A DNA stretch of 64,000 nucleotides from Acidobacteriota bacterium (GTDB lineage Bacteria > Actinomycetota > Acidimicrobiia > Spongiisociales > UBA5794), in NCBI GenBank assembly GCA_022562055.1, contig JADFQA010000006.1, forward strand, positions 1 to 64,000. Reading direction: 5' to 3'. Numbering within the stretch: position 1 is the stretch's first letter; each line of letters opens with the position of its first letter. Position numbers and translations under genes: made by a program. This document shows, one piece after another, positions 1 to 64,000 of the stretch. The notes under the pieces are model-generated. The model was not told the DNA's origin, made no database searches, and was given only the letters and a program-made list of their open reading frames with translations.

Positions 1-117
1 GCATGCGATCTCTACCTGGCGGTGTGGAACCGGGGTGATGATTCGAATGTGACCATCACCGGCGACCATGAACTATTCGAAACGTGGCACCGCAATCACC
101 GAATCCGCTGGTCGTAG
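1..117 (+). CDS. C-terminal end of a mycothiol-dependent maleylpyruvate isomerase-like protein (partial)
   Basis: An open frame enters from the left edge and stops with TAG at 115-117, giving the last 38 residues of a protein. The tail reads ACDLYLAVWNRGDD, then VTITGDHELFETW. This resembles the C-terminal domain of the actinobacterial mycothiol-dependent maleylpyruvate isomerase/DinB-like family, where a 'DLLLALWGR' helix is followed by a 'V-x-V-x-GD' strand. The family recognition rests on this short tail only. The start and catalytic domain lie outside the window. Confidence 0.5.
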   Translation, partial: ACDLYLAVWNRGDDSNVTITGDHELFETWHRNHRIRWS

Positions 118-189
118 GCGACCAGCAGCCACCCACAACAAGTATCAATCAGGCACATATGCGCACCGTATCATGCCTCCCAGCCGGTT

Positions 190-654
190 ATGCGCCACGA
201 TCCGCGGCTATCTGAGTTCTTTCCCAAGTGCGATGCCACCGACTACGAAATTGCGACCTCGGGAACCGCACTCAAACTCCGACATCTATGGGAGCAACTT
301 GATTCCCTAAGAGCTGTCCTGGAAGCACAGGCTGCCCTCCCTCTGCGTGAGGCGATCTTGCAGTACGTTGAAGCAGTCTCAGGCCAACTCGGCAAGCGTC
401 TGGGTGCCCTCCTCGCCCGAACCGGGCTGAGTGGCACGGATCCGGTAACGGGTGCCGAAGCGGGCAAGATGCTATGTGTGACGCAGCAACGGATCAGTCA
501 GATCGTGCGACAACTACATAGAAGAACGGATCTCGCCCGTCCACCGGCGGGGATATGGATGCCGCAAATCGCCGCCGCTGAGTCCGATGGCTGGCGCGTC
601 GAGTTCTCGGTTCGCGGCATTGAGGCAATCCGCTCGCTCTCTAGATCTCAGTGA
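190..654 (+). CDS. Hypothetical protein with a helix-turn-helix-like segment
   Basis: This 154-residue protein is not recognised. Residues about 86-110 (TGAEAGKMLCVTQQRISQIV) look like a helix-turn-helix with a recognition helix of the 'QQRISQIV' kind, as in small DNA-binding proteins that read a domain boundary and then a wing. The N-terminal half is helical and leucine/alanine-rich. The ATG at 190 is the first plausible start, but there is no strong ribosome-binding site. It points toward the oppositely transcribed gene at 670-978. A role in DNA binding is an inference from the motif alone. Confidence 0.45.
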   Translation: MRHDPRLSEFFPKCDATDYEIATSGTALKLRHLWEQLDSLRAVLEAQAALPLREAILQYVEAVSGQLGKRLGALLARTGLSGTDPVTGAEAGKMLCVTQQRISQIVRQLHRRTDLARPPAGIWMPQIAAAESDGWRVEFSVRGIEAIRSLSRSQ

Positions 655-669
655 TGGAGGACGCTACCT

Positions 670-978
670 CTATCCGACGCTGATCGATCCTTTGCGGATG
701 CGCGACGTGAGAGCCTTGTACCCATCGTCATTCAGCTCTAGAACGACTGGGCGGCTACGAAAGGTACCGATGTAGGCTGTCGCTTCGCCCTCGGTCCAGT
801 CCTCATCCATCAAGACGATGGCGTACTTCGTGGAGTACCAGGGAGGAGTTAGACCGCCGCCGCCCTCCGGTGGCATCGAGGACGCTTGCACGATCCACGG
901 CTGCGTGTTGAGCTCGATGTACGCCTGCGGGTCTCTCCGCACCTCGTGGTAGGACGTCATGATCCGGAGCTTCTTCAC
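670..978 (-). CDS. Hypothetical 102-residue protein
   Basis: The product is not recognised. It starts at a GTG (976-978) that overlaps the TGA of the upstream reading frame (975-977) in a GTGA arrangement, so it looks translationally coupled to the interrupted gene at 975-2194. It is soluble, has no signal peptide or membrane segment, and holds aromatic-rich stretches such as TQPWIVQASS and STKYAIVLMDEDW. It is probably the second gene of a two-gene unit. No function can be given. Confidence 0.45.
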   Translation of the reverse strand: MKKLRIMTSYHEVRRDPQAYIELNTQPWIVQASSMPPEGGGGLTPPWYSTKYAIVLMDEDWTEGEATAYIGTFRSRPVVLELNDDGYKALTSRIRKGSISVG

Positions 979-2194
979 GTGATGCTCTTGAACTCTCTCG
1001 CCACGAGCCCGAATCGCTCCATCACCGTGTCAGCCAGGATCTCAAAGGCACTGCCGGTAGCCGTGCATGCGACAACGCTGGTACCAAACACTCGCGACCC
1101 GACTCGGTTGCGGCTTGAAACGCTGAGCCTCTCACCGAGCCGGTGAGCCAAGCGATCGACAACGTTGACGCTGGGCTCATCGTTCTGGTCCGTTGAGGAG
1201 GGCGTCGATGAACTTCTTGGACCACTCTGGATCGTCGTAATCTGGCTTGCCGATCACGATTCTCTCGGTGCGAACGCGACTGTGCGGAACAGTTGATCGG
1301 CTGGGATTAGCCCCATGCACCGATTCAGTACCCAATCCACTATCGGCACTGCCGCGCCAGCTCCACTTCGAACGGACAGCGTCAGACCGATGCGGCACCT
1401 GGCCAGCCCAAAGCTTGAAGCTGTACCGCAATTCCCCAAGCCGGAATCGCATGGTCCAGAAGGGCGAACGGATCCGTCCGATCAAGCTGGCTACACGGTA
1501 CTTTGCCAACTCAGGATCGAAGAACTCCTTCACGCCGTCGAACGACGTGCGGGCTTTAGGAGCGTTGACGGCGGTCTCAGAGTCAAGGGCAATGGTCAGG
1601 AATGCCTCGGCGAATCGCCTACGGTCGGCGAACGACTTGAGAGGCCAATGTTGGCCGGAGACACGAGTCACAAAGTCGACGTACTCCCCGCATGGCACCG
1701 GATGGGATAAGAAGCGCTTTGAACACCCCCCGCACATCATCGTTTGTCACCGGTTCCTCTACTTCAATCGCTTCTGGCCAGGCGCACAGCGTGTCGCCAG
1801 AGCTCGCCCCATATGCCATTTCGTGCATGACGTATTTCCGCAGGGCGTCCGTGTCACCGCTCGCCATCTCGGCCATCACGACAGTGTCCTCATCGATGCT
1901 CGTCCTATCGAGCAACACGAAGACGACACCTGTTCCGAGATCCAGCAGCTGCAGTCCGATGCCAGGCCACTCTTCATATCCGAAATAGACAAGATATCGG
2001 CTGTGTTCTGGCAGGACACTGTCGAAGAGCTCATGAGCCAACGTGTCGGCCCAAATATCGTTTTCGGTGCGGTCGATAGCGATCTGATATACCAACTCCT
2101 CCAGCATCACGGGACTGTCGCTCCGTGACAACTGATGCTGAATCTCACGCGTGACGTGTTGGGCGAGGTCTTCGTGGTCAGACGAGGTAGGCAT
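975..2194 (-). pseudogene. Unrecognised gene broken by frameshifts
   Basis: Three consecutive minus-strand frames look like pieces of one protein of about 400 residues. The first runs from ATG 2194 to about 1690, the second from about 1690 to 1177, and the third from about 1200 to the stop at 975. The first switch fits one extra G in the GGGG run at 1686-1689: the first frame ends ...IPSGAMR and the second resumes EYVDFVTRVSG, both with normal high-GC third positions. The second switch lies near 1180-1200, where the second frame stops after FIDALLNGPER and the third continues NDEPSVNVVDRLAHRLGE. I do not recognise the family. The part at 1250-1400 is of doubtful frame, so more than two indels are possible. 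It may be two or three separate genes. Confidence 0.4.
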
Positions 2195-2616
2195 GTGTGG
2201 CGTTCAACGTATCACGAGACCGAAAGATGTGACACGGTTAGCCTTTTCTGCTTGGAATGGGGCGTGCGCTGTTTGAGGGGTTCCCGGTGTCCCGTCAGGC
2301 GAAAGTCGAAAGTCTCACGATTAGCACAGGTTGATCCCGGCGGTCTCGACGTGAGGAGCGGCATGCGCTGCGCAAGACGTGCTCGGACCAAGATAAACCC
2401 AGAATTGGCGTAGAAAGCCCTGGTCACAGACCCCCCTTCTGAGCTCGGGTCAGGAGGCGTCGAGCAACGGGTGCCCCACCCCCATTCAGTTGTCACCTCC
2501 AGGCTTCAGGGGGTCTCCCTGTTTGCGGAGTGTGAGACGCCGACCAGCCAAGCAATCTCATCGGGATCGCATGCGTAGGGCCGTCGCCTTTGGCAGCCGA
2601 ACACTCGACGGAGACG
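2195..2616. other. Intergenic region with no supported gene
   Basis: This 422-bp stretch lies between the 5' end of the frameshifted gene and the 3' end of the crotonase gene. No open frame here has convincing coding character. The only structure seen is a pair of inverted 8-mers, AGACCCCC at 2428-2435 and GGGGGTCT at 2509-2516, with about 73 bases between them; this could be chance in GC-rich DNA. No tRNA or integration site was found. Confidence 0.4.
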
Positions 2617-3513
2617 TCAGCTTTCGGTTTCGCTGGGACGGGAACCGTAGTCACCGAACGGTTCGTCACGCTCGCGGACAACTTGGCGCCAGCCAACCTT
2701 TTGGGCCCGTGCAACAAAGTCGAGGCCTTCTTGTGTGTGGCGGGCAACACCGTCAAACAACGTGCCAAGTAGACGTGATCGTTCGGGTCGATACATCTCG
2801 CGTGCAACGTCGTTGCACAACAGCTTGAGCATCTGGAGCTGGTTGAGCGGCAACAGCGCCATCCGTTGTGCAAGAGCCGTTGCTGTCTCCAGAAGTTGGC
2901 CCTCGGGCACGACCTCCAACACGAACCCGATGGCGGCAGCTTCTGTGCCTGTCATTTCGTCACCAGTGAGCAGGTAGCGCTTCGCACGCTCAAGTCCGAG
3001 GCGAGCTATCCACATCCAAGGCGCTTCCGGTGTGCCCCAAACTCGCGCAGGTGGGTAGCCGAACCGCGCCGAGTCGGCGGCGATAATCATGTCAGCGTTG
3101 AGGATCATGTCTGTCCCACCCGCAATGCACCAGCCCTGCACGGCAGCAATGGTGGGTTTCGACAACTCGAATAGTTTGGCCCAGGTGTCCGCATAGCGGC
3201 TGATCATGGCGAGGTCGGCAACCGAGTCCCACACCCGCCCTTCATCGGTTCCCTCGGATGCCTGCGCCACTGTCGACCAGTCGAGGCCAAATCCCGCGCA
3301 GAATGTGGGCCCTTCGGCGCGGATGAGAACGACACGTACGCTCGGGTCGGTGTCTGCGTCGTCGAGCGCGTCGGCAAACTCCTCACGAAACTGTGGTGTG
3401 ATCGTGTTGTACTCGTCAGCCCGACACAACACCAGCGACCGAACCGCCCCATCATCTTCGATCCGTACTGCCTGTCCCACGATGCCTCCCGAAGTTGAAA
3501 TGTCTTGTGACAC
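2617..3513 (-). CDS. Crotonase (enoyl-CoA hydratase/isomerase) superfamily protein
   Basis: This 298-residue protein has the crotonase fold, acting on an acyl-CoA thioester in the cytosol. The first oxyanion-hole segment is PTFCAGFGLDWS (residues 69-80). The second is VQGWCIAGGTDMILNADMII (125-144), followed by SARFGYPPARVWGTPEA. The two glutamates that catalyse hydration in true enoyl-CoA hydratases appear changed: the GGG-x-E-L position is Asp135 and the FGxPE position is Pro. A simple hydratase role is therefore doubtful; isomerase, hydrolase or another crotonase chemistry is more likely. It is a single gene, divergent from the phosphatase-fold gene at 3699, and lies near an acyl-CoA synthetase, which suggests acyl-CoA metabolism. 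Confidence 0.85.
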   Translation of the reverse strand: MSQDISTSGGIVGQAVRIEDDGAVRSLVLCRADEYNTITPQFREEFADALDDADTDPSVRVVLIRAEGPTFCAGFGLDWSTVAQASEGTDEGRVWDSVADLAMISRYADTWAKLFELSKPTIAAVQGWCIAGGTDMILNADMIIAADSARFGYPPARVWGTPEAPWMWIARLGLERAKRYLLTGDEMTGTEAAAIGFVLEVVPEGQLLETATALAQRMALLPLNQLQMLKLLCNDVAREMYRPERSRLLGTLFDGVARHTQEGLDFVARAQKVGWRQVVRERDEPFGDYGSRPSETES

Positions 3514-3698
3514 GACCTTGCCAGCCTGATGCGTTCCGACACTACCGGCCTCGGGGCCGTGAGCGCCAGAAGGTCAACTGGAGGATGCTGCGCACCCTCT
3601 GTCGCGGTCTCCAAGGACGTCTGGTTCCGACGGCCACTCGTGGTGTCAAGACCTCCATCGGGTGCGCTTGTCGGAGTTTCGACGACCGGTGGTTTCTT

Positions 3699-4436
3699 GT
3701 GCATCCGTTCACATTTCTTGCCTGTACCTACAACTTGTGGTCGACGTTTCGGTGGGAGGAACGGCGGCGGCCGCTGGAGCGGTTTCTTGAACTCCACCGC
3801 CCTGACATTTTGTGCGCTCAGGAGCTGTCACCCGGGGCGGCGACCCTCATCGGCGACACGATGTCTGCAATGAACCGAGTTGACGACCCGTTCTCGGGTT
3901 GGCTTAACGAGGGCAATATTTTTTGGAACACGGACTTGTTCGAGCTTGTCGACTACGGGGCCGTTGACATCGGGATGCTCGAAGAGAACCGACGTCTGTT
4001 TCACGTCAGGTTGCAGACAACTACCGGCGTGACGGTCGTGATCGCAACGGCGCACTTCAGTTGGTCCGGCAACGTTCGCGAGATCACCGAGGACGTCAAC
4101 ATCCGTATCGGCCAAGCCGAAAGGGCGGCCGTAGCTCTCGACAGTCTGGTCGGTCCCGACGAGCCGGTGTTGTTCATGGGGGATTTCAACGGCTACATCC
4201 ACCCGTTGCGTAAGCTACGCAACGCCGGTTTTGACGACTCGTTCATGTCCGTTGGACGCCAACCCAGTATGACTTTCCCGGCGTTCCCAATCGCGCGGCA
4301 GCCGCCGGAATTGCTCGACTGGATGATGCACCGCGGTCCGATCCGTCCGACGTTGACAAGCGTCATCGATTTCCACGTCGCGGGGTTTCCACCCTCAGAT
4401 CACAAACCCATCCTCACAACGTACCAACTCCAGTAG
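3699..4436 (+). CDS. Endonuclease/exonuclease/phosphatase-fold protein
   Basis: This 245-residue protein has the DNase I-like (EEP) fold. Motifs in order are the N-terminal strand TFLACTYNLW, the metal-binding Glu in DILCAQEL, TAHFSW, the catalytic MGDFNGY and the C-terminal PSDHKPI (Asp-His pair). It therefore probably cleaves a phosphoester in nucleic acid or a small substrate, using Mg2+. There is no signal peptide. The frame is open further upstream (an ATG at 3585), but family similarity begins only just after the GTG at 3699, so that start is preferred. The substrate cannot be read from the sequence. Confidence 0.75.
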   Translation: MHPFTFLACTYNLWSTFRWEERRRPLERFLELHRPDILCAQELSPGAATLIGDTMSAMNRVDDPFSGWLNEGNIFWNTDLFELVDYGAVDIGMLEENRRLFHVRLQTTTGVTVVIATAHFSWSGNVREITEDVNIRIGQAERAAVALDSLVGPDEPVLFMGDFNGYIHPLRKLRNAGFDDSFMSVGRQPSMTFPAFPIARQPPELLDWMMHRGPIRPTLTSVIDFHVAGFPPSDHKPILTTYQLQ

Positions 4437-4560
4437 GGAGATGGATCAGTCTCCGAACCACGCCGTCCTTTGAAATTCGACGAACAACGCGGGCTGGATT
4501 CGCCAGCGAGTAACCTGCGGCGCGAAATTGAGATCGGTGGAAGCTGTGGAGCCACGAGCG

Positions 4561-5788
4561 GTGAGCGAGCGTAGTTTGGTTGGGGCGGTTTCGCCGCTGT
4601 TTATTGGCCTTGCATTCTTGATGGTCGGCAACGGGTTGATCGGATCACTTCTTGGGATTCGCGCCGCGTCCGAGGGTTTCCCAACGTCTATCATCGGTGT
4701 CGTGATGGCGTTGTATTACGTCGGATTCCTCGTCGGTTCCTTGAAGATCCCCGGGTGGCTTGCAAGCGTCGGACACATCCGAGTGTTTTCTGGTCTCGCA
4801 TCTCTCGCCGCTGCAACCACCTTTCATACTTGATCGTCCTTGCTCCGATCTCGTGGGGAGTGCTGCGGTTCGTCGCCGGTCTGTGCATGTCTGGTTTGTA
4901 TGGACCGTAGAGAGCTGGCTCAACGACCGTGCCTCAAATGCCACTCGGGGCCGACTCCTATCCATATACATGCTGGTCGTCACGCTCGGGTTAGCAGCCG
5001 GACAGTTCTTGCTCGGTTCGGCAGATCCGAGCGGGACAAAGTTATTCTTGGTGGCCGGGATTTTGACGTCGTTGGGTGTCGTCCCGGTCGCTCTCATCAA
5101 GATCCCAACGCCTCGCCGGCCGATCCCAGTTGAGGTCTCGTTGGGGGCGCTCGTCAAGAAAGCTCCACTCGGAGTCGTTGCTGTGGCACTGTCGGGTGCG
5201 GCGGGCAGCTCCATCCTGGCGCTCGGCGCGGTCTTTGCAACAAACGTCGGGATGGCACCAGGCAAGGTCGGGTTGTTCATGGCGGCGTCGCTGGCCGGCG
5301 CAGTCGTGACTCAGTATCCACTGGGGTACCTCTCAGATCGGTTTCCCCGCAGAAGAGTCATACTGGTCGTTGCCGGGGGAGCGGTTGTGGCGGCGGTCTT
5401 TGCGATTCCCGTCGCGTCAGATAACGGAACGCTCTTTGTTCTCATGTCCCTCTATGGGGCCCTTGCATTCCCGATGTACTCCCTTGCGGTGTCGCACATA
5501 AACGACGTGATTCCCGAAGACCAGCTTGTTCAAACCGCCGCCGGCATCATCTTTGTGTTCGGAATCGGGTCGGTTGTCGGTCCGCTGACCGTCTCTGTCG
5601 CGATGACCGTGTTCGGTCCGGTCGGATACCTGTGGGGCCTTGCGGCGTTCTTCCTCCCGGTTACGGTGTATGCGCTTGTCCGGGTCGTCTTTCGGGATCG
5701 ACCGATTCAGCGCCGATTTATCAACCTGCCCCACCGATCGTCAACGGCCGCCGCGATGCTGGCCGATCGGTCACGCGAAAAACGCTAG
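4561..5788 (+). pseudogene. MFS transporter (YcaD-like) interrupted by two frameshifts
   Basis: The gene starts in one frame (SPLFIGLAFLMVGNGLIGSL...LASLAAATTF), which stops at 4831. A second frame carries the expected next part, LIVLAPISWGVLRFVAGLCM (4830-4889). A third resumes with TVESWLNDRASNATRGRL and runs to 5788. The three pieces join into a normal 12-helix transporter with the sugar/drug MFS features 'VESWLND' and GYLSDRFPRRR. The frame order fits two single-base losses near 4815-4830 and 4895-4905. GTG 4561 is chosen as start, with a GGAG sequence 9 bases upstream; GTG 4537 or 4546 and TTG 4528 are alternatives. As written the gene cannot make a full transporter. Confidence 0.75.
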
Positions 5789-5803
5789 CCCATTGCCCTG
5801 CCA

Positions 5804-7420
5804 TCAGGTCATGTTGCGTAGGTCTACCCGTCGGATCTTGCCCGAGATCGTCTTCGGCAGTTCGCTCATGTATGCAATCTCGCGAGGGTATTTGTACGGC
5901 GCGGTTATCGCCTTGACATGGTCCTGGATTTCCAACGTGAGTTCGTCCGAAGCTTCGTAACCGGGCGCCAACACGATGAACGCTTTCACGATGTTGCCGC
6001 GTAACTCGTCTGGTTTGCCGACCACGGCAGCTTCGGCCACCGCCGGATGTTCGATCAGCGCCGACTCCACCTCGAACGGACCGATCCGGTAGGCAGCCGA
6101 GAGGATCACGTCGTCGGCCCGGCCCACAAACCAGAGGTAGCCGTCCTCGTCGCGATACGCCCGGTCTCCCGTGTAGTACCAGCCGTGTCTGAACACGTCG
6201 TTCGTTTGCCCGTCGTCCTTCCAGTATCCGCGGAACAGCCCAACGGGCCACGGGTCGGTTTTGACCGCAATGTGACCCTCCTCCCCGTCGGCGCATACGG
6301 TGCCGTCGTCATCGACGATGTCGACTTCCATCCCGGGTGCGGGCAACCCCATCGAACCTGGTTTGACCGTGACGGTCGGATAGTTGGCGACAAGGCATAC
6401 CGTTTCTGTCTGCCCATACCCGTCGTACGCGACTGTGCCGGTGGCCGCCTCCCATGTGGCAATCACCTCAGGGTTCAGCGGTTCACCCGCACTCGTGCAA
6501 TGGCGCAGCGTCGACCAGTCATAGGCTGACAAGTCCATCTGGGCGAACGCCCGATACAGTGTCGGTGGAGCACAGAACGAAGTCACACCGAGTTCGCCGA
6601 TCAGGGTCATCATCCGGTCGAAGTCTGGCTTGCCGACGATATTCCACATGACGACCGTCGCGCCGATAATCCACTGTCCGAACAGCTTCCCCCACGCGGC
6701 CTTCGCCCACCCGGTGTCCGACACGGTCCAGTGGACATCGTCCGGGGTGAGATCGTGCCAGAACCGGGCCGTGATCTCGTGGCCGAGAGCGTAGGAACCG
6801 AGATGCTGAACCATCTTGGGATGGGCTGTTGTTCCCGATGTGAAGTAGAGCAGCAGAGGATCATCCGAGCGCGTGTGCTCAAACTCAGCCGGCTCGTCGG
6901 GCATTTCCGCAAGAGCTGTGCCAAAACTCGTCCAGCCTTCCATGTCGGCGCCGACCACAAACCGGGCTGTGATCGAGGGACATTGGTCCAGAACCCCCGA
7001 GAGGCGTTCCGCCCCGGCTTTGTCACAGATCGCGGCTGCGGCGTCTGTACGGTTTATGCGGTACACCTGGTCATTGGGCATAAGCTGGGTGGTCCCCGGC
7101 ATCGGGATGGCCCCAATCTGAAAACAACCAAGCATTGCGGCGTACCACTCAACAACGCGCGGGAGCTGGACAAAAACCCTGTCACCCTTACCAATGCCGC
7201 TGCGTTTCAGGAGATGTGCGGTCCGGTTTGCAAGGTCTGCCAAGTCGGCAAACGTGTAGCGGTTGATCGTGACACCGTCTGGTTCGACCCCGATAAGTGC
7301 AACCTTGTCAGGCGTTTCCGCAGCTCGTGCGCCTATCACGTCACCGGTGAAGTTGAAGAACTCAGGTATCTCGACCCTGAACTCCGCAAATGTTTTCTCG
7401 TAGTCGACCATGTTCGCCAC
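5804..7420 (-). CDS. Acyl-CoA synthetase (AMP-forming, medium-chain type)
   Basis: This 538-residue adenylate-forming enzyme activates a carboxylic acid to acyl-AMP and then acyl-CoA. The phosphate loop is TSGTTAHPK (194-202), the adenine motif is GYGQTET (334-340), the hinge region contains YYTGDRAYRDEDGYLWFVGR, and the catalytic lysine is in SGKIRR (526-531). Overall similarity is to the medium-chain (ACSM-like) group. The loop is unusual because the family consensus is TSGTTG-x-PK and here the Gly after TT is Ala. It converges on the broken MFS gene with only 15 bp between stops. With the crotonase at 2617 it suggests acyl-CoA catabolism; the substrate acid is unknown. Confidence 0.9.
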   Translation of the reverse strand: MANMVDYEKTFAEFRVEIPEFFNFTGDVIGARAAETPDKVALIGVEPDGVTINRYTFADLADLANRTAHLLKRSGIGKGDRVFVQLPRVVEWYAAMLGCFQIGAIPMPGTTQLMPNDQVYRINRTDAAAAICDKAGAERLSGVLDQCPSITARFVVGADMEGWTSFGTALAEMPDEPAEFEHTRSDDPLLLYFTSGTTAHPKMVQHLGSYALGHEITARFWHDLTPDDVHWTVSDTGWAKAAWGKLFGQWIIGATVVMWNIVGKPDFDRMMTLIGELGVTSFCAPPTLYRAFAQMDLSAYDWSTLRHCTSAGEPLNPEVIATWEAATGTVAYDGYGQTETVCLVANYPTVTVKPGSMGLPAPGMEVDIVDDDGTVCADGEEGHIAVKTDPWPVGLFRGYWKDDGQTNDVFRHGWYYTGDRAYRDEDGYLWFVGRADDVILSAAYRIGPFEVESALIEHPAVAEAAVVGKPDELRGNIVKAFIVLAPGYEASDELTLEIQDHVKAITAPYKYPREIAYMSELPKTISGKIRRVDLRNMT

Positions 7421-7605
7421 GCCACCACCTCCTCCCGCGAGCGTAGTCCGTGAGTGGATTGTCGATCCAACCGGACCAAGCCCAAGGATGTCGTCTTCGC
7501 AATAGACCGGTCGTAAACCTGCCGTGTGGGGTTGGTCACTCGGCTAGAAACGCTGTTCTATGCACGCGAAGGCGGCGACAAATATCGCCGTGTATCGTGC
7601 AACGC

Positions 7606-7800
7606 ATGCGCACCGCTAGCGTTCGGATAGACACCGCCACCCACCAGGAACTGAAGCAGCTCGCAATCGCACTCGGAGCCACGTTGGGTGAGACGATCGC
7701 GCTTGCAGTACGCCGTCTTCGCCAGGACCGCATCGGCGAGGAGTTAGCCGCTGCGCTCACATCCGATGACGTCAGGTGGCTCGATACGGACCTCGGTTGA
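7606..7800 (+). CDS. MazE/VapB-type antitoxin
   Basis: This 64-residue protein starts at ATG 7606. The N-terminus (MRTASVRIDTATHQELKQLA) is a ribbon-helix-helix-like DNA-binding segment, followed by ETIALAVRRLRQD. The acidic tail SDDVRWLDTDLG is typical of antitoxins that clamp their toxin. Its end overlaps the toxin frame at 7766 by 35 bp, as expected for a toxin-antitoxin operon. The pair probably represses its own promoter, by analogy with the family. Confidence 0.75.
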   Translation: MRTASVRIDTATHQELKQLAIALGATLGETIALAVRRLRQDRIGEELAAALTSDDVRWLDTDLG

Positions 7801-8127
7801 CGTAGCGTACCTGAGCAACGGTCAGCCATCGGGGAGAGAAGCCGATCTTTTTCACCCTGTGGTCGTTGTCACCGCGCAGCGGATTCTGGACGCCCGGCCG
7901 AGGATCGCACGGGTTGTACCGTTAACGACCACGATTCGCGGGATCGGATCGGAAGTTCTGATCGAACCGGACAGCGCCAATGGCTTGAGGCTCCCCTCGG
8001 CTGCGCAATGCCACCACGTGCGCGCTGTATCAATCACCCGGGTGGAACGAGTCCAAGGCAACGTAGGTCCGGTCGCACTCACCAGATCCGCGACGTCATC
8101 GGCCTCATCCTCGACATACCGACGTAG
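7766..8127 (+). pseudogene. MazF/PemK-family toxin with a C-terminal frameshift
   Basis: The frame opens with VDVAYLSNGQPSGREADLFH, then PVVVVTAQRILD, VVPLTTTIRG and VLIEPDSANGL, which match the barrel core of MazF-type mRNA interferases. The protein then reaches VQGNVGPVALT. The expected ending HQIRDVIGLILDIPT with a stop at 8125-8127 is present but in a different frame, which fits loss of one base near 8072-8083. Left unshifted, the frame runs on to 8245 and reads as non-protein sequence under the SIR2 gene end. The toxin may therefore be inactive or altered at its C-terminal helix. ATG 7766 is the only upstream start that fits the operon overlap. Confidence 0.65.
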
Positions 8128-8177
8128 CCGTCGTCCGCTACCACTTCGTGTACAGCTGCCGGAGCTGATGAACTTGG

Positions 8178-11100
8178 CTAGCCGATCTCTGACTCCGGCA
8201 ACCAGTCCGCCGCCCCGGCGCAGCCGAGCCGGAGCGCTTCGTTGACGATCGAAGTGAGATCTTCTGTGCTCGCTTGTGCGCTAGTCCTGAGGACGATTCT
8301 TTCCAGTTCTACGCAACCCCAAAATGGCTCTCCAACGTCCTTTAGGAGATGCCCGAGTAGGCGAGCGAACTGGGCCGGGGACTGATCCAGTTGAGCGTCC
8401 TTCAGGCTGCGCAGGAACGTTCGGTTCCCATCCAGGTTGGCTGGCGAGGCTACGGCAAGGTTGACGCCGTCCTCGATCGAGTCGGTGAGATACACCACCC
8501 AAGCCGCTATGGCGGAGGCCTCTTCCTTGGTCAGCACAAGCGGAATGCTCGCAGCCCGGTCCGTCCAGTACTGGTGCATCCACTGTTGCCATTGGGATTC
8601 CACTGCTTCTGATGTCAGGTCGTCGAGAGTCCGCGCCACTTGTTCCATCCACTCCGTCCGAATGTGGGCGTCAACCGTCGCAGTGAATTTCTTGATCCAA
8701 GGGAGCGGATCCGTCTCGCTGTAAACCGCGACGCCTGCGAGATGTTGTAGTAGCCGCTGACGAGATTCCTCAGAGAAAGATCCAATTCTCTCAATAGCCC
8801 CCATGTAATGCTCGTCTAGACCTGCCGCGAGTAGGCCATCGTCCCAGCGGCCCCAAGAGAGGAAGCCGTCCCAAGTTCGGAGCGCACGAACTGGATCTTC
8901 CCAACTGAGAAGCGGCAAGATCGTTTCTGTGCACCACTCCCGATCGGCTTTGAAGAAGAAGTAGACCTGACTCGCCAGGATTACTTCAGCATTTGCACTA
9001 CGGTCGTCTCCGGCAGAAAGCAATCGTTCGAGCGACGTCCGATGTTCCTGTGTAAGTCCCGTCCAGGCATCGCCAGCGTCTCGCCAGTCTCCCGCGACTA
9101 CTTCAATCCAGAATTGAGTTAGTTGGCCTGCTGGACGATTAATCGCACGGAACAGCCAGCCGCTGTCGACAGTCTCTGGCGTCGTACCACCGAGGCTATT
9201 CCAAACTTTCGTGGCGAGTTCTTGCGCTGCGGGCGATCGATACCATTCGGTAGGAGACCCTTCGCCTTGCCCTCCCTCGGACAGGAGTCGGGTGATCTCT
9301 GTAACGACGCCCTGCATATTCTCTCGCGTGAGCCGCTCCAGAATGACAGTCGCGGTTTCTACGTCGACCTTTGCCGATTCCCAGCCACGGATGACAGCGC
9401 TGAGAATCTTGGAACTGCTATCCGTATTCGCGTCAAGCACAGCGATTCCGTCTTGAGGATGCTCGCGGATGGTTTCGATAAGCACGGTCTCGGCGTCGGT
9501 CCATGTGGAACCCTCGTGAGAAGGCTCTGCATCCTCGTACCCTTGGATCTCGAGTACCGCCGCGGCGGGATCGTCAGCGATCTTCTCATGGAGCTCGGTG
9601 GCGGTCATCGGCGGACTGCGAGGTACAACCCTGAACTCGGTCGAAAATGACAAGTCAGGCCGCGCTGGTATCTCGAACTCTGGGTGCTCTTCCCGTAGAC
9701 GCCCGAGCGCTTCCTCCGCACTCAGGAGGCCAGGGGCTTTCTCCGCGATCCGGGCGAGGATGTCGAGCTGGGCATAGTCGCTGAGACCTCGGCCAGTCTC
9801 TGTCTCGGCGCCTGCCGTGATGTCAGCGACGAGATCATCGGCGACATCTCGGGTTGCGTTCGGTAGCGCCATCTCGATGAGGTGAAATACTTCGGGCCGC
9901 AGCTGGTATTTCTGTAGCCAACCGCTCTCTCTCAGCCAAGAAATCTTCGTTGTCTCGTCCACGTCAGACCGGATTGTCCAGCCGTGGATTGCCAATCGTT
10001 GCAGTATTGGCACGTTCGATGCAGCCCAAATTGCGATGTACGCGGATCCGGTGCTGTTGCTGGCATTCAATTCCGTCTCGAGGCTGTCACGGGCGGCATC
10101 AATCAGGACATCGACAGGGGTTTCGATCGCGTAGTGCGGCGCGGAACGGATCGTCGTTCGGCGATCAGAGAGAGGATCCCACCCCCACCGATTCGAACCT
10201 GCAGTCTCGCTAATCCGATGCCCCTGTCGAAGATTCTTATCGGCGATAGCGAGCAGCTCCAGGGCAGCGTCTTCTAAGTTGGGTTGGAAGAGATTTTGCC
10301 AGGCTTCCGCGAGCCAGTAGGCACCGCCACGAAAGGTGACGTCGAACCGGGGCATGGCATCAGATCCGTACGTCCTTTGCAGCTTTGCGCGTGGCTCGGT
10401 GAGATGATCGAAGAGCAGGAGGGCCGCTTGCCGGTGATCCGGCCATTGCGATGCGTCCAACGCATATTCGAGTAGCTCGTTGTCAACTTGCTGCGAACTC
10501 TGGACTAGGAGTAGGAGCCACGGTGAGACCCAGTCAGGTCGTGGTCTCGCCATGCGATGAATGTGGCTTCCGATGGCTACCCAAAGCTGAGGCCCGAGTT
10601 CGCCACCGTTGACCCGCACAACCTCAAGGGCCGCGTTCGACAGATCTTTGTTCCCCGCGAAATGTTCGGCGAACCAATTTGCGAGAGCGAGAGTGCATCT
10701 GTTCGCCTCCGCTGTCGGCTCGAACATTCGCTTAAAGTGTGGCTGTTGTCCTGCCCAGTCCAGCCACTCTTGCCCTCGTGCGCTGGCCGTGAACAGCCGC
10801 ACAGTCTCGGGGTCGGCGATCGCACGTTGCAGCTGGTCGTGTTCCTCCGGTATCCGAGTAGGGGCTGCGGATACGAGTCGCGCGATAAGTTGCTGGCGCT
10901 CCAGCATTCCTATCGACACTTCGTTAGCCCAACCTTTGATGATGTCGACAAGATGCTCGTGTGGTTCTTCGGCTACCTCGCGTGAATCTTCGACTGCCTC
11001 GTACCAGATCGGGCGAATCCCCAACTGCCGCCAGTCCGTCGAGTCGGACTCCTGGATCGGTTTTGGAGCAAGAGCGTAGCGATGCGAATCGCGTCCGAGG

Positions 11101-11735
11101 CTGCGGGCGAGATAGCGCATGATCATGTCGCTGTGGCTGTATCCGATGAAGAGCACGGTGTATTTCGTAAACATGCGCTCCAGGAAGCGAGCAGCCCAGG
11201 CGTCGCGAAGATATGCGCGTCCGAAGTCCCCGTCTGTAACCACGAGGTGGCGTGGTTCTTGCCGTAGGTTCCCATGTAAATAGACGAGGCCGTTGAAATC
11301 GTCGCCGGCTGGCAATGCGGGTCCAACAAATTCGTCATAGTCGAGTCCGGCGTCCTTGGCTGCACGTGAGAGATGCAGGTCGTAGTTTGTTGTCACTACG
11401 CGACTGGTCCCGGCCGCTCCAACAAGGTTTGTTATCGCGGCATGAAGTGCATTCGGTTCAGAGTCTGGCGAACTCAGTAGGTCACGGACTCGCAGATGCA
11501 CGTCCACGTCGGCGTCGGCGTCGTCGATCCTGCCCAGTAAGCTCTCTGGCCGGTCTAGCTCCCCGTCACGAATCTCTACATGAGCGTCGTCGGCGATTGT
11601 CTTGGCCAGGATCCGAAACCTAGGGAGACCCGATGGGGTTCCTACCGAGGCGCCCGCACCGACGAAAACGACCAGGCTTCCGGCGCCATGTGCCTCGATC
11701 AGGGCCTGTGGTAGTTCAACGTCGCGGATCAACAT
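8178..11735 (-). CDS. Large SIR2-domain protein, probable anti-phage NADase
   Basis: This 1185-residue protein has an N-terminal SIR2-like domain at about residues 1-270. The NAD loop is VVFVGAGASVGTPSG (22-36). The catalytic Asn lies in VTTNYD (114-119, Asn117), the candidate catalytic His in YLHGN (152-156, His154), and FIGYSHSDMIMRYL (196-209) follows. The remaining 900 residues are largely helical with many tryptophans and no second enzyme motif. This plan matches defence-associated sirtuins (DSR type), which deplete NAD when a C-terminal sensor meets a phage component; a DUF4020-like C-terminus is possible but unverified. It is a single gene beside a toxin-antitoxin pair, as in a small defence island. 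ATG 11735 begins MLIRDVELP. Confidence 0.8.
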   Translation of the reverse strand: MLIRDVELPQALIEAHGAGSLVVFVGAGASVGTPSGLPRFRILAKTIADDAHVEIRDGELDRPESLLGRIDDADADVDVHLRVRDLLSSPDSEPNALHAAITNLVGAAGTSRVVTTNYDLHLSRAAKDAGLDYDEFVGPALPAGDDFNGLVYLHGNLRQEPRHLVVTDGDFGRAYLRDAWAARFLERMFTKYTVLFIGYSHSDMIMRYLARSLGRDSHRYALAPKPIQESDSTDWRQLGIRPIWYEAVEDSREVAEEPHEHLVDIIKGWANEVSIGMLERQQLIARLVSAAPTRIPEEHDQLQRAIADPETVRLFTASARGQEWLDWAGQQPHFKRMFEPTAEANRCTLALANWFAEHFAGNKDLSNAALEVVRVNGGELGPQLWVAIGSHIHRMARPRPDWVSPWLLLLVQSSQQVDNELLEYALDASQWPDHRQAALLLFDHLTEPRAKLQRTYGSDAMPRFDVTFRGGAYWLAEAWQNLFQPNLEDAALELLAIADKNLRQGHRISETAGSNRWGWDPLSDRRTTIRSAPHYAIETPVDVLIDAARDSLETELNASNSTGSAYIAIWAASNVPILQRLAIHGWTIRSDVDETTKISWLRESGWLQKYQLRPEVFHLIEMALPNATRDVADDLVADITAGAETETGRGLSDYAQLDILARIAEKAPGLLSAEEALGRLREEHPEFEIPARPDLSFSTEFRVVPRSPPMTATELHEKIADDPAAAVLEIQGYEDAEPSHEGSTWTDAETVLIETIREHPQDGIAVLDANTDSSSKILSAVIRGWESAKVDVETATVILERLTRENMQGVVTEITRLLSEGGQGEGSPTEWYRSPAAQELATKVWNSLGGTTPETVDSGWLFRAINRPAGQLTQFWIEVVAGDWRDAGDAWTGLTQEHRTSLERLLSAGDDRSANAEVILASQVYFFFKADREWCTETILPLLSWEDPVRALRTWDGFLSWGRWDDGLLAAGLDEHYMGAIERIGSFSEESRQRLLQHLAGVAVYSETDPLPWIKKFTATVDAHIRTEWMEQVARTLDDLTSEAVESQWQQWMHQYWTDRAASIPLVLTKEEASAIAAWVVYLTDSIEDGVNLAVASPANLDGNRTFLRSLKDAQLDQSPAQFARLLGHLLKDVGEPFWGCVELERIVLRTSAQASTEDLTSIVNEALRLGCAGAADWLPESEIG

Positions 11736-11859
11736 CTCGCGTCAACGATACCCCCTGGTGGGAGTCACACCGCGAGAACGGTAACGCGCGACTTCAGAAT
11801 CAGTGCGGGGGCCAGCTTTTGGCGGGGGTATAGTCGGATCCCGTTTTGGAGGAGTTCGA

Positions 11860-12423
11860 TTGAAGATCACTGACACGTTTGAAGTTTCTTGTGACATTGA
11901 TTCTGTGTGGGCGCTTTTTCAGGATGTTCGCGACCTTGCGTTGTGTTTGCCGGGCGCTGAAATCACTGAGGACCTTGGCGACTCGCGGTACAAGGGCACT
12001 GTTGAAGTGAAGCTTGGGCCGATTGCGGTGTCGTTCGAGGGCGAGGCAACAGTGCTATCCGACAAGGCCGAGCGGCGTGGCACGGTGAAAGGGCGCGGTG
12101 CGGATCGTCGGGGCGGTAGCCGTGCGCAGTTGACCGTTGAGTACTCCCTTGAGGCCACCGATATTGGCACCCGGGTGACTGTCGACGCCGACATCATCCT
12201 CTCCGGCCCAGCCGCTCAGTTCGGCCGTGTTGGACTCATGAAAGAGATCACCGGGCGCATCATCGAGCAGTTCGTTGACTGTATTGAGGCCAAGCTCGCT
12301 GCCGAGTCACCCGAGGAAGCCGCCGAGGTGCGCGCCGCCGAGGTCAAGGGCCTTTCGCTCTTTCTTGCAAGCGTATTCGCCCCCGTGATCCGCTTTTTCA
12401 AACGAATATTTGGCAAATCCTGA
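11860..12423 (+). CDS. coxG: CoxG-like SRPBCC-fold protein
   Basis: This 187-residue protein belongs to the SRPBCC group annotated as CO dehydrogenase subunit G. It starts ITDTFEVSCDIDSVWALFQD, continues CLPGAEITED and ends with a helix and a short hydrophobic/basic tail (FLASVFAPVIRFFKRIFGKS), which may touch the membrane. CoxG-type proteins are linked to membrane attachment or assembly of the molybdenum hydroxylase. The start is TTG 11860, preceded at 5-6 bases by a strong GGAGGAG. It lies 80 bp before coxS in the same direction. Confidence 0.8.
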   Translation: MKITDTFEVSCDIDSVWALFQDVRDLALCLPGAEITEDLGDSRYKGTVEVKLGPIAVSFEGEATVLSDKAERRGTVKGRGADRRGGSRAQLTVEYSLEATDIGTRVTVDADIILSGPAAQFGRVGLMKEITGRIIEQFVDCIEAKLAAESPEEAAEVRAAEVKGLSLFLASVFAPVIRFFKRIFGKS

Positions 12424-12503
12424 GCTTATGGCCGGTTTGCTCGACATAGAGCACCGCGTGTTGCTAACTTCGGTGTTACGACATATCTGAAGAGGAGATC
12501 TCT

Positions 12504-13001
12504 ATGGAAGTTTCGCTGACTGTCAATGGACAGGATGTCAGCGCCGACATCGAGCCACGAATGCTTCTCGTACACCTCTTACGCGAAGAGCTTGGCCTCA
12601 CAGGCACCCACGTCGGATGCGAGACCGGGTACTGCGGTGCTTGCACCGTACACATCGATGGCCAACCGGTGAAGTCTTGCACGATGCTTGCGATTCAGGC
12701 CGAAGGCATGAACGTCACGAGTATCGAAGGTCTCAAAGACGGCGACTTGCACCCCGTGCAAGAGGGTTTCTGGGAGCGGCACGGCCTCCAGTGTGGGTAC
12801 TGCACCCCCGGAATGATCATGTCGGCTGCCGGCATGCTGGCGCAGAACGACAATCCTTCCGAAAGTGAAATCAAGCACGGCATCGAGGGCAATCTGTGCC
12901 GCTGCACCGGCTACCACAACATCATCAAAGCAATCGAATACGCAGCCTCCAAGATGCGGGGCGAAGAGCCGGCTGCACCAGATTGGGAGGTCAGCGTATG
13001 A
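12504..13001 (+). CDS. coxS: Molybdenum hydroxylase small subunit, two [2Fe-2S] clusters
   Basis: This 165-residue iron-sulfur subunit passes electrons from the molybdenum site to FAD. The N-terminal plant-type ferredoxin motif is [16 protein letters not shown]. The C-terminal four-helix part carries [10 protein letters not shown] and [12 protein letters not shown]. Its length and both cluster motifs are normal for the xanthine oxidase/CO dehydrogenase small subunit. A GAGGAG ribosome-binding site precedes ATG 12504. Its stop overlaps the start of coxL (ATGA), so translation is probably coupled. Confidence 0.93.
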
Positions 13002-15385
13002 GTACGACAAGCGCACTCGGCGGGATTGTCCGGCGTCGTGAGGACCCGGCATTGATCGAGGGAAAAGGCCGATATGTAGACGATATCAAGCTGCACAACG
13101 AAGCCGCGTTGGCCTTCGTCCGCAGTCCGCTCGCCCATGCAAAGGTTCTGTCGATCGACAGCTCGGCTGCGTTAGCAATGGACGGTGTTTTCGCCGTGTA
13201 CACCGCGGCGGACGTTGAGCACATGGGTGCTCTGGTCGCGCAGGTCGCGATCGTTCCACCCCCGCTGCTCAATGGCGATGTCGTGAAGCACGTTGGTGAA
13301 GCCGTTGCGATGGTGGTGGCGAGTGACCGATACGTTGCTCAAGATGCGGTAGACGCGATCTTCGTGGACTACGAGCCAATGGATGCCATCGTCGATCTGA
13401 CCGACGCAGCGTCTGACAGGATCGTGATCCACGAAGGCACGGAGTCGAACACGGTGATCTCTTGGGTCGCACCGTTTGGTGCCGAACCCGATGCTCAAGC
13501 TGCCGTGAAAACCGGCATCGAAGAAGCGATGGCCCGCGACGACACGGTCGTAGTCAGCCAGAAGATGACCAACCAGAGGCTTATCCCGACGGCCATCGAG
13601 CCGCGCCGGGTGCTCGCCGATTGGGAAGCTGGCTACAAAACGCTCACTGTGCACACTTCCTCACAGATTCCACACGCGGTTGCGGGCGGTATCTCCGTCA
13701 TGTTGGGGCTGCCGTCTACCAGCGTACGAGTCATCGCCCCCGAAGTTGGGGGAGGTTTCGGATCGAAGCTCAACGTCTATCGAGAGGAAATCCTCGTTGC
13801 TTGGGCATCGCAGCAACTCGAACGACCAGTTCGGTGGACCGAGACGCGCCGCGAAGCAGCCAACGCCACGACCCAGGGTCGTGGTTGGATTGGCACTGCG
13901 ACCGTTGTTGGTACCAGCGATGGAGAGCTTCTGGGTTACAAGTTCGAGGGCCTTGCGGATCTCGGTGCGTACACCCAAGGTTTGGGCGCGGCCATTCCGT
14001 TTCTCGGACTCTTCGTTGCCTCTGGTCAGTACAAGATGCCGACGTACTGGAAAGTCGACTGTGTGGTGACCAACACCGCAACGATCGATGCCTATCGCGG
14101 TGCGGGCCGACCCGAAGCGATGTACTACATCGAGCGGATCATCGACATGTACGCAAGACAAATCGGCATGGATCCGGCAGACGTTCGGCTCAAGAACTTC
14201 ATCCCAGCCGAGGAATTCCCCGTCGCGATGTCGCCGGCGGGATTCGCAATGGACACCGGCGACTACGCGATGAACCTCAACGCTCTGCTTGAGACCGGTG
14301 CGTACGACGAGATGAAGGCAACTCGAGAAGCTGCTCGCGCTGAAGGCCGTCATGTCGGCATCGGTCTGGCGACGTACGTCGAGGTGTGCGGTTTCGCACC
14401 GGCGGGATTGGCCGACCTCGGCTTCTCGTGGTCGGCGTACGGGCTTCCGTCAGCGTACAACGGGTCGGGACTCGTTCGGGTGAACCCGGATGCGACCGTC
14501 ACCGTCATGATCGGGACCGGTCCAAGCGGTCAGGGCCACCAAACAACGTGGGCACAGATCGTGAGCGACAGGCTCGGGATTGCGGTCGAGGACATCGTGG
14601 TGCACCATGGTGACACCGGCGTCTCGCCGATGGGGATTGGCTCGTTCGGATCCCGTTCGGCTGCAGTTGACGGCTCCGCAACGTACGAGGCGGCAGATCG
14701 GGTCAGGGCCAAGGCTGCCAAGATCGCCGCTCACCTGCTCGAAGCGAATGAGGAGGACATCGTGTTCGCCGACGGCGCCGCGCACGTTGCAGGCTCTCCC
14801 GATAGTTCCGTCGCGTGGTCTGAGATTGCCACAGCCAGCTACCAGGCGCACAAGGCGCCGGAGGGTTTGGACGGCGGACTTGAGAGCGAAGTGCTCTTCA
14901 GTCCAGCCAACGCAACCTGGCCGTTTGGTGCACACCTTGCGCTGGTCGAAGTCGACGCCGAAACGGGCAACGTCGAGATACTGCGGTACGTTGCCATGGA
15001 CGACTGCGGCAATGTGATCAATCCGATGATTGTCGACGGTCAGATCCACGGCGGCCTTGCGCAGGGTATTGGTCAGGCGCTGCTCGAAGAGGCCGTGTAT
15101 GACGAGCACGGCAACCTGCTCACCGGCTCGATGGTTGATTACCCAATCCCGACCGCCGGCGATGTTCCGATGTTCGAGCTTCATCGCACCGTTACCCCGA
15201 CAGACATCAACGCTATGGGCGTGAAGGGAGTCGGCGAGGCCGGAACTATCGGGTCGGCACAAACCATCGTTAACGCCGTCGTCGACGCTGTCTCTCCGCT
15301 CGGAGTGACACACATCGACATGCCGCTCAGACCAAAACGTGTCTGGGAGGCAATAAACGCGGCATCCGGAAACGGGAGGGCGTAG
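12998..15385 (+). CDS. coxL: Molybdenum hydroxylase large subunit, form II CO-dehydrogenase-like
   Basis: This 795-residue subunit binds the molybdopterin cofactor. The active-site loop is AYRGAGR (365-371), which marks the form II (BMS) group; true form I CO dehydrogenases carry AYRCSFR there. The catalytic glutamate is in VGEAGTIG (Glu747). The segments GGGFGSKLN and DCGNVINPM also match the family. Form II enzymes have been argued to oxidise CO, but many act on other small carbonyl or N-heterocyclic compounds, so the substrate is open. The start at ATG 12998 overlaps the coxS stop. Gene order S-L-M is itself typical of form II clusters. Confidence 0.9.
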
Positions 15386-15387
15386 AA

Positions 15388-16245
15388 ATGTATCCAAGAA
15401 AATTCGACTACCTAGCCCCTACAACGATGGATGAAGCGCTCAGCGCGCTGTCCACAACACCGGATGCCAAGATCATGAGTGGCGGGATGAGCCTCATCCC
15501 GATGATGAAGCTGCGGCTCTTGTCACCGGCGACAGTGATCGATATCGGCCGAATTCCCGGACTGGATGAAATCGAAGACCGCGGCGACTACCTTGCCATC
15601 GGTGCCTCGGTGCGTCATGCCCAAACCGCGTCGAGTGACCTTGTGAAGACCTTCGCCGCAGCCCTTGCGCGTGCAGCCGCGCTAACCGGTGACGTGCAGG
15701 TGAGAAATCGTGGAACGACGGTTGGCGCTGTTGCGCACGCCGATCTCGCGGCCGACCAGACCGCGGCGGTGCTGGCGCTTGGTGCAACGATGGTGGCCCG
15801 TTCTAGCAGCGGGACTCGTGAGATCGCGGCAAGCGATTTCTTTGTGGACACGCTGACGTCCGCTTTAGCTGAAGACGAGATTCTCGTCGAGGTCCGCGTC
15901 CCCAAAGCGGGCGACGGAGAGAGTTCGGCGTACACCAAACTCGGCCGTCACGGCGGAGAATCCGATTACGCCGTGGCCGGTGCTGCTGCGTGGGTTCGTG
16001 TAACCAATGGTTCGGTGTCGGATGTACGTATAGCGCTGACCGGTGTTGGCTCCAAGCCGACCCTTGCAGCCAGCGTTGCTGAGGCGCTCATCGGCTCTGA
16101 CGGATCGGATGCCGCGATTGCCGGTGCCGCTGTCCACGCCACCGACGGTATCAACGTGCTTGAGGACCTGTACGGCTCCGAAGAATACAAAGCGCATCTC
16201 GCCACGGTGTACGTGAAGCGAGCGCTTTCGGCCGCCTTGAGGTAG
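15388..16245 (+). CDS. coxM: Molybdenum hydroxylase medium (FAD) subunit
   Basis: This 285-residue FAD subunit follows coxL after 2 bp. The first flavin-binding loop is KIMSGGMSLIPMMKLRL, where AGGHSL is usual. The second, RNRGTTVGAVAHADLAAD, corresponds to the family's TIGG-x-x-AHAD motif. Length and domain order are normal. It closes the hydroxylase operon. The maturation genes often found next to form I clusters (coxD-, coxE-, coxF-like) are absent downstream. Confidence 0.92.
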   Translation: MYPRKFDYLAPTTMDEALSALSTTPDAKIMSGGMSLIPMMKLRLLSPATVIDIGRIPGLDEIEDRGDYLAIGASVRHAQTASSDLVKTFAAALARAAALTGDVQVRNRGTTVGAVAHADLAADQTAAVLALGATMVARSSSGTREIAASDFFVDTLTSALAEDEILVEVRVPKAGDGESSAYTKLGRHGGESDYAVAGAAAWVRVTNGSVSDVRIALTGVGSKPTLAASVAEALIGSDGSDAAIAGAAVHATDGINVLEDLYGSEEYKAHLATVYVKRALSAALR

Positions 16246-16569
16246 CAAACACAACCAGTCAAACAGAAGATGGGCGCCGGTCGCGCCGGTGGAAGCAAGG
16301 CGCGCTGCCAGGAGGCCGTTTTGTCGCGTGATTTGCTGCAGGATTGGGTCAGAGGTGCCGGGAGATCCGAGGTTCGGGCCGATTGGCTCTGCAGACTTCG
16401 TGGCACTCGGCATGATTGTTCGTTCAGACAACAGAAACAGCACCCTTGGAAGCGGAGGTGCCTATTCGTCGTTAGGCATACCATACAAGTAGTGATAGGC
16501 ATGATTTACACTATGGCGGTATGTGTATTAACATCCCGGTTCTCATCACAACGAGGACTGGGGTCCACG
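16246..16569. other. Intergenic region upstream of the iron transporter
   Basis: These 324 bp separate coxM from the binding-protein gene. The frame of the next gene stays open upstream, but its reading there is not protein-like. The last 100 bp are AT-rich compared with the surroundings and hold the candidate operator and promoter described separately. No small RNA or terminator hairpin is evident. Confidence 0.5.
16472..16531 (+). promoter_or_regulatory. Candidate promoter and metal-regulator operator before the iron ABC genes
   Basis: TTAGGCATACCATA at 16472-16485 is an imperfect dyad resembling half of a DtxR/IdeR box (TTAGGTTAG and its complement). It is followed by a possible promoter, TTTACA at 16505-16510 and TATTAA at 16526-16531 with a 15-bp spacer. 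The location ahead of an iron-type importer, and a DtxR-family gene 2.7 kb downstream, make metal-dependent repression plausible. Dyad match is only partial, so this is a suggestion. Confidence 0.35.
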
Positions 16570-17589
16570 ATGAATACTGACCGTCGTTTTCGAGTAGCTG
16601 TCTCGATCGCGGCTTTTGCTGTTTTTGCATCGGCGTGCAGCTCATCAAGCAACGAAGTCGTCACTGTGTACTCTGGGCGGTCCGAGAACCTGATCGGGCC
16701 GATCCTGGATTCATTCACGGAGGACACCGGAATCAAGGTCGCGATTCGTTATGGACAATCAGCGGAACTGGCGCTGCTCATTGAGCAGGAGGGCGATCGG
16801 TCGCCAGCCGACGTGTTCATTTCCCAAAGCCCCGGTGCAATGGGCTACGTCCAGCAGCTTGGGATGCTCCAGACCCTTGCTGACGACATCATCGCACTGG
16901 TACCGGCGGAGTTCGCAAACGCCGACGGACAGTGGGTGGGGATGTCCGGCCGGGTTCGGGTCATTGTCTACAATAACGACCTGATCGATCTTGCCGATCT
17001 GCCCGATTCGGTGTTTGACCTCACCGATGAGATCTTTCGTGGAAAAGTCGGCGTTGCACCCGCCAACGGTAGTTTTCAAGACTTTGTAACCGCAATGCGC
17101 GAGATCAGCGGTGACGACAAAGCGTTGGAGTGGTTGGAGGGCCTCGTGGCCAACGATGCCCAGACGTATACCAACAACACCGCGATCTTGGCAGCAGTGT
17201 CGCGCGGAGAGATTCCTCTGGGGTTGGTGAACCACTACTACAACTACCGGGCGCTTGCCGAAGACCCTTCGCTCCCCACCGAAAACTTCTTTTTCAAGAA
17301 CGCCGACATCGGGTCGCTGGTGATTGTCACGGCGCTCGGGATAGTGCGATCCGACTCGACGAACCTGGACATTGCCCAGCAACTCGTTGCGTACCTGTTG
17401 AGCGAAAAAGCGCAAACGTTTTTCTCCGAGAACACATTTGAATATCCCCTTGCCAGCGGAGTCGCGGCTGCGGGCAACATTCCGGTCCTCGCCGATCTCG
17501 AGGTCGCTACCTACGATCTTGACAGTCTCGGTGGGGGATTGACGCGGACCAAGGAACTCATTGATCAAAGTGGGCTTGAGGACTCGTAA
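16570..17589 (+). CDS. Iron(III)-type ABC transporter substrate-binding lipoprotein
   Basis: This 339-residue exported lipoprotein of the FbpA/FutA/AfuA family captures ferric iron outside the membrane. Its signal peptide ends in FASAC (Cys23 lipidated). The mature part opens EVVTVYSGRSENLIGPIL. The iron-ligand tyrosine pair is Tyr223-Tyr224 in LVNHYYNYR, conserved in the family, and 'ADVFISQSPGAMGYV' is another family landmark. ATG 16570 gives a proper signal peptide; the open frame upstream is not coding. The permease frame overlaps its 3' end. Confidence 0.9.
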   Translation: MNTDRRFRVAVSIAAFAVFASACSSSSNEVVTVYSGRSENLIGPILDSFTEDTGIKVAIRYGQSAELALLIEQEGDRSPADVFISQSPGAMGYVQQLGMLQTLADDIIALVPAEFANADGQWVGMSGRVRVIVYNNDLIDLADLPDSVFDLTDEIFRGKVGVAPANGSFQDFVTAMREISGDDKALEWLEGLVANDAQTYTNNTAILAAVSRGEIPLGLVNHYYNYRALAEDPSLPTENFFFKNADIGSLVIVTALGIVRSDSTNLDIAQQLVAYLLSEKAQTFFSENTFEYPLASGVAAAGNIPVLADLEVATYDLDSLGGGLTRTKELIDQSGLEDS

Positions 17590-19156
17590 CCAGCATCCGT
17601 CTACGACGGGAGGGTCGCCCGGCTGGTGGCTGATCGCAGCCACCGTCGGCGTCCTATTCGCCGCGCCGTCTGCGTACCTAGTCGTGCGCTCAGCACAGCT
17701 CGGGGCCAACTTTCGTTCGGTCGTGTTTTCGCAACGAACTATCGGCCCCCTGACCAGATCGCTCGCACTTGCATTCGCAGTAACACTCGGCTGCGTGGTG
17801 CTCGGGACCGCACTCGCGTGGCTTGTCCACCGCACCGACATCCCGGGTCGCCGCATATGGTCAATCGTCGTACCTCTCCCGCTTGTGATCCCGTCATTCG
17901 TTTTCGCCGCCGCAATCCGTCATGCGTTTGGCCAGGGTGGTCTTGTAAGTGGCATTCCGCGTCTCAGTGGTTTCACCGGCTCATTTCTGACCCTTGTCGC
18001 TCTGTCTTACCCGTATGTGTACCTGCCCGTTGCGAGTCGGCTGCGTCGCATCCCGCCGAGCCTTGAAGAAGGCGCCCGCATGTTGGGCTCGTCGGCGTGG
18101 AGGACCTTCCGCACGGTTGTCGTGCCGCAGGCGCGCGGTGCGATTGCTGCCGGCGGGCTGCTCGTGTTCCTCTACGTACTCAGCGACTTCGGCGCCGTTT
18201 CGATCATGCGCTATGACACCCTGACGAGGGCGATCTACTCTGCGCGACTGTCCGACCAGTCGACCGCGGTGTCTCTCGGACTGATGCTTGCCCTGCTTGC
18301 GATCGCTCTCGGATACGGCGAACGTTGGTTTCGTTCAGATGTCGACGATGGTCGGCAACTCGTAGGCGTGCCCCGGGTGTACACGTTGGGACGGCTCGCT
18401 CCGCTCGTCAGTATTGGCGTTGGCGTGGTCACCGCGGTTGCTTTGGTGGCGCCAATCGGCGCGTTTCTGGCGTGGTGGATTGGAGGCGTTTCTGCACCCG
18501 GATCGGGTTACGGAGGCTTTTGGGATACCATCTCTGGACTGCGAGGAGCAGCGTTCAACACGGCACTCGCGGCGGGTATTGCTGCAGGTGTCGCGGCGGC
18601 CGTGGTGTTCCCTCTTGCGTATGCAAAGCGCAGGCTCAGTGTAGGAATCGCACCAGTTTCATCGGCGATTGTCGTCGGATCATTCGCGTTGCCGGGACTC
18701 GTCGTTGCTTTAGCCATCGGGTTCTGGGCGGTTCAAGCTCCCTGGGCATGGGTGTATCAGTCGTTTCCGATCTTGATTCTTGCGTACGTCGTCCACTTCG
18801 GGGCGCAGTCCCTGCGGAGCTCTCAAGCAGCGTTGGACGCCCTCAGCGTACGTTACGATGAGGTCGCCCGAACGCTTGGTGCGACCCAGCGCAGACGTCT
18901 GATAAGCATCGACATCCCCCTTGTACTTCCCGGAATCGGTGCCGGCGCAGGTCTTGTGATGTTATCTGTCATGAAAGAATTACCGGCCACCCTGCTGCTC
19001 GCACCAATCGGATTCGAGACCTTGGCGACACGCATCTGGACTGCATCCGAAGGTGGGTTCCTAGCTGAAGTCGGCATTGCTTCCCTAATGCTGATTGTTA
19101 TTTCGGCCATCCTGACCTGGGGGCTTGTTTTGCGGACAACAGCACACGATCGGTAG
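17561..19156 (+). CDS. Iron-type ABC transporter permease with two fused transmembrane domains
   Basis: This protein of about 531 residues (FbpB/SfuB type) has roughly twelve membrane helices in two halves. Each half carries an EAA loop for docking the ATPase: EEGARMLGSSAWRTFRTVVV in the first and DEVARTLGATQRRRLISIDI in the second. It overlaps the binding-protein gene; TTG 17561, GTG 17570 and TTG 17576 are all possible starts. No ATPase (FbpC) gene follows: the next gene is the DtxR-family regulator. The importer must use an ATPase encoded elsewhere, or none. Direction and overlap place it in one operon with the binding protein. Confidence 0.88.
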   Translation: MIKVGLRTRNQHPSTTGGSPGWWLIAATVGVLFAAPSAYLVVRSAQLGANFRSVVFSQRTIGPLTRSLALAFAVTLGCVVLGTALAWLVHRTDIPGRRIWSIVVPLPLVIPSFVFAAAIRHAFGQGGLVSGIPRLSGFTGSFLTLVALSYPYVYLPVASRLRRIPPSLEEGARMLGSSAWRTFRTVVVPQARGAIAAGGLLVFLYVLSDFGAVSIMRYDTLTRAIYSARLSDQSTAVSLGLMLALLAIALGYGERWFRSDVDDGRQLVGVPRVYTLGRLAPLVSIGVGVVTAVALVAPIGAFLAWWIGGVSAPGSGYGGFWDTISGLRGAAFNTALAAGIAAGVAAAVVFPLAYAKRRLSVGIAPVSSAIVVGSFALPGLVVALAIGFWAVQAPWAWVYQSFPILILAYVVHFGAQSLRSSQAALDALSVRYDEVARTLGATQRRRLISIDIPLVLPGIGAGAGLVMLSVMKELPATLLLAPIGFETLATRIWTASEGGFLAEVGIASLMLIVISAILTWGLVLRTTAHDR

Positions 19157-19243
19157 AGTCCGCACCTTCGGGTGTCTTAGGGTGCCGCATCGGACCGGAG
19201 CAGATGACCTGTGCGCCGGCGGCAGTGCACTACCATTCGCGTT

Positions 19244-19903
19244 ATGGGAGAGACGAACTATCGCGATCGGTATCGCGAATACGCTGAGGCAATCTGGGAG
19301 ATTGAGGAAGAAGGTATTCCGGTTATCCAAGTACGGATAGCCGACTGGTTGGGGGTGAGTCGCGCGAGTGTCTCAGAAATGATGCGAAAGATGAGCGACG
19401 ACGGACTCATCAAGCTCGACCCGCAGATCCAGCTGACCAAAGAGGGTCGTCACCTTGCCGAAATAATTGTCCGCCGCCACCGTCTTGCTGAGCGGTTCCT
19501 TACCGAAATACTCGGTCTGCCCTGGAATAAGGTGCATGCCGAAGCGATGGTGTGGGAAACCACTATTTCTGCCGACGTGGAGGAACGTATGTGGGCGGTG
19601 ATGAACGATCCCAAGACCTGCCCACATGGCAACCCGATTCCCGGGGCCGGGTATAAGCCACCCAGGATGAAGCCCATCGCTCACATGGAGGTCGGCGAAA
19701 CTCTGGAGCTTGAACGAATCAGCGAAGAACTCGAACTCGACGCTGACATGCTTGCCTACCTCGACACGAGCGGCATCAGGCCGGACGCCACCATCACCGT
19801 CTCACAGCGCGATCCACACGGTGCGCTCACTGTCGACGTCGATGGGATAAGCGTCGGGATCGGAGCATTCGCTGCGCAGCGCCTCTTCGTTCGAGTCCTT
19901 TAG
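19244..19903 (+). CDS. DtxR/MntR-family metal-dependent transcriptional regulator
   Basis: This 219-residue regulator has an N-terminal winged helix (VRIADWLGVSRASVSEMMRK), a dimerisation and metal domain (RRHRLAERFLTEILGLPWNK) and a C-terminal SH3-like domain. Ancillary-site ligands of DtxR are kept (His79, Glu83, His98). At the primary site Cys102 and His106 of DtxR are replaced by Met102 and Thr106, while Glu105 remains. Glu12 and Glu15 align by eye with the MntR ligands Asp8 and Glu11. Metal choice (Fe or Mn) is therefore unclear. ATG 19244 is the start that fits the family. It lies 87 bp after the iron permease and probably controls it. Confidence 0.88.
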   Translation: MGETNYRDRYREYAEAIWEIEEEGIPVIQVRIADWLGVSRASVSEMMRKMSDDGLIKLDPQIQLTKEGRHLAEIIVRRHRLAERFLTEILGLPWNKVHAEAMVWETTISADVEERMWAVMNDPKTCPHGNPIPGAGYKPPRMKPIAHMEVGETLELERISEELELDADMLAYLDTSGIRPDATITVSQRDPHGALTVDVDGISVGIGAFAAQRLFVRVL

Positions 19904-19970
19904 GCCTCGAAAAATCAGCCGATTCGAGCGCTTAACAACTACGCCGCAAGCCCGTTGCGTCCGGTGAGTC

Positions 19971-19999
19971 TTGACAACACGGCTTCGGTGTCGTAGATA
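19971..19999 (+). promoter_or_regulatory. Promoter upstream of topA
   Basis: TTGACA at 19971-19976 and TAGATA at 19994-19999 are separated by exactly 17 bp, close to the housekeeping sigma-70-type consensus. The -10 element ends 46 bp before the topA ATG, and no other gene start lies between. Confidence 0.6.
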
Positions 20000-20045
20000 T
20001 GGCGCTTGCTTTCACTGACATCGTGATTCGGGGTCACTAGATATT

Positions 20046-22718
20046 ATGGGTAAAAAACTCGTCATAGTTGAGTCTCCAGCCAAGGCTCGCACAATCTCAG
20101 GATTCCTCGGAGATGACTACATCGTCGAGTCGTCGATAGGTCACATCCGCGATTTGCCGCGCCGCGCCGCCGACGTGCCGGCGAAGTACAAGGGCGAGAA
20201 GTGGGCAAATCTCGGTGTCGACGTCGACAATGACTTCGCCCCGTTGTACATCATTCCTCCTGATAAAAAGGCGCACATCACCAAGCTGAAGAAATTGCTC
20301 AAGGGTGCTGACGCGCTCTATCTCGCGACCGATGAAGATCGTGAAGGTGAATCGATCGCGTGGCACCTGCTTGAGGTTTTGAAACCCAAGGTTGAAGTGA
20401 AGCGGATGGTGTTTCACGAGATCACCAAGAAGGCGATTCTCGAAGCTGCCGACAACCCCCGCGAAATTGATCGCCGCCTCGTAGACGCCCAGGAGACCCG
20501 GAGAATACTGGATCGCCTCATCGGATACGAAGTTTCTCCGGTGTTGTGGCGCAAGGTGAAACAGGGACTCTCCGCCGGGCGTGTACAGTCGCCGGCCACT
20601 CGAATCATTGTCGAGCGTGAACGCGAGCGGATAGCGTTTGTCAGCGCCGGGTACTGGGGAGTCGACGGGGTGTTTACTGCCGGTGGGCAGAGTTTCAACG
20701 CGACTCTTGTCTCTGTCGACGATGTCCGCGTAGCTACCGGGCGCGACTTTGGTGACGATGGCGTGCTCGCTGGATCAGACCGAGTCTTGCTCGACGAGGC
20801 GGCTGCGAGTTCCCTCGCTTCTGAGGTCACGATCGCCGAGATTCTCGTCACAAGCATCGAGGCGAAACCGTTCACGCGGCGCCCCTACCCGCCTTTCCGC
20901 ACCTCGACGCTCCAGCAAGAAGGCGGACGCAAGCTGCGGTTCGGCGCCCGGCGCACGATGTCTGCCGCGCAGAGCTTGTACGAAGCCGGGTTCATCACCT
21001 ACATGCGCACGGACTCCGTTCAACTCTCTGGTGCTGCGATGGAGTCGGCCCGTCGTCTTGTCGCCGGCAGGTATGGCGAGGAGTACCTTCCTGAGAAACC
21101 GCGCGTGTATTCGAGCAAGGTCAAGAACGCACAAGAGGCCCACGAGGCCATTCGGCCGGCCAGCGAGTCGTTCAAGGATCCCGCGGCCGCCGCCAAGCAG
21201 TTCGGTCCGCAGTCCGACCAAGCCCGGCTGTACGACCTGATTTGGAAACGCACCGTTGCTTCGCAGATGCGGGACGCCAAGGGTGAGGGTGTTCAGGTGC
21301 GCCTCGGGGGCAAGTGCACCGCGTCTGGAAAAACCGTCAGCTTTGCGGCGAGCGGACAGACGCTGCTCTTTGCCGGCTTTTTGCGCGCATACGTCGAAGG
21401 CGCGGACGATCCTGAGGCGGCACTCGACGATCAGGAAAAGCATCTGCCTGCAATGGAGGTCGCACAGAGCTTGGATGTGGTCAGCGCCGATGCGTCCGGT
21501 CACGAAACTCGGCCGCCGGCACGTTACACGGAGGCATCGCTCATCAAGCGCCTCGAGGAACTCGGGATCGGCCGACCATCGACCTATGCGTCGATCATCG
21601 GCACCATTCAGGACCGCGGGTACGCCTTCAAGAAAGGTTCAGCGCTGGTGCCAACGTTCGTGGCCTTCTCAACCATCGCCCTTCTCGAGAAACACTTCGA
21701 AGAGTTCGTGGACTATGCATTTACGGCCAACATGGAAGACGATCTTGATGCCATCGCCAATGGTCAACAGGACCAGCTCACCTACCTGAACAAGTTCTAC
21801 TTTGGTGGCGATCGGCGGGGGCTGAAAGACATGGTTGCGCTCAACCTGGACGAGATCGACGCCCGCGAGATCAACTCTATTCTGATCGGCGCCGACGACA
21901 ACGGCGAGGTCATCGTCGCCCGCGCCGGGCGTTATGGCCCGTACGTCCAGCGCGGAGATGAAACGGCGTCGCTGCCTGACGAGATCGCACCCGACGAGGT
22001 CGACGTTGCGAAGGCGATCGAACTGCTCGAGGCACCCGACCAGGATCGCGTCCTCGGCCGACACCCGGAGTCTGGTCTGCCGGTGACGGTGAAGGACGGG
22101 CGTTATGGCCCGTACGTTCAAGTCGGCGAGCGCGAGGAAGGTTCGAAAAACGGGCCCCCGACTGCGTCGTTGTTCAAGTCGATGTCGATTGAAACGGTGA
22201 CTATCGAAGACGCCCTCAGGCTGTTGCAACAGCCGCGTACCGTTGGGGCGCATCCCGAAGATGGTGCAGACATCGTCGCGACGAATGGCCGCTATGGGCC
22301 GTACCTGAAGTGGGGCAAGGAGACTCGTTCACTCGAAACAGAAGAGCAGATTTTTGCGATATCGTTGGATGAAGCCGTGAAGGTTCTTGCCGAGCCGAAA
22401 CGTCGCGGTGGTCGGGTCGCGGCTCCTCCGCTCAAGGAGCTCGGCGACGACCCGAACTCGAACAAACCAGTGGTAGTCAAGGACGGACGCTTCGGTTTGT
22501 ATGTCACTGACGGCGAACACAACGCATCGTTGCGCGTTGCCGACTCCCTTGAGTCGATCACGCTTGAACGTGCCGCCGAGCTGTTACAGGCGCGTCGCGA
22601 CAGGGGACCGGCCAAGAAGAAGCCCAAGGCTAAGTCGGGTGCAAAATCAACGCGCAAAGCTGCTTCGGTCTCAAAGGCAAAAAAGTCCGCCAAGAACGTT
22701 ACGAAGGCAGAAAAGTAG
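20046..22718 (+). CDS. topA: DNA topoisomerase I
   Basis: This 890-residue type IA topoisomerase relaxes negative supercoils by nicking and passing single strands. The Toprim domain opens with KLVIVESPAKARTISGFLG and carries the metal motif DEDREGESIAWHLL. The catalytic tyrosine is Tyr319 in FITYMRTDS, the same number as in E. coli. Instead of zinc fingers, the C-terminus has several repeats of the 'GRYGPYV' type (for example GRYGPYVQRGDETASL). It ends in a lysine/alanine-rich basic tail, both typical of Actinobacteria. It is a single gene with its own promoter and a weak hairpin after it. Confidence 0.97.
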   Translation: MGKKLVIVESPAKARTISGFLGDDYIVESSIGHIRDLPRRAADVPAKYKGEKWANLGVDVDNDFAPLYIIPPDKKAHITKLKKLLKGADALYLATDEDREGESIAWHLLEVLKPKVEVKRMVFHEITKKAILEAADNPREIDRRLVDAQETRRILDRLIGYEVSPVLWRKVKQGLSAGRVQSPATRIIVERERERIAFVSAGYWGVDGVFTAGGQSFNATLVSVDDVRVATGRDFGDDGVLAGSDRVLLDEAAASSLASEVTIAEILVTSIEAKPFTRRPYPPFRTSTLQQEGGRKLRFGARRTMSAAQSLYEAGFITYMRTDSVQLSGAAMESARRLVAGRYGEEYLPEKPRVYSSKVKNAQEAHEAIRPASESFKDPAAAAKQFGPQSDQARLYDLIWKRTVASQMRDAKGEGVQVRLGGKCTASGKTVSFAASGQTLLFAGFLRAYVEGADDPEAALDDQEKHLPAMEVAQSLDVVSADASGHETRPPARYTEASLIKRLEELGIGRPSTYASIIGTIQDRGYAFKKGSALVPTFVAFSTIALLEKHFEEFVDYAFTANMEDDLDAIANGQQDQLTYLNKFYFGGDRRGLKDMVALNLDEIDAREINSILIGADDNGEVIVARAGRYGPYVQRGDETASLPDEIAPDEVDVAKAIELLEAPDQDRVLGRHPESGLPVTVKDGRYGPYVQVGEREEGSKNGPPTASLFKSMSIETVTIEDALRLLQQPRTVGAHPEDGADIVATNGRYGPYLKWGKETRSLETEEQIFAISLDEAVKVLAEPKRRGGRVAAPPLKELGDDPNSNKPVVVKDGRFGLYVTDGEHNASLRVADSLESITLERAAELLQARRDRGPAKKKPKAKSGAKSTRKAASVSKAKKSAKNVTKAEK

Positions 22719-22744
22719 CCTGATGTCGTGAATCGATTCAGGCT
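22717..22744 (+). terminator. Possible terminator after topA
   Basis: AGCCTGA (22717-22723) pairs perfectly with TCAGGCT (22738-22744) around a 14-base loop and is followed by a T-rich stretch (ATTTCTTT). The stem is short and the T run is interrupted, so termination may be weak. Confidence 0.35.
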
Positions 22745-22762
22745 CATCTAGATTTCTTTGGT

Positions 22763-24181
22763 ATGACGGACCCACAATCTTCGGCTTCGACTGGTCTATC
22801 GCTACGGCGGGGACAATTTGCACGATTCTTTTGGGCTGCCGTAATCGGCAGCACCGGCGACTGGATAACGATATTTGCGACTCTCACTATCGCAAAGGGA
22901 TACGGTGGCGAAGCAGGCATCGTGTTCGCAATCCTGGCCCGGGTTCTCCCCGGCCTCCTCATAGGTCCGATTGTGGGGGCGTTGACCGACAGAATGGACA
23001 GGCGCCGTTTGATTGTCATCGCGGACTGGGGTAGGGGCTTGCTCGTTCCCCTTCTTGCGATTTCACCAAATCTGCGGACAATCCTTTTTGTCACTTTTTT
23101 CATGGAGATTCTGAGCCTGGCCGGCCAGTCTCCCCGGGCTGCCGTCCTCCCACGCCTCGTCAAGAAATCGAACATCGTCGCGGCAAACTCCTTGATGATG
23201 GGAGCCGCCTACGGGACCATTCCGCTTGGCGCCGCCTTCAATTGGGTGCTCGCCGGATTCCCATCGATGTCGCTCGGTGGCCTCGTGCCGGAGGTGAACC
23301 GGGTCGTCGCGTTGGCCTTCACCTTCGACGCGTTGACCTTCTTCGTGTCTGGTGCGATCATCGCGTCGTTTCCTGCCATACGGGCCAAAGCATCAAATGG
23401 CGAAACCGCTGCCGATTCGTCCACGTTCGCTGACATTCGCGAGGGGCTTCGGTTCATCTGGCGCGACCGCTCGGTGTTGCGGGTGATCGTCGGCATGACG
23501 GCCGCGCTCTTTGGTGGCGGTTTTGTCATCGTTATCGGCCAAACCTTCGTGGAGACGAGTTTGGAGGCGGGAGACTCGGGGTTCTTCGCGGTGGTCACGC
23601 TCCTTGGTGTTGGCGCCGGCTTCGGGTTTTATATCGTCTCGCTGTTCGAGCGTCTGCTCGCGCAGCGCGAAGCCGTGTTCACCGTCGCGGTTGTCGTGAC
23701 CGGTGTCGGTCTCGGTGCGGCCGCATTCACTCAGACGGTCGCAGGCGCCGGGGCCTGGATGTTGGTGATGGGGTTTGGCGCCGGGGCCGCATACGTCATG
23801 GGCCTCACTCACCTGCACGAAGACGTCGAGGATGAATTGCGCGGGCGTGTCTTCGCAACGCTTTTCTTGTTGATCCGTCTCGGACTGTTCGTGTCGATGT
23901 CGATCGCACCCGTGCTGCTCAAGTATCTGAGGACGGCGCGGGTTTCCTGGCTTTTCGAGGACGCCGCCCGATCGGTCCTGTTGCTCGGCGCGATCCTGAT
24001 AGGTGTCACTGGCGCGACAGGTCTGCGGGCGGTTCGATCACAACTTCACTGGCCGCAGTTCGACACGAGTACGCGGGCAACTCTCGCCGAGGTACGGCGT
24101 GTATTGCACCAGCGTGGGATCGAACGCCCTCCCGCCGTAGATGACCATGATGACGACGACCGTGACCACGATCCCACATGA
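22763..24181 (+). CDS. MFS transporter
   Basis: This 472-residue membrane protein has about twelve helices of the MFS_3/enterobactin-exporter-like type. The signature loop between helices 2 and 3 is GALTDRMDRRRL. The hydrophilic C-terminal tail is rich in Asp and His (DDHDDDDRDHDPT), which could bind divalent metal or simply be acidic. The stop overlaps the tmk start (ATGA), so it may be cotranscribed with tmk-holB. The substrate is unknown. Confidence 0.85.
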   Translation: MTDPQSSASTGLSLRRGQFARFFWAAVIGSTGDWITIFATLTIAKGYGGEAGIVFAILARVLPGLLIGPIVGALTDRMDRRRLIVIADWGRGLLVPLLAISPNLRTILFVTFFMEILSLAGQSPRAAVLPRLVKKSNIVAANSLMMGAAYGTIPLGAAFNWVLAGFPSMSLGGLVPEVNRVVALAFTFDALTFFVSGAIIASFPAIRAKASNGETAADSSTFADIREGLRFIWRDRSVLRVIVGMTAALFGGGFVIVIGQTFVETSLEAGDSGFFAVVTLLGVGAGFGFYIVSLFERLLAQREAVFTVAVVVTGVGLGAAAFTQTVAGAGAWMLVMGFGAGAAYVMGLTHLHEDVEDELRGRVFATLFLLIRLGLFVSMSIAPVLLKYLRTARVSWLFEDAARSVLLLGAILIGVTGATGLRAVRSQLHWPQFDTSTRATLAEVRRVLHQRGIERPPAVDDHDDDDRDHDPT

Positions 24182-24792
24182 TCTCGTATATTGCGTTCGA
24201 AGGTATTGAAGGGGCGGGGAAGTCGACGGTCATGGCTGCTGTCGAGGAGGTCCTGCACGACAGGGGTGTCCCAGTTACGACCGTTCGGGAACCCGGGGCG
24301 ACTCGTGTTGGGGAGCAGATACGAGAGATCTTGCTGGACCTCGGTTCAACGATTGACCCGTGGGCTGAGGCAATGCTGTTTGCCGCTGCGAGGGCACATC
24401 TGGTTCGCGACATCGTTCAACCCGCCCTCGATCGCGGAGAAATTGTGCTTTCTGATCGCAGTGTTTTCTCAAGCCTTGCATACCAAGGCGGGGGTCGCGA
24501 TTTGGGCATCGAACAAGTCCGCATGGTCAACGCCGCCGCTCTCGGGGGGATCTGGCCCGATCGGGTGATTCTGCTCAGAGTTGATCCAACCACCGGCATC
24601 GACCGTCAAGAGGTAGTTGACCGCATCGGCGCCGAGGGAATCGAGTTTCAGGCACGTGTCGCCAACGCGTTCGACACGCTGGTTGCCGCAGATCCAGAGC
24701 GATTCGCGGTGATCGATGCCTCGGAGCCGATTGCTAGTGTCGTTCAGGCAGCAATCAAGGAAGTTGAGCGGTGGTTATGGACCCCTTCGTAG
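24178..24792 (+). CDS. tmk: Thymidylate kinase
   Basis: This 204-residue kinase converts dTMP to dTDP with ATP. The P-loop is FEGIEGAGKST, the DR-x motif region is VLSDRSVFSSLAYQG and the lid region follows. Length is normal. It starts inside the stop of the transporter gene and overlaps the start of holB by 16 bp; the tmk-holB pairing is common in bacteria and supports both calls. Confidence 0.96.
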   Translation: MISYIAFEGIEGAGKSTVMAAVEEVLHDRGVPVTTVREPGATRVGEQIREILLDLGSTIDPWAEAMLFAAARAHLVRDIVQPALDRGEIVLSDRSVFSSLAYQGGGRDLGIEQVRMVNAAALGGIWPDRVILLRVDPTTGIDRQEVVDRIGAEGIEFQARVANAFDTLVAADPERFAVIDASEPIASVVQAAIKEVERWLWTPS

Positions 24793-25823
24793 GAGTTATC
24801 GGGAACACCTCGGTACAGGCAATGCTGCGCAACGAACTCGCCTCTCCGGCCCACGCATACCTGTTCGTTGGCCCGGCACAGACGGGTAAGGCAACTGTTG
24901 CGCGGAGGTTTGCCGGCGCACTGCTTGGCGAGGGTGAGGAAGGGCTGCGTCGCGTACTCGGGCCCGGACATCCCGACGTGATTGTTATCGAGCCGTCCGG
25001 CCGCACGTCGATCACGGTAGACCAAGTGAGGTCGGTGGTCGCACAGGCAAGCCTCGCCCCGATGGAATCTGATCGCAAAGTGTTTCTCTTCGAAGAGGGA
25101 TCGATGATGAACGACGAGGCGGCGAACGCTCTGCTGAAGACACTCGAAGAGCCGACCGCCACCACGGTTTTTGTCATCGTCGTTGAGTCAGAAAACGACC
25201 TTCCCGAAACAATCGCAAGCCGGTGTAGGACCGTCGTCTTTGGGCGTGTGGCGCACGATGATCTCGCCGAGGGTTTACGCGAAATGGGTGTTGAGACGGA
25301 TCAGGCCGACCGTGTGGCCAGAATTTCTGGAGGAAGACCTGGCTTGGCTATTGCGCTTGCAACTCAGTCAGAGGTGTCAGGTTTTCGCCAGGCCTGGCTC
25401 GACGTGCCCGCGAGTGTGACTGAGGATCCGGGTCTTAGCTTTCGTCTCGCTGATACGGTCATTGCAGCCGCCGATCCGCTGCTGGCAACCATAAAGGAGC
25501 GCCACACCGCGGAGCGCGAGGATTGGGATAGCGGTTCAAAGACCGCAAGAGAACGCCAAGAAAGAGAACTGAAACGGGCGGCAATCACGCTGCACATCTC
25601 CGGTCTGGAGATGCTGGCCGGTGTGTACCGCGACATCGCCGCAGCTCAATTCGGGGCGCAAGTGCACAACACCGACCTTTCGCCGGCGGCCCTCATGCGT
25701 GTGACACCCCGCACGGCCATGCGAAACGCACAGAGGGTGCTCGACACGATCGATCATCTCAAGGCGAATCAACGCCCCGGCATTGCCTTTGCGAACCTGT
25801 TCTGTGCTATCGGGGCGCCATGA
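24777..25823 (+). CDS. holB: DNA polymerase III delta-prime subunit
   Basis: This protein of about 348 residues is the clamp-loader delta-prime subunit, part of the complex that loads the sliding clamp onto DNA. It has the AAA+ features AYLFVGPAQTGKATVARRFA, the arginine-finger-region equivalent FEEGSMMNDEAANALLKTLE and the sensor segment ETIASRCRTVVF. The usual zinc-binding cysteines of this subunit are not seen. ATG 24777 is preferred over GTG 24771. It is in a tight chain with tmk and the acyltransferase. Confidence 0.92.
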   Translation: MDPFVGVIGNTSVQAMLRNELASPAHAYLFVGPAQTGKATVARRFAGALLGEGEEGLRRVLGPGHPDVIVIEPSGRTSITVDQVRSVVAQASLAPMESDRKVFLFEEGSMMNDEAANALLKTLEEPTATTVFVIVVESENDLPETIASRCRTVVFGRVAHDDLAEGLREMGVETDQADRVARISGGRPGLAIALATQSEVSGFRQAWLDVPASVTEDPGLSFRLADTVIAAADPLLATIKERHTAEREDWDSGSKTARERQERELKRAAITLHISGLEMLAGVYRDIAAAQFGAQVHNTDLSPAALMRVTPRTAMRNAQRVLDTIDHLKANQRPGIAFANLFCAIGAP

Positions 25824-26491
25824 GAACCTGGTTCGGTGGGGAGACATCTACCGCGGTGTTGCGGCGCCCTGTTGGGTTGCTCGCTCGTCTGGCTTGCGAC
25901 CTCGTCGTGGTCGGAACCGAGCACATACCGATGTCTGGGCCGGTTGTGTTCGCACCCAATCATTCGTCTCTGATCGATCCGCCCTTCGTGAGCCTTGCAG
26001 TTCTTCGGTACACGCACTACCTCGCACTCGACGAATTGTTTGGCCATTCGCGGGTGTTCGATGCCGTCACGAAGCACTTCGGCACCATTCCTATGTCTCG
26101 CACCTTTCCGCCGTTGGGGGCGATGAAGGCTGCCCTGGCAGTTCTCGATGAGGGCGGAGCGATGACGATTTTTCCCGAAGGTCGACGCGCGGACCGGTGG
26201 GGACAGTCTGTCACAAAGCGCGGTGCCGCGTGGCTCGCATTCGCAACGGGCGCACCGGTCGTGCCGGTCGCTCTTGAGGGGACGGCAGGGGCGCTCTCAT
26301 TGGCGCAGTCAAAGTTCCGTCGAATATCAGTGCGGGTTACGGTTCTTGAACCTATCGATCCGTTGGCGTTTCTTTCTTTCGAATCGCCAACTCGCGCGAT
26401 AATGAACGAGTGGGAGGATGCGATGTCAATGGTTTTGGGCGATCGAGAAACGCACCGAGCGATGGGCAAAGACGGGCAAGGGGAATTGTGA
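25820..26491 (+). CDS. plsC: 1-acyl-sn-glycerol-3-phosphate acyltransferase
   Basis: This 223-residue PlsC-family acyltransferase probably makes phosphatidic acid at the inner membrane. The catalytic H-x4-D motif is NHSSLIDPPF, and the glycerophosphate-binding motif is IFPEGRRADR. The start overlaps the holB stop (ATGA) and the end overlaps the next start (GTGA). Acyl-donor specificity cannot be read. Confidence 0.9.
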   Translation: MRTWFGGETSTAVLRRPVGLLARLACDLVVVGTEHIPMSGPVVFAPNHSSLIDPPFVSLAVLRYTHYLALDELFGHSRVFDAVTKHFGTIPMSRTFPPLGAMKAALAVLDEGGAMTIFPEGRRADRWGQSVTKRGAAWLAFATGAPVVPVALEGTAGALSLAQSKFRRISVRVTVLEPIDPLAFLSFESPTRAIMNEWEDAMSMVLGDRETHRAMGKDGQGEL

Positions 26492-27396
26492 AAGTTGTTG
26501 TCACTGGGTCGAGCGGTCTCATCGGATCAGCACTCTGCACTGCACTTGTTGAGCGCGGCGACACCGTCACACGAATGGTTCGTTCTGAAAGTGCGGGGGG
26601 CCAGTCTGTGTGGCGACCGACTGAAGGCATGATTGATGACGAAGTCATCGCTGCCGCTGACGTCGTCGTGCACCTTGCAGGTGCAGGAATCGGCGACAAA
26701 CGCTGGACCTCCTCCAGAAAAGCAGCCGTGTTGAGGTCGCGAACGGAGGGCACCAGGCTGATCGCTTCCTCGGCTCTCAGAGCTGAGAATCCTCCGTTCC
26801 TCGTCTGCGCCTCAGCGATCGGCTTCTACGGGGAGAGGGGGGAGGAGGTTCTCACCGAGGCAAGCGATCAGGGTGACGATGGCGAGTTCCTTGTGCAGGT
26901 CGTGACCCAGTGGGAGGCTGCCGCCGAAGCCGCGGTTCTCCAGGGTGTGTCCGTGGCGCATCTGCGAAGCGGGATTGTTATGGCGAAGGCTGGTGGGGCG
27001 CTCAAAAAGATGCTGATCCCGTTTCGATTCGGCTTGGGTGGGAAGTTCGGCACGGGGAAACAGTGGTGGCCATGGGTCAGTCTTCATGATGAGGTCAGAG
27101 CCATCCTTTTCATCATCGACAACAGGCTCACCGGCTCGTTCAATATCGTCGCGCCGCAGGAGATTCGGCAGAAGGAGTTTGCAAAGACACTTGGATCGGT
27201 GCTTCGCCGACCGACTTTGTTTCCGCTTCCACGGTTCGTTGCCAGGACTCTGCTTGGCCGTGAAATGGCAGACTCGCTGCTCTTCGCATCGCAGCGTGTC
27301 CATCCGCACCGGCTTTTAGCCCATGGCTTTGAGTTCGAAGATGAGGATCTCGCCGGGGCCTTGCGCCGCGAGCTCAGCGGCCGGCCGACCACCTGA
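26488..27396 (+). CDS. TIGR01777-family NAD(P)-binding epimerase-like protein
   Basis: This 302-residue short-chain-dehydrogenase-like protein (SDR39U1/YfcH group) has the nucleotide-binding motif VTGSSGLIGSALCTALVERG at its N-terminus, the active-site region CASAIGFYGERGEE and the C-terminal DUF1731-type segment. GTG 26488 overlaps the stop of plsC, so it closes a tmk-holB-plsC-epimerase chain. The family's substrate is not established. Confidence 0.88.
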   Translation: MKVVVTGSSGLIGSALCTALVERGDTVTRMVRSESAGGQSVWRPTEGMIDDEVIAAADVVVHLAGAGIGDKRWTSSRKAAVLRSRTEGTRLIASSALRAENPPFLVCASAIGFYGERGEEVLTEASDQGDDGEFLVQVVTQWEAAAEAAVLQGVSVAHLRSGIVMAKAGGALKKMLIPFRFGLGGKFGTGKQWWPWVSLHDEVRAILFIIDNRLTGSFNIVAPQEIRQKEFAKTLGSVLRRPTLFPLPRFVARTLLGREMADSLLFASQRVHPHRLLAHGFEFEDEDLAGALRRELSGRPTT

Positions 27397-27444
27397 TCGG
27401 GATGTGGCGGACAAAGCCCCGGAGGCTACAATGCTGCAGCCCCC

Positions 27445-27517
27445 GCCGGGGTAGCTCAGTCGGTAGAGCAACGCACTCGTAATGCGTAGGTCACGGGTTC
27501 GATTCCCGTCTCCGGCT
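27445..27517 (+). tRNA. tRNA-Thr (anticodon CGT)
   Basis: The acceptor stem pairs GCCGGGG with CTCCGGC (one G-T pair). The anticodon stem ACGCA/TGCGT encloses the loop CTCGTAA, giving anticodon CGT for codon ACG. The T arm is ACGGG-TTCGATT-CCCGT. The discriminator is T, and CCA is not encoded (CCG follows). Confidence 0.95.
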
Positions 27518-27596
27518 CCGAGATACCCCGATCAGTCAGGCGTCTGGTATTTTTCATACGCAGGCATACTCAATCCGATCGGACTCTGGGAGAACC

Positions 27597-28160
27597 GTGG
27601 CAGATAAGTCGACATTCGAAAAGCAGGCAATGCCTTACGCCGGTCAGCTCTATTCAGCTGCTCTGAGGATGACCCGAAACCCTTCCGACGCCGAAGACGT
27701 CGTACAGGAGACCTACCTCAAGGCGTACCGAGCCTTCGGGTCCTTCGAGGACGGGACCAATCTCAAGGCGTGGCTATATCGCATTCTCACCAACACCTAC
27801 ATAAATCGGTACCGAAAAAAACAGCGTCGGCCGAACGAGGTTGAACTGGGGGAGCTGCAGGACTTGTACCTGTATCGTCGCATGGGTGAACCGAGCGGGG
27901 CATCGGTCAGCGCCGAGGAAGACGCCCTGGCGGGTTTCGTGGATTCGGACATCATCGATGCGCTTGAATCGCTTCCCGAAAACTTTCGGATGCCTGTTCT
28001 GATGGCGGATGTCGAGGGGTTTTCTTACAAAGAAATCGCCGGAATGCTCGACGTTCCCATAGGGACGGTGATGTCGCGGCTGCATCGGGGAAGAAAAGCG
28101 CTGCAAAAGAAGTTATGGCATATTGCAGAAGCCCGTGGCCTAACAGGATCGACTTCATGA
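27597..28160 (+). CDS. ECF sigma factor, SigR/SigH-like
   Basis: This 187-residue group 4 sigma factor has region 2 at about residues 10-80 ([39 protein letters not shown]) and region 4 at about 120-175 ([20 protein letters not shown]). Its partner is the zinc anti-sigma factor that follows with an ATGA overlap. By analogy with SigR-RsrA, oxidation of thiols would free it to transcribe thiol-stress genes. The start is GTG 27597. No clear self-type promoter was seen upstream. Confidence 0.93.
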
Positions 28161-28399
28161 TACAAGGGTGCGACCACGCCACCGAGTACATATATCACTA
28201 TCTCGACAACGAGATCACCTGGACGCGCCAGCAGCGCATCCGGTGGCACCTGCGTAGATGTCGGGACTGTTCTGGCGCGTTCGAGTTCGAGATGAACTTA
28301 AAAGCTTCGATCAGGCGTGCCGCGCGTACAGATGTTCCTCCGGAACTTATTGACCGCCTTCAGACGTTAATACAACAAGAAGAGCAACACGGCTTTTAG
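28157..28399 (+). CDS. Zinc anti-sigma factor, RsrA-like
   Basis: This 80-residue protein has the zinc anti-sigma motif: Cys5, then His31, Cys35 and Cys38 in [11 protein letters not shown]. This spacing is that of redox-sensing anti-sigma factors, which release their sigma when the cysteines are oxidised. It overlaps the sigma stop by 4 bp, so the two are made together. The rest is a short helical sigma-binding region. Confidence 0.9.
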
Positions 28400-28445
28400 G
28401 GCTGGCGCCGGCACGCCCCAGCGATAAGCCAGATTGGACGTCACA

Positions 28446-28643
28446 ATGCCCGACAACGTTCTCAAGGGGAAGAGGATCACTGGGAGCGCTCGTGCACCCA
28501 AGCAGATCATCGAACAACGCACCTGCGAGTCCAAGAGATGCGACACGGTGTTATCAAGGTACAACCGCCGCGAGTTTTGTTTCGCCCACGCACCGGCGAA
28601 GTTCCCCCGGGTCCGCGGACGAATCGCCTCCGAAAACTGCTGA
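28446..28643 (+). CDS. Small cysteine-rich protein of actinobacterial type
   Basis: This 65-residue protein contains a candidate zinc site in EQRTCESKRCDTVLSRYNRR followed by EFCFAHAP (three Cys and one His), then a basic tail (KFPRVRGRI). Short proteins with a 'C-x4-CDTxLSxYN...C-x2-H' pattern are, as I recall, common in Actinobacteria; this is memory, not a search. ATG 28446 fits better than a TTG 12 bp upstream. Its position after the RsrA-like gene could mean a shared transcript. Confidence 0.55.
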   Translation: MPDNVLKGKRITGSARAPKQIIEQRTCESKRCDTVLSRYNRREFCFAHAPAKFPRVRGRIASENC

Positions 28644-28691
28644 CCCCATCCGGTCAACGGAACTATCTGTTGAACAACTCGCGCGTATATC

Positions 28692-28745
28692 CTCGTTCTT
28701 GCGTCCAATCGTGCGGTATACCGCACGATTGGACGCAAGAACGAG
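28692..28745. repeat. Perfect 54-bp palindrome
   Basis: The 27 bases from 28692 (CTCGTTCTTGCGTCC...) are followed directly by their exact reverse complement, ending ...GGACGCAAGAACGAG at 28745. There is no spacer: the centre is GGTA|TACC at 28718/28719. The flanks do not extend the symmetry. No T run follows, so it is not a classical terminator. It lies between two small genes, about 90 bp before ATG 28836. Confidence 0.9.
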
Positions 28746-28835
28746 TCGTCTGGATCGTTGGGACGGCGTCTTGCGGGTTGGTGGGATTGCGTCGAAACTC
28801 GCCACGTCGTCGGAACGGTTCTATTGTTTAGCGGG

Positions 28836-29159
28836 ATGAAAAAGCAACCGCGCCTATTCGCCGCTGTCCTTGTATTCGCTGCAGTCTCAGTGCCTGCCGC
28901 TGCGTTTGCGGCAACACCGCATGCCGCCACGGTCGTCGCGTTCACCGAAGTTACGGATGCACCTGAAGAGGTGATCATGAACGACTCGGGCATCGTCCCG
29001 GCTGTCGAGCAGATCGCTCCGTCGGAAGAGGTTGTAGAACAGCCGTGGACCTTCCGATTTATGGTTCCGGTTATTGCGCTGCTCGGCCTTACAGTGCTTG
29101 TTGCGGCCTCTCTGCACTACGCGCTTCGGGTTCGCGGTAGGTATCGCGTTGAGGGCTAA
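28836..29159 (+). CDS. Small exported protein with a C-terminal membrane anchor
   Basis: This 107-residue protein has a signal peptide (MKKQPRLFAAVLVFAAVS...ATPHA). A short acidic extracellular segment follows (residues about 40-70), then one membrane helix (FMVPVIALLGLTVLVAASLH), and it ends in a basic cytoplasmic tail (RVRGRYRVEG). It is not recognised further. Topology suggests a type I membrane protein facing outside. GGG upstream of ATG 28836 is a weak ribosome site. Confidence 0.65.
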   Translation: MKKQPRLFAAVLVFAAVSVPAAAFAATPHAATVVAFTEVTDAPEEVIMNDSGIVPAVEQIAPSEEVVEQPWTFRFMVPVIALLGLTVLVAASLHYALRVRGRYRVEG

Positions 29160-29254
29160 GTTGCCCGAGCTTGATCTGCGCGGCGCGCTTGGTTCGGGGC
29201 GGCGCGCCTAGCAACATCGGCGGCGTCTCCACACATTTCGTGTAGCGTCTTTCT

Positions 29255-30316
29255 ATGGCAAGCGCGGAAACAGACTTCACTCATCGGATTGCGAACCGGT
29301 TCGCCGGCTCTTACGCGCTTGCCGGCACCTACCACGAGCACCGTTACGCCGAGCAGGCCCCCCGGTTCGTGGCGCGTGCGGCCGAACTTGTGACAGCCGA
29401 GACCGGTCTCGTCACTGCCGGCGAACCAACCGTTGAGGTCGTTTCGCGCTCGCGATGGGTCGACGTGAACATCGCAGCTTTTGAGAAGTTAATGGAGCCA
29501 GTCGCCGCCCGACTGCTGAAGAGAGATACCCAGCGTTCTTCCGGACGAGGCGACAAACGCGGGCTATCTGGGAAGTCTGGTCAGTTGATCGGGGCGGAGA
29601 TTGGAGCGTTGCTCGGTCTGGTTTCTCGTCGGGTGCTCGGTCAGTACGAGCTTGTTCTGCCGACTGCCGACGGAAGTTACGGCGACACGGTGATGTTTGT
29701 TGGTGCGAACGTTCTGGCGATGGAGCGGGCTCACGAGTTCAATCCGAAGGACTTTCGGTTTTGGGTCGCGCTCCACGAGTGCACTCACAGGGCCCAGTTT
29801 CTCGGCGTCCCGTGGCTGCGCGACTACTTCTTTTCCCTCGTCGAAGACCTCACCGCGCATACAGAGCCGTCGGGGTCGCAGCTCCAACGTGTTCTGCAGA
29901 CGGTGCGCCAGGCCTCAGAACAGGGGAACCCGGTACTCGACGACACCGGCGTGATCGGCTTGTTCGCATCCGACGAGCAGCGGACAACTATCGATCGAGT
30001 GCAAGCGCTGATGTGCCTCCTCGAAGGTCACGGCCATATCGTCATGGACCGCATTGCGGCGCGGACGATCGTAAGCCAGGCGCGGATGTCCAAGGTTCTC
30101 GCCAGCCGACGCGCCAATCCACGGGTCGCGGCATTTCTTCGATTCATTGGTATCGAGATGAAACTGAAACAGTATTCGCTCGGGGCCTCTTTCATCAGTC
30201 ACGTTGAGGACACGGCGGGTTGGGACTACCTCAACGTGGCGTTCGAATCGCCCGAGGCGCTGCCGACTCTCAACGAGATCAACGACCCGGCTTTATGGTT
30301 GTCTCGGACCGGGTAG
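29255..30316 (+). CDS. Zinc-dependent metalloprotease-like protein (DUF2342 family)
   Basis: This 353-residue protein belongs to the actinobacterial family described as zinc-dependent metalloprotease or coenzyme F420 biosynthesis-associated. The metal motif is HECTH (174-178), in FWVALHECTHRAQF. The N-terminus has the family feature RFVARAAELVTAETGL. It is normally encoded next to tilS and hpt in Actinobacteria, as here. Its 3' end overlaps the tilS start by 22 bp. The true substrate is unknown. Confidence 0.88.
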   Translation: MASAETDFTHRIANRFAGSYALAGTYHEHRYAEQAPRFVARAAELVTAETGLVTAGEPTVEVVSRSRWVDVNIAAFEKLMEPVAARLLKRDTQRSSGRGDKRGLSGKSGQLIGAEIGALLGLVSRRVLGQYELVLPTADGSYGDTVMFVGANVLAMERAHEFNPKDFRFWVALHECTHRAQFLGVPWLRDYFFSLVEDLTAHTEPSGSQLQRVLQTVRQASEQGNPVLDDTGVIGLFASDEQRTTIDRVQALMCLLEGHGHIVMDRIAARTIVSQARMSKVLASRRANPRVAAFLRFIGIEMKLKQYSLGASFISHVEDTAGWDYLNVAFESPEALPTLNEINDPALWLSRTG

Positions 30317-31605
30317 ACCGTCTTTCTCGGCTGGTCGATGATGCTCTTAGTGGGTTAGACAATCCCTCCGTTCTAGTCGGATGGAGCGGTGGTGTTGATT
30401 CAACCGCGTTGCTCCTCGCCGCCGCGAGCGCAGGTACGGTGCAAGCGGTTCACATCCACCATGGGCAAGATCACTCCGACGACGCCAAGGACCATGTGCG
30501 AAGGGTTTCTGCGCAGTTGGGTGTACCGCTCGTTGTGGTGCGTGTGAGCCTTGATCCGGGGCCAGGATTCGAGGAACGGGCTCGCGACGCGCGGTTGCAG
30601 GCGTTAGCCGATCTTTGCGGTGAACAGAGCGTTGTGCTGCTAGGCCATCATCGTGGCGACGTCGTTGAAACGGTGCTTCACAACCTCTTTCGCGGAACCG
30701 GTCCTCTTGGTTTCTCCGGCCCACGACCGATCCGTCTCCCCTTTGTCCGACCGTTTCTTGGCGAGTCGCGTGAGGCGTTGCGTGCGGCGGTGGAGGAAGC
30801 AGGTGTCGACGTGTTTGAGGATCCAACCAACCGCGATACCCAAGCAACTCGGAACTGGATCCGACACACGATCCTCCCGGCGGTAACGGAACGCATGCCG
30901 CAGGCCGCCGATTCGATAGCGCACTTTGCCGGCATCGTTGGCGCGGACGAGACCCTGCTGCGGGAATCGGTTCCAGATGTTGTGCGGACCTTCCACGGCG
31001 CTATCTCGATCCCGATTGCCGTCGCCGCCACCCTGCCACCTCCTGTCGCGACGCGGTTGGTCCGTCAGATGTTGTTACAAGCAAGACCGCCGGACCACGC
31101 CCCGCGGCGTGACGTCAATCAGGTGCTCGAAGTTGTCCACGGGCGGATGGTTCACGCCCAACTCACCGGCGGGCTCATCGTGGAACGAGAGGCAGCGCTA
31201 GCGGTGGTGTATGACCCAGATGACGTTGCGGTCCCTTCCCCGGCAATTGTCTCTGTCCCGGGAACCGTCGTGTTCGGCACCCACCGGGTCACTGTCAATA
31301 CAACCGGCGTTGATCTTCCACTGATCGGCCGAAACAGGGCGCTGGTGCGGGTGACTCCCGATGCCCCGGTCGAGATTCGGGTGTCTGATGTGGGTGAACG
31401 AGTTGCGATCGAGGGTGGGTCGAAGCTTGTTCGAGATGCCCTTGCCGAGGTGGGTGTGCCGTCGCGCCTCCGATCGACTTGGCCTGTTGCTGTGTTGCAT
31501 GGCAAGATCGCATGGATCGCGGGGACTCGTGTCGCCGCGTGGGCTCGGCCGTCGGGGTCGAACCCAGATGCGCTTGTGTTCTCTGTTGAAAGGGCTGACC
31601 GGTGA
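30295..31605 (+). CDS. tilS: tRNA(Ile)-lysidine synthase
   Basis: This 436-residue enzyme modifies C34 of the minor tRNA-Ile to lysidine so that it reads AUA. The PP-loop is GWSGGVDSTALLLAAA (Ser31-Ser36 core). HHQGQDHSDD-like text appears as VHIHHGQDHSDDAKDHVR, and LLGHHRGDVVETVLHNLFRG follows. The C-terminal lobe is present. ATG 30295 lies inside the preceding gene and fits the family N-terminus; an upstream frame extension is not supported. The stop overlaps hpt (GTGA). Confidence 0.95.
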   Translation: MVVSDRVDRLSRLVDDALSGLDNPSVLVGWSGGVDSTALLLAAASAGTVQAVHIHHGQDHSDDAKDHVRRVSAQLGVPLVVVRVSLDPGPGFEERARDARLQALADLCGEQSVVLLGHHRGDVVETVLHNLFRGTGPLGFSGPRPIRLPFVRPFLGESREALRAAVEEAGVDVFEDPTNRDTQATRNWIRHTILPAVTERMPQAADSIAHFAGIVGADETLLRESVPDVVRTFHGAISIPIAVAATLPPPVATRLVRQMLLQARPPDHAPRRDVNQVLEVVHGRMVHAQLTGGLIVEREAALAVVYDPDDVAVPSPAIVSVPGTVVFGTHRVTVNTTGVDLPLIGRNRALVRVTPDAPVEIRVSDVGERVAIEGGSKLVRDALAEVGVPSRLRSTWPVAVLHGKIAWIAGTRVAAWARPSGSNPDALVFSVERADR

Positions 31606-32123
31606 AACTTGGTCGCACGTTGATTTCTGAACAGGAAATCTCCGAAAAACTTTTAGAAATGGGTGCCAAGATTTCGCAGGACTACGAGGGCAAAGACCTG
31701 TTGATGATTGGCATTCTCAAGGGGGCGTTCATGGTCATGGCGGACCTCTCACGACACATCACCGTCCCGGTCTCTTTTGATTTCATGGCGGTGTCGTCAT
31801 ACGGATCCGCCACCAAGACCTCTGGTGTCGTTCGAATCCTCAAGGATCTCGATGCCGAGATTGCAGGCAAGCATGTGCTCATTGTTGAAGACATCATCGA
31901 TTCGGGTCTCACGCTGCACTATCTCATGAAGAACCTCGGTGTGCGTAACCCGGCAAGTCTTGAGCTCGCCGCACTGCTGATCAAAGATGGTATTGAACGT
32001 CCAGCGCTTGAAGTGAAGTACCCCGGCTTCACAATCCCGAATGAGTTTGTTGTGGGATTTGGCCTGGACTACGACCAGCACTACCGCAACCTGCCGTATA
32101 TTGCCATTCTTGAAGAGGAGTGA
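31602..32123 (+). CDS. hpt: Hypoxanthine phosphoribosyltransferase
   Basis: This 173-residue purine salvage enzyme joins hypoxanthine (and probably guanine) to PRPP. The PRPP-binding loop is HVLIVEDIIDSGLTL (91-105), and the substrate region KGAFMVMADLSRHI is typical. Start GTG 31602 overlaps the tilS stop. The last codons (CTTGAAGAGGAG TGA) form the first unit of the tandem repeat that follows. The tilS-hpt-ftsH order is conserved among bacteria. Confidence 0.96.
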   Translation: MKLGRTLISEQEISEKLLEMGAKISQDYEGKDLLMIGILKGAFMVMADLSRHITVPVSFDFMAVSSYGSATKTSGVVRILKDLDAEIAGKHVLIVEDIIDSGLTLHYLMKNLGVRNPASLELAALLIKDGIERPALEVKYPGFTIPNEFVVGFGLDYDQHYRNLPYIAILEEE

Positions 32124-32225
32124 CACGGCCTTGAAGAGGAGCGACACGGCCTTGAAGAGGAGTGACACGGCCTTGAAGAGGAGTGACACGGCCTTGAAGA
32201 GGAGTGACACGGCCTTGAAGAAGAG
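32109..32225. repeat. 21-bp tandem repeat made from the 3' end of hpt
   Basis: Five full 21-bp copies (starts 32109, 32130, 32151, 32172, 32193), each beginning CTTGAAGAGGAG and continuing TGACACGGC, are followed by a partial sixth at 32214-32225. The second copy has one change (TGA to CGA). The first copy contains the last codons and stop of hpt; the others are beyond the gene. Each copy includes AGAGGAG, a Shine-Dalgarno-like sequence. Confidence 0.95.
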
Positions 32226-32358
32226 CAGATCCTCTACCATCGAGCTTGTCCTCTGCGGAGGATTAGTCCTCAGAATGTTCCGATAACAACCGATTAGGCA
32301 ATATCATGGGCCGACGCACCCCACCGTGCGCCGTGCGCACAATTTCCAAAGGACAACC

Positions 32359-34407
32359 TTGAAACGCTCAGCACGCACATTTCTCGTATACGGCATTGTG
32401 GCAATGTTGCTTCTCGTCGTCATCAGTGGCACATTCAGCTCAGCGAATGTTTCAGATGAGTTGTCATTGGACGCCTTCGAGCAGGCGCTCGCTGAAGGCA
32501 AAATCGCCGAGGTCCAGATCCTCGCCCGCTCGAACAAGATCACCGGCACATTTTTGGGTTCGGCCGAGGGCGAGGGCGAGTTCAAGGTCGTCTACCCCGG
32601 CGAGTATGAGCAAGTCATCACTGAGAAGTTGATTGCCGCAGACCTCAAATTCGAAGTCGATAACGAAGACCCGACGTTCATTGACTTCATCATCGGGTTT
32701 CTACCGTACATCCTCATTTTCGGCATTTTCATCTTCGTCATGATGCGGATGCAAGGCGGCGGGAACCGTGTTATGCAGTTCGGCAAGTCCCGCGCAAAAC
32801 AGGTGAGCAAGGACCAGCAGAAGGTCACGTTTAAGGACGTTGCCGGTGCGGATGAAGCCGTTGAAGAACTTGACGAAATTCGTGAGTTTCTGGCGAGTCC
32901 GGCAAAGTTCCGCGCACTCGGTGCCAAGATTCCGAGGGGTGTGTTGCTCGTCGGCCCTCCAGGAACCGGCAAGACGTTGCTCGCCCGGGCCGTGGCCGGG
33001 GAAGCGGACGTACCGTTCTTCACCATCTCGGGTTCTGACTTCGTCGAGATGTTTGTGGGTGTCGGTGCCAGCCGAGTCCGCGACCTGTTTACGCAGGCAA
33101 AAGCTGCTGCCCCGGCGATTGTGTTCATCGACGAAATCGACGCAGTGGGTCGGCACCGAGGCGCCGGTCTCGGCGGAGGTCACGATGAGCGCGAGCAGAC
33201 CCTGAACCAGCTTCTTGTCGAACTCGACGGTTTTGAGGGCGAGACCGGTGTGATCGTTCTCGCGGCGACGAACCGTCCAGACATTCTCGACCCGGCGTTG
33301 TTGCGCCCTGGCCGTTTTGACCGTCAGATCGTTATCGACCGCCCCGACATCAGAGGCCGCGAGGGCATCCTCTCTGTTCACTCGAAGGGCAAGCCGTTGG
33401 CGGACGACGTCGAAATTAGCGCACTCGCCCGTCAGACACCGGGGTTCACCGGTGCGGATCTTGCGAACCTCATCAACGAGGGGGCACTGCTTGCGGCGCG
33501 TCGCAGCGCAGACGAAATAACGATGGCGGACCTCGAAGAGTCCATCGATCGCGTGATCGCGGGTCCGGAACGGAAGAACAAGGTGATCTCGAAAAAGGAG
33601 CGCGAGATTACCGCCTTCCACGAGGCGGGTCACGCTCTTGTCGGGTTTGCGCTGCCGAACGCCGATCCGGTGCACAAGATCACGATCATTCCGCGTGGCC
33701 GCTCGGGTGGGTTCACACTGTCGCTGCCCACCGAGGACAAGACCTACCTGCTTCGTGCTGAGCTGATCGATCGTCTGGCGATGTCGCTTGGCGGACGCAC
33801 TGCGGAGGAAGTCGTGTTCGGCGACCCATCGAGTGGTGCCACGGATGACATCGAAAAGGCCACCGCCCTTGCCCGCCGGATGATCATGGAATGGGGCATG
33901 AGCGACAAGCTTGGACCCATCCGATACGGGAATCCTGAGCGGCAAGTGTTCCTTGGCAGGGACTACGCAAACGAGTCGACTTACTCCGATCATGTCGCAG
34001 AGGCGATTGATGAAGAGATTCGTTACCTGATGACACAGGCGCACGAAGAGGCGCGTCTCATTATCGAGCGTCACCGGGACGCGCTGGATCGCATTGCGAG
34101 CAAACTGCTCGATGTTGAGACACTCAACGCAAAGGCGATCCGTGAGATTTTCTTTGATGTTCCGAAATGGGAACACGTGTCCGGGAATGGCAAGAGGGTG
34201 AGTTATCCCAAGAACCCGGTGTTTCCCGAGGTTGATGAGTCCCCCGATTCCAAGCCCGAGCAGACCTCTGATTCCGGGGCTGAGCAATCCTCTGAATCCG
34301 AGAAGAAGCAGGATGTCCCAGCCGAAACTCCACAGGTTGCGGTAGATGCGCCCGCCGTCTCAGTGGCTGACGTGGGGCCAGCCGCCGACTCCAGTGTGGA
34401 TGCCTGA
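32359..34407 (+). CDS. ftsH: ATP-dependent membrane zinc protease FtsH
   Basis: This 682-residue AAA+ protease degrades misfolded membrane and short-lived cytosolic proteins. Two membrane helices lie at about residues 8-24 and 109-130. Walker A is GPPGTGKT (199-206), Walker B is [12 protein letters not shown], the second region of homology follows ([20 protein letters not shown]), and the zinc motif is HEAGH (421-425). The C-terminal 60 residues are an acidic, Ser/Glu/Pro-rich tail. TTG 32359 has AAAGGA six bases before it; GTG 32326 is an alternative. The end overlaps folP. Confidence 0.97.
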
Positions 34408-35284
34408 CACTTCTCGCTCGTGGCGACTCCGCACGCGTACACTCGATCCTTCCCAGCACACCCTGGTTATGGGGATTCTCAATCTGACCCCTGACTCGTT
34501 TTCAGATACCGGCGTTTTGATGGACCACGGTGAGATCAATGTCGCGAGTGCCGTGGGAGCTGGGTTGGCGCTCGTCGAAGATGGCGCCGACATTGTCGAC
34601 GTTGGTGGCGAGAGCACCCGACCCGGTTCGCGGCCCGTATCGGCCGCCGAGGAAAGCTCCCGGGTGGTTGAAGTTATCGAGGCGCTCACCCGATCTGGCG
34701 TTGCGGTCTCGATTGATACGTCGAAGCCAGCCGTTGCACGCGCAGCCATGGCTGCCGGTGTCGAGATTATCAATGACATCACCGGATTTTCAAACAACGA
34801 GATGATCGATGTCGCAGCACAAACCGGCGCTGGTGTTGTTGCGATGCACATGCAGGGTTCGCCGCGCACGATGCAAGTCGCCCCTAGCTACGACGATGTC
34901 GTTGAAGAGGTTTGCGCGTTCTTGGGTGCCTCCGCGTCCCGCTTGCTTGATGGGGGTGTCGACCGTGGGCGGATATGTCTCGATCCCGGCATCGGTTTCG
35001 GGAAGTCTGTCGAACACAACCTCCGGCTGTTGGCGCACCTCGGGCGGGTTGTCGAGCTGGGTTTCCCAGTACTCGTCGGAGCGTCTCGCAAAGGCTTCCT
35101 GGGCACTCTGCTGGCTGACGACGGTCTCGACCAACCTGCCGAGGGTCGCGACGCTGCAACAGGAGCGACGACCGCTCTTGCCATTCAGCAGGGCGTGTCA
35201 ATTATCCGGGTACACAACGTTGCCGGCGCAGTGCAGGTTGCCCGCGTGACGGACGCTATTGTTAACATCCGCAGCGCCAACTGA
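34400..35284 (+). CDS. folP: Dihydropteroate synthase
   Basis: This 294-residue folate enzyme condenses dihydropterin pyrophosphate with p-aminobenzoate. Motifs are [45 protein letters not shown], and the C-terminal [10 protein letters not shown] and [12 protein letters not shown] 34400 overlaps the ftsH stop. The downstream gene at 35304 replaces the folB that normally follows folP. Confidence 0.96.
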
Positions 35285-35303
35285 AGGAGCAAGAGTAGGC
35301 ATC

Positions 35304-35777
35304 GTGGCAGGATTGGAACCTCGGGGGTTTACTTGGGTCATTGCAGGAAAACTTGCGGTTTCGGAGCGCATCGGCGGTTATGGAATACAACACCGACGGG
35401 TACGGCGCGAGGAAGAAATCATTTGGCTGGTCGAGGCCGGGATCACTGCTGTCGTGTCGCTTCTCCCCGGCAACCAGAACGAAGCTGCGTATGAAAGTGC
35501 GGGGTTGGCGTTTTCTCACTATATGATCGCGGACGCCTTTGAGGTCGAAGAGGCGCCTGAAATCTTTGCGCTTATCGCCGACGCCACCAGCGATCCCGAT
35601 GCGGTGGTACTCATCCATCGAGACTTGATTGATGACACAGTTGTTGGGCTCCTGGGCGGATACCTTATGTACAGCGGTCTTGTCGAGGACCCGATCATGG
35701 CTACTTCGGTGATCCAGGAGATTGTTGGGCGGGCGATTGGTCCCGAGGGTCGCCGCCTAATCCCCCAAAAGGCGTAG
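35304..35777 (+). CDS. Dual-specificity-phosphatase-like protein without the catalytic Cys
   Basis: This 157-residue protein resembles the small DSP-type phosphatases (VAGKLAVSER-like N-terminus, then LVEAGITAVVSLLPG, YESAGLAFSHYMIAD, and DPDAVVLIHRDLIDDTVVGL). The active-site position of HC-x2-G-x2-R reads HRDLIDDT (105-112): the Cys is Arg106, the Gly is Ile109 and the Arg is Thr112. It should therefore be inactive as a phosphatase and may bind a ligand instead. GTG 35304 follows AAGGAGC. It is placed between folP and folK, where folB is expected, and folK starts 2 bp after its stop. Confidence 0.65.
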   Translation: MAGLEPRGFTWVIAGKLAVSERIGGYGIQHRRVRREEEIIWLVEAGITAVVSLLPGNQNEAAYESAGLAFSHYMIADAFEVEEAPEIFALIADATSDPDAVVLIHRDLIDDTVVGLLGGYLMYSGLVEDPIMATSVIQEIVGRAIGPEGRRLIPQKA

Positions 35778-35779
35778 CA

Positions 35780-36364
35780 GTGACTACCCGCGCCCTTGTG
35801 GCGTTGGGCTCCAACCTTGGCGACCGCGGCGCATTTGTGCGCGACGCCGTTGCCCATCTGCGTGCGCTCGGGGTTCTCGTCGGTGCCTCATCACTGTACG
35901 AAACCGAACCGATCGGCGGACCCGAACAGGATCACTACATCAACGCAGTCGTTGTGCTCGACACCGCTCTTACGGCGCGCGAACTTCTAGAGGCGTTGCT
36001 AGGAATCGAGCGGAGAATGGGCCGAAAGCGTAATGAGCGTTGGGGCCCGCGAACGATTGATCTTGACCTCATTGCGTTCGGAGACGATGTGATAGACGAG
36101 CCGGGCCTCACCGTTCCGCATCCGAGGTTTACCGAGCGCAGGTTCGTGCTCGAACCGCTCTTAGAGACCTTCCCAGACGTGGTCATCCCCGGTCACCACG
36201 ATCTACGCGCCGAGTTGGACTCTCTTTCTGGCCAGCAAATATTCCGCACAACTCTGCTCGTCACCCCGGATATGATCGCCATCCCAGGCATGAGGACAGC
36301 ACTTTGGGCCGGGTCTGCTGTGGCCGTGGTGGCGCTGGGCGCGGCAACCTTTCTCTTGCGATGA
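35780..36364 (+). CDS. folK: HPPK (6-hydroxymethyl-dihydropterin pyrophosphokinase) with a membrane tail
   Basis: This protein carries a normal HPPK domain (residues about 1-155): VALGSNLGDRGAFVRDAVAH, LYETEPIGGPEQDHYINAVV, ERMGRKR-like text in IERRMGRKRNERWGPRTIDLD, and VPHPRFTERRFVLEPLLE. It makes the pterin pyrophosphate used by FolP. The family ends near here, but this one has 40 extra residues finishing in a hydrophobic helix and Arg (about 171-194), a possible membrane anchor. The start is GTG 35780. Confidence 0.93.
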   Translation: MTTRALVALGSNLGDRGAFVRDAVAHLRALGVLVGASSLYETEPIGGPEQDHYINAVVVLDTALTARELLEALLGIERRMGRKRNERWGPRTIDLDLIAFGDDVIDEPGLTVPHPRFTERRFVLEPLLETFPDVVIPGHHDLRAELDSLSGQQIFRTTLLVTPDMIAIPGMRTALWAGSAVAVVALGAATFLLR

Positions 36365-36427
36365 CTCGATCTCTCTTAAGTTCGCTCGGCCGTCGGATCC
36401 GGGCGGGTAGTGCGCTAAATTAAGCGC

Positions 36428-37117
36428 ATGTGTCCAACCGCCGGCAGCGCCGCACGAGACAAGATTCTCCTCAGTCTGAAGAACTCTGGGCCGACGTCGG
36501 CGTCGGGTCTTGCGGGCGAGCTTGGGGTGACGTCGTCCGCGATCCGTCAGCAGCTATGCGAACTCGAGGCGGATGGCCTCATTGCGTCCGAGGAGTTGCG
36601 GCCGGGTACCGTCGGGCGGCCCCATAAGCGCTGGCATGTTGTCTCGACCGCCGAAGCGAACGCTTGCTTTCCAGATTCGTACGCAAGCCTGACATTGGCG
36701 CTTATTGCTGCAGCACGCTCGGCCTTTGGCGAAGAAGGTGTACAGAAACTTGTTGCAGAGCGCGTGAAGATCCAGACCGACGAGTATCGCGAACGTATTG
36801 GCGAAGACTCAACCGTGGCGGAACGGGTCAGCAGCCTTGCTGACTTCCGCAACGATGAGGGTTATATGTCCGGTTGGGCGCAGGAGGGCGACGGCACGTT
36901 TTTGCTATGGGAGAACCATTGTCCGATCTGCGAGGCTGCTACCGAGTGTCAGGATCTGTGCGCGGGCGAGATCGACCTCTTCAGGGGTGTACTTGGAGAC
37001 GGGGTGAGTGTCGAGCGGGTCGAGTTCATCGTTGACGGCGACAGACGGTGTGCGTATCGCATCGATTCTGCGCCGATTGCCTTTGTGGAGAAACCTTCAC
37101 AAGTCGCACACGAGTAG
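36428..37117 (+). CDS. Cysteine-rich helix-turn-helix regulator, SufR-like
   Basis: This 229-residue regulator has an ArsR/DeoR-like winged helix (LAGELGVTSSAIRQQLCELE, GRPHKRWHV). The C-terminal region has Cys165, Cys168, Cys174, Cys178 and Cys208, in NHCPICEAATECQDLCAGE and DRRCAYRI. The layout is that of SufR-type proteins, which bind an iron-sulfur cluster and repress Fe-S assembly genes. No suf genes are in the window, so the target is unknown. The ATG at 36428 is the clear start. Confidence 0.82.
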   Translation: MCPTAGSAARDKILLSLKNSGPTSASGLAGELGVTSSAIRQQLCELEADGLIASEELRPGTVGRPHKRWHVVSTAEANACFPDSYASLTLALIAAARSAFGEEGVQKLVAERVKIQTDEYRERIGEDSTVAERVSSLADFRNDEGYMSGWAQEGDGTFLLWENHCPICEAATECQDLCAGEIDLFRGVLGDGVSVERVEFIVDGDRRCAYRIDSAPIAFVEKPSQVAHE

Positions 37118-37205
37118 TGCGTGGGGCGCGGCGGCGCTTCGATGTTGCGGCTTTGGCCGCTAGATTCTGTTGGGTACCAGTACCAAACAAGGACTGAAGC
37201 AACTT

Positions 37206-38045
37206 ATGCGCATCACGCTGGTCGGCCCCGGACGGGCCGGCATGTCTCTCGCCCTGGCCTCACAGGCGTCGGGTCACCGGATTGTCACCGTCGTTGCGCG
37301 GAACCTCGAATCCGCTCGCACCGCGGCCGAAGAGGTAGGAGCGAACGCTGCAGTCCTCTCGACGCAGCTCGAGCCGAGCGATCTGTGGATAATCGCAACC
37401 AGGGATGACGCGATCGGAGAGGTTGCGCGGGCTCTGTCCGACCTGTTGGCCGAGGGTACGCCCCCGCCAAAGGTCGCCTTCCATCTCTCCGGGATGATGT
37501 CGGTTGCCGCATTGGACTCTTTGAGGACCGCTGGAGTGCCGACCGCCTCGTTGCATCCGTTGCAGACGATGCCAAACCCACAGGTGGGGAGCGAGCGGCT
37601 TCCTGGTTCTTGGTTTGCGGTGACCGCAGAAGACGACTCCCACCCGCTCCTGGTCGAGTTCGTCGAGTCGCTCGGTGGTCGTCCATTTCGTTTGCAGGAC
37701 TCCGCCAAAGCTGTGTACCACGCGGCCGCGGCCGCGGCCGCGAACTTCACACTTGCAAACATGGTTGTCGCCCAGGATCTGCTCGACTCTATTGATGTCC
37801 CGATTGCGGTCCTAGGTCCTCTGATGGATGCAATCGTGTCGAACGCGATTGCGATTGGACCCCGTGCAGCTCTCACCGGTCCGATCGCTCGAGGCGATGT
37901 CGAAACCGTCGCTTCTCAAATCCGCGCTGTCGCTACCAATGCCCCGGAGCTTCTCTCATTGTTCGTTGCCAACGTGGCATTCCTCGTCAGAATCGCCGGG
38001 CGTTCTGAAGAGTTCGCCGACCTAGTCGACGAGTACGCCGTATGA
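37206..38045 (+). CDS. Rossmann-fold protein with DUF2520-like domain
   Basis: This 279-residue protein has an N-terminal NAD(P)-binding motif (RITLVGPGRAGMSLALASQ). A C-terminal helical domain resembles ketopantoate reductase-like enzymes (HLSGMMSVAALDSL, SLHPLQTMPNP, YHAAAAAAANFTLANM). The DUF2520 family is often encoded just before panC, as here, with a 4-bp overlap. It is not a classical PanE. A dehydrogenase role in pantothenate or a neighbouring pathway is an inference from context. Confidence 0.82.
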   Translation: MRITLVGPGRAGMSLALASQASGHRIVTVVARNLESARTAAEEVGANAAVLSTQLEPSDLWIIATRDDAIGEVARALSDLLAEGTPPPKVAFHLSGMMSVAALDSLRTAGVPTASLHPLQTMPNPQVGSERLPGSWFAVTAEDDSHPLLVEFVESLGGRPFRLQDSAKAVYHAAAAAAANFTLANMVVAQDLLDSIDVPIAVLGPLMDAIVSNAIAIGPRAALTGPIARGDVETVASQIRAVATNAPELLSLFVANVAFLVRIAGRSEEFADLVDEYAV

Positions 38046-38941
38046 AGATTGTTACAACGTGGGCCGACGCCCGTCTGGCAATCGGCGAGAGGGGGACTAG
38101 CGGACTTGTGCCGACGATGGGGTTCCTACACGAAGGTCATGGCCGCTTGTTCGACGAGGCTGAGTCGTCGTGTGATGTTGTGATCTGCAGCATCTTTGTG
38201 AATCCTCTTCAGTTCGGCGAAGACGCAGACCTTGCCGCGTACCCCCGCGATCTTGAGCGAGACGTCGAGATCGCCGAAGCAGGCGGTGTCGACGTTGTCT
38301 TCGCCCCATCCATTGACCAGGTGTACCAGCGACGAATGTCGACGACCGTGTCGATCGAGGGTGTTTCTAACGGAATGGAAGGCGAGTTCAGGCCGGGTCA
38401 CTTTGCTGGTGTCGCGGTGATGGTCGCAAAGCTGTTTGCCGGCATTCAGCCGGACAGGGCCTTCTTCGGCAGGAAGGACGCCCAGCAGTTGGCGGTGATC
38501 GCGACGATGGCGCAGGACCTTTCGTTCCCGGTCGAGGTTGTTGGGGTGCCCACACTCAGGGAGCACGACGGCCTCGCACTGTCGAGCCGTAACACCCGCA
38601 TTGATGCGAGCCGTCGGTATCAGGCGACAAGCCTCAGCCGGGGATTGTTCGCCGCTGCCAAGCTTCTCGATAATGGTGTCCGCGACGCCGATACCCTCAT
38701 CCACGCTGCCGCAACCGAGATGAACAGCGCAGGTGTGTCACCCGACTACATCCAACTCGCCAGTCAAAGCAGTGCCAAACGTCTCACTGTTGTGGATCGG
38801 CCGGCGTTCCTAGCCACTGCTGCGCGGGTGGGGGATGTCCGTCTCATCGACAACCTGCACATAGGGTTTGCTGACGGCGTGGTCGAGCCTGACCGGGGTA
38901 CGACGCTATCGTCCCCGAGCATTCTGTACGGAGGCTCGTAG
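38042..38941 (+). CDS. panC: Pantothenate synthetase
   Basis: This 299-residue enzyme joins pantoate and beta-alanine using ATP. The HIGH-type motif is PTMGFLHEGH (24-33), FVNPLQFGEDADLAAYPR is the substrate loop, and LSSRN is the KMSKS-like motif. ATG 38042 overlaps the upstream stop. panB and panD are not adjacent; coaX follows directly, so pantothenate made here feeds the next step. Confidence 0.96.
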   Translation: MKIVTTWADARLAIGERGTSGLVPTMGFLHEGHGRLFDEAESSCDVVICSIFVNPLQFGEDADLAAYPRDLERDVEIAEAGGVDVVFAPSIDQVYQRRMSTTVSIEGVSNGMEGEFRPGHFAGVAVMVAKLFAGIQPDRAFFGRKDAQQLAVIATMAQDLSFPVEVVGVPTLREHDGLALSSRNTRIDASRRYQATSLSRGLFAAAKLLDNGVRDADTLIHAAATEMNSAGVSPDYIQLASQSSAKRLTVVDRPAFLATAARVGDVRLIDNLHIGFADGVVEPDRGTTLSSPSILYGGS

Positions 38942-39715
38942 ATGTTGCTCACACTCGATGTTGGAAACACTCAGACCGCAGTTGGGCTGTTCGATGGTGA
39001 AACCCTCGTCGGTCATTGGCGGCTCACGACAAACCCGGATCAAACGAGCGACGAGATGCGGCTCGCATTGCGCGGGGTTCTCAGCCTTGGCAACTTCAAG
39101 TCCGACGATATCCACGGTGTGTCGATCTCGTGCGTGGTACCGGCAATCCTGAACCCACTGCGCGAAGTCGCAGAACTCGTCGCACCGGGAGCCGTCACCG
39201 TCGTCGGGCCGGGCACCAAGACAGGGATGCCGATCACCATAGACAACCCCCGCGAAGTCGGTGCAGACAGGGTGGTGAACGCGGTGGCTGCACGTCAGAA
39301 GTATGGAGCTCCCGTTGTCGTAGTCGATTTTGGGACCAGTACGAACTTTGACGTTGTGGGACCAAACGGCGACTACCTAGGCGGAGTCATTGCAGCCGGA
39401 CTGCTGCTCTCGACTCAGGCGTTGACTAGGGGCGCCGCGGCGTTGCGCAACGTCGAACTTGTCGAACCGCGCAGTGCCATCGGCAAGGGCACGGTCGAGG
39501 CGATCCAATCGGGTGCTCTGTACGGACATGCCGGTCTCGTCGACGGGATCATGGAGCGGGTCGTTGCGGCGCTCGGATCGGAAGCTACCCGAGTTGCAAC
39601 CGGCGGCCTCGCATCTACCATCGTGCCTCATTGCAACTCCGTAGAGATCGTCGACCCGTACCTCACCCTCGAAGGGCTCCGCATGATCCACGACCTCAAC
39701 CAGGAATCTTCATGA
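38942..39715 (+). CDS. coaX: Type III pantothenate kinase
   Basis: This 257-residue kinase phosphorylates pantothenate, the first step of CoA synthesis. The phosphate motif is DVGNTQTAVGLF (5-16), the second is VVDFGTSTNFD, and GGVIAAGLLLSTQAL follows. It starts right after the panC stop and its own stop overlaps lysS (ATGA). The panC-coaX-lysS order is common in Actinobacteria. Confidence 0.96.
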   Translation: MLLTLDVGNTQTAVGLFDGETLVGHWRLTTNPDQTSDEMRLALRGVLSLGNFKSDDIHGVSISCVVPAILNPLREVAELVAPGAVTVVGPGTKTGMPITIDNPREVGADRVVNAVAARQKYGAPVVVVDFGTSTNFDVVGPNGDYLGGVIAAGLLLSTQALTRGAAALRNVELVEPRSAIGKGTVEAIQSGALYGHAGLVDGIMERVVAALGSEATRVATGGLASTIVPHCNSVEIVDPYLTLEGLRMIHDLNQESS

Positions 39716-41229
39716 CCGACCACACGCCTGAAGACGTTGAAGCCCTCGACGATTCAGACGACCTCGCTGCACATCCGCTCACAGCGTTGCGTCTTGAGAA
39801 GCATCTAAAGGCAATCGAGTCGGGATCGTACCCGTACCGCTTTGAACGTAGCCATCTTGCAGCAGAGCTACATTCGGAGTTCGGCTCGTTAGAACCCGCT
39901 TCCGAGACCGACACGGTTGCCCGCGTCGCGGGGCGCATATTCAATGTTCGGTCAATGGGAAAACTGACCTTTGCGGTCCTCCAGGATGTTTCCGGTACGG
40001 TGCAGCTCTTCGTCGACAAACGCACTTTGGGTGACGAGGCATACGCAGAATTCGCCTCCCTTGACCTTGCAGATTGGATCGGGGTCGAGGGGCTCGTTAT
40101 GACGTCCAAGAAGGGCGAACTGAGCGTCCGCGTGCGGTCCTTTGAGTTGCTTGCGAAGTCGCTGCGTCCGTTTCCCGACAAGTGGCACGGGCTTGCGGAC
40201 AAAGGCAGACGCTTTCGCCAGCGTTACCTTGATCTCGCCACCAATGAGGAGGCGCGTCGGACCGCGCTGGCGCGGGTATCGATCGTCCGGACGATTCGTG
40301 ACGAGTTCCACAAACGCGGCTACATCGAGGTCGAGACACCCATCCTTCAGGCACAGGCCGGCGGCGCCGCGGCACGTCCGTTTGTTACCCACCACAACGG
40401 TCTTGGCATCGATATGTATCTTCGTATCGCGACAGAGTTGCATCTCAAGCGGCTCATCGTCGGTGGTCTCGAAAAGGTGTTCGAGGTCGGTCGCATCTTT
40501 CGCAACGAGGGCATCGATGCTACCCACAGCCCCGAGTTCACCATGGTGGAGGCGTATGAGGCGTTTGCGGACTACACCGACATCATGACCCTCATGGAGG
40601 AGCTGTTCGAAGCTGTCGCGATCGATGTCAACGGTGTCTCGACGATTGACGTTGCTGGGCGGACAGTGGATCTCGCCGGCCCGTACCGTCGAATTTCCGT
40701 GATCGATCTTGTCAATGAGGCACTCGGTCGTGAGGTCGGCTTCGATATGGGCCTTGACGATCTGCGGTCGATAGCGGCCGAGAACGGTGTTGATGTCCAG
40801 CCGGCGTGGGGGCACGGAAAACTCATCTATGGACTCTTCGAGGAGCTATGCGAGGACGACCTTATCGAGCCGACGTTTGTCATCGATCACCCCGTCGAGA
40901 TTTCGCCGTTGACGAGGGTGCACCGGTCGGACCCGAATCTCGTTGAACGCTTCGAGCTGTACATCGGTGGAAGCGAAATGTGCGACGCGTTCTCAGAACT
41001 CAACGATCCGCTCGACCAACGTGCCCGTTTTGCGGCACAGGCCAAAGCGAGAGCCGCGGGTGACGACGAGGCACAACTCATTGATGAGGACTTCCTCATC
41101 GCGCTTGAGTACGGCATGCCGCCAACCGGGGGCCTCGGCTTTGGCGTTGATCGCTTGGTGATGTTGCTTACCGGCCAGGACACCATCCGCGAGGTAGTGC
41201 TCTTCCCCCAAATGCGCCCAAACGATTAG
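39712..41229 (+). CDS. lysS: Lysyl-tRNA synthetase, class II
   Basis: This 505-residue synthetase has an OB-fold anticodon domain (VARVAGRIFNVRSMGKLTF), motif 2 in FRNEGIDATHSPEFTMVEAY and motif 3 in GLGFGVDRLVMLLT. The N-terminal 35 residues are acidic. ATG 39712 is inside the coaX stop. It converges with the prenyl synthase gene: their stops overlap by 4 bp at 41226-41229. Confidence 0.97.
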   Translation: MTDHTPEDVEALDDSDDLAAHPLTALRLEKHLKAIESGSYPYRFERSHLAAELHSEFGSLEPASETDTVARVAGRIFNVRSMGKLTFAVLQDVSGTVQLFVDKRTLGDEAYAEFASLDLADWIGVEGLVMTSKKGELSVRVRSFELLAKSLRPFPDKWHGLADKGRRFRQRYLDLATNEEARRTALARVSIVRTIRDEFHKRGYIEVETPILQAQAGGAAARPFVTHHNGLGIDMYLRIATELHLKRLIVGGLEKVFEVGRIFRNEGIDATHSPEFTMVEAYEAFADYTDIMTLMEELFEAVAIDVNGVSTIDVAGRTVDLAGPYRRISVIDLVNEALGREVGFDMGLDDLRSIAAENGVDVQPAWGHGKLIYGLFEELCEDDLIEPTFVIDHPVEISPLTRVHRSDPNLVERFELYIGGSEMCDAFSELNDPLDQRARFAAQAKARAAGDDEAQLIDEDFLIALEYGMPPTGGLGFGVDRLVMLLTGQDTIREVVLFPQMRPND

Positions 41230-42215
41230 CTGATCGCGGCTTCGACTCGGCCGAGTAGGTATTGGTCGAGGTTTGCGAACACGGGTGTCAGTGCACTGAC
41301 GGGCAGGCGGCTGATCGCGGCTTCGGCGGCGGCGAGTCGGTCGACTGCTTCGGCCATGGTCCTCTCGACGTAACTACCCGAGCGAACCAGCCCGATAACC
41401 TTCGCGACGGCTTCGGGCGCGTACGGGGCGTCTGACAGGAGAGAGCGGATTTCCGGCCCCTCTGGTCCTGCGAGGGCATAGAGCACCGGCAGGGTAAATG
41501 TTCCTTCGCCGATGTCCGAGCCAGCCGGTTTGCCAAGGAAATCGTCTGATGCAACGAGGTCCAGGACGTCGTCGGTGATCTGGAACGCAAGTCCCATCTC
41601 CCAAGCCCACTCCGATACCGCCTCGATGTGATCGCGCTCTGCGCTGGCGGTCAGGGCGCCCAGACGGGCCGATGTCTGGATGAGGCTCGCCGTCTTGCCT
41701 CCGATGACTTCGTAATAATCGTCGGGGCCGTGTTCGAACTCGTGCTCAAGTTGGAGTTCGAGCACTTGGCCTTCGCACAGCGTCGCGTAGGTGTTTGCGA
41801 TCAGGGCAACCGCTTCTTCACCGAGAGGCGCCGCGACCTCTGAGGCTCGGGCCAAGAGAAAGTCGCCAGCAAGAATCGCGATCGTGTTCGTCCAGTTTGA
41901 GTTGACCGACGAATCACCTCGCCGCGTGTCTGCCTCATCAATCACATCATCGTGATACAGCGATCCAACGTGGACAAGCTCGACCGAAACGCCGGCTTCT
42001 ACCGGGCCGTGGTCCGGATTCGGGCCAAGTTCCCCGGCGACTTGGGCGAGAAGAGGTCGGTACCGCTTGCCGCCGGCGTGGAGCCCGTGTTGAGCGATTT
42101 CGGTCAGGAAGGTTGTGCGTGCAACGGTGACCTCGCGAAGACGCTGCTCGACGCGTTCGAGACGTGTCCATACGGCTTCGATTGGGACGAGGTCACGAAG
42201 GACAGGTCGGTCCAC
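41226..42215 (-). CDS. Polyprenyl diphosphate synthase
   Basis: This 329-residue trans-prenyl synthase has the first aspartate-rich motif DDVIDEADTRR (89-99) and the second TDDVLDL (214-220). FQ sits before the second motif. It extends an allylic diphosphate with isopentenyl diphosphate, probably to the menaquinone side chain (GrcC/heptaprenyl type), using the precursors made by IspD and IspF. Chain length is not fixed by the sequence. It starts at GTG 42215 and is divergent from the metallo-beta-lactamase gene. Confidence 0.92.
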   Translation of the reverse strand: MDRPVLRDLVPIEAVWTRLERVEQRLREVTVARTTFLTEIAQHGLHAGGKRYRPLLAQVAGELGPNPDHGPVEAGVSVELVHVGSLYHDDVIDEADTRRGDSSVNSNWTNTIAILAGDFLLARASEVAAPLGEEAVALIANTYATLCEGQVLELQLEHEFEHGPDDYYEVIGGKTASLIQTSARLGALTASAERDHIEAVSEWAWEMGLAFQITDDVLDLVASDDFLGKPAGSDIGEGTFTLPVLYALAGPEGPEIRSLLSDAPYAPEAVAKVIGLVRSGSYVERTMAEAVDRLAAAEAAISRLPVSALTPVFANLDQYLLGRVEAAIS

Positions 42216-42426
42216 GTAGCGAACTCCTGCTCGGGGATCACAATTCTAGCGGATCGTCCATTGCGATAGTCCGTGGCAACGCCCAACCTCGTCGCTGCCG
42301 CGGTCTAGGGACACCCGTTGCGTCGCTGTCTCTCGTGGATCGGCGCCGCAAGAAAAAGACTCGGACGCGTTCGGAAACGTAACATCCAGTTTCGCTACGA
42401 TGCGTGCCCAGACGAGGAGATGTTGG

Positions 42427-43293
42427 ATGGGATTGGTTAGCGGCATCAACCGGCGGACGTTCATTACAGATCTTGGCAGGGGAGCCTTTGCGATCGCCGT
42501 GCTGGGATCTGCGTTGCAAGCGTGCGGCAGCGACGATACCCAAGCCGCCACGACCACAGGTTCCCCGAACATCAGCACCACTTCTGTGCCGTCTTCGGGG
42601 TCGGGCGGTACGAAGGCTCCGGACACTGCGCCGGCTGCGACCAGTACGACAGCCGCCGCGGCGGCAGCTACTTCATCGACCGCTCCGCCGATCGATGCGA
42701 GCGACCCCGTGGCGTGGGAACGGGTAAATCTTGGATTCGTTTCGGCATACATTTTGGCGCGGGCCGGGGAGGCCATGATTGTTGACACCGGCGTGTCGGG
42801 TAGTGAGGGCGCAATTGAAGCCAGCCTCCAAGACGTCGGATTGGAATGGGGAGACGTCGCTCACGTCCTCCTTACCCACCTCCACAATGACCATCAAGGC
42901 AGCTTTCAGGCCGTCCTCAACCTTGCGTCCGACGCTGCCGGTTATGCCGGGGCAGCGGACATTCCTGGGATTGCATCACCTCGCGAGCTGAAAGCCGTTG
43001 GTGACGGCGACACGGTGTTCGGGTTAGAGATCATCAACACGCCCGGTCACACTCCAGGACATATTTCCGTCCTCGATCCAGTCGGAAGACTGTTGGTGGC
43101 CGGTGACGCTCTCAACGGCTCCAATGGGGGCGTCGTTGGGGCCAACCAGCAGTTTTCGCCCGACATGGTTAGCGCCGACGAGTCGGTCAAGAAACTTGCG
43201 GCGTTGGCCATCGACACGATTGTGTTTGGCCACGGGGAGCCCATCGAGTCGGGTGCAGGCGATCTGCTTACCGCACTTGCGGCAAGTCTTTAG
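42427..43293 (+). CDS. Exported metallo-beta-lactamase-fold hydrolase (Tat lipoprotein)
   Basis: This 288-residue protein has a twin-arginine signal (INRRTFITDLGRGAFAIAVL) ending in a lipobox (SALQAC, Cys33). A Thr/Ser/Ala/Pro-rich linker to about residue 90 follows, then a metal hydrolase domain. Zinc ligands are HLHNDH (151-156), NTPGHTPGHISV, AGDAL and a late FGHGEP. The Tat route suggests it folds with metal before export and then sits on the outer face of the membrane. The substrate is unknown. ATG 42427 gives the correct signal peptide. Confidence 0.88.
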   Translation: MGLVSGINRRTFITDLGRGAFAIAVLGSALQACGSDDTQAATTTGSPNISTTSVPSSGSGGTKAPDTAPAATSTTAAAAAATSSTAPPIDASDPVAWERVNLGFVSAYILARAGEAMIVDTGVSGSEGAIEASLQDVGLEWGDVAHVLLTHLHNDHQGSFQAVLNLASDAAGYAGAADIPGIASPRELKAVGDGDTVFGLEIINTPGHTPGHISVLDPVGRLLVAGDALNGSNGGVVGANQQFSPDMVSADESVKKLAALAIDTIVFGHGEPIESGAGDLLTALAASL

Positions 43294-43447
43294 TCGGTGC
43301 GCCTGGTCTCATCGGCCGAGTTAGGACGGGAACAATTCATCGGAGATGTACGTTCCCTTCAACCATTGGGAGTTTTGGCCGACAGTACGAGTGGCGGCGA
43401 AAGAAAGCGAGACGATGCGGTGGTCAAAGTATGGGCGCTCCGCACGC

Positions 43448-43453
43448 TATAAT
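43448..43453 (+). promoter_or_regulatory. Candidate -10 element for clpC
   Basis: TATAAT at 43448-43453, 54 bp before the GTG of clpC, is a perfect -10 element. No good -35 lies at 16-18 bp. Half of a CtsR-like GGTCAAA occurs at 43422-43428, but the second half of a CtsR operator was not found. Confidence 0.4.
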
Positions 43454-43507
43454 CACGGAGGCGTCCCTGGACCTTCCGGGTCGCCGTATTTGTTGAGGTA
43501 GTAACAG

Positions 43508-46009
43508 GTGTTTGAACGATTTACAGATCGGGCCCGCAGGGTCGTAGTTCTCGCCCAAGAAGAAGCGCGGCTGCTGAACCACAACTACATCGGTACCGAG
43601 CACATCCTGCTCGGGCTGATCCATGAGGGTGAGGGTGTCGCTGCTCGGGCGCTCGAAGGCCTCGGTATCAACCTCGAGTCGGTCCGATCTCAAGTGGGCG
43701 AGATCATCGGCCAAGGCTCCCAGGCACCGACCGGTCATATTCCTTTCACGCCCCGCGCCAAAAAGGTTCTGGAGCTCTCGCTGCGCGAAGCGCTGCAGCT
43801 CGGGCACAACTACATCGGTACCGAGCACATTCTGCTCGGGCTGATTCGCGAAGGCGAGGGTGTTGCAGCCCAAGTCTTACAGCAGCTTGGCGCCGAACTC
43901 CACAAGGTGCGCCAAACAGTGATTCAACTGCTGTCCGGCGTCCAGGGCGACAGCGGCAGCGAGTCTTCGCGGTCCGGGTCTTCGTCGCGGTCCTCTTCGG
44001 GCGGCTCCGGCGGGACCGGGTCGGCCGTGCTGGATCAATTCGGGCGCAACCTCACAACACTTGCCCGCGAGCGCAAGCTCGACGTCGTCATTGGTCGTTC
44101 GAAGGAGATCGAGCGGGTCATGCAGGTTCTCTCGCGCCGGACAAAGAACAACCCGGTTCTCATTGGCGAACCCGGTGTCGGTAAGACGGCGATCGTAGAA
44201 GGCCTCGCACAGCTGATTGTGGACGACACCGTCCCAGACACGCTGACGGGCAAACACCTCTACACACTCGACCTCGGTGCGTTGGTCGCGGGCTCGCGCT
44301 ACCGCGGCGACTTCGAAGAGCGGCTCAAAAAGGTCCTCAAAGAGATCCGCACCCGCGGTGACATCATCCTGTTTATCGACGAGATCCATACTTTGGTTGG
44401 CGCCGGTGCAGCCGAAGGTGCAATCGATGCCGCCAGCATCCTCAAGCCAATGCTCGCACGAGGCGAGTTGCAAACAATCGGCGCGACCACTCTTGAGGAA
44501 TACCGCAAGTACTTTGAGAAGGACGCAGCTCTTGAGCGGCGTTTCCAGCCGATAACTGTTGAGGAGCCGTCGGTTGCAGACACCATCAAGATTCTCGAGG
44601 GGCTGCGCCCAAGCTACGAGGAGCATCACAAGGTGCGTTTCACCGATCAAGCCCTGGTTGATGCAGCCAACCTTTCGAACCGATACATTGCGGATCGTTT
44701 TCTTCCTGACAAAGCCATCGACCTCATCGACGAGGCGGGCTCTCGGATGCGTCTCAAACAGAGCAACTTCCCTAGCGACGTGAAAGACCTCGACAACAAG
44801 ATCTCCAAGTTGCGCACCGACAAGCGTGACGCCATCAATTCGCAGCAGTTCGAGCGGGCCGCGCAGCTACGCGACCAGGAACGGACGCTGCTTACAGAGC
44901 GCGCAGAAATGACGTCGAACCTTGACGGTGGCGACGACTACTCCGTCGTCATTGACGACGAGGAAATCGCTGAAGTTCTCGCCCAGTGGACTGGTATTCC
45001 GGTGCAGCGTCTCACCGACGAAGAGACCGTGAAGCTGCTTGAGATGGAAGATCATCTCCATAAACGTATCGTCGGCCAGCACGACGCAATTACTTCGGTT
45101 TCCAAGGCAATCAGACGCACGCGGTCTGGTCTCAAAGATCCCAAACGTCCGGGTGGCTCGTTCATCTTCCTTGGTCCGTCCGGTGTTGGAAAGACCGAAA
45201 CCGCAAAGACCCTTGCTGACTTCCTGTTTGGGGACGAGGACGCCCTCATCCAAATCGACATGTCTGAGTACATGGAAAAACATGCGGTGAGTCGTCTCAT
45301 CGGGTCGCCACCCGGATACGTCGGATACGACGAGGGCGGACAACTCACCGAGGCGGTGCGTCGTAAACCATTCTCTATCGTCCTGTTCGACGAGATCGAA
45401 AAAGCCCATCCTGACGTGTTCAACATCTTGCTGCAGATACTCGAAGACGGTCGCCTGACCGACTCGCAAGGTCGCAGCATCGATTTCAAGAACACCGTCA
45501 TCATCATGACCTCAAACCTGGGGACAGCTGACCTGGCCAGGAAGTCGATCGGGTTCTCCGCCGACTCTGATGAGCTTTCCTACCAGCAAGTAAAAGACAA
45601 GGTCATGGACGCGCTCAAGGGGCACTTCCGGGTCGAGTTCCTGAACCGGATCGACGAGATCATCGTGTTCCACGAACTCAAGGTCCAGGAGGTCAAACAG
45701 ATCGTTGACCTCCTCCTTGAGCGCATCCGGGTTCAGCTCGAATCCAAATCGCTTGACCTCATGCTCACCGACGAGGCAAAAATGGTTCTGGCGGAAAGTG
45801 GATACGATGCCCAGCTTGGAGCTCGCCCACTACGGCGCGCAATCCAGCGCCTGCTCGAAGATCCGTTGAGCGAGATAATGCTGTTCAAGGACTTCCCTGC
45901 CGGCGCCACCATCCTGGTCGATGTCGACCCTGACGACCCAGAGGCACTGAGTTTCACGTCCATGGCGACCCCGGAATCGCCACTCGTGGAACTCGCAGAG
46001 AGCGAATAG
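43508..46009 (+). CDS. clpC: ATP-dependent Clp protease ATPase subunit ClpC
   Basis: This 833-residue Hsp100 unfoldase feeds proteins to the ClpP chamber. It has two N-terminal Clp_N repeats ([20 protein letters not shown] and [20 protein letters not shown]), two AAA+ domains with Walker A GEPGVGKT (220-227) and GPSGVGKT (556-563), and a UVR-like middle segment. Between the N-domain and the first AAA domain is a Ser/Gly-rich linker. It starts with GTG. The lsr2 gene that often precedes clpC in Actinobacteria is absent. Confidence 0.97.
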
Positions 46010-46203
46010 GCTCAGCGTCACGTTTCGCGGCTTCGGCCCAATTTTGCATACTCGGCTCCGAGCCCGACGTGCCCCCATCTGATTGCACTACAATTAGACC
46101 CGTTGCCTGAACGGTTTCAGGTGGAACAAAGTTCTTGCGTTCCGTTAGGATATTGATCTCCCGTCTCTCGATGGGAAAGACCATGTATGGAGGAATCATC
46201 ACG

Positions 46204-47382
46204 ATGATGAGAAGGCTACGAAGCAGGGGAGTGTTTGTCGGGCTCATTCTTGCGTTCGCCCTCGTGGCGGCCGCTTGCGCCGACGACACCCCCGCTGATA
46301 CAACGACCGCTGCGCCGCCGGCTACCACTGCAGCGCCTGCACCAACGACGACGACCGCTGCGCCAGTAGTGACGGCAGCGCCTGAGACTACAACCACGTT
46401 GCCGCCGCCACTGGAGTTTGCTGTGTGTCAGGTTTCTGACACCGGTGGTATCGATGACAAGAGCTTCAACGAGACTGCGTTCCTCGGTGCTACCCGTGCC
46501 GTAGAGGAAATCGCTGGTGTCACAGAGGCGAAGTTCCTTGAGTCTCAGAGTCCGGCGGATTTCCGCCCGAACATTGATGCATTCATCGACCAGGGCTGCG
46601 ATCTGATCGTCACCGTGGGCTTCTTGCTCGCCGACGATACGGCTGCGGCTGCTCAGGACAATCCTGATCAGCTATTCGCCATCATCGACTTCCCTGGTCT
46701 CGAGGAGAATATTCGCGGTATCGGGTTCGCCACAGAGGAGGCAGCGTTCCTCGCCGGTTACCTCGCCGCGGCCGTCTCCCAAACAGGGATTGTCGGCACG
46801 TTTGGCGGGATCAATATTCCACCGGTGACCGTGTTCATGGACGGTTTTTTCTACGGTGTGCAGAGATACAACGAGGACAAAGGTGCAAGCGTCAAGGTGC
46901 TCGGTTGGGACCCTGAAAACCCAGACTCTGGCTTGTTCACGGGCAACTTCGAGTCGACCGATGACGGACTTACGTTCGGCCAGAACCTCATCGACGAGGG
47001 CGCTGACGTGTTGTTGCCAGTCGCTGGGCCTGTTGGTCTAGGTACCGCGCAGGCGGCTCTCGACAACCCCGGTGTGTTGATGATCGGTGTAGATGCTGAT
47101 CAGTTCAACTCAGCTCCGTCGGAGTTCCAGGGTGTCTGGTTGACGTCGATCCTCAAGCGTATGGACAACGCTGTTCTCGCTACGGTGAAGAACGTCGTCA
47201 CGCTTGGTGTTCTGGGTAACCCATACAACGGCACCCTGGCTAACGAGGGAGTCGGCATTGCCGAGTTCCACGACCTTGCGGGTTCGGTTTCGGCCGAGCT
47301 TGCCGCCGAGATTGACGCGCTGCGAGCCGGCATCATTGACGGAAGCGTCATTGTTGTTCCGGCGACGGACGACGACAGCTAA
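46204..47382 (+). CDS. BMP-family substrate-binding lipoprotein
   Basis: This 392-residue exported lipoprotein of the basic membrane protein (PnrA/Med) family probably captures nucleosides. The signal ends in ALVAAAC (Cys25), followed by a Thr/Ala/Pro-rich linker of about 40 residues. The domain motifs are VSDTGGIDDKSFNETAF and the hinge QGCDLIVTVGFLL. ATG 46204 has GGAGGA nine bases upstream, which settles the start. A strong hairpin follows the gene, and the rest of the transporter is downstream. Confidence 0.92.
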   Translation: MMRRLRSRGVFVGLILAFALVAAACADDTPADTTTAAPPATTAAPAPTTTTAAPVVTAAPETTTTLPPPLEFAVCQVSDTGGIDDKSFNETAFLGATRAVEEIAGVTEAKFLESQSPADFRPNIDAFIDQGCDLIVTVGFLLADDTAAAAQDNPDQLFAIIDFPGLEENIRGIGFATEEAAFLAGYLAAAVSQTGIVGTFGGINIPPVTVFMDGFFYGVQRYNEDKGASVKVLGWDPENPDSGLFTGNFESTDDGLTFGQNLIDEGADVLLPVAGPVGLGTAQAALDNPGVLMIGVDADQFNSAPSEFQGVWLTSILKRMDNAVLATVKNVVTLGVLGNPYNGTLANEGVGIAEFHDLAGSVSAELAAEIDALRAGIIDGSVIVVPATDDDS

Positions 47383-47401
47383 CCAATACATCCATATCGA
47401 C

Positions 47402-47441
47402 CACGAATGCCCCTCTGAGATGACTCGGAGGGGCATTCGTG
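47402..47441 (+). terminator. Intercistronic hairpin after the binding-protein gene
   Basis: CACGAATGCCCCTC (47402-47415) pairs perfectly with GAGGGGCATTCGTG (47428-47441). The inner bases extend the stem by about four pairs (one G-T) to an ATGA loop. No T run follows. It may act as a partial terminator or protect the 3' end of the binding-protein message, giving more binding protein than transporter. Confidence 0.7.
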
Positions 47442-47486
47442 CGTACAGTGGGTGCCGCGGCGAAGAAGAAAACGGGAGGCCCAGGC

Positions 47487-49145
47487 TTGGAGCTTGAATT
47501 GCGGGGGATCACGAAACGATTCCCCGGTGTCGTCGCAAACGAAAATGTAAACCTCACCATTCGTTCGGGCGAGATTGTCGGCCTTCTTGGGGAAAACGGT
47601 GCCGGCAAGTCGACGCTCATGAACATCATGTACGGGCTGTATTCGGCTACCGAGGGCGAGATTCTTGTCGATGGCCAAGTGCAAGACTTCCAGGGTCCCT
47701 CCGACGCCATTGCTGCCGGGATCGGAATGGTTCACCAGCACTTCATGCTCGTGCCGGTACTCTCGGTCGCCGAGAACGTTGTGCTCGGGGTGGAACCGCT
47801 CAAGAAGAAGCGCACCCCCTGGGTGTTCTTGGGGTTGGTGGCTGCCGCATTGGTGGTTCTGGCGACGAAGTTGTTCGGTCTCTTTGGCGTCGAAGAGGGG
47901 ATCGAGTTTGGTGTAGTTGTCCTGCTTGCAGCCTTTGCGGGGATTGCGTGGGCGCTTCACAGAGACTCCTTGGACATCGACGAATCTCGTCGGGATGTAC
48001 TGGAGATCTCGGCACGGTACGGACTTGAAGTTGACCCGGATGCGCTGATCGAGAACCTCCCCGTTGGCCTCCAGCAGCGAGTAGAAATCATCAAGGTGCT
48101 GTTTCGTGAGGCGGAGATCATCATCTTCGACGAGCCGACCGCGGTTCTCACGCCACAGGAAGTACAGGAGTTTTTCGCCATCATGCGGTCGTTGCAGGAG
48201 GCGGGCAAGGGTGTCGTTTTCATTACTCATAAACTCAACGAAATCACCGAAGTCTGCGATCGGATCGCGGTGTTGCGTCGCGGCAAGGTCGTTGGTGAGA
48301 CGACTCCAGCTGAGACGAGCGCCCAGCAGCTTGCAGAGATGATGGTCGGCCGGCCTGTCGATCTGCAGGTCTCCAAGGCGCCGGCGAAACCGGGTGATGT
48401 GGTGCTCGAGGTGCAAGGGCTCACCGTTGAGGATGACCGCGGGCAGACCGCTGTGAAGGACGTGTCGTTCCAAGTCCGTTCCGGTGAAATAGTCGGCATC
48501 GCAGGCATCCAGGGGAATGGTCAGACAGAGCTTGTCGAGGCCATCACAGGCCTGCGCACAGGCGTGAGCGGCACGACGTTGCTCAACGGGGAGGACATCT
48601 CTCACGGGACACCGCGTTCCATTCATGACGCCGGCGCGGCACATGTACCCGAGGACCGCCAGCGAATGGGTTTGGTTCTGCCGTTCACATTGACCGAGAA
48701 CATTGTGCTGAACACGTACCACCTCGCGCCATTCTCTAACGGGGTCGTGATGGATTGGCCCGCATCACAAAAGGTCGCCGAGGAACTGATCGAGCAGTAC
48801 GACGTGCGGACGCCGTCTGCCGTCGTCGCTGCTTCGAATCTCTCGGGCGGGAATCAGCAGAAGGTGATCGTTGCACGCGAATTTTCTCGAAACGCGCCCC
48901 TGGTCGTCGCTAGCCAGCCGACTCGCGGAATCGATGTTGGATCGATTGAGTACATTCACGAGCGCATCGTTGAGCAGCGTGACAACGGTGCCGCGATCCT
49001 CATCGTGTCAACGGAACTCGACGAGATCATGGCATTGAGCGATCGGATTTTAGTCATGTACGAAGGAGAGATCGTTGCCGAAACCACCCCCAGTGAAACT
49101 ACGACGACGGATCTGGGACTGTGGATGGCGGGCGCAACCGTATGA
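47487..49145 (+). CDS. BMP-type ABC transporter ATPase with an inserted transmembrane pair
   Basis: This protein of about 552 residues has two nucleotide-binding domains, like RbsA/NupA. The first has Walker A GENGAGKST (35-43), signature LPVGLQQRVE (191-200) and Walker B IIIFDEP (211-217). The second has GIQGNGQTEL and LSGGNQQKVIVARE. Between residues about 104 and 168 lies an insert with two hydrophobic helices (PWVFLGLVAAALVVLATKLF at about 111-130, FGVVVLLAAFAGIAWAL at 141-157). The family normally has only a short loop there. TTG 47487 has GGGAGG seven bases upstream; GTG 47439 falls inside the hairpin and is less likely. It overlaps the first permease. Confidence 0.88.
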   Translation: MELELRGITKRFPGVVANENVNLTIRSGEIVGLLGENGAGKSTLMNIMYGLYSATEGEILVDGQVQDFQGPSDAIAAGIGMVHQHFMLVPVLSVAENVVLGVEPLKKKRTPWVFLGLVAAALVVLATKLFGLFGVEEGIEFGVVVLLAAFAGIAWALHRDSLDIDESRRDVLEISARYGLEVDPDALIENLPVGLQQRVEIIKVLFREAEIIIFDEPTAVLTPQEVQEFFAIMRSLQEAGKGVVFITHKLNEITEVCDRIAVLRRGKVVGETTPAETSAQQLAEMMVGRPVDLQVSKAPAKPGDVVLEVQGLTVEDDRGQTAVKDVSFQVRSGEIVGIAGIQGNGQTELVEAITGLRTGVSGTTLLNGEDISHGTPRSIHDAGAAHVPEDRQRMGLVLPFTLTENIVLNTYHLAPFSNGVVMDWPASQKVAEELIEQYDVRTPSAVVAASNLSGGNQQKVIVAREFSRNAPLVVASQPTRGIDVGSIEYIHERIVEQRDNGAAILIVSTELDEIMALSDRILVMYEGEIVAETTPSETTTTDLGLWMAGATV

Positions 49146-50344
49146 GCGACACTGAGGCCGACGACCAGCCGGACAACGCCGAGCGGACCATGGATGACAT
49201 CACCGGCGTCGGCACCTCCTGGCGTGGCGCGTTGCTGGTGCCTGCGCTAGCGCTGCTCACCGCACTGATTGCCGGCGCGCTCATCATTTCGGTCTCTGAT
49301 CTTGATCTGCTTGCGTTGTGGAAATCTGACCCGGTGCTGGCTTTCACGGAGACATGGGCCAAAATTTCGGGGGCGTACTCTGCAATGTTTCGTGGAGCGT
49401 TTGGCGACCTCCAGGGAGTATCCGACACTTTGACCCGTTCTGCGCCGTTGATCCTTGCCGGTCTGTCTGTGGCGGTGGGCTTCAAGGCAGGTTTGTTCAA
49501 CATCGGTGCAGAGGGCCAAATGGTCATTGGTGGTCTAACCGCTGTCATCGTTGGCTTTTCGTTTGACCTTCCCGCAGTCATCCATCTTCCGTTGGCGATA
49601 CTCGGTGGGTTTGTGGGCGGGTTTGCATGGGGCGCGATACCGGGACTGCTGCGGGCGAAGACCGGTGCCCACGAAGTTATAACGACGATCATGTTGAACT
49701 TCATCGCGATCAACTTGCTGTCCTATTTGTTGAAGACGTCTTTTATCCAGCAGCCCGGTCGGGACGACGCACGTTCAAAATTGGTCCAGGAGACCGCCCG
49801 CCTTCCCCGTTTGCTTGGCTTCTTGAACGATCCGGCTCTGCGTGTCCACCTCGGCATCGTCATTGCGTTGCTCGCTGCGGGAGCGGTCTACTGGTTGTTG
49901 TTCAAGACAACCCTCGGGTTCGAGCTCCGGTCCCTTGGTGCGAACCCTGACGCCGCTCGGTACGCCGGGATGAACGTGTTGTGGTTGTACGTCGCCGCGA
50001 TGGGGATTGCCGGCGGGCTCGCCGGCTTGGCGGGCGTCAACCCGACGTTGGGACTCCAGTTCCGTGCTACGCCTGGTTTCACGGCCTCTATCGGATTTGA
50101 TGCCATCGCGCTTGCACTGCTGGGCAGGTCACACCCCGTGGGCGTGGTGTTTGCGGGGATTCTATTTGGCGCCCTGCGATCTGGCGGGCAGGAGATGCAG
50201 GCCGCGACTGGTATTTCGATTGATCTAGTGCTGGTCATCGGCGCACTCATTGTCGTGTTCATCGCAGCCCCCGCGCTCATAAGGTCCATCTACAGGGTTA
50301 AGACCGAGGACGCCGCTGCGTCAGTCACCAAAGGACTCGCGTAA
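49142..50344 (+). CDS. BMP-type ABC transporter permease 1
   Basis: This 400-residue membrane protein has about ten helices. The typical permease segments are GLSVAVGFKAGLFNIGAEGQ (residues about 110-130) and GIAGGLAGLAGVNPTLGLQF. The first is the branched-chain/nucleoside permease family hallmark. The N-terminus is short, acidic and cytosolic. ATG 49142 overlaps the ATPase stop (ATGA). It pairs with the next gene to form the channel. Confidence 0.92.
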   Translation: MSDTEADDQPDNAERTMDDITGVGTSWRGALLVPALALLTALIAGALIISVSDLDLLALWKSDPVLAFTETWAKISGAYSAMFRGAFGDLQGVSDTLTRSAPLILAGLSVAVGFKAGLFNIGAEGQMVIGGLTAVIVGFSFDLPAVIHLPLAILGGFVGGFAWGAIPGLLRAKTGAHEVITTIMLNFIAINLLSYLLKTSFIQQPGRDDARSKLVQETARLPRLLGFLNDPALRVHLGIVIALLAAGAVYWLLFKTTLGFELRSLGANPDAARYAGMNVLWLYVAAMGIAGGLAGLAGVNPTLGLQFRATPGFTASIGFDAIALALLGRSHPVGVVFAGILFGALRSGGQEMQAATGISIDLVLVIGALIVVFIAAPALIRSIYRVKTEDAAASVTKGLA

Positions 50345-51639
50345 TGAGCGACACAGCTGTGCAGGGTGCTTCGCTGGTTGCGACGCAACGTCGCGCAAAA
50401 CGCCTCGGATGGTTCTACATTGCGCTGGCCGCGTTTGTCACTCTTGTGTTTGGGTTCACCGTGACCGGCGATGGCGATTCTTCGCTGGGCCTTGTGTTAG
50501 CCCGAGACAGATTTGCCGATTTCGAGTTTGGTATTGGGTCGATCCGCATTCTGCCGAGTCTCGTGATTCCCGCCGCGACGACCAACTTCTTGATCGCGGC
50601 GATCATCGCGTTTTTTGGGGGGCGGCTGCTCACCAAAAAGTCCACAAAAGCTTCAAACAGCACCTTGGCCTTGGTCGTTGCGCTGTTTCTGTTGGCGTTT
50701 CTCATCTGGGCCGCCGCCGGCCAATCATTCAACCTCGCATCCATGTTGCGCCAGGCTGTGCTGCGCTCAGCCCCGCTGACATTTGGGGCGATTGCGGGAG
50801 TGCTCTCTGAGCGGGTTGCGGTGGTCAACATTGCGATCGAAGGAATGCTGCTTGGAGGTGCCTTTACCGGTGTGATCGTCGGGTCGTTGTACGGTGCATG
50901 GCCGGGCGTGCTTGCTGCAACGATTACTGGTGCGATGTTGGCCTGGGTGCTTGCGGTGTTGTCGATCAAGTACAAGGTCGATCAAATTATTTCTGGTGTG
51001 GTGATCAACATCTTCGTGTTGGGACTGACGTCGTTCTTAGCAGTGCAGATTCTGACCCAGAACCCTGACCTAAACAACAGTCCCCGCATCGGGCGGTGGA
51101 GTGTGCCAATTCTGTCCGATATCCCGTTCGTAGGCACGGTGCTCTTCCAACAGAACATGTTCGTCTACATCATGTTTGGACTCGTGGCCGTCACTACATA
51201 CGGACTCTTCCACACCCGCTGGGGACTCCGTGCAAGAGCAGTAGGCGAGCACCCGCGGGCCGCTGACACACTGGGTCTTGATGTGTATCGCATCCGATAC
51301 ATTGGTGTCATCCTCGGCGGGGTTGTTGCGGGGTTTGGTGGTGCTTTCTTCACGATCGGCCAGGTCGGGCGATTCGACGAGAACATGACTGCTGGACGCG
51401 GGTTCATTGCACTTGCTGCGATGATTTTCGGCCGTTGGCACCCGGTGGGTGCAATGGGCGCCGCGATGGTGTTCGGGTTCTCCGATGCCATTGCAAACAA
51501 GCTCGGCATCCTGAACACCCCAATACCGTCCGAGTTCCTTGCAATGGCCCCATACATTGCAACGTTGATCGTCGTGGCTGGCGTGGTTGGAAAGTCCCGC
51601 CCTCCGGCAGCCGACGGTATCCCGTACGACAAGCAGTAA
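50344..51639 (+). CDS. BMP-type ABC transporter permease 2
   Basis: This 431-residue permease has about ten helices. Characteristic segments are AGVLSERVAVVNIAIEGMLL and GDALGLDVYR-like text (ADTLGLDVYRIRYIGVILGG). Start ATG 50344 shares its A with the TAA of permease 1. It completes the binding protein-ATPase-permease-permease cluster. Family members import nucleosides, and hpt in this window would use the released purine bases, but that link is an inference. Confidence 0.92.
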   Translation: MSDTAVQGASLVATQRRAKRLGWFYIALAAFVTLVFGFTVTGDGDSSLGLVLARDRFADFEFGIGSIRILPSLVIPAATTNFLIAAIIAFFGGRLLTKKSTKASNSTLALVVALFLLAFLIWAAAGQSFNLASMLRQAVLRSAPLTFGAIAGVLSERVAVVNIAIEGMLLGGAFTGVIVGSLYGAWPGVLAATITGAMLAWVLAVLSIKYKVDQIISGVVINIFVLGLTSFLAVQILTQNPDLNNSPRIGRWSVPILSDIPFVGTVLFQQNMFVYIMFGLVAVTTYGLFHTRWGLRARAVGEHPRAADTLGLDVYRIRYIGVILGGVVAGFGGAFFTIGQVGRFDENMTAGRGFIALAAMIFGRWHPVGAMGAAMVFGFSDAIANKLGILNTPIPSEFLAMAPYIATLIVVAGVVGKSRPPAADGIPYDKQ

Positions 51640-51660
51640 GTCGCGGTCAACGTCACGCTG

Positions 51661-52518
51661 CTACTGGGTAGGGGTCACTTCTCTGCCGAAGAACTCGATC
51701 TCGGCGACAACCAGCTCGTTGAACGGGTTGTTACCCGCAACGATTTCGCCCGGGTAGGTTGATATGACACGCAGCGTAAGCCGGGTTGTCTTGAGTGTCG
51801 CGATCGCAATCCGCTGCTGGTCGTTGGTGTTGTCCAGCCGACCCGACGTTTCGAGTGTTATATCGTCAACGGTGATCGTGAACTCCTGTATGCGGTAATT
51901 CCGTTTGAATCGGGTGTCGTCGACAACGTTTTGAATACGGATCTCAGAAATAGCGACCGGTGTAGCCCAGGTGAACGTGAGCTCTACGTCGACGCCTCGG
52001 TCACCGTTTGACTGCCACTCCTTGAGGCGATCGTCATCGATAAGATTGTCCGCCCCTAGGCTCGCAGTCAACACAGAGTTCGCGTCGGCAGTCGTCGGGG
52101 TGATAAGCGAGAGCGGAACGTTCAGAGTGGTCGATGTGGGTGCGGCCGTCGACGTGGTCGCGGGGTCGGCACCGTCTCCGCCGATGAATCTACTAAAGAT
52201 GAAGACCACTACGAGCACACCGAGGAGCACTCCGAGGGCTCGTCCCCCGGGTGTCATCTTCAACGCAGGAGGAGGTGCAACCGGAAGCGGGCTCGCTTGA
52301 ATGCGGGCTCCGCACGCTTCGCAGTGGCGGTTTGACGGCGGGTTCGACGCCGCGCACGACGGGCAAGAAATCGCCGCCGTCCGACGTCTCGTCACCGGTT
52401 GAGTGATCTCTCGACGCTGCACAACGGGAGGAGGCTCCACACCAGGAGGTGGCCCTTCGTCAAGCTCAAATGGTTCGAACAAATCCTCAAACGGATCGTC
52501 TGGTGTGTCCCTGTCCAC
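51661..52518 (-). CDS. Zinc-ribbon membrane protein with an F5/8-type (discoidin-like) extracellular domain
   Basis: This 285-residue protein begins with an acidic, proline-rich stretch. A double-Cys zinc ribbon follows (SCPSCAASNPPSNRHCEACG), then a membrane helix (GRALGVLLGVLVVVFIFSRF), a Thr/Ala linker and a C-terminal beta-sandwich of the discoidin-like type (EWQSNGDRGVDVELTFTWAT, NNPFNELVVAEIEFFGRE). Topology puts the ribbon inside and the sandwich outside. It starts at GTG 52518. It converges with the transporter genes. The ligand is unknown. Confidence 0.75.
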   Translation of the reverse strand: MDRDTPDDPFEDLFEPFELDEGPPPGVEPPPVVQRREITQPVTRRRTAAISCPSCAASNPPSNRHCEACGARIQASPLPVAPPPALKMTPGGRALGVLLGVLVVVFIFSRFIGGDGADPATTSTAAPTSTTLNVPLSLITPTTADANSVLTASLGADNLIDDDRLKEWQSNGDRGVDVELTFTWATPVAISEIRIQNVVDDTRFKRNYRIQEFTITVDDITLETSGRLDNTNDQQRIAIATLKTTRLTLRVISTYPGEIVAGNNPFNELVVAEIEFFGREVTPTQ

Positions 52519-52564
52519 GGTTCCTCAGGAGTTCAGCGCCTAGTCAGGCGCTATTGTTGCATGG

Positions 52565-52693
52565 ATGTATGCATTTCGCGCGGTTCGAGAGGCGGAGGCC
52601 TGGACGACTACCAACATCGTTGGTGGTGTTGTCCTCCTTATCGTGGTGGTCGGTGCCCTAGTTTGGGCTATTCGGCGCTACCTGTACGAGTGA
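52565..52693 (+). CDS. Small single-helix membrane protein (42 residues)
   Basis: ATG 52565 opens a 42-codon frame ending at TGA 52691-52693. The product MYAFRAVREAEAWTTTNIVG is followed by a continuous hydrophobic helix (GVVLLIVVVGALVWAI) and the basic end RRYLYE. The helix, the positive-inside tail and the GC-rich third positions suggest a real miniprotein. An overlapping ATG at 52561 is out of frame. No function is known. Confidence 0.5.
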   Translation: MYAFRAVREAEAWTTTNIVGGVVLLIVVVGALVWAIRRYLYE

Positions 52694-52805
52694 GCCCGCA
52701 GTTATTTTCGGGGCCGCGTGAAATCCGTCTCTTTCCTTGCGCCGAGCATGTGTGTGTCACACCGGTTCGCTAGCGTGGATTGCAAGGATAAGTTCAGGAG
52801 TAACC

Positions 52806-54116
52806 GTGGCGTACCGCTGCACTATATGTGAGCACCGTTCAGGAAAGTGGATGGGGTTCTGTTCCCAATGCGGGGAGCGTGGCTCGCTCGTTGAGATCAC
52901 CTCCAACAGCGGCCGGCCAAGTGTCCCCGTAGCGATCAACAGCGTCGGAGAACGGCACTCTGCACGGTGTGCGGTGGGTATCGACGAGTTCGACCGCGTA
53001 TTGGGGGGCGGGTTTGTCCCGGGAGCAGCCGTGCTGCTTGGCGGTGAACCTGGCGTTGGTAAGTCCACCCTGTTGCTCCAGATAGCGGCGGCTCTCGCAG
53101 GTGGCGAGCGGCAGGTGCTTATGGCGAGCGCCGAGGAGTCTGTTGGCCAGATCGCCCTGCGTGGAAAGCGCGTCGGTGCTGCGGTTGATGGTATCGACCT
53201 CCTCGCCGAGAGATCGCTTGAGACCATCCTCGCCACCGCGGAGGCTGTCCAACCGGCACTGCTTATCGTCGATTCAATACAGACAGTCGTGACTGCAGGC
53301 GCAGACGGCATCGCCGGATCGGTCGGGCAGGTGCGAGCCTGTGGGGCGGAGGCGGTTGCCTTTGCGAAGCGGACCGGTATCCCGGTTGTGCTTATCGGGC
53401 ATGTCACCAAAGACGGCTCGATCGCCGGTCCGAAGGTGCTCGAGCACCTTGTCGATGTCGTGCTGTACCTTGAGGGAGACGACGCCGTGGGTCTGCGGGT
53501 GCTTCGGAGCCTCAAGAATCGATATGGCTCGATCAACCAAATCGGATTGTTCGAGATGAGCGGGCACGGCATGGTTCCCATCGCCGACCCCGCCAAGATC
53601 CTGCTGTCGAGCCGACGTCAGGGCAGTGCAGGCACGGTGCTTGCCGTAACGCTCGAAGGCCGACGACCGATTGTTCTTGAGGTCCAGGCGCTCGTGTCCA
53701 AGTCCGTTACGCCTCAGCCTCGCCGGTCTGTGAACGGCATCGACTCAGCGAGGGTTCACCAGTTGCTGGCGGTCTTGGTCCGTCACGCTGGGATGCCGTT
53801 TGGCGATCAAGATGTATACGTCAATGTCGTTGGTGGTATCAAGCTGAAAGAGCCGGCGGCCGATCTCCCAGTAGCCCTTGCGTTGGCGTCTTCGCTCGCT
53901 GGTGTTGTGCTCAACGACGTCGTTGCTTGGGGTGAGGTTGGTCTTACTGGCGAAATCCGAGCGGTCTCTCAGTCTGATCGGCGACGCGAGGAAGCACTGC
54001 GTCTCGGTGTCAACGTTGTCGTCGCTCCCGGCGACGCGATGCACACAATCCGCGACGCACTCGCTGCTGTCGGCATCTCCCCGGTTCGAAGCAAGGGTTC
54101 CGGTGCCGATTTCTAA
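52806..54116 (+). CDS. radA: DNA repair protein RadA
   Basis: This 436-residue RecA-like helicase helps branch migration in recombination repair. It has a zinc finger (Cys5, Cys8, Cys19, Cys22 in CTICEHRSGKWMGFCSQC). Walker A is GEPGVGKST (80-88), the RadA motif reads KNRYG (237-241; KNRFG is usual), and the C-terminus is Lon-like. GTG 52806 gives the correct N-terminus. disA follows 21 bp after the stop, the normal partner. Confidence 0.96.
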   Translation: MAYRCTICEHRSGKWMGFCSQCGERGSLVEITSNSGRPSVPVAINSVGERHSARCAVGIDEFDRVLGGGFVPGAAVLLGGEPGVGKSTLLLQIAAALAGGERQVLMASAEESVGQIALRGKRVGAAVDGIDLLAERSLETILATAEAVQPALLIVDSIQTVVTAGADGIAGSVGQVRACGAEAVAFAKRTGIPVVLIGHVTKDGSIAGPKVLEHLVDVVLYLEGDDAVGLRVLRSLKNRYGSINQIGLFEMSGHGMVPIADPAKILLSSRRQGSAGTVLAVTLEGRRPIVLEVQALVSKSVTPQPRRSVNGIDSARVHQLLAVLVRHAGMPFGDQDVYVNVVGGIKLKEPAADLPVALALASSLAGVVLNDVVAWGEVGLTGEIRAVSQSDRRREEALRLGVNVVVAPGDAMHTIRDALAAVGISPVRSKGSGADF

Positions 54117-54137
54117 AGACTGTTACTGTTCGGCGTC

Positions 54138-55199
54138 ATGAGTAATGGTGGCCGGGCGAGCATTGACATTCTTCGGAGCTTTGCTCCGGGAACGCCGCTA
54201 CGGCAGGCAACCGAGCTGATCCTTCGGCAGGGCACCGGTGCGCTCATCCTCATTGGCTCCGGTCCGAAGGTCGACAGCGTGTGCAGCGGCGGGTTCCGGC
54301 TCGATGGAGCCGCCTTCACCGCACAGCGCGTGGCCGAGGTCGCAAAAATGGACGGCGGCATTGTTGTCGATTCCGAAACGATGCATATCACGCGAGTCAA
54401 CGTGCATTTTATGCCAGACCCTACGATCCCTACTCTCGAGACCGGCACCAGATTTCGCACCGCTGAGCGACTTGCACGCGACACCGGCAAGGCCGTGCTT
54501 GCAATCTCGGAGGAGCGCCGTGCGAGCGCCACCGTGTATATCGGCGACCAAACGTTCGAGCTACGGTCGCCGGCTTCGCTCGTTGTTCAGGCCAACCAGG
54601 CTCTCAATTCGTTAGAACGCTTGCGTAGACGCGTCGCGGATGCCGAGCATTCCCTCACCCGCGCTGAGGCGGACGACGTTGCAACAGTACGCGACGTTGT
54701 GGTTCTTCTTCAGAGGGCTACGTACGTCGACCGGGTCTATGAAGGATTCAACCGTCTCCTACTAGAGCTTGGAGAGGACGGGGTGCTATTCGAGATCCAG
54801 GCCAACGATATTGTTGAAGGTGTTCGAACCGTTGGTGACCTTGTATACAGAGACTATTTGCCAAAGGGCAAGCGTAAGACCGCGTCCTACGCCAAGATCC
54901 TGTCACAGCTGGCAATGGACGATCTCCAGTCGGGGATCCGCGTCAGCCAGGACCTTGGGTTTGGCGCGCTGGACAACAGCGTGCGACCACGCGGGCTGCG
55001 TATCCTCACCGGTGTGCCGCGGCTGCCTGAGGCCGTTCGCGCAGCATTGTTGAAGCACTTCGATTCCTACGCTGAACTCATCGCGGCAACTGTCGCAGAT
55101 TTGGGGCGGGTCGAAGGTGTTGGCCGGTCCCGCGCCCACCACATCAGGTCGTATCTCGATCGTGTCGAGCAGCTCGCTTCTCCCCTGGGTGACACGTAA
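54138..55199 (+). CDS. disA: DisA-family diadenylate cyclase homologue with altered catalytic motifs
   Basis: This 353-residue protein has the DAC domain, the long helical linker and the C-terminal helix-hairpin-helix (ADLGRVEGVGRSRAHHIRSY) of the DNA-scanning c-di-AMP synthase. The catalytic motif that reads DGA in the family is DGG here (72-74, KMDGGIVVDSE), and RHR of GTRHRTAER is RFR (105-107, ETGTRFRTAERL). Other family segments (FMPDP, GALILIG) are intact. Whether it still makes c-di-AMP is uncertain; it may be a weaker enzyme or a DNA sensor only. It directly follows radA. Confidence 0.88.
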   Translation: MSNGGRASIDILRSFAPGTPLRQATELILRQGTGALILIGSGPKVDSVCSGGFRLDGAAFTAQRVAEVAKMDGGIVVDSETMHITRVNVHFMPDPTIPTLETGTRFRTAERLARDTGKAVLAISEERRASATVYIGDQTFELRSPASLVVQANQALNSLERLRRRVADAEHSLTRAEADDVATVRDVVVLLQRATYVDRVYEGFNRLLLELGEDGVLFEIQANDIVEGVRTVGDLVYRDYLPKGKRKTASYAKILSQLAMDDLQSGIRVSQDLGFGALDNSVRPRGLRILTGVPRLPEAVRAALLKHFDSYAELIAATVADLGRVEGVGRSRAHHIRSYLDRVEQLASPLGDT

Positions 55200-55310
55200 A
55201 CCGGTCATTGGGCGGGTAATCGTTTGCGAGTCCGAGACCGCGGGTGAGTCGATCGAGTCTGCGCAGACACCGAGTACACTGCCGCCCGCGACAAAATGAG
55301 TTGAGTACGA

Positions 55311-56243
55311 GTGCCAGCCAAGAAAAGCCCAACGAAGAAGACAGCCACGAAGCGGACCGCCTCGCCAAAAAGGGTGTCTGCAGCCGCTACGAAGAAGCCG
55401 TCGACTGCTAAGAAGGCGCCGGCGAAGCGGATCTCGCCAAAATCGGCGCCTCGCGCAAAGAAGGCTTCGGCCTCGAAGGCTTCGGCCAAAAAGCTTTCAT
55501 CCAAGAAGGCCCCTGTCGCCAAGAAGGCCCCTGTCGCCAAGAAGGCCCCTGTCGCCAAGAAGGCCCCTGTCGCCAAGAAGGCAGCCGGAAAAGCGCCAAG
55601 TGCAAGGGCTGAGTCCTCAAAGGCTGCGGCCTCGAAAGCTACTCCCACCAAAGCAGATTGGGCGAAAGCCGCGCCCACCAAGACGGCAGCCAAGAAGGGC
55701 AAGCGCGCCGAAAAGAAGTCCCTCGCCGGTCCTATAAAGACCCCGTTTAGTGTCAAGGATAAAGTCGTATATCCGCATCACGGCGCCGCTACCATCATTA
55801 AGAAGCAGAAGCTTGAGTTTGATGGGGAGAAGATTGAGTATTTCGTTCTCGAAGTCGCCACCGACCAGCTCATTGTTCGAGTGCCGGTAGCTCGCGCGGT
55901 TGAACTAGGTGTGCGCCCAGTGATATCGAGAACGGTGGCACGCAAAGTGTTTGCGACGTTCAAAGATGATCCGCAGGAAGCTGGGGCCAACTGGTCACGC
56001 TGGTACAAACTGTTGACTGAGAAAATCAACAGTGGCGATATTTTCCAGGTCGCGGAAGTGGTTCGCGACCTCACGTACGCCCAGCAGGTCAAGGGGATAT
56101 CGCCAGCGTTGAAGCGCATGCTTGCAAAGGCCCGGCTGATCATCATCTCGGAACTCCGTTTTGCCCTCGACCTTGGCGAAGAGGCCACCATTGCGAAGCT
56201 CGACAGGGCATTGCCAACCGTCGAGGAAGATGACGACGAGTAG
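55311..56243 (+). CDS. carD: CarD-like RNA polymerase regulator with a histone-H1-like N-terminal tail
   Basis: This 310-residue protein has a C-terminal CarD/TRCF-interacting domain from about residue 145 (FSVKDKVVYPHHGAATIIKK, WSRWYKLLTEKINSGDIFQV), which binds the RNA polymerase beta subunit and stabilises open promoters. The first 145 residues are Lys/Ala/Pro-rich, like histone H1 or the tail of mycobacterial HupB. They include four repeats of KKAPVA encoded by 18-bp units. The start is GTG 55311. Most CarD proteins are about 160 residues without this tail, so the extension is notable. Confidence 0.92.
   Translation: MPAKKSPTKKTATKRTASPKRVSAAATKKPSTAKKAPAKRISPKSAPRAKKASASKASAKKLSSKKAPVAKKAPVAKKAPVAKKAPVAKKAAGKAPSARAESSKAAASKATPTKADWAKAAPTKTAAKKGKRAEKKSLAGPIKTPFSVKDKVVYPHHGAATIIKKQKLEFDGEKIEYFVLEVATDQLIVRVPVARAVELGVRPVISRTVARKVFATFKDDPQEAGANWSRWYKLLTEKINSGDIFQVAEVVRDLTYAQQVKGISPALKRMLAKARLIIISELRFALDLGEEATIAKLDRALPTVEEDDDE
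55503..55574 (+). repeat. Four 18-bp tandem repeats inside carD
   Basis: AAGAAGGCCCCTGTCGCC occurs four times in a row (55503, 55521, 55539, 55557) without a single change. It encodes KKAPVA four times in the basic tail of CarD. Such identity at the DNA level suggests recent slippage. Confidence 0.95.
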
Positions 56244-56429
56244 CGAGGACGACGCCCTCCCCATCTGAGACGGTCTTCGACTTGGTCTCGGTCTTGGGTG
56301 TGACGCGTCGCAGCCGGTGGGGGTGGGTATTCCACCGTCGGTCCGTCCTTGCTGGAGTAGAAATCCGTCAACAGCGTGTGCATCCCTGCCGATAGTTTGA
56401 CCATGGCGATGCTACATGACGGCTAAACC

Positions 56430-57503
56430 ATGATGGTCGAAACCATCAGGCTTCTTGTCACCCTGGCAACCACGGCTATTGGCTTCAGCGCGGGCCGTTC
56501 TGTCGCGTCATGGTTTCCAAGTGCGGGTATCAGACCCGACGAATCGATTGTATGGGGCGCCATGCTTGGGGCCGCAGTGGGTTATGTACTTGGTGGTGTG
56601 CTTGGCCGGCGCCTTCGTTCTGACATCGGGCGGACCCCCGACCTGTTGCGACGTGCCACGGGTCCACAGCTCTTTGCGGGGACGTTCGGCGGCGTTGCCG
56701 GGCTGATCGTCGGCACGGTGTTTGCGGTCCCGTTCATTGCATTTTTCCCGGCCACAATCGCTTGGCCCGTCGCGGGCCTGGTGGTACTCGTCTTCACATC
56801 GTTCGGAGCCTCTGTCTTTGCCGAAAGAGCGCACGAACTGCTCGCCGCGGCGGGACTTCGAGAACGGGAACCTTTCCGCCGGACAGACGTAGATCCGTCT
56901 CAGACGGCCGGTCTGGTGTTCGTGGTCGACTCGTCCGCGGCCATAGACGGACGGCTACTTGAACTCACCCGTGCTGGTCTTGTCACCGGGACGATTCTGG
57001 TGCCCGCCTTTGTGGTCGATGAGTTGCAGGCGGTCGCCGACTCTGCGGACAGATCGAAGCGCCGGCGCGGGCGGCGCGGCCTCGACATTCTCGACGTTGT
57101 GCGCGACGTCGATGGAGTTGAGTTCCACATTGTTGAGAGCACCGTCCCCGAACAATCCGAAGTTGACGGCAAACTGCTGGTGATCTGCGACCGGTACAAC
57201 GCAACGTTGGTCACGACAGACCACAACCTTGCAAAGGCGGCGGGGCTGCGAGACATTCGTGTATTGAACCCGCACGCCCTCGGCGAAATGCTCAAACCGC
57301 AGGTCGCGATGGGTGACCCCCTCGAGATCCTCATTCAAAGAGAAGGCTCCGAGGCGGGTCAGGGCGTAGGATTCCTTGAGGATGGCACAATGGTGATTGT
57401 CCAAAATGGTGCCAGCAAGATAGGCACCGTAGTGAAGGTCGAGGTTTCCAACATGATGCGCACGTCGATTGGCCGAATGGTGTTCGCTGAAATAACACCA
57501 TGA
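56430..57503 (+). CDS. PIN and TRAM domain membrane protein (YacL-like)
   Basis: This protein of about 357 residues has four N-terminal membrane helices (about residues 5-28, 41-60, 84-108, 112-130). A PIN nuclease-like domain with Asp motifs follows (FVVDSSAAIDGR, residues about 163-175, and TTDHNLAKAAG), then a TRAM RNA-binding domain at the end (EGSEAGQGVGFLEDGTMVIV). Such proteins sit upstream of ispD in many Actinobacteria and Firmicutes. The stop overlaps ispD. ATG 56430 or 56433 may start it. Confidence 0.9.
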   Translation: MMVETIRLLVTLATTAIGFSAGRSVASWFPSAGIRPDESIVWGAMLGAAVGYVLGGVLGRRLRSDIGRTPDLLRRATGPQLFAGTFGGVAGLIVGTVFAVPFIAFFPATIAWPVAGLVVLVFTSFGASVFAERAHELLAAAGLREREPFRRTDVDPSQTAGLVFVVDSSAAIDGRLLELTRAGLVTGTILVPAFVVDELQAVADSADRSKRRRGRRGLDILDVVRDVDGVEFHIVESTVPEQSEVDGKLLVICDRYNATLVTTDHNLAKAAGLRDIRVLNPHALGEMLKPQVAMGDPLEILIQREGSEAGQGVGFLEDGTMVIVQNGASKIGTVVKVEVSNMMRTSIGRMVFAEITP

Positions 57504-58123
57504 ATCTTGCAGCGGTGGTTCTCGCCGCGGGAAGAGGCGCACGTTTCGGCGGTGAGAAACATGCGATCCAGCTTGCCGGCAAGCCGCTCTGGCAATGGTC
57601 CGTCGACCTGTTCTCTGGGCTTGGTATCCCCGTCACACTTGTCGGGTCAATCCCGGGTGGCATTCCTGGGGGAAAGCGTCGTCGCGACTCAGTGGTTGCC
57701 GGTCTCAACGCTCTCGCACCAAACGTGACGCACGTGCTCATTCACGACGCGGCAAGGCCGCTCGCGTCGCAGCGTCTCGTTGAACGCGTTGTTGGCGCAC
57801 TCGAAGACGGTGCCAAAGCAGTGATACCCGCTGTCCCTGTGACCGACACGATTAAGCGGGTTGCCGACGGATCGGTTGTGGGGACGGTGGATCGGTCCGA
57901 GCTGTGGTGGGTGCAGACGCCGCAAGGATTCGAGTTGCGAGTCTTACGTGAGGCACACGCCCTCCACGACGATGACGTGTCAGACGATGCGTCTCTTGTC
58001 GAAGCTCTCGGGGTGACCGTGAGAGTCGTTGAGGGCGATCAGGAGAACCGCAAGATCACCTATCGCGTCGATCACTTCGTTGCCGAGGCGACCCTCAGCG
58101 ATTTTGGAGATGCCGATGCCTGA
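57500..58123 (+). CDS. ispD: 2-C-methyl-D-erythritol 4-phosphate cytidylyltransferase
   Basis: This 207-residue enzyme adds CMP to methylerythritol phosphate in the MEP isoprenoid pathway. The nucleotide loop is VVLAAGRGARFGGEKHAIQL. The region VLIHDAARPLASQRLV and VQTPQGFELRVLREAH match the family. It is somewhat shorter than usual (about 230). ATG 57500 overlaps the PIN/TRAM stop and the end overlaps ispF, as expected for an operon. Confidence 0.95.
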   Translation: MNLAAVVLAAGRGARFGGEKHAIQLAGKPLWQWSVDLFSGLGIPVTLVGSIPGGIPGGKRRRDSVVAGLNALAPNVTHVLIHDAARPLASQRLVERVVGALEDGAKAVIPAVPVTDTIKRVADGSVVGTVDRSELWWVQTPQGFELRVLREAHALHDDDVSDDASLVEALGVTVRVVEGDQENRKITYRVDHFVAEATLSDFGDADA

Positions 58124-58592
58124 TATGCGGGTTGGCCACGGTTTCGACGTTCACCGGTTCGGTGGCGAGCCGCCACTCGTTCTGTGCGGTGTCGTCGTGT
58201 CTGGCGACCGTGGTGTCGAGAGCACGTCTGACGGAGATGTCGCGCTACACGCACTCATTGACGCGCTGCTCGGTGCCGCGGCGCTCGGAGACATTGGGGA
58301 AATGTTTCCGTCAAGCGACCCGCGTTGGGAAGGTGCCTCATCTGTTGAGCTGCTTCGCCTGGCCTATTCGCGAGTGGTCGAGGCTGGTTACACGGTCGGG
58401 AACATTGACATCACAATCATCTGCCAAAAGGTGCGTATCGCTCCCCACCGCGATGTTATGCGCAAGAAAGTTGCGCAAGTGCTCAGCGTCGACATCGGTG
58501 CCGTATCAGTGAAGGCGACCACTACCGACGGGCTTGGCTTTATCGGACTCGGCGAGGGCCTCGCCGTGCAAGCAGCGGTAACATTGCGGTAG
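58116..58592 (+). CDS. ispF: 2-C-methyl-D-erythritol 2,4-cyclodiphosphate synthase
   Basis: This 158-residue enzyme acts two steps after IspD. Zinc ligands are in VGHGFDVHRF (Asp11, His13), and TSDGDVALHALIDALLGAAA and EMFPSSD follow. ATG 58116 overlaps the ispD stop by 8 bp and has GGAG at the right distance; ATG 58110 and 58125 are alternatives. Its 3' end overlaps the convergent phosphodiesterase gene by 53 bp. Confidence 0.95.
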   Translation: MPDMRVGHGFDVHRFGGEPPLVLCGVVVSGDRGVESTSDGDVALHALIDALLGAAALGDIGEMFPSSDPRWEGASSVELLRLAYSRVVEAGYTVGNIDITIICQKVRIAPHRDVMRKKVAQVLSVDIGAVSVKATTTDGLGFIGLGEGLAVQAAVTLR

Positions 58593-59388
58593 TTCCACCC
58601 TCGTCCAGGGTGGTGCCGGCCTCATCCGCGCTGGCGGCGCCGTGCTCAGCGGGAAAGCTGCCCTGCTCGGAGGTGTAAAAGGCTCTTGCGGCGATTGGGT
58701 CGTCGGTGATGATCGCGTCGACTCCGAGTTTGGCACACAACGCGTATCCGTCGTGTGTGTCCACGCCCCACGTCACGATCTTGAGACCGAGATCCTTTGC
58801 ATCGACGCAGAAGACCTGCCCTGCGAGTTGCAGTCCGGTGAGGTGTGTCAGTGCGACATCAGTATGAGATTCGAGCATCATCGACATGTGATTCGAGGGG
58901 TCCACAGCCGGCAAGAAGAGCTGGCCAACCGTCACACGACCGTCGAGCTCGGCTACTCGGGCGACGGTGTGCCTGTTGAACGACGACACTAGAACGCGGT
59001 CGTGGAGCCAGTTGCGGTCGATCCAGAACACGATACGTGAAGCCATCTCGTGACGCTCGTCGTGATCGGGCTGTCCCGGGATGTTCTTTATCTCGACGTT
59101 GACGATTCCGTGAATCAACGGGAGTGCCTCGTCCAAGAGGAGCACGTGTGGTTCCGCATCGCGTATTTCGGCGAGCGTTAGGTCGATGATGTTGCCGACG
59201 CCCTCGATGTCAGGGTCGTGATGCACCACCATCTCGTCGTCAGCGGTGCGGCGAACATCAAGTTCCACCCCGTCAGCCTTGCCAGCCGCGGCGATCTTGA
59301 AAGCGTCGGCCGAGTTGTCGACAGCGAGACCTTTGGCGCCTCGGTGGCCGAGGATCGCCGGGTAGTCGCGGCGCAGGTTGAAAAGCAT
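58540..59388 (-). CDS. Glycerophosphodiester phosphodiesterase-family protein
   Basis: This 282-residue protein of the GDPD TIM-barrel family hydrolyses glycerophosphodiesters or related lipids. Motifs are LGHRGAKGLAVDNSADAF, GVELDVRRTADDEMVVHHDP and VSSFNRHTVARVAELD. It has no signal peptide. A longer frame exists upstream to 59862, but similarity begins at ATG 59388, and the upstream part would cover cysS. The C-terminal 30 residues are an Ala/Gly/Thr-rich tail. It overlaps ispF tail to tail. Confidence 0.85.
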   Translation of the reverse strand: MLFNLRRDYPAILGHRGAKGLAVDNSADAFKIAAAGKADGVELDVRRTADDEMVVHHDPDIEGVGNIIDLTLAEIRDAEPHVLLLDEALPLIHGIVNVEIKNIPGQPDHDERHEMASRIVFWIDRNWLHDRVLVSSFNRHTVARVAELDGRVTVGQLFLPAVDPSNHMSMMLESHTDVALTHLTGLQLAGQVFCVDAKDLGLKIVTWGVDTHDGYALCAKLGVDAIITDDPIAARAFYTSEQGSFPAEHGAASADEAGTTLDEGGTTAMLPLLARRGPRRVR

Positions 59389-59466
59389 GGGCGCAAGAGT
59401 AGCCCGTCCTTGGTGGCGTACCTCAGCGAGCGTGGCGCGGCCCTGCGGCTGATAGCATTGTTTCTT

Positions 59467-60870
59467 ATGAGGCTTTTTAACACTCTCGGGCGATCCCTCG
59501 TCGACTTTGACCCTCCCGCCGGTGCGGCGATCGGGATCTACGTCTGCGGACCGACGGTGCAAACAAAACCACATATCGGCCACGGTAGGGCGGCAGTTGC
59601 GTTCGATGTGCTGCGCCGGTATCTGTTGTGGCGCGGGTACGACGTGACGTATGTGCAGAACATCACCGATGTCGATGACAAGATCATTGCTGCTTCGATC
59701 GACCGGGGTGTCTCTTCGAGTGAAATCGCTGATGAGGCAGCCGCGGCGTTTTGTAAAGGCTACGAGATGCTCGGTGTGCTCCCTCCCGACATCGAGCCGA
59801 AGGCAACCGAGCATGTGCACCTTATGGTTGACATGATCAAGCAGCTCATTGAGCGTGGACATGGTTACGAGTCGGGTGGCGACGTCTATTTTCGGGTGCG
59901 CTCCTTTGACGGGTACGGAAAGTTATCTGGTCGCAACATCGACGAGCTGTTGTCCGGTGCTCGCGTTGAGCCGGGTGATCTGAAGCAAGACCCGCTCGAC
60001 TTTGCCATGTGGAAAGCGGCGAAACCCGGCGAGCCATCGTGGCCGTCGCCGTGGGGCGAAGGGCGTCCCGGTTGGCACATCGAATGTTCAGCAATGGCCC
60101 GGGAGTACCTCGGCGACGAGTTTGCTATCCACGCTGGTGGTAACGACCTGGTGTTTCCGCATCACGAGAACGAGGTTGCGCAAGCAGAAGCTGCGAACGG
60201 GAAGACGTTTGCGCGGTTTTGGCTCCACAACGGCATGGTCAATCTCGCGGGCGAAAAGATGGCGAAGTCGACCGGCCACGTCATCGACCTTCTCGACACG
60301 TTGGAACGGTGGGACCCGGTTGCGGTCCGGCTGTTCTACCTCCGCACGCACTACCGCAAGCCGCTCGACTTTTCGGAAGCCGCGCTCGATGACGCCGTCT
60401 CGTCGCTGGAACGGTTGAGAGCGTTTCGTCGCCGTTTGCCTGGGCCGGTCACCGCGGCGCCTGACAGTGTGTTCCTTGATCGTTTCAGTGATTCATTGGC
60501 CGACGACGTCGACGTCGCCGGGGGGTTGGCTGCGCTCTTTGACGCGGTGCGCAAAGGCAACCGGCTTCTCGACGCCGGCGAAGACGCCGAGCCGGTCGTC
60601 GCTGCGTACGACGAGATGGTTGGCGTGTTCGGGCTTGGCGAACGCACTGTTGACCTGTCGGATATCCAAACGGCGGTCGAAGCGGTCGGCCTCGAGTTCG
60701 GTGTTGACGGTAACGCACCTGAGACAGTGCTCGATGGGTTGATCGCCGCCCGCAATTCAGCTCGCGCGGCCAAGGACTGGGCGACGTCTGACGCTATACG
60801 CGACGCTCTGATAGGGATCGGAATTACTGTGGAGGACACCGCCGATGGCGCACGCTGGTATCGGAGTTAA
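59467..60870 (+). CDS. cysS: Cysteinyl-tRNA synthetase
   Basis: This 467-residue class I synthetase has Cys27 in YVCGPTVQTKPHIGHGR, with HIGHGR at 36-41. The zinc site continues with WHIECSAMA and FPHHENE. The KMSKS loop reads KMAKS (264-268). ATG 59467 is the family-like start; an open frame upstream is the antisense of the phosphodiesterase gene. It overlaps the start of the methyltransferase gene by 26 bp, an arrangement common to this neighbourhood. Confidence 0.97.
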   Translation: MRLFNTLGRSLVDFDPPAGAAIGIYVCGPTVQTKPHIGHGRAAVAFDVLRRYLLWRGYDVTYVQNITDVDDKIIAASIDRGVSSSEIADEAAAAFCKGYEMLGVLPPDIEPKATEHVHLMVDMIKQLIERGHGYESGGDVYFRVRSFDGYGKLSGRNIDELLSGARVEPGDLKQDPLDFAMWKAAKPGEPSWPSPWGEGRPGWHIECSAMAREYLGDEFAIHAGGNDLVFPHHENEVAQAEAANGKTFARFWLHNGMVNLAGEKMAKSTGHVIDLLDTLERWDPVAVRLFYLRTHYRKPLDFSEAALDDAVSSLERLRAFRRRLPGPVTAAPDSVFLDRFSDSLADDVDVAGGLAALFDAVRKGNRLLDAGEDAEPVVAAYDEMVGVFGLGERTVDLSDIQTAVEAVGLEFGVDGNAPETVLDGLIAARNSARAAKDWATSDAIRDALIGIGITVEDTADGARWYRS

Positions 60871-61582
60871 GGTCGAGGGGTTTCATGCCGTCCTCGCCGC
60901 CTTCAATCACGGACGAGTTCGGGTTCTCCACATCGAGCGAGGCCGCCTCAAACGCGACGAGTACGCCGATCTTGCCGATCGTGCAGACCGGGTCTGCAAG
61001 GTGGTCATCACCGGCGACGTTCGCCCGATGGCTGAGACGACCGCCCCGCAGGGGATCACCGCCGAATGTTCGCCGCTGGTCCTTGCAACGTTGCAGTCGG
61101 CGGTCGATCGGACAACGCCGGCCGCGCTGATCGTCCTCGACAAACTCGAGGACTCGCGCAACGTTGGCGCCATTGCAAGGTCCGCACTCGCCGCCGGGGT
61201 GTCAGGGATTGTGGTGCCGTCGCGCCGAGCTGCACCGCTGAGTTCTGCCACCTTCAAGGCCGCTGTCGGAGCCCTTGAGGAGATGGATGTTGTCGTGGTG
61301 AACTCTGTGGCAGACACCCTGCGTCAGCTTGCTGATCGCGGCGTGTGGCTGGTAGGTCTAGATGGGTCTTCGCAAGACTCGTTGTTTGCGTGTCAGTTGC
61401 TCACGGAACCGGTCGCTATCGTGGTTGGCGCAGAAGGTAAGGGGCTGTCTCGGTTGGTCGCGGAGCGCTGCGACGCACTGGTCTCCATTCCCCTTGCGGC
61501 GGGTGTCGAGTCGCTCAATGCTTCGGTGGCCGCGTCGCTTGCAGTGTTCGAGTTGGCACGGGCTAGGGGATCGGTAACCTAG
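60845..61582 (+). CDS. rlmB: SpoU-family rRNA/tRNA 2'-O-methyltransferase, RlmB-like
   Basis: This 245-residue SPOUT methyltransferase has an N-terminal substrate-binding domain and the knot motifs NVGAIARSALAAG, VVGAEGKGLS and LNASVAASLAVFE. It probably methylates 23S rRNA G2251 (RlmB) with S-adenosylmethionine; TrmH-type tRNA activity is the alternative. The start is ATG 60845. A tRNA-Thr gene follows 15 bp after the stop. Confidence 0.9.
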   Translation: MAHAGIGVKVEGFHAVLAAFNHGRVRVLHIERGRLKRDEYADLADRADRVCKVVITGDVRPMAETTAPQGITAECSPLVLATLQSAVDRTTPAALIVLDKLEDSRNVGAIARSALAAGVSGIVVPSRRAAPLSSATFKAAVGALEEMDVVVVNSVADTLRQLADRGVWLVGLDGSSQDSLFACQLLTEPVAIVVGAEGKGLSRLVAERCDALVSIPLAAGVESLNASVAASLAVFELARARGSVT

Positions 61583-61597
61583 CGTCTCAGATACTGT

Positions 61598-61674
61598 GCT
61601 GGCGTAGCTCAGTTGGCCAGAGCAGCCGCCTTGTAAGCGGCAGGTCATGGGTTCGAATCCCATCGCCAGCTCCA
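61598..61674 (+). tRNA. tRNA-Thr (anticodon TGT)
   Basis: The acceptor stem pairs GCTGGCG with CGCCAGC. The anticodon stem GCCGC/GCGGC encloses CTTGTAA, giving anticodon TGT for codon ACA. The T arm is CATGG/CCATC-type with loop GTTCGAATC. The discriminator T is followed by an encoded CCA (61672-61674). Confidence 0.95.
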
Positions 61675-61990
61675 GCCCTCGCGACTTAATGCCGGGTCGA
61701 GGTACGACAGATGCCGCTTCTGGCCGGTTCGCGGTGTCGCGGTTTCTAGTTTTCCCGTGCTGCCCACACTGCAATTTGGAACCGGCCGGGCGGTTCGTCG
61801 CGTTTGAACCGGCAAGGCACTCGTCGGGCGTTGACATGTCCGGGTATTACGTTTTGACGGTACCGAAATGGGTTTTGCAGGGCTGAGGGGCGTTCGATAG
61901 TCGAGCTTCGTGCTTTCCGGACGATCTGGCTAAACCACTTGGGGCGCTCGAACGTCTATATGGTGTGACGATCCCGAATAGTGAGGCTCG
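61675..61990. other. Intergenic region with no supported gene
   Basis: No open frame in these 316 bp shows convincing coding character, and no repeat or tRNA relic was found. It separates the tRNA from a decayed sigma-factor gene and marks the change from core genes to a variable flank. Confidence 0.45.
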
Positions 61991-62429
61991 ATGGGTGGGT
62001 CGGAACCCCGAGTTCCGCAGGTGCAGGTGCCGGGTACCTTCGAGGTGCTGTACCGGGACGAATACCGCAGGGTGGTCGCGCTCGTGTACGGACTTGAGCG
62101 GCAGCGCCATGGTCGCCGAGGACCTCGCTCAGGAGGCGTTCCTGCGCCCTCACGCCGACTGGTCGAGCGTTGAGGACCTTGCGAATCCGTCAGCATGCGT
62201 GCGCCGCGTCGCAGTGAACCTTGCAATGTCACGGTTTCGTCGGCTCCGCTCTGAAACGGCGGCACTGCTGCGTCTTGTTCCCGCGCCCACGTTGATAGAA
62301 ACCGCCGGTACGGATCACGAGGCGTTCTGGGGAGAAGTGAGGAAGCTGCCACGTCGCCAGGCCCAAGCAATCCCCCCCGCTGATGAGTCCAGCGCACCGG
62401 GCCGACGCGACTGGCGTATCAGCCGATAG
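61991..62429 (+). pseudogene. Decayed ECF sigma-factor gene
   Basis: Residues GTFEVLYRDEYRRVVALVYG appear in one frame, and after about 62098 the expected continuation (SAMVAEDLAQEAFLRPHADW, LANPSACVRRVAVNLAMSRF) is in another. Together they form region 2 of an ECF sigma factor. The switch fits one extra base in CTTGAGC. The next part, FWGEVRKLPRRQAQAI, should lead into region 4, but instead runs into unrelated residues and stops at 62427-62429, so the promoter -35-binding domain is missing. It cannot work as written. Confidence 0.65.
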
Positions 62430-62566
62430 TCCGACGCGCGCATTGTCTGAGCGCTCCGGAAGACCCAGACCGATTGGCTGACGCAGGAGAGTTTCGATGT
62501 CGGTACGATGCAACCCTGCCGGTCGCCGAACCGGTACACAAGTTGAATAGCGGAGGTAGATCACCC

Positions 62567-62641
62567 ATGGCGTACGACTCGAACCAGGGTGCGAGCAGTC
62601 GCCGGTCGCTGAGGCAGGGTGTCAAGTGGCCTCACAGGTAG
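62567..62641 (+). CDS. Possible 24-residue leader peptide
   Basis: ATG 62567 is preceded by a strong GGAGG (62552-62556) and opens a 24-codon frame ending at TAG 62639-62641. The product MAYDSNQGASSRRSLRQGVK plus four residues is basic. The frame overlaps the GTG start of the next membrane gene by 16 bp. It could be a leader that couples translation, or a chance frame. Confidence 0.3.
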   Translation: MAYDSNQGASSRRSLRQGVKWPHR

Positions 62642-63048
62642 ACAGAGACGGCCTCGGCGAACAGTCTGATGATCGTTCCGAGTGGATCGGCCGACGGGCA
62701 GCGCTGGTGTACCGCGTTCTGATAACGGTTGCCGCGGCGCTGCTGTTCAACCAGGCTATCCTCGCTGGCCAGTTTATGTCTGGCACGTTCGAGGCCCTGG
62801 AATTTCACCGTCTGGGCGCATCGGCTTCGGGTATTATCGCCCTGCTCGCCACCGCCAGCGCGGGATTGGCGCGGTTTCGGAAAAGGTACGCGTTGTGGCC
62901 AACCCTTCTGACAGCATCGTTGTTTGTGGCGATCCAGGTGGAGGAATTCGCTGGCGAACAACGGATGCTTGCCGTGCACATCCCGCTTGGCGTCGCCATC
63001 ATCATGGCGGTCAGTTGGCTGACGGTCTGGGCTTGGCGAGAGTCCTGA
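62626..63048 (+). CDS. Small four-helix membrane protein upstream of a multicopper oxidase
   Basis: This 140-residue integral membrane protein has about four helices (for example VLITVAAALLFNQAILAGQF and LAVHIPLGVAIIMAVSWLTV). Several His residues (HRL near 65 and VHIPLG near 120) could ligate haem or copper, but this is speculative. Its stop overlaps the ATG of the multicopper oxidase (TGATG), so the two are coupled and probably cooperate. GTG 62626 is the only fitting start. The family is not recognised. Confidence 0.65.
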   Translation: MASQVDRDGLGEQSDDRSEWIGRRAALVYRVLITVAAALLFNQAILAGQFMSGTFEALEFHRLGASASGIIALLATASAGLARFRKRYALWPTLLTASLFVAIQVEEFAGEQRMLAVHIPLGVAIIMAVSWLTVWAWRES

Positions 63049-64000
63049 TGTCGATATCCCGTCGAGACTTTATTCGCGGACTGGCATGGGGGGGTATCGC
63101 CGTTGGTCTTGGTGCATCCTTCGTGTCGGGCTTGCCGGGATCGACCTCCACCGGACGTGTCCTCGTCAGTCAGCTACCGCTCCCGCAACCCTTCACTCAA
63201 CTTCTGCGAATTCCGCCCGTCCTGACACCGATACGTTCAGACGACGCCGGCGATCACTATGAGATCCGCCAACGAGTGGCTACGGCGGAGATTCTGCCGG
63301 GCATCTCGACCACTATCTGGGGCTACAACGGCATCTTTCCAGGACCCACGATCGAGAGTCGACGCGGCCGGACAATTTCGGTCACGCACACCAACGAGCT
63401 GCCGGTTCCCACCGTAGTCCATCTTCACGGAGGACGGACTCCTCCTGAACACGACGGCTACCCACTAGATTTTGTGCTCCCGGTCGGCGCGGACGTACCG
63501 CTGCCGGACTACGTAGTTCGGTCGGGCGACATCAGTAAAGGCCGACGAGTTCACTGGTATCCGCTAGATCAGCCTGCCACGACGCTTTGGTACCACGACC
63601 ATCGACTGGATTTCACTGGTCCTGGCGTGTGGAAGGGACTTGCTGGATTCCACATCATTCGCGATGACGAAGAAGATGCTCTTGGCCTACCTTCAGGGGA
63701 GCGGGAGCTACCGCTCATGCTCCTAGACCGTAGCTTCGACACCGATGGCTCGCTGCTCTATCCCGCGATTGACCCTCAGGGACTTGTGGATGTCGGGGTT
63801 ACGGATGGGTTCGAGGCTGGCGTTCTCGGCGATGTCAATCTTGTCAACGGAGTTCCGTGGCCCACCGTTGAGGTAGAAGGGGCTCGCTACCGGCTCAGGT
63901 TCCTTAACGCGGCCAACGCCAGGCGCTACGACCTGCGTCTCGACCCACCGCCACCTGATGGGTTCGTTCAGATTGGTACCGACGGCGGCCTGCTGGCCCA
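63048..64000 (+). CDS. Tat-exported multicopper oxidase (partial, runs off the window)
   Basis: The first 317 residues of a multicopper oxidase are present. The twin-arginine signal is SISRRDFIRGLAWGGIAVGL. The first cupredoxin domain has NGIFPGPTIESRRG and the copper ligands HLH (125-127) in VVHLHGG, followed by WYHDHRLDFTGPGVWKGLAG (HDH 183-185). This is the CotA/bilirubin-oxidase/PhsA-like group, which oxidises phenols, metals or pigments outside the cell. The type 1 copper site lies beyond the window edge. ATG 63048 overlaps the stop of the membrane gene. Confidence 0.9.
   Translation, partial: MSISRRDFIRGLAWGGIAVGLGASFVSGLPGSTSTGRVLVSQLPLPQPFTQLLRIPPVLTPIRSDDAGDHYEIRQRVATAEILPGISTTIWGYNGIFPGPTIESRRGRTISVTHTNELPVPTVVHLHGGRTPPEHDGYPLDFVLPVGADVPLPDYVVRSGDISKGRRVHWYPLDQPATTLWYHDHRLDFTGPGVWKGLAGFHIIRDDEEDALGLPSGERELPLMLLDRSFDTDGSLLYPAIDPQGLVDVGVTDGFEAGVLGDVNLVNGVPWPTVEVEGARYRLRFLNAANARRYDLRLDPPPPDGFVQIGTDGGLLA

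What the first reader, a model, noticed from the sequence alone, without database searches (positions are those of the whole stretch)
8178..11735. Very large SIR2-domain protein, a candidate anti-phage NADase with an uncharacterised sensor
The N-terminal SIR2 domain has the Asn and His needed for NAD hydrolysis, and about 900 residues of helical sequence follow with no known enzyme motif. This matches the plan of defence-associated sirtuins, but the C-terminus is the part that decides which phage component is sensed and I cannot match it by eye. It sits alone next to a toxin-antitoxin pair at the border between variable and core DNA.
Basis: partly seen in the sequence, partly recalled or inferred. 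Interest (0 to 1): 0.6.

Follow-up and report, generated by a model that had tools for sequence, protein, structure and literature searches.

The report
Divergent DSR1-like anti-phage NADase gene
This is a single bacterial immunity gene, a distant relative of the known phage-defence protein DSR1, that very probably senses an infecting phage with its long helical tail and then destroys the cell's NAD+; it is a fairly ordinary find, but it belongs to a broad, unstudied sister group of DSR1.

Summary
The ORF is real: 1185 aa on the minus strand (8178-11735). Residues 1-275 are a SIR2 NADase-type domain with GAGxS, TTNxD and the catalytic pair N117/H154, invariant in 73 homologues, and no cysteine (so no sirtuin zinc site). 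Residues 278-1185 are a confidently predicted HEAT/ARM-like alpha-solenoid (pLDDT 92). It scores only 259 bits against the NCBIfam Dsr1 equivalog (cut-off 1400) and falls in a separate, fully supported clade found in at least ten phyla. So it is DSR1-like rather than DSR1 proper. It is accessory: absent from the other sampled genomes of its genus and family, and sitting where a sister genome carries different genes. Relatives have no constant partner gene, often lie beside other defence genes, and one rides on a lambdoid phage. Most likely mechanism: the solenoid senses a phage protein and activates SIR2 NAD+ hydrolysis. Trigger and activity are inferred, not shown. The neighbouring toxin gene is probably unrelated, and is frameshifted.

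The parts
8178..11735 (-). DSR1-like gene, 1185 aa, ATG start at 11735
   Evidence: ORF; homologues over full length; start MLIRDVE matches the starts of relatives
10911..11735 (-). SIR2 NADase-type effector domain (residues 1-275)
   Evidence: Pfam SIR2_2; VIA-align Z 22-25, rmsd about 3 A over about 250 residues to DSR2, ThsA and KomC SIR2 domains
11646..11660 (-). GAGxS NAD-binding motif (residues 26-30)
   Evidence: G26, G28 and S30 invariant in 73 sequences
11379..11393 (-). TTNxD motif with catalytic N117 (codon 11385-11387)
   Evidence: N117 and D119 in 73 of 73
11274..11276 (-). Catalytic H154 codon
   Evidence: H154 in 73 of 73; presumed equivalent of DSR2 H171
8181..10904 (-). C-terminal HEAT/ARM-like alpha-solenoid, presumed sensor (residues 278-1185)
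   Evidence: AlphaFold2 pLDDT 92.1, pTM 0.83; hhalign to canonical DSR1 C-terminus, 809 columns, probability 100, E 5.5e-52
8424..8702 (-). DUF4020 (residues 1013-1104)
   Evidence: Pfam PF13212, E 4e-8, 33.6 bits against cut-off 22.7; genome hit at these coordinates; found in 28 of 40 members scanned

Best explanation
The gene encodes a stand-alone phage-defence protein of the DSR1 family in the broad sense (SIR2 plus alpha-solenoid with DUF4020), from a clade that is sister to the characterised proteobacterial-type DSR1. The C-terminal solenoid keeps the SIR2 domain inactive until it binds a phage-made protein during infection. The SIR2 domains then hydrolyse NAD+ using N117 and H154, the NAD+ pool collapses, and phage propagation is aborted. 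Shown here: domain architecture, conserved catalytic residues, absence of the sirtuin zinc cysteines, full-length homology to DSR1, lack of a conserved partner gene, and accessory distribution. Inferred from DSR1/DSR2: NADase activity, allosteric activation, oligomerisation and phage sensing. The identity of the trigger is unknown.
For: Pfam SIR2_2 and DUF4020. PADLOC Dsr1 models, best E 3.8e-56, matched by 40 of 40 clade members. NCBIfam Dsr1 E 8e-77. Full-length collinear hhalign to canonical DSR1, and of the C-terminus alone. N117/H154 invariant in 73. No cysteine in residues 1-275. SIR2 domain closest in structure to DSR2, ThsA and KomC NADases. No full-length copy in 59 other related genomes. 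In the genus sister G002 the same interval carries other genes. No constant neighbour around the relatives; the neighbours include type I restriction, ThsA, PD-Lambda-1, AbiEi, GmrSD and integrases, and the 106 neighbours hit 275 PADLOC models against 11 for 37 core window proteins. A clade member sits on a lambdoid phage contig between ninB and a P-like gene.
Against: The score of 259 bits is far below the NCBIfam Dsr1 equivalog cut-off of 1400, and the clade is separated from canonical DSR1 by a long branch (1.93, support 100), so trigger and outcome need not be the same. There are no activity data, and no phage-resistance data for any member of this clade were found. The neighbourhood comparison is rough because many PADLOC models are redundant and the control set is smaller.
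Confidence: 0.82

Rival explanations
1. It is a SIR2-solenoid defence protein, but one that acts mainly against plasmids or other mobile DNA rather than phages.
For: SIR2 domains also serve as effectors in short-Argonaute systems, which are reported to react to plasmids and phages (PMC11290490). A clade member lies on a plasmid and others near recombinases.
Against: The C-terminus is homologous to DSR1, reported as anti-phage (PMC10952713), and a clade member is carried by a phage. There is no nucleic-acid-binding partner such as an Argonaute or HerA next to it.
Confidence: 0.08
2. It is a sirtuin-type protein deacylase with a regulatory, non-defence role.
For: The SIR2 fold is shared with CobB and other sirtuins (Z about 13.5).
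Against: No cysteine in residues 1-275, hence no zinc module. Classic Pfam SIR2 scores only 13.5 bits, below its cut-off. Patchy, accessory distribution.
Confidence: 0.04
3. It is a DSR2 that recognises tail tube protein in the way described for DSR2.
For: DSR2 is the top Foldseek match of the whole model, and the SIR2 domains superpose well.
Against: Sequence matches to DSR2 chains cover only the SIR2 domain. The solenoid searched alone does not bring DSR2 to the top, whereas it matches DSR1 by profile over 809 columns.
Confidence: 0.03
4. The SIR2 protein and the adjacent CcdA-like/MazF-like pair form one functional unit, for example with the pair stabilising or triggering the SIR2 gene.
For: They share the same interval that is replaced in the sister genome (7450-11826).
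Against: No constant neighbour in the loci of relatives. The toxin frame is broken in this assembly, and the genes are convergent.
Confidence: 0.03

Closest known systems
DSR1 (defence-associated sirtuin 1; NCBIfam NF041818, PADLOC Dsr1)
   Same: SIR2 domain plus long C-terminus with DUF4020; about 1200 residues; single gene; collinear homology over the full length
   Different: Only about 22% profile identity overall and 16% in the C-terminus; 259 bits against an equivalog cut-off of 1400; separate clade with support 100
DSR2
   Same: Very similar SIR2 domain followed by a long helical C-terminus; same catalytic Asn and His
   Different: Sequence match limited to the SIR2 domain; DSR2 is about 1005 residues; no evidence for tail tube recognition here
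Thoeris ThsA
   Same: SIR2 NADase domain (Z 23.8 to SeThsA)
   Different: ThsA is about 480 residues with a different C-terminal domain and works with ThsB; no ThsB partner here
Avs5 (SIR2-STAND)
   Same: SIR2 NADase effector fused to a large sensor
   Different: No STAND ATPase was detected in this protein by the Pfam scan

Membership tests
DSR1 | N-terminal SIR2 domain with catalytic Asn and His | tested here: met
   SIR2_2 E 1.9e-21; N117 and H154 invariant
DSR1 | C-terminal DUF4020 | tested here: met
   33.6 bits against cut-off 22.7
DSR1 | Full-length homology to DSR1 | tested here: met
   hhalign 1078 columns, probability 100, E 2.9e-80; C-terminus alone 809 columns, E 5.5e-52
DSR1 | NCBIfam Dsr1 equivalog score cut-off (1400 bits) | tested here: not met
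   259 bits; clade relatives 218-337; canonical DSR1 1674-1996
DSR1 | Groups with canonical DSR1 in a tree | tested here: not met
   In a separate clade of 74 rows; branch to the nine canonical rows 1.93, support 100
DSR1 | NAD+ depletion on phage infection, and protection | not testable with these tools
   Needs bench work
DSR2 | C-terminal region homologous to DSR2 | tested here: inconclusive
   Sequence match to DSR2 chains confined to the SIR2 domain; structural alignments that run beyond it have rmsd 10-12 A
Thoeris ThsA | Partner ThsB (TIR) gene nearby | tested here: inconclusive
   No TIR gene recognised among the adjacent ORFs read in the window, but the neighbours were not all scanned for TIR
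Sirtuin deacylase (CobB type) | Zinc-binding cysteines and Pfam SIR2 above cut-off | tested here: not met
   No cysteine in residues 1-275; PF02146 13.5 bits against cut-off 24

The most novel reading that the evidence does not exclude
The window protein represents a broad DSR1-like clade, spread over Actinomycetota, Acidobacteriota, Chloroflexota, Pseudomonadota, Cyanobacteriota, Bacillota and others. Its divergent solenoid senses a phage component different from that sensed by canonical DSR1, so it would be a functionally separate defence system (a third kind of DSR).
Probability: 0.35. Interest if true: 0.55.

Novelty: new variant of a known kind. Interest (0 to 1): 0.35.

Why it matters
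Few DSR1 proteins have been characterised, and none of the papers found here names a DSR1 trigger or reports a DSR1 structure. A sister clade present in at least ten phyla would let the conserved sensor surface be mapped across very diverse homologues, and would make the DSR1 trigger question testable in actinobacterial hosts. For annotation, at least one such protein (on the Rhodococcus ruber plasmid) is called only 'SIR2 family protein', so strict cut-offs are likely to miss defence genes of this clade.

Tried and rejected
A single-protein scan of genome contigs found nothing; the scan with an alignment gave at least 436 relatives. Weak phmmer matches of residues 871-958 to von Willebrand factor A1 (E about 0.03) were dismissed as chance: the region is all-helical in the model and the matches vanish with a family profile. 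No match in 50,697 phage records by tblastn, and no match with E under 0.001 in predicted viral structures. Matches of the solenoid to importins, PP2A scaffold and CAND1 (Z up to 11.9) were taken as generic alpha-solenoid likeness, within the range the tool warns of for helical repeats. Flanking direct repeats that would mark an insertion were sought and not found (only imperfect repeats inside the interval). The toxin-antitoxin pair as a functional partner was rejected because no neighbour is conserved. Base composition gives no sign of recent transfer (GC3 0.63 against 0.62-0.73 for other window genes). Literature searches for DUF4020 found no paper.

Full report
Observation. An open stretch of that length is not chance (about 7e-18 per start), and its start MLIRDVE lines up with the starts of independent relatives. 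The genome is a 2.9-Mb draft, 97% complete. It is probably an acidimicrobial actinobacterium, because a 'same class' genome contig (G210:C6) has the same length as a record titled Acidimicrobiia.

Effector. Pfam gives SIR2_2 at residues 112-243 (E 1.9e-21) and only a sub-threshold classic SIR2 match. The NAD-binding motifs GAGxS (26-30) and TTNxD (115-119) are present; a 2026 paper on Avs5 lists these motifs as shared by the SIR2 domains of Avs5, DSR1, DSR2, ThsA and short Argonautes (PMC12931631). In DSR2, mutation of the conserved N133 or H171 to alanine lowers NADase activity (PMC10981675). The domain contains no cysteine, so the zinc module of protein-deacylating sirtuins is missing. The predicted domain superposes on the SIR2 domains of DSR2, ThsA and KomC with Z 22-25 and about 3 A rmsd over about 250 residues.

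Sensor region. Three results match it. Pfam DUF4020 hits residues 1013-1104 above its curated cut-off, and 28 of the 40 clade members scanned carry it. PADLOC Dsr1 models hit with E down to 3.8e-56, and all 40 members scanned hit them. Profile-profile alignment of the C-terminal 908 residues with five canonical DSR1 proteins gives probability 100, E 5.5e-52, over 809 columns; the full-length comparison is collinear over 1078 columns. AlphaFold2 predicts the region with high confidence (pLDDT 92.1, pTM 0.83) as an alpha-solenoid of more than 40 helices with two short strands. Structure searches return importins, PP2A scaffold and CAND1 with Z up to 11.9, which is generic for helical repeats. 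The SIR2 domain is better conserved than the solenoid (mean 0.54 against 0.40). That is expected if the solenoid tracks changing phage proteins, but it is also expected of scaffolds in general.

Family position. NCBIfam's Dsr1 equivalog gives 259 bits against a cut-off of 1400. Five clade relatives scanned give 218-337 bits and two canonical proteins 1674 and 1996; one further viral-contig homologue (L050) gives 357. In a tree of 83 proteins the window protein lies in a 74-member clade, separated from nine canonical DSR1 by a branch of 1.93 with support 100 (the root is only a midpoint). Its nearest relatives are L058 (Acidimicrobiales, 50% identity), Amycolatopsis and Micromonosporaceae. The clade spans Actinomycetota, Acidobacteriota, Chloroflexota, Pseudomonadota, Thermodesulfobacteriota, Cyanobacteriota, Planctomycetota, Bacillota, Latescibacterota and Bipolaricaulota. 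A Rhodococcus ruber plasmid member is annotated only as 'SIR2 family protein'. So by the strict test it is not a Dsr1 equivalog, yet it is homologous to DSR1 from end to end. I describe it as DSR1-like.

Genomic setting. Among 59 related genomes none has a full-length copy, and PF13212 occurs in 6 of 395 genomes of the class. In the same-genus genome G002, DNA homology with the window stops at 7449 and resumes at 11827. Before coxG that genome holds different genes (an ABC transporter, a TetR-like regulator and others), and the block on the left is rearranged. The gene is thus accessory, in a variable slot between conserved blocks. GC3 gives no sign of recent transfer, and no flanking repeats were found. 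Around the relatives no neighbour cluster recurs in more than five loci, which fits a single-gene system. Among 106 neighbouring proteins there are type I restriction subunits, ThsA, PD-Lambda-1, HmaC, AbiEi, GmrSD, recombinases and integrases. Thirty-seven core proteins of the window hit only 11 PADLOC models, against 275 for the neighbours. This comparison is coarse. One clade member lies on a viral contig with lambdoid genes, between ninB and a P-like helicase loader and opposite to them. Phages commonly carry defence genes in such positions (my own knowledge).

Mechanism. For DSR2, cryo-EM work shows a dimer of dimers through SIR2 tetramerisation, inactivity of the full-length protein or SIR2 domain alone, and activation by the phage tail tube protein (PMC10973363). 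[quoted passage not shown] By homology, the window protein most likely works as a latent NADase released by binding of a phage protein to the solenoid. The architecture and catalytic residues are shown here; activity, activation and trigger are inferred. I found no paper that identifies a DSR1 trigger, and sequence searches of the solved-structure library gave no significant match beyond the SIR2 domain for either the window clade or canonical DSR1.

Neighbouring toxin pair. Next to the 3' end, on the plus strand, are a CcdA-like antitoxin (7608-7800 by its likely start) and a MazF/PemK-like ORF (7766-8245). The toxin ORF loses its usual end: after PVALT the frame runs into unrelated sequence, while QIRDVIGLILDIPT-stop is found at 8083-8127 in another frame. 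Either the toxin is broken or the draft assembly has an error there. The apparent 68-base overlap with the SIR2 gene comes only from this frameshift.

Verdict. Interest is modest: a good example of a large, little-studied sister clade of a known defence family.

Noticed in passing
window 7766-8245 (+), 8083-8127: MazF/PemK-like toxin ORF is frameshifted near its 3' end; the typical C-terminal end QIRDVIGLILDIPT-stop lies in another frame, so the gene is broken or the assembly has an error.
   Followed up: partly
L032 4258-12148: A clade member is carried by a lambdoid phage or prophage contig (IMGVR_UViG_3300025728_000347) between ninB and a P-like helicase loader, in opposite orientation, alongside O, Q and CII-like genes.
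   Followed up: yes
window 1-11800 versus G002:C19: The crotonase, AMP-ligase, phosphatase/nuclease-like and MFS genes are conserved in the sister genome but in a different order; the interval before coxG holds unrelated genes there.
   Followed up: partly
L101 7001-10539; L091 7001-10469: Two relatives have interrupted reading frames (split ORFs), possibly decaying copies or assembly errors.
   Followed up: no
window 13874-13956 (+): ARAGORN calls a tRNA-Thr (ggt) inside the coding sequence of the CO-dehydrogenase-like large subunit, probably a false call.
   Followed up: no
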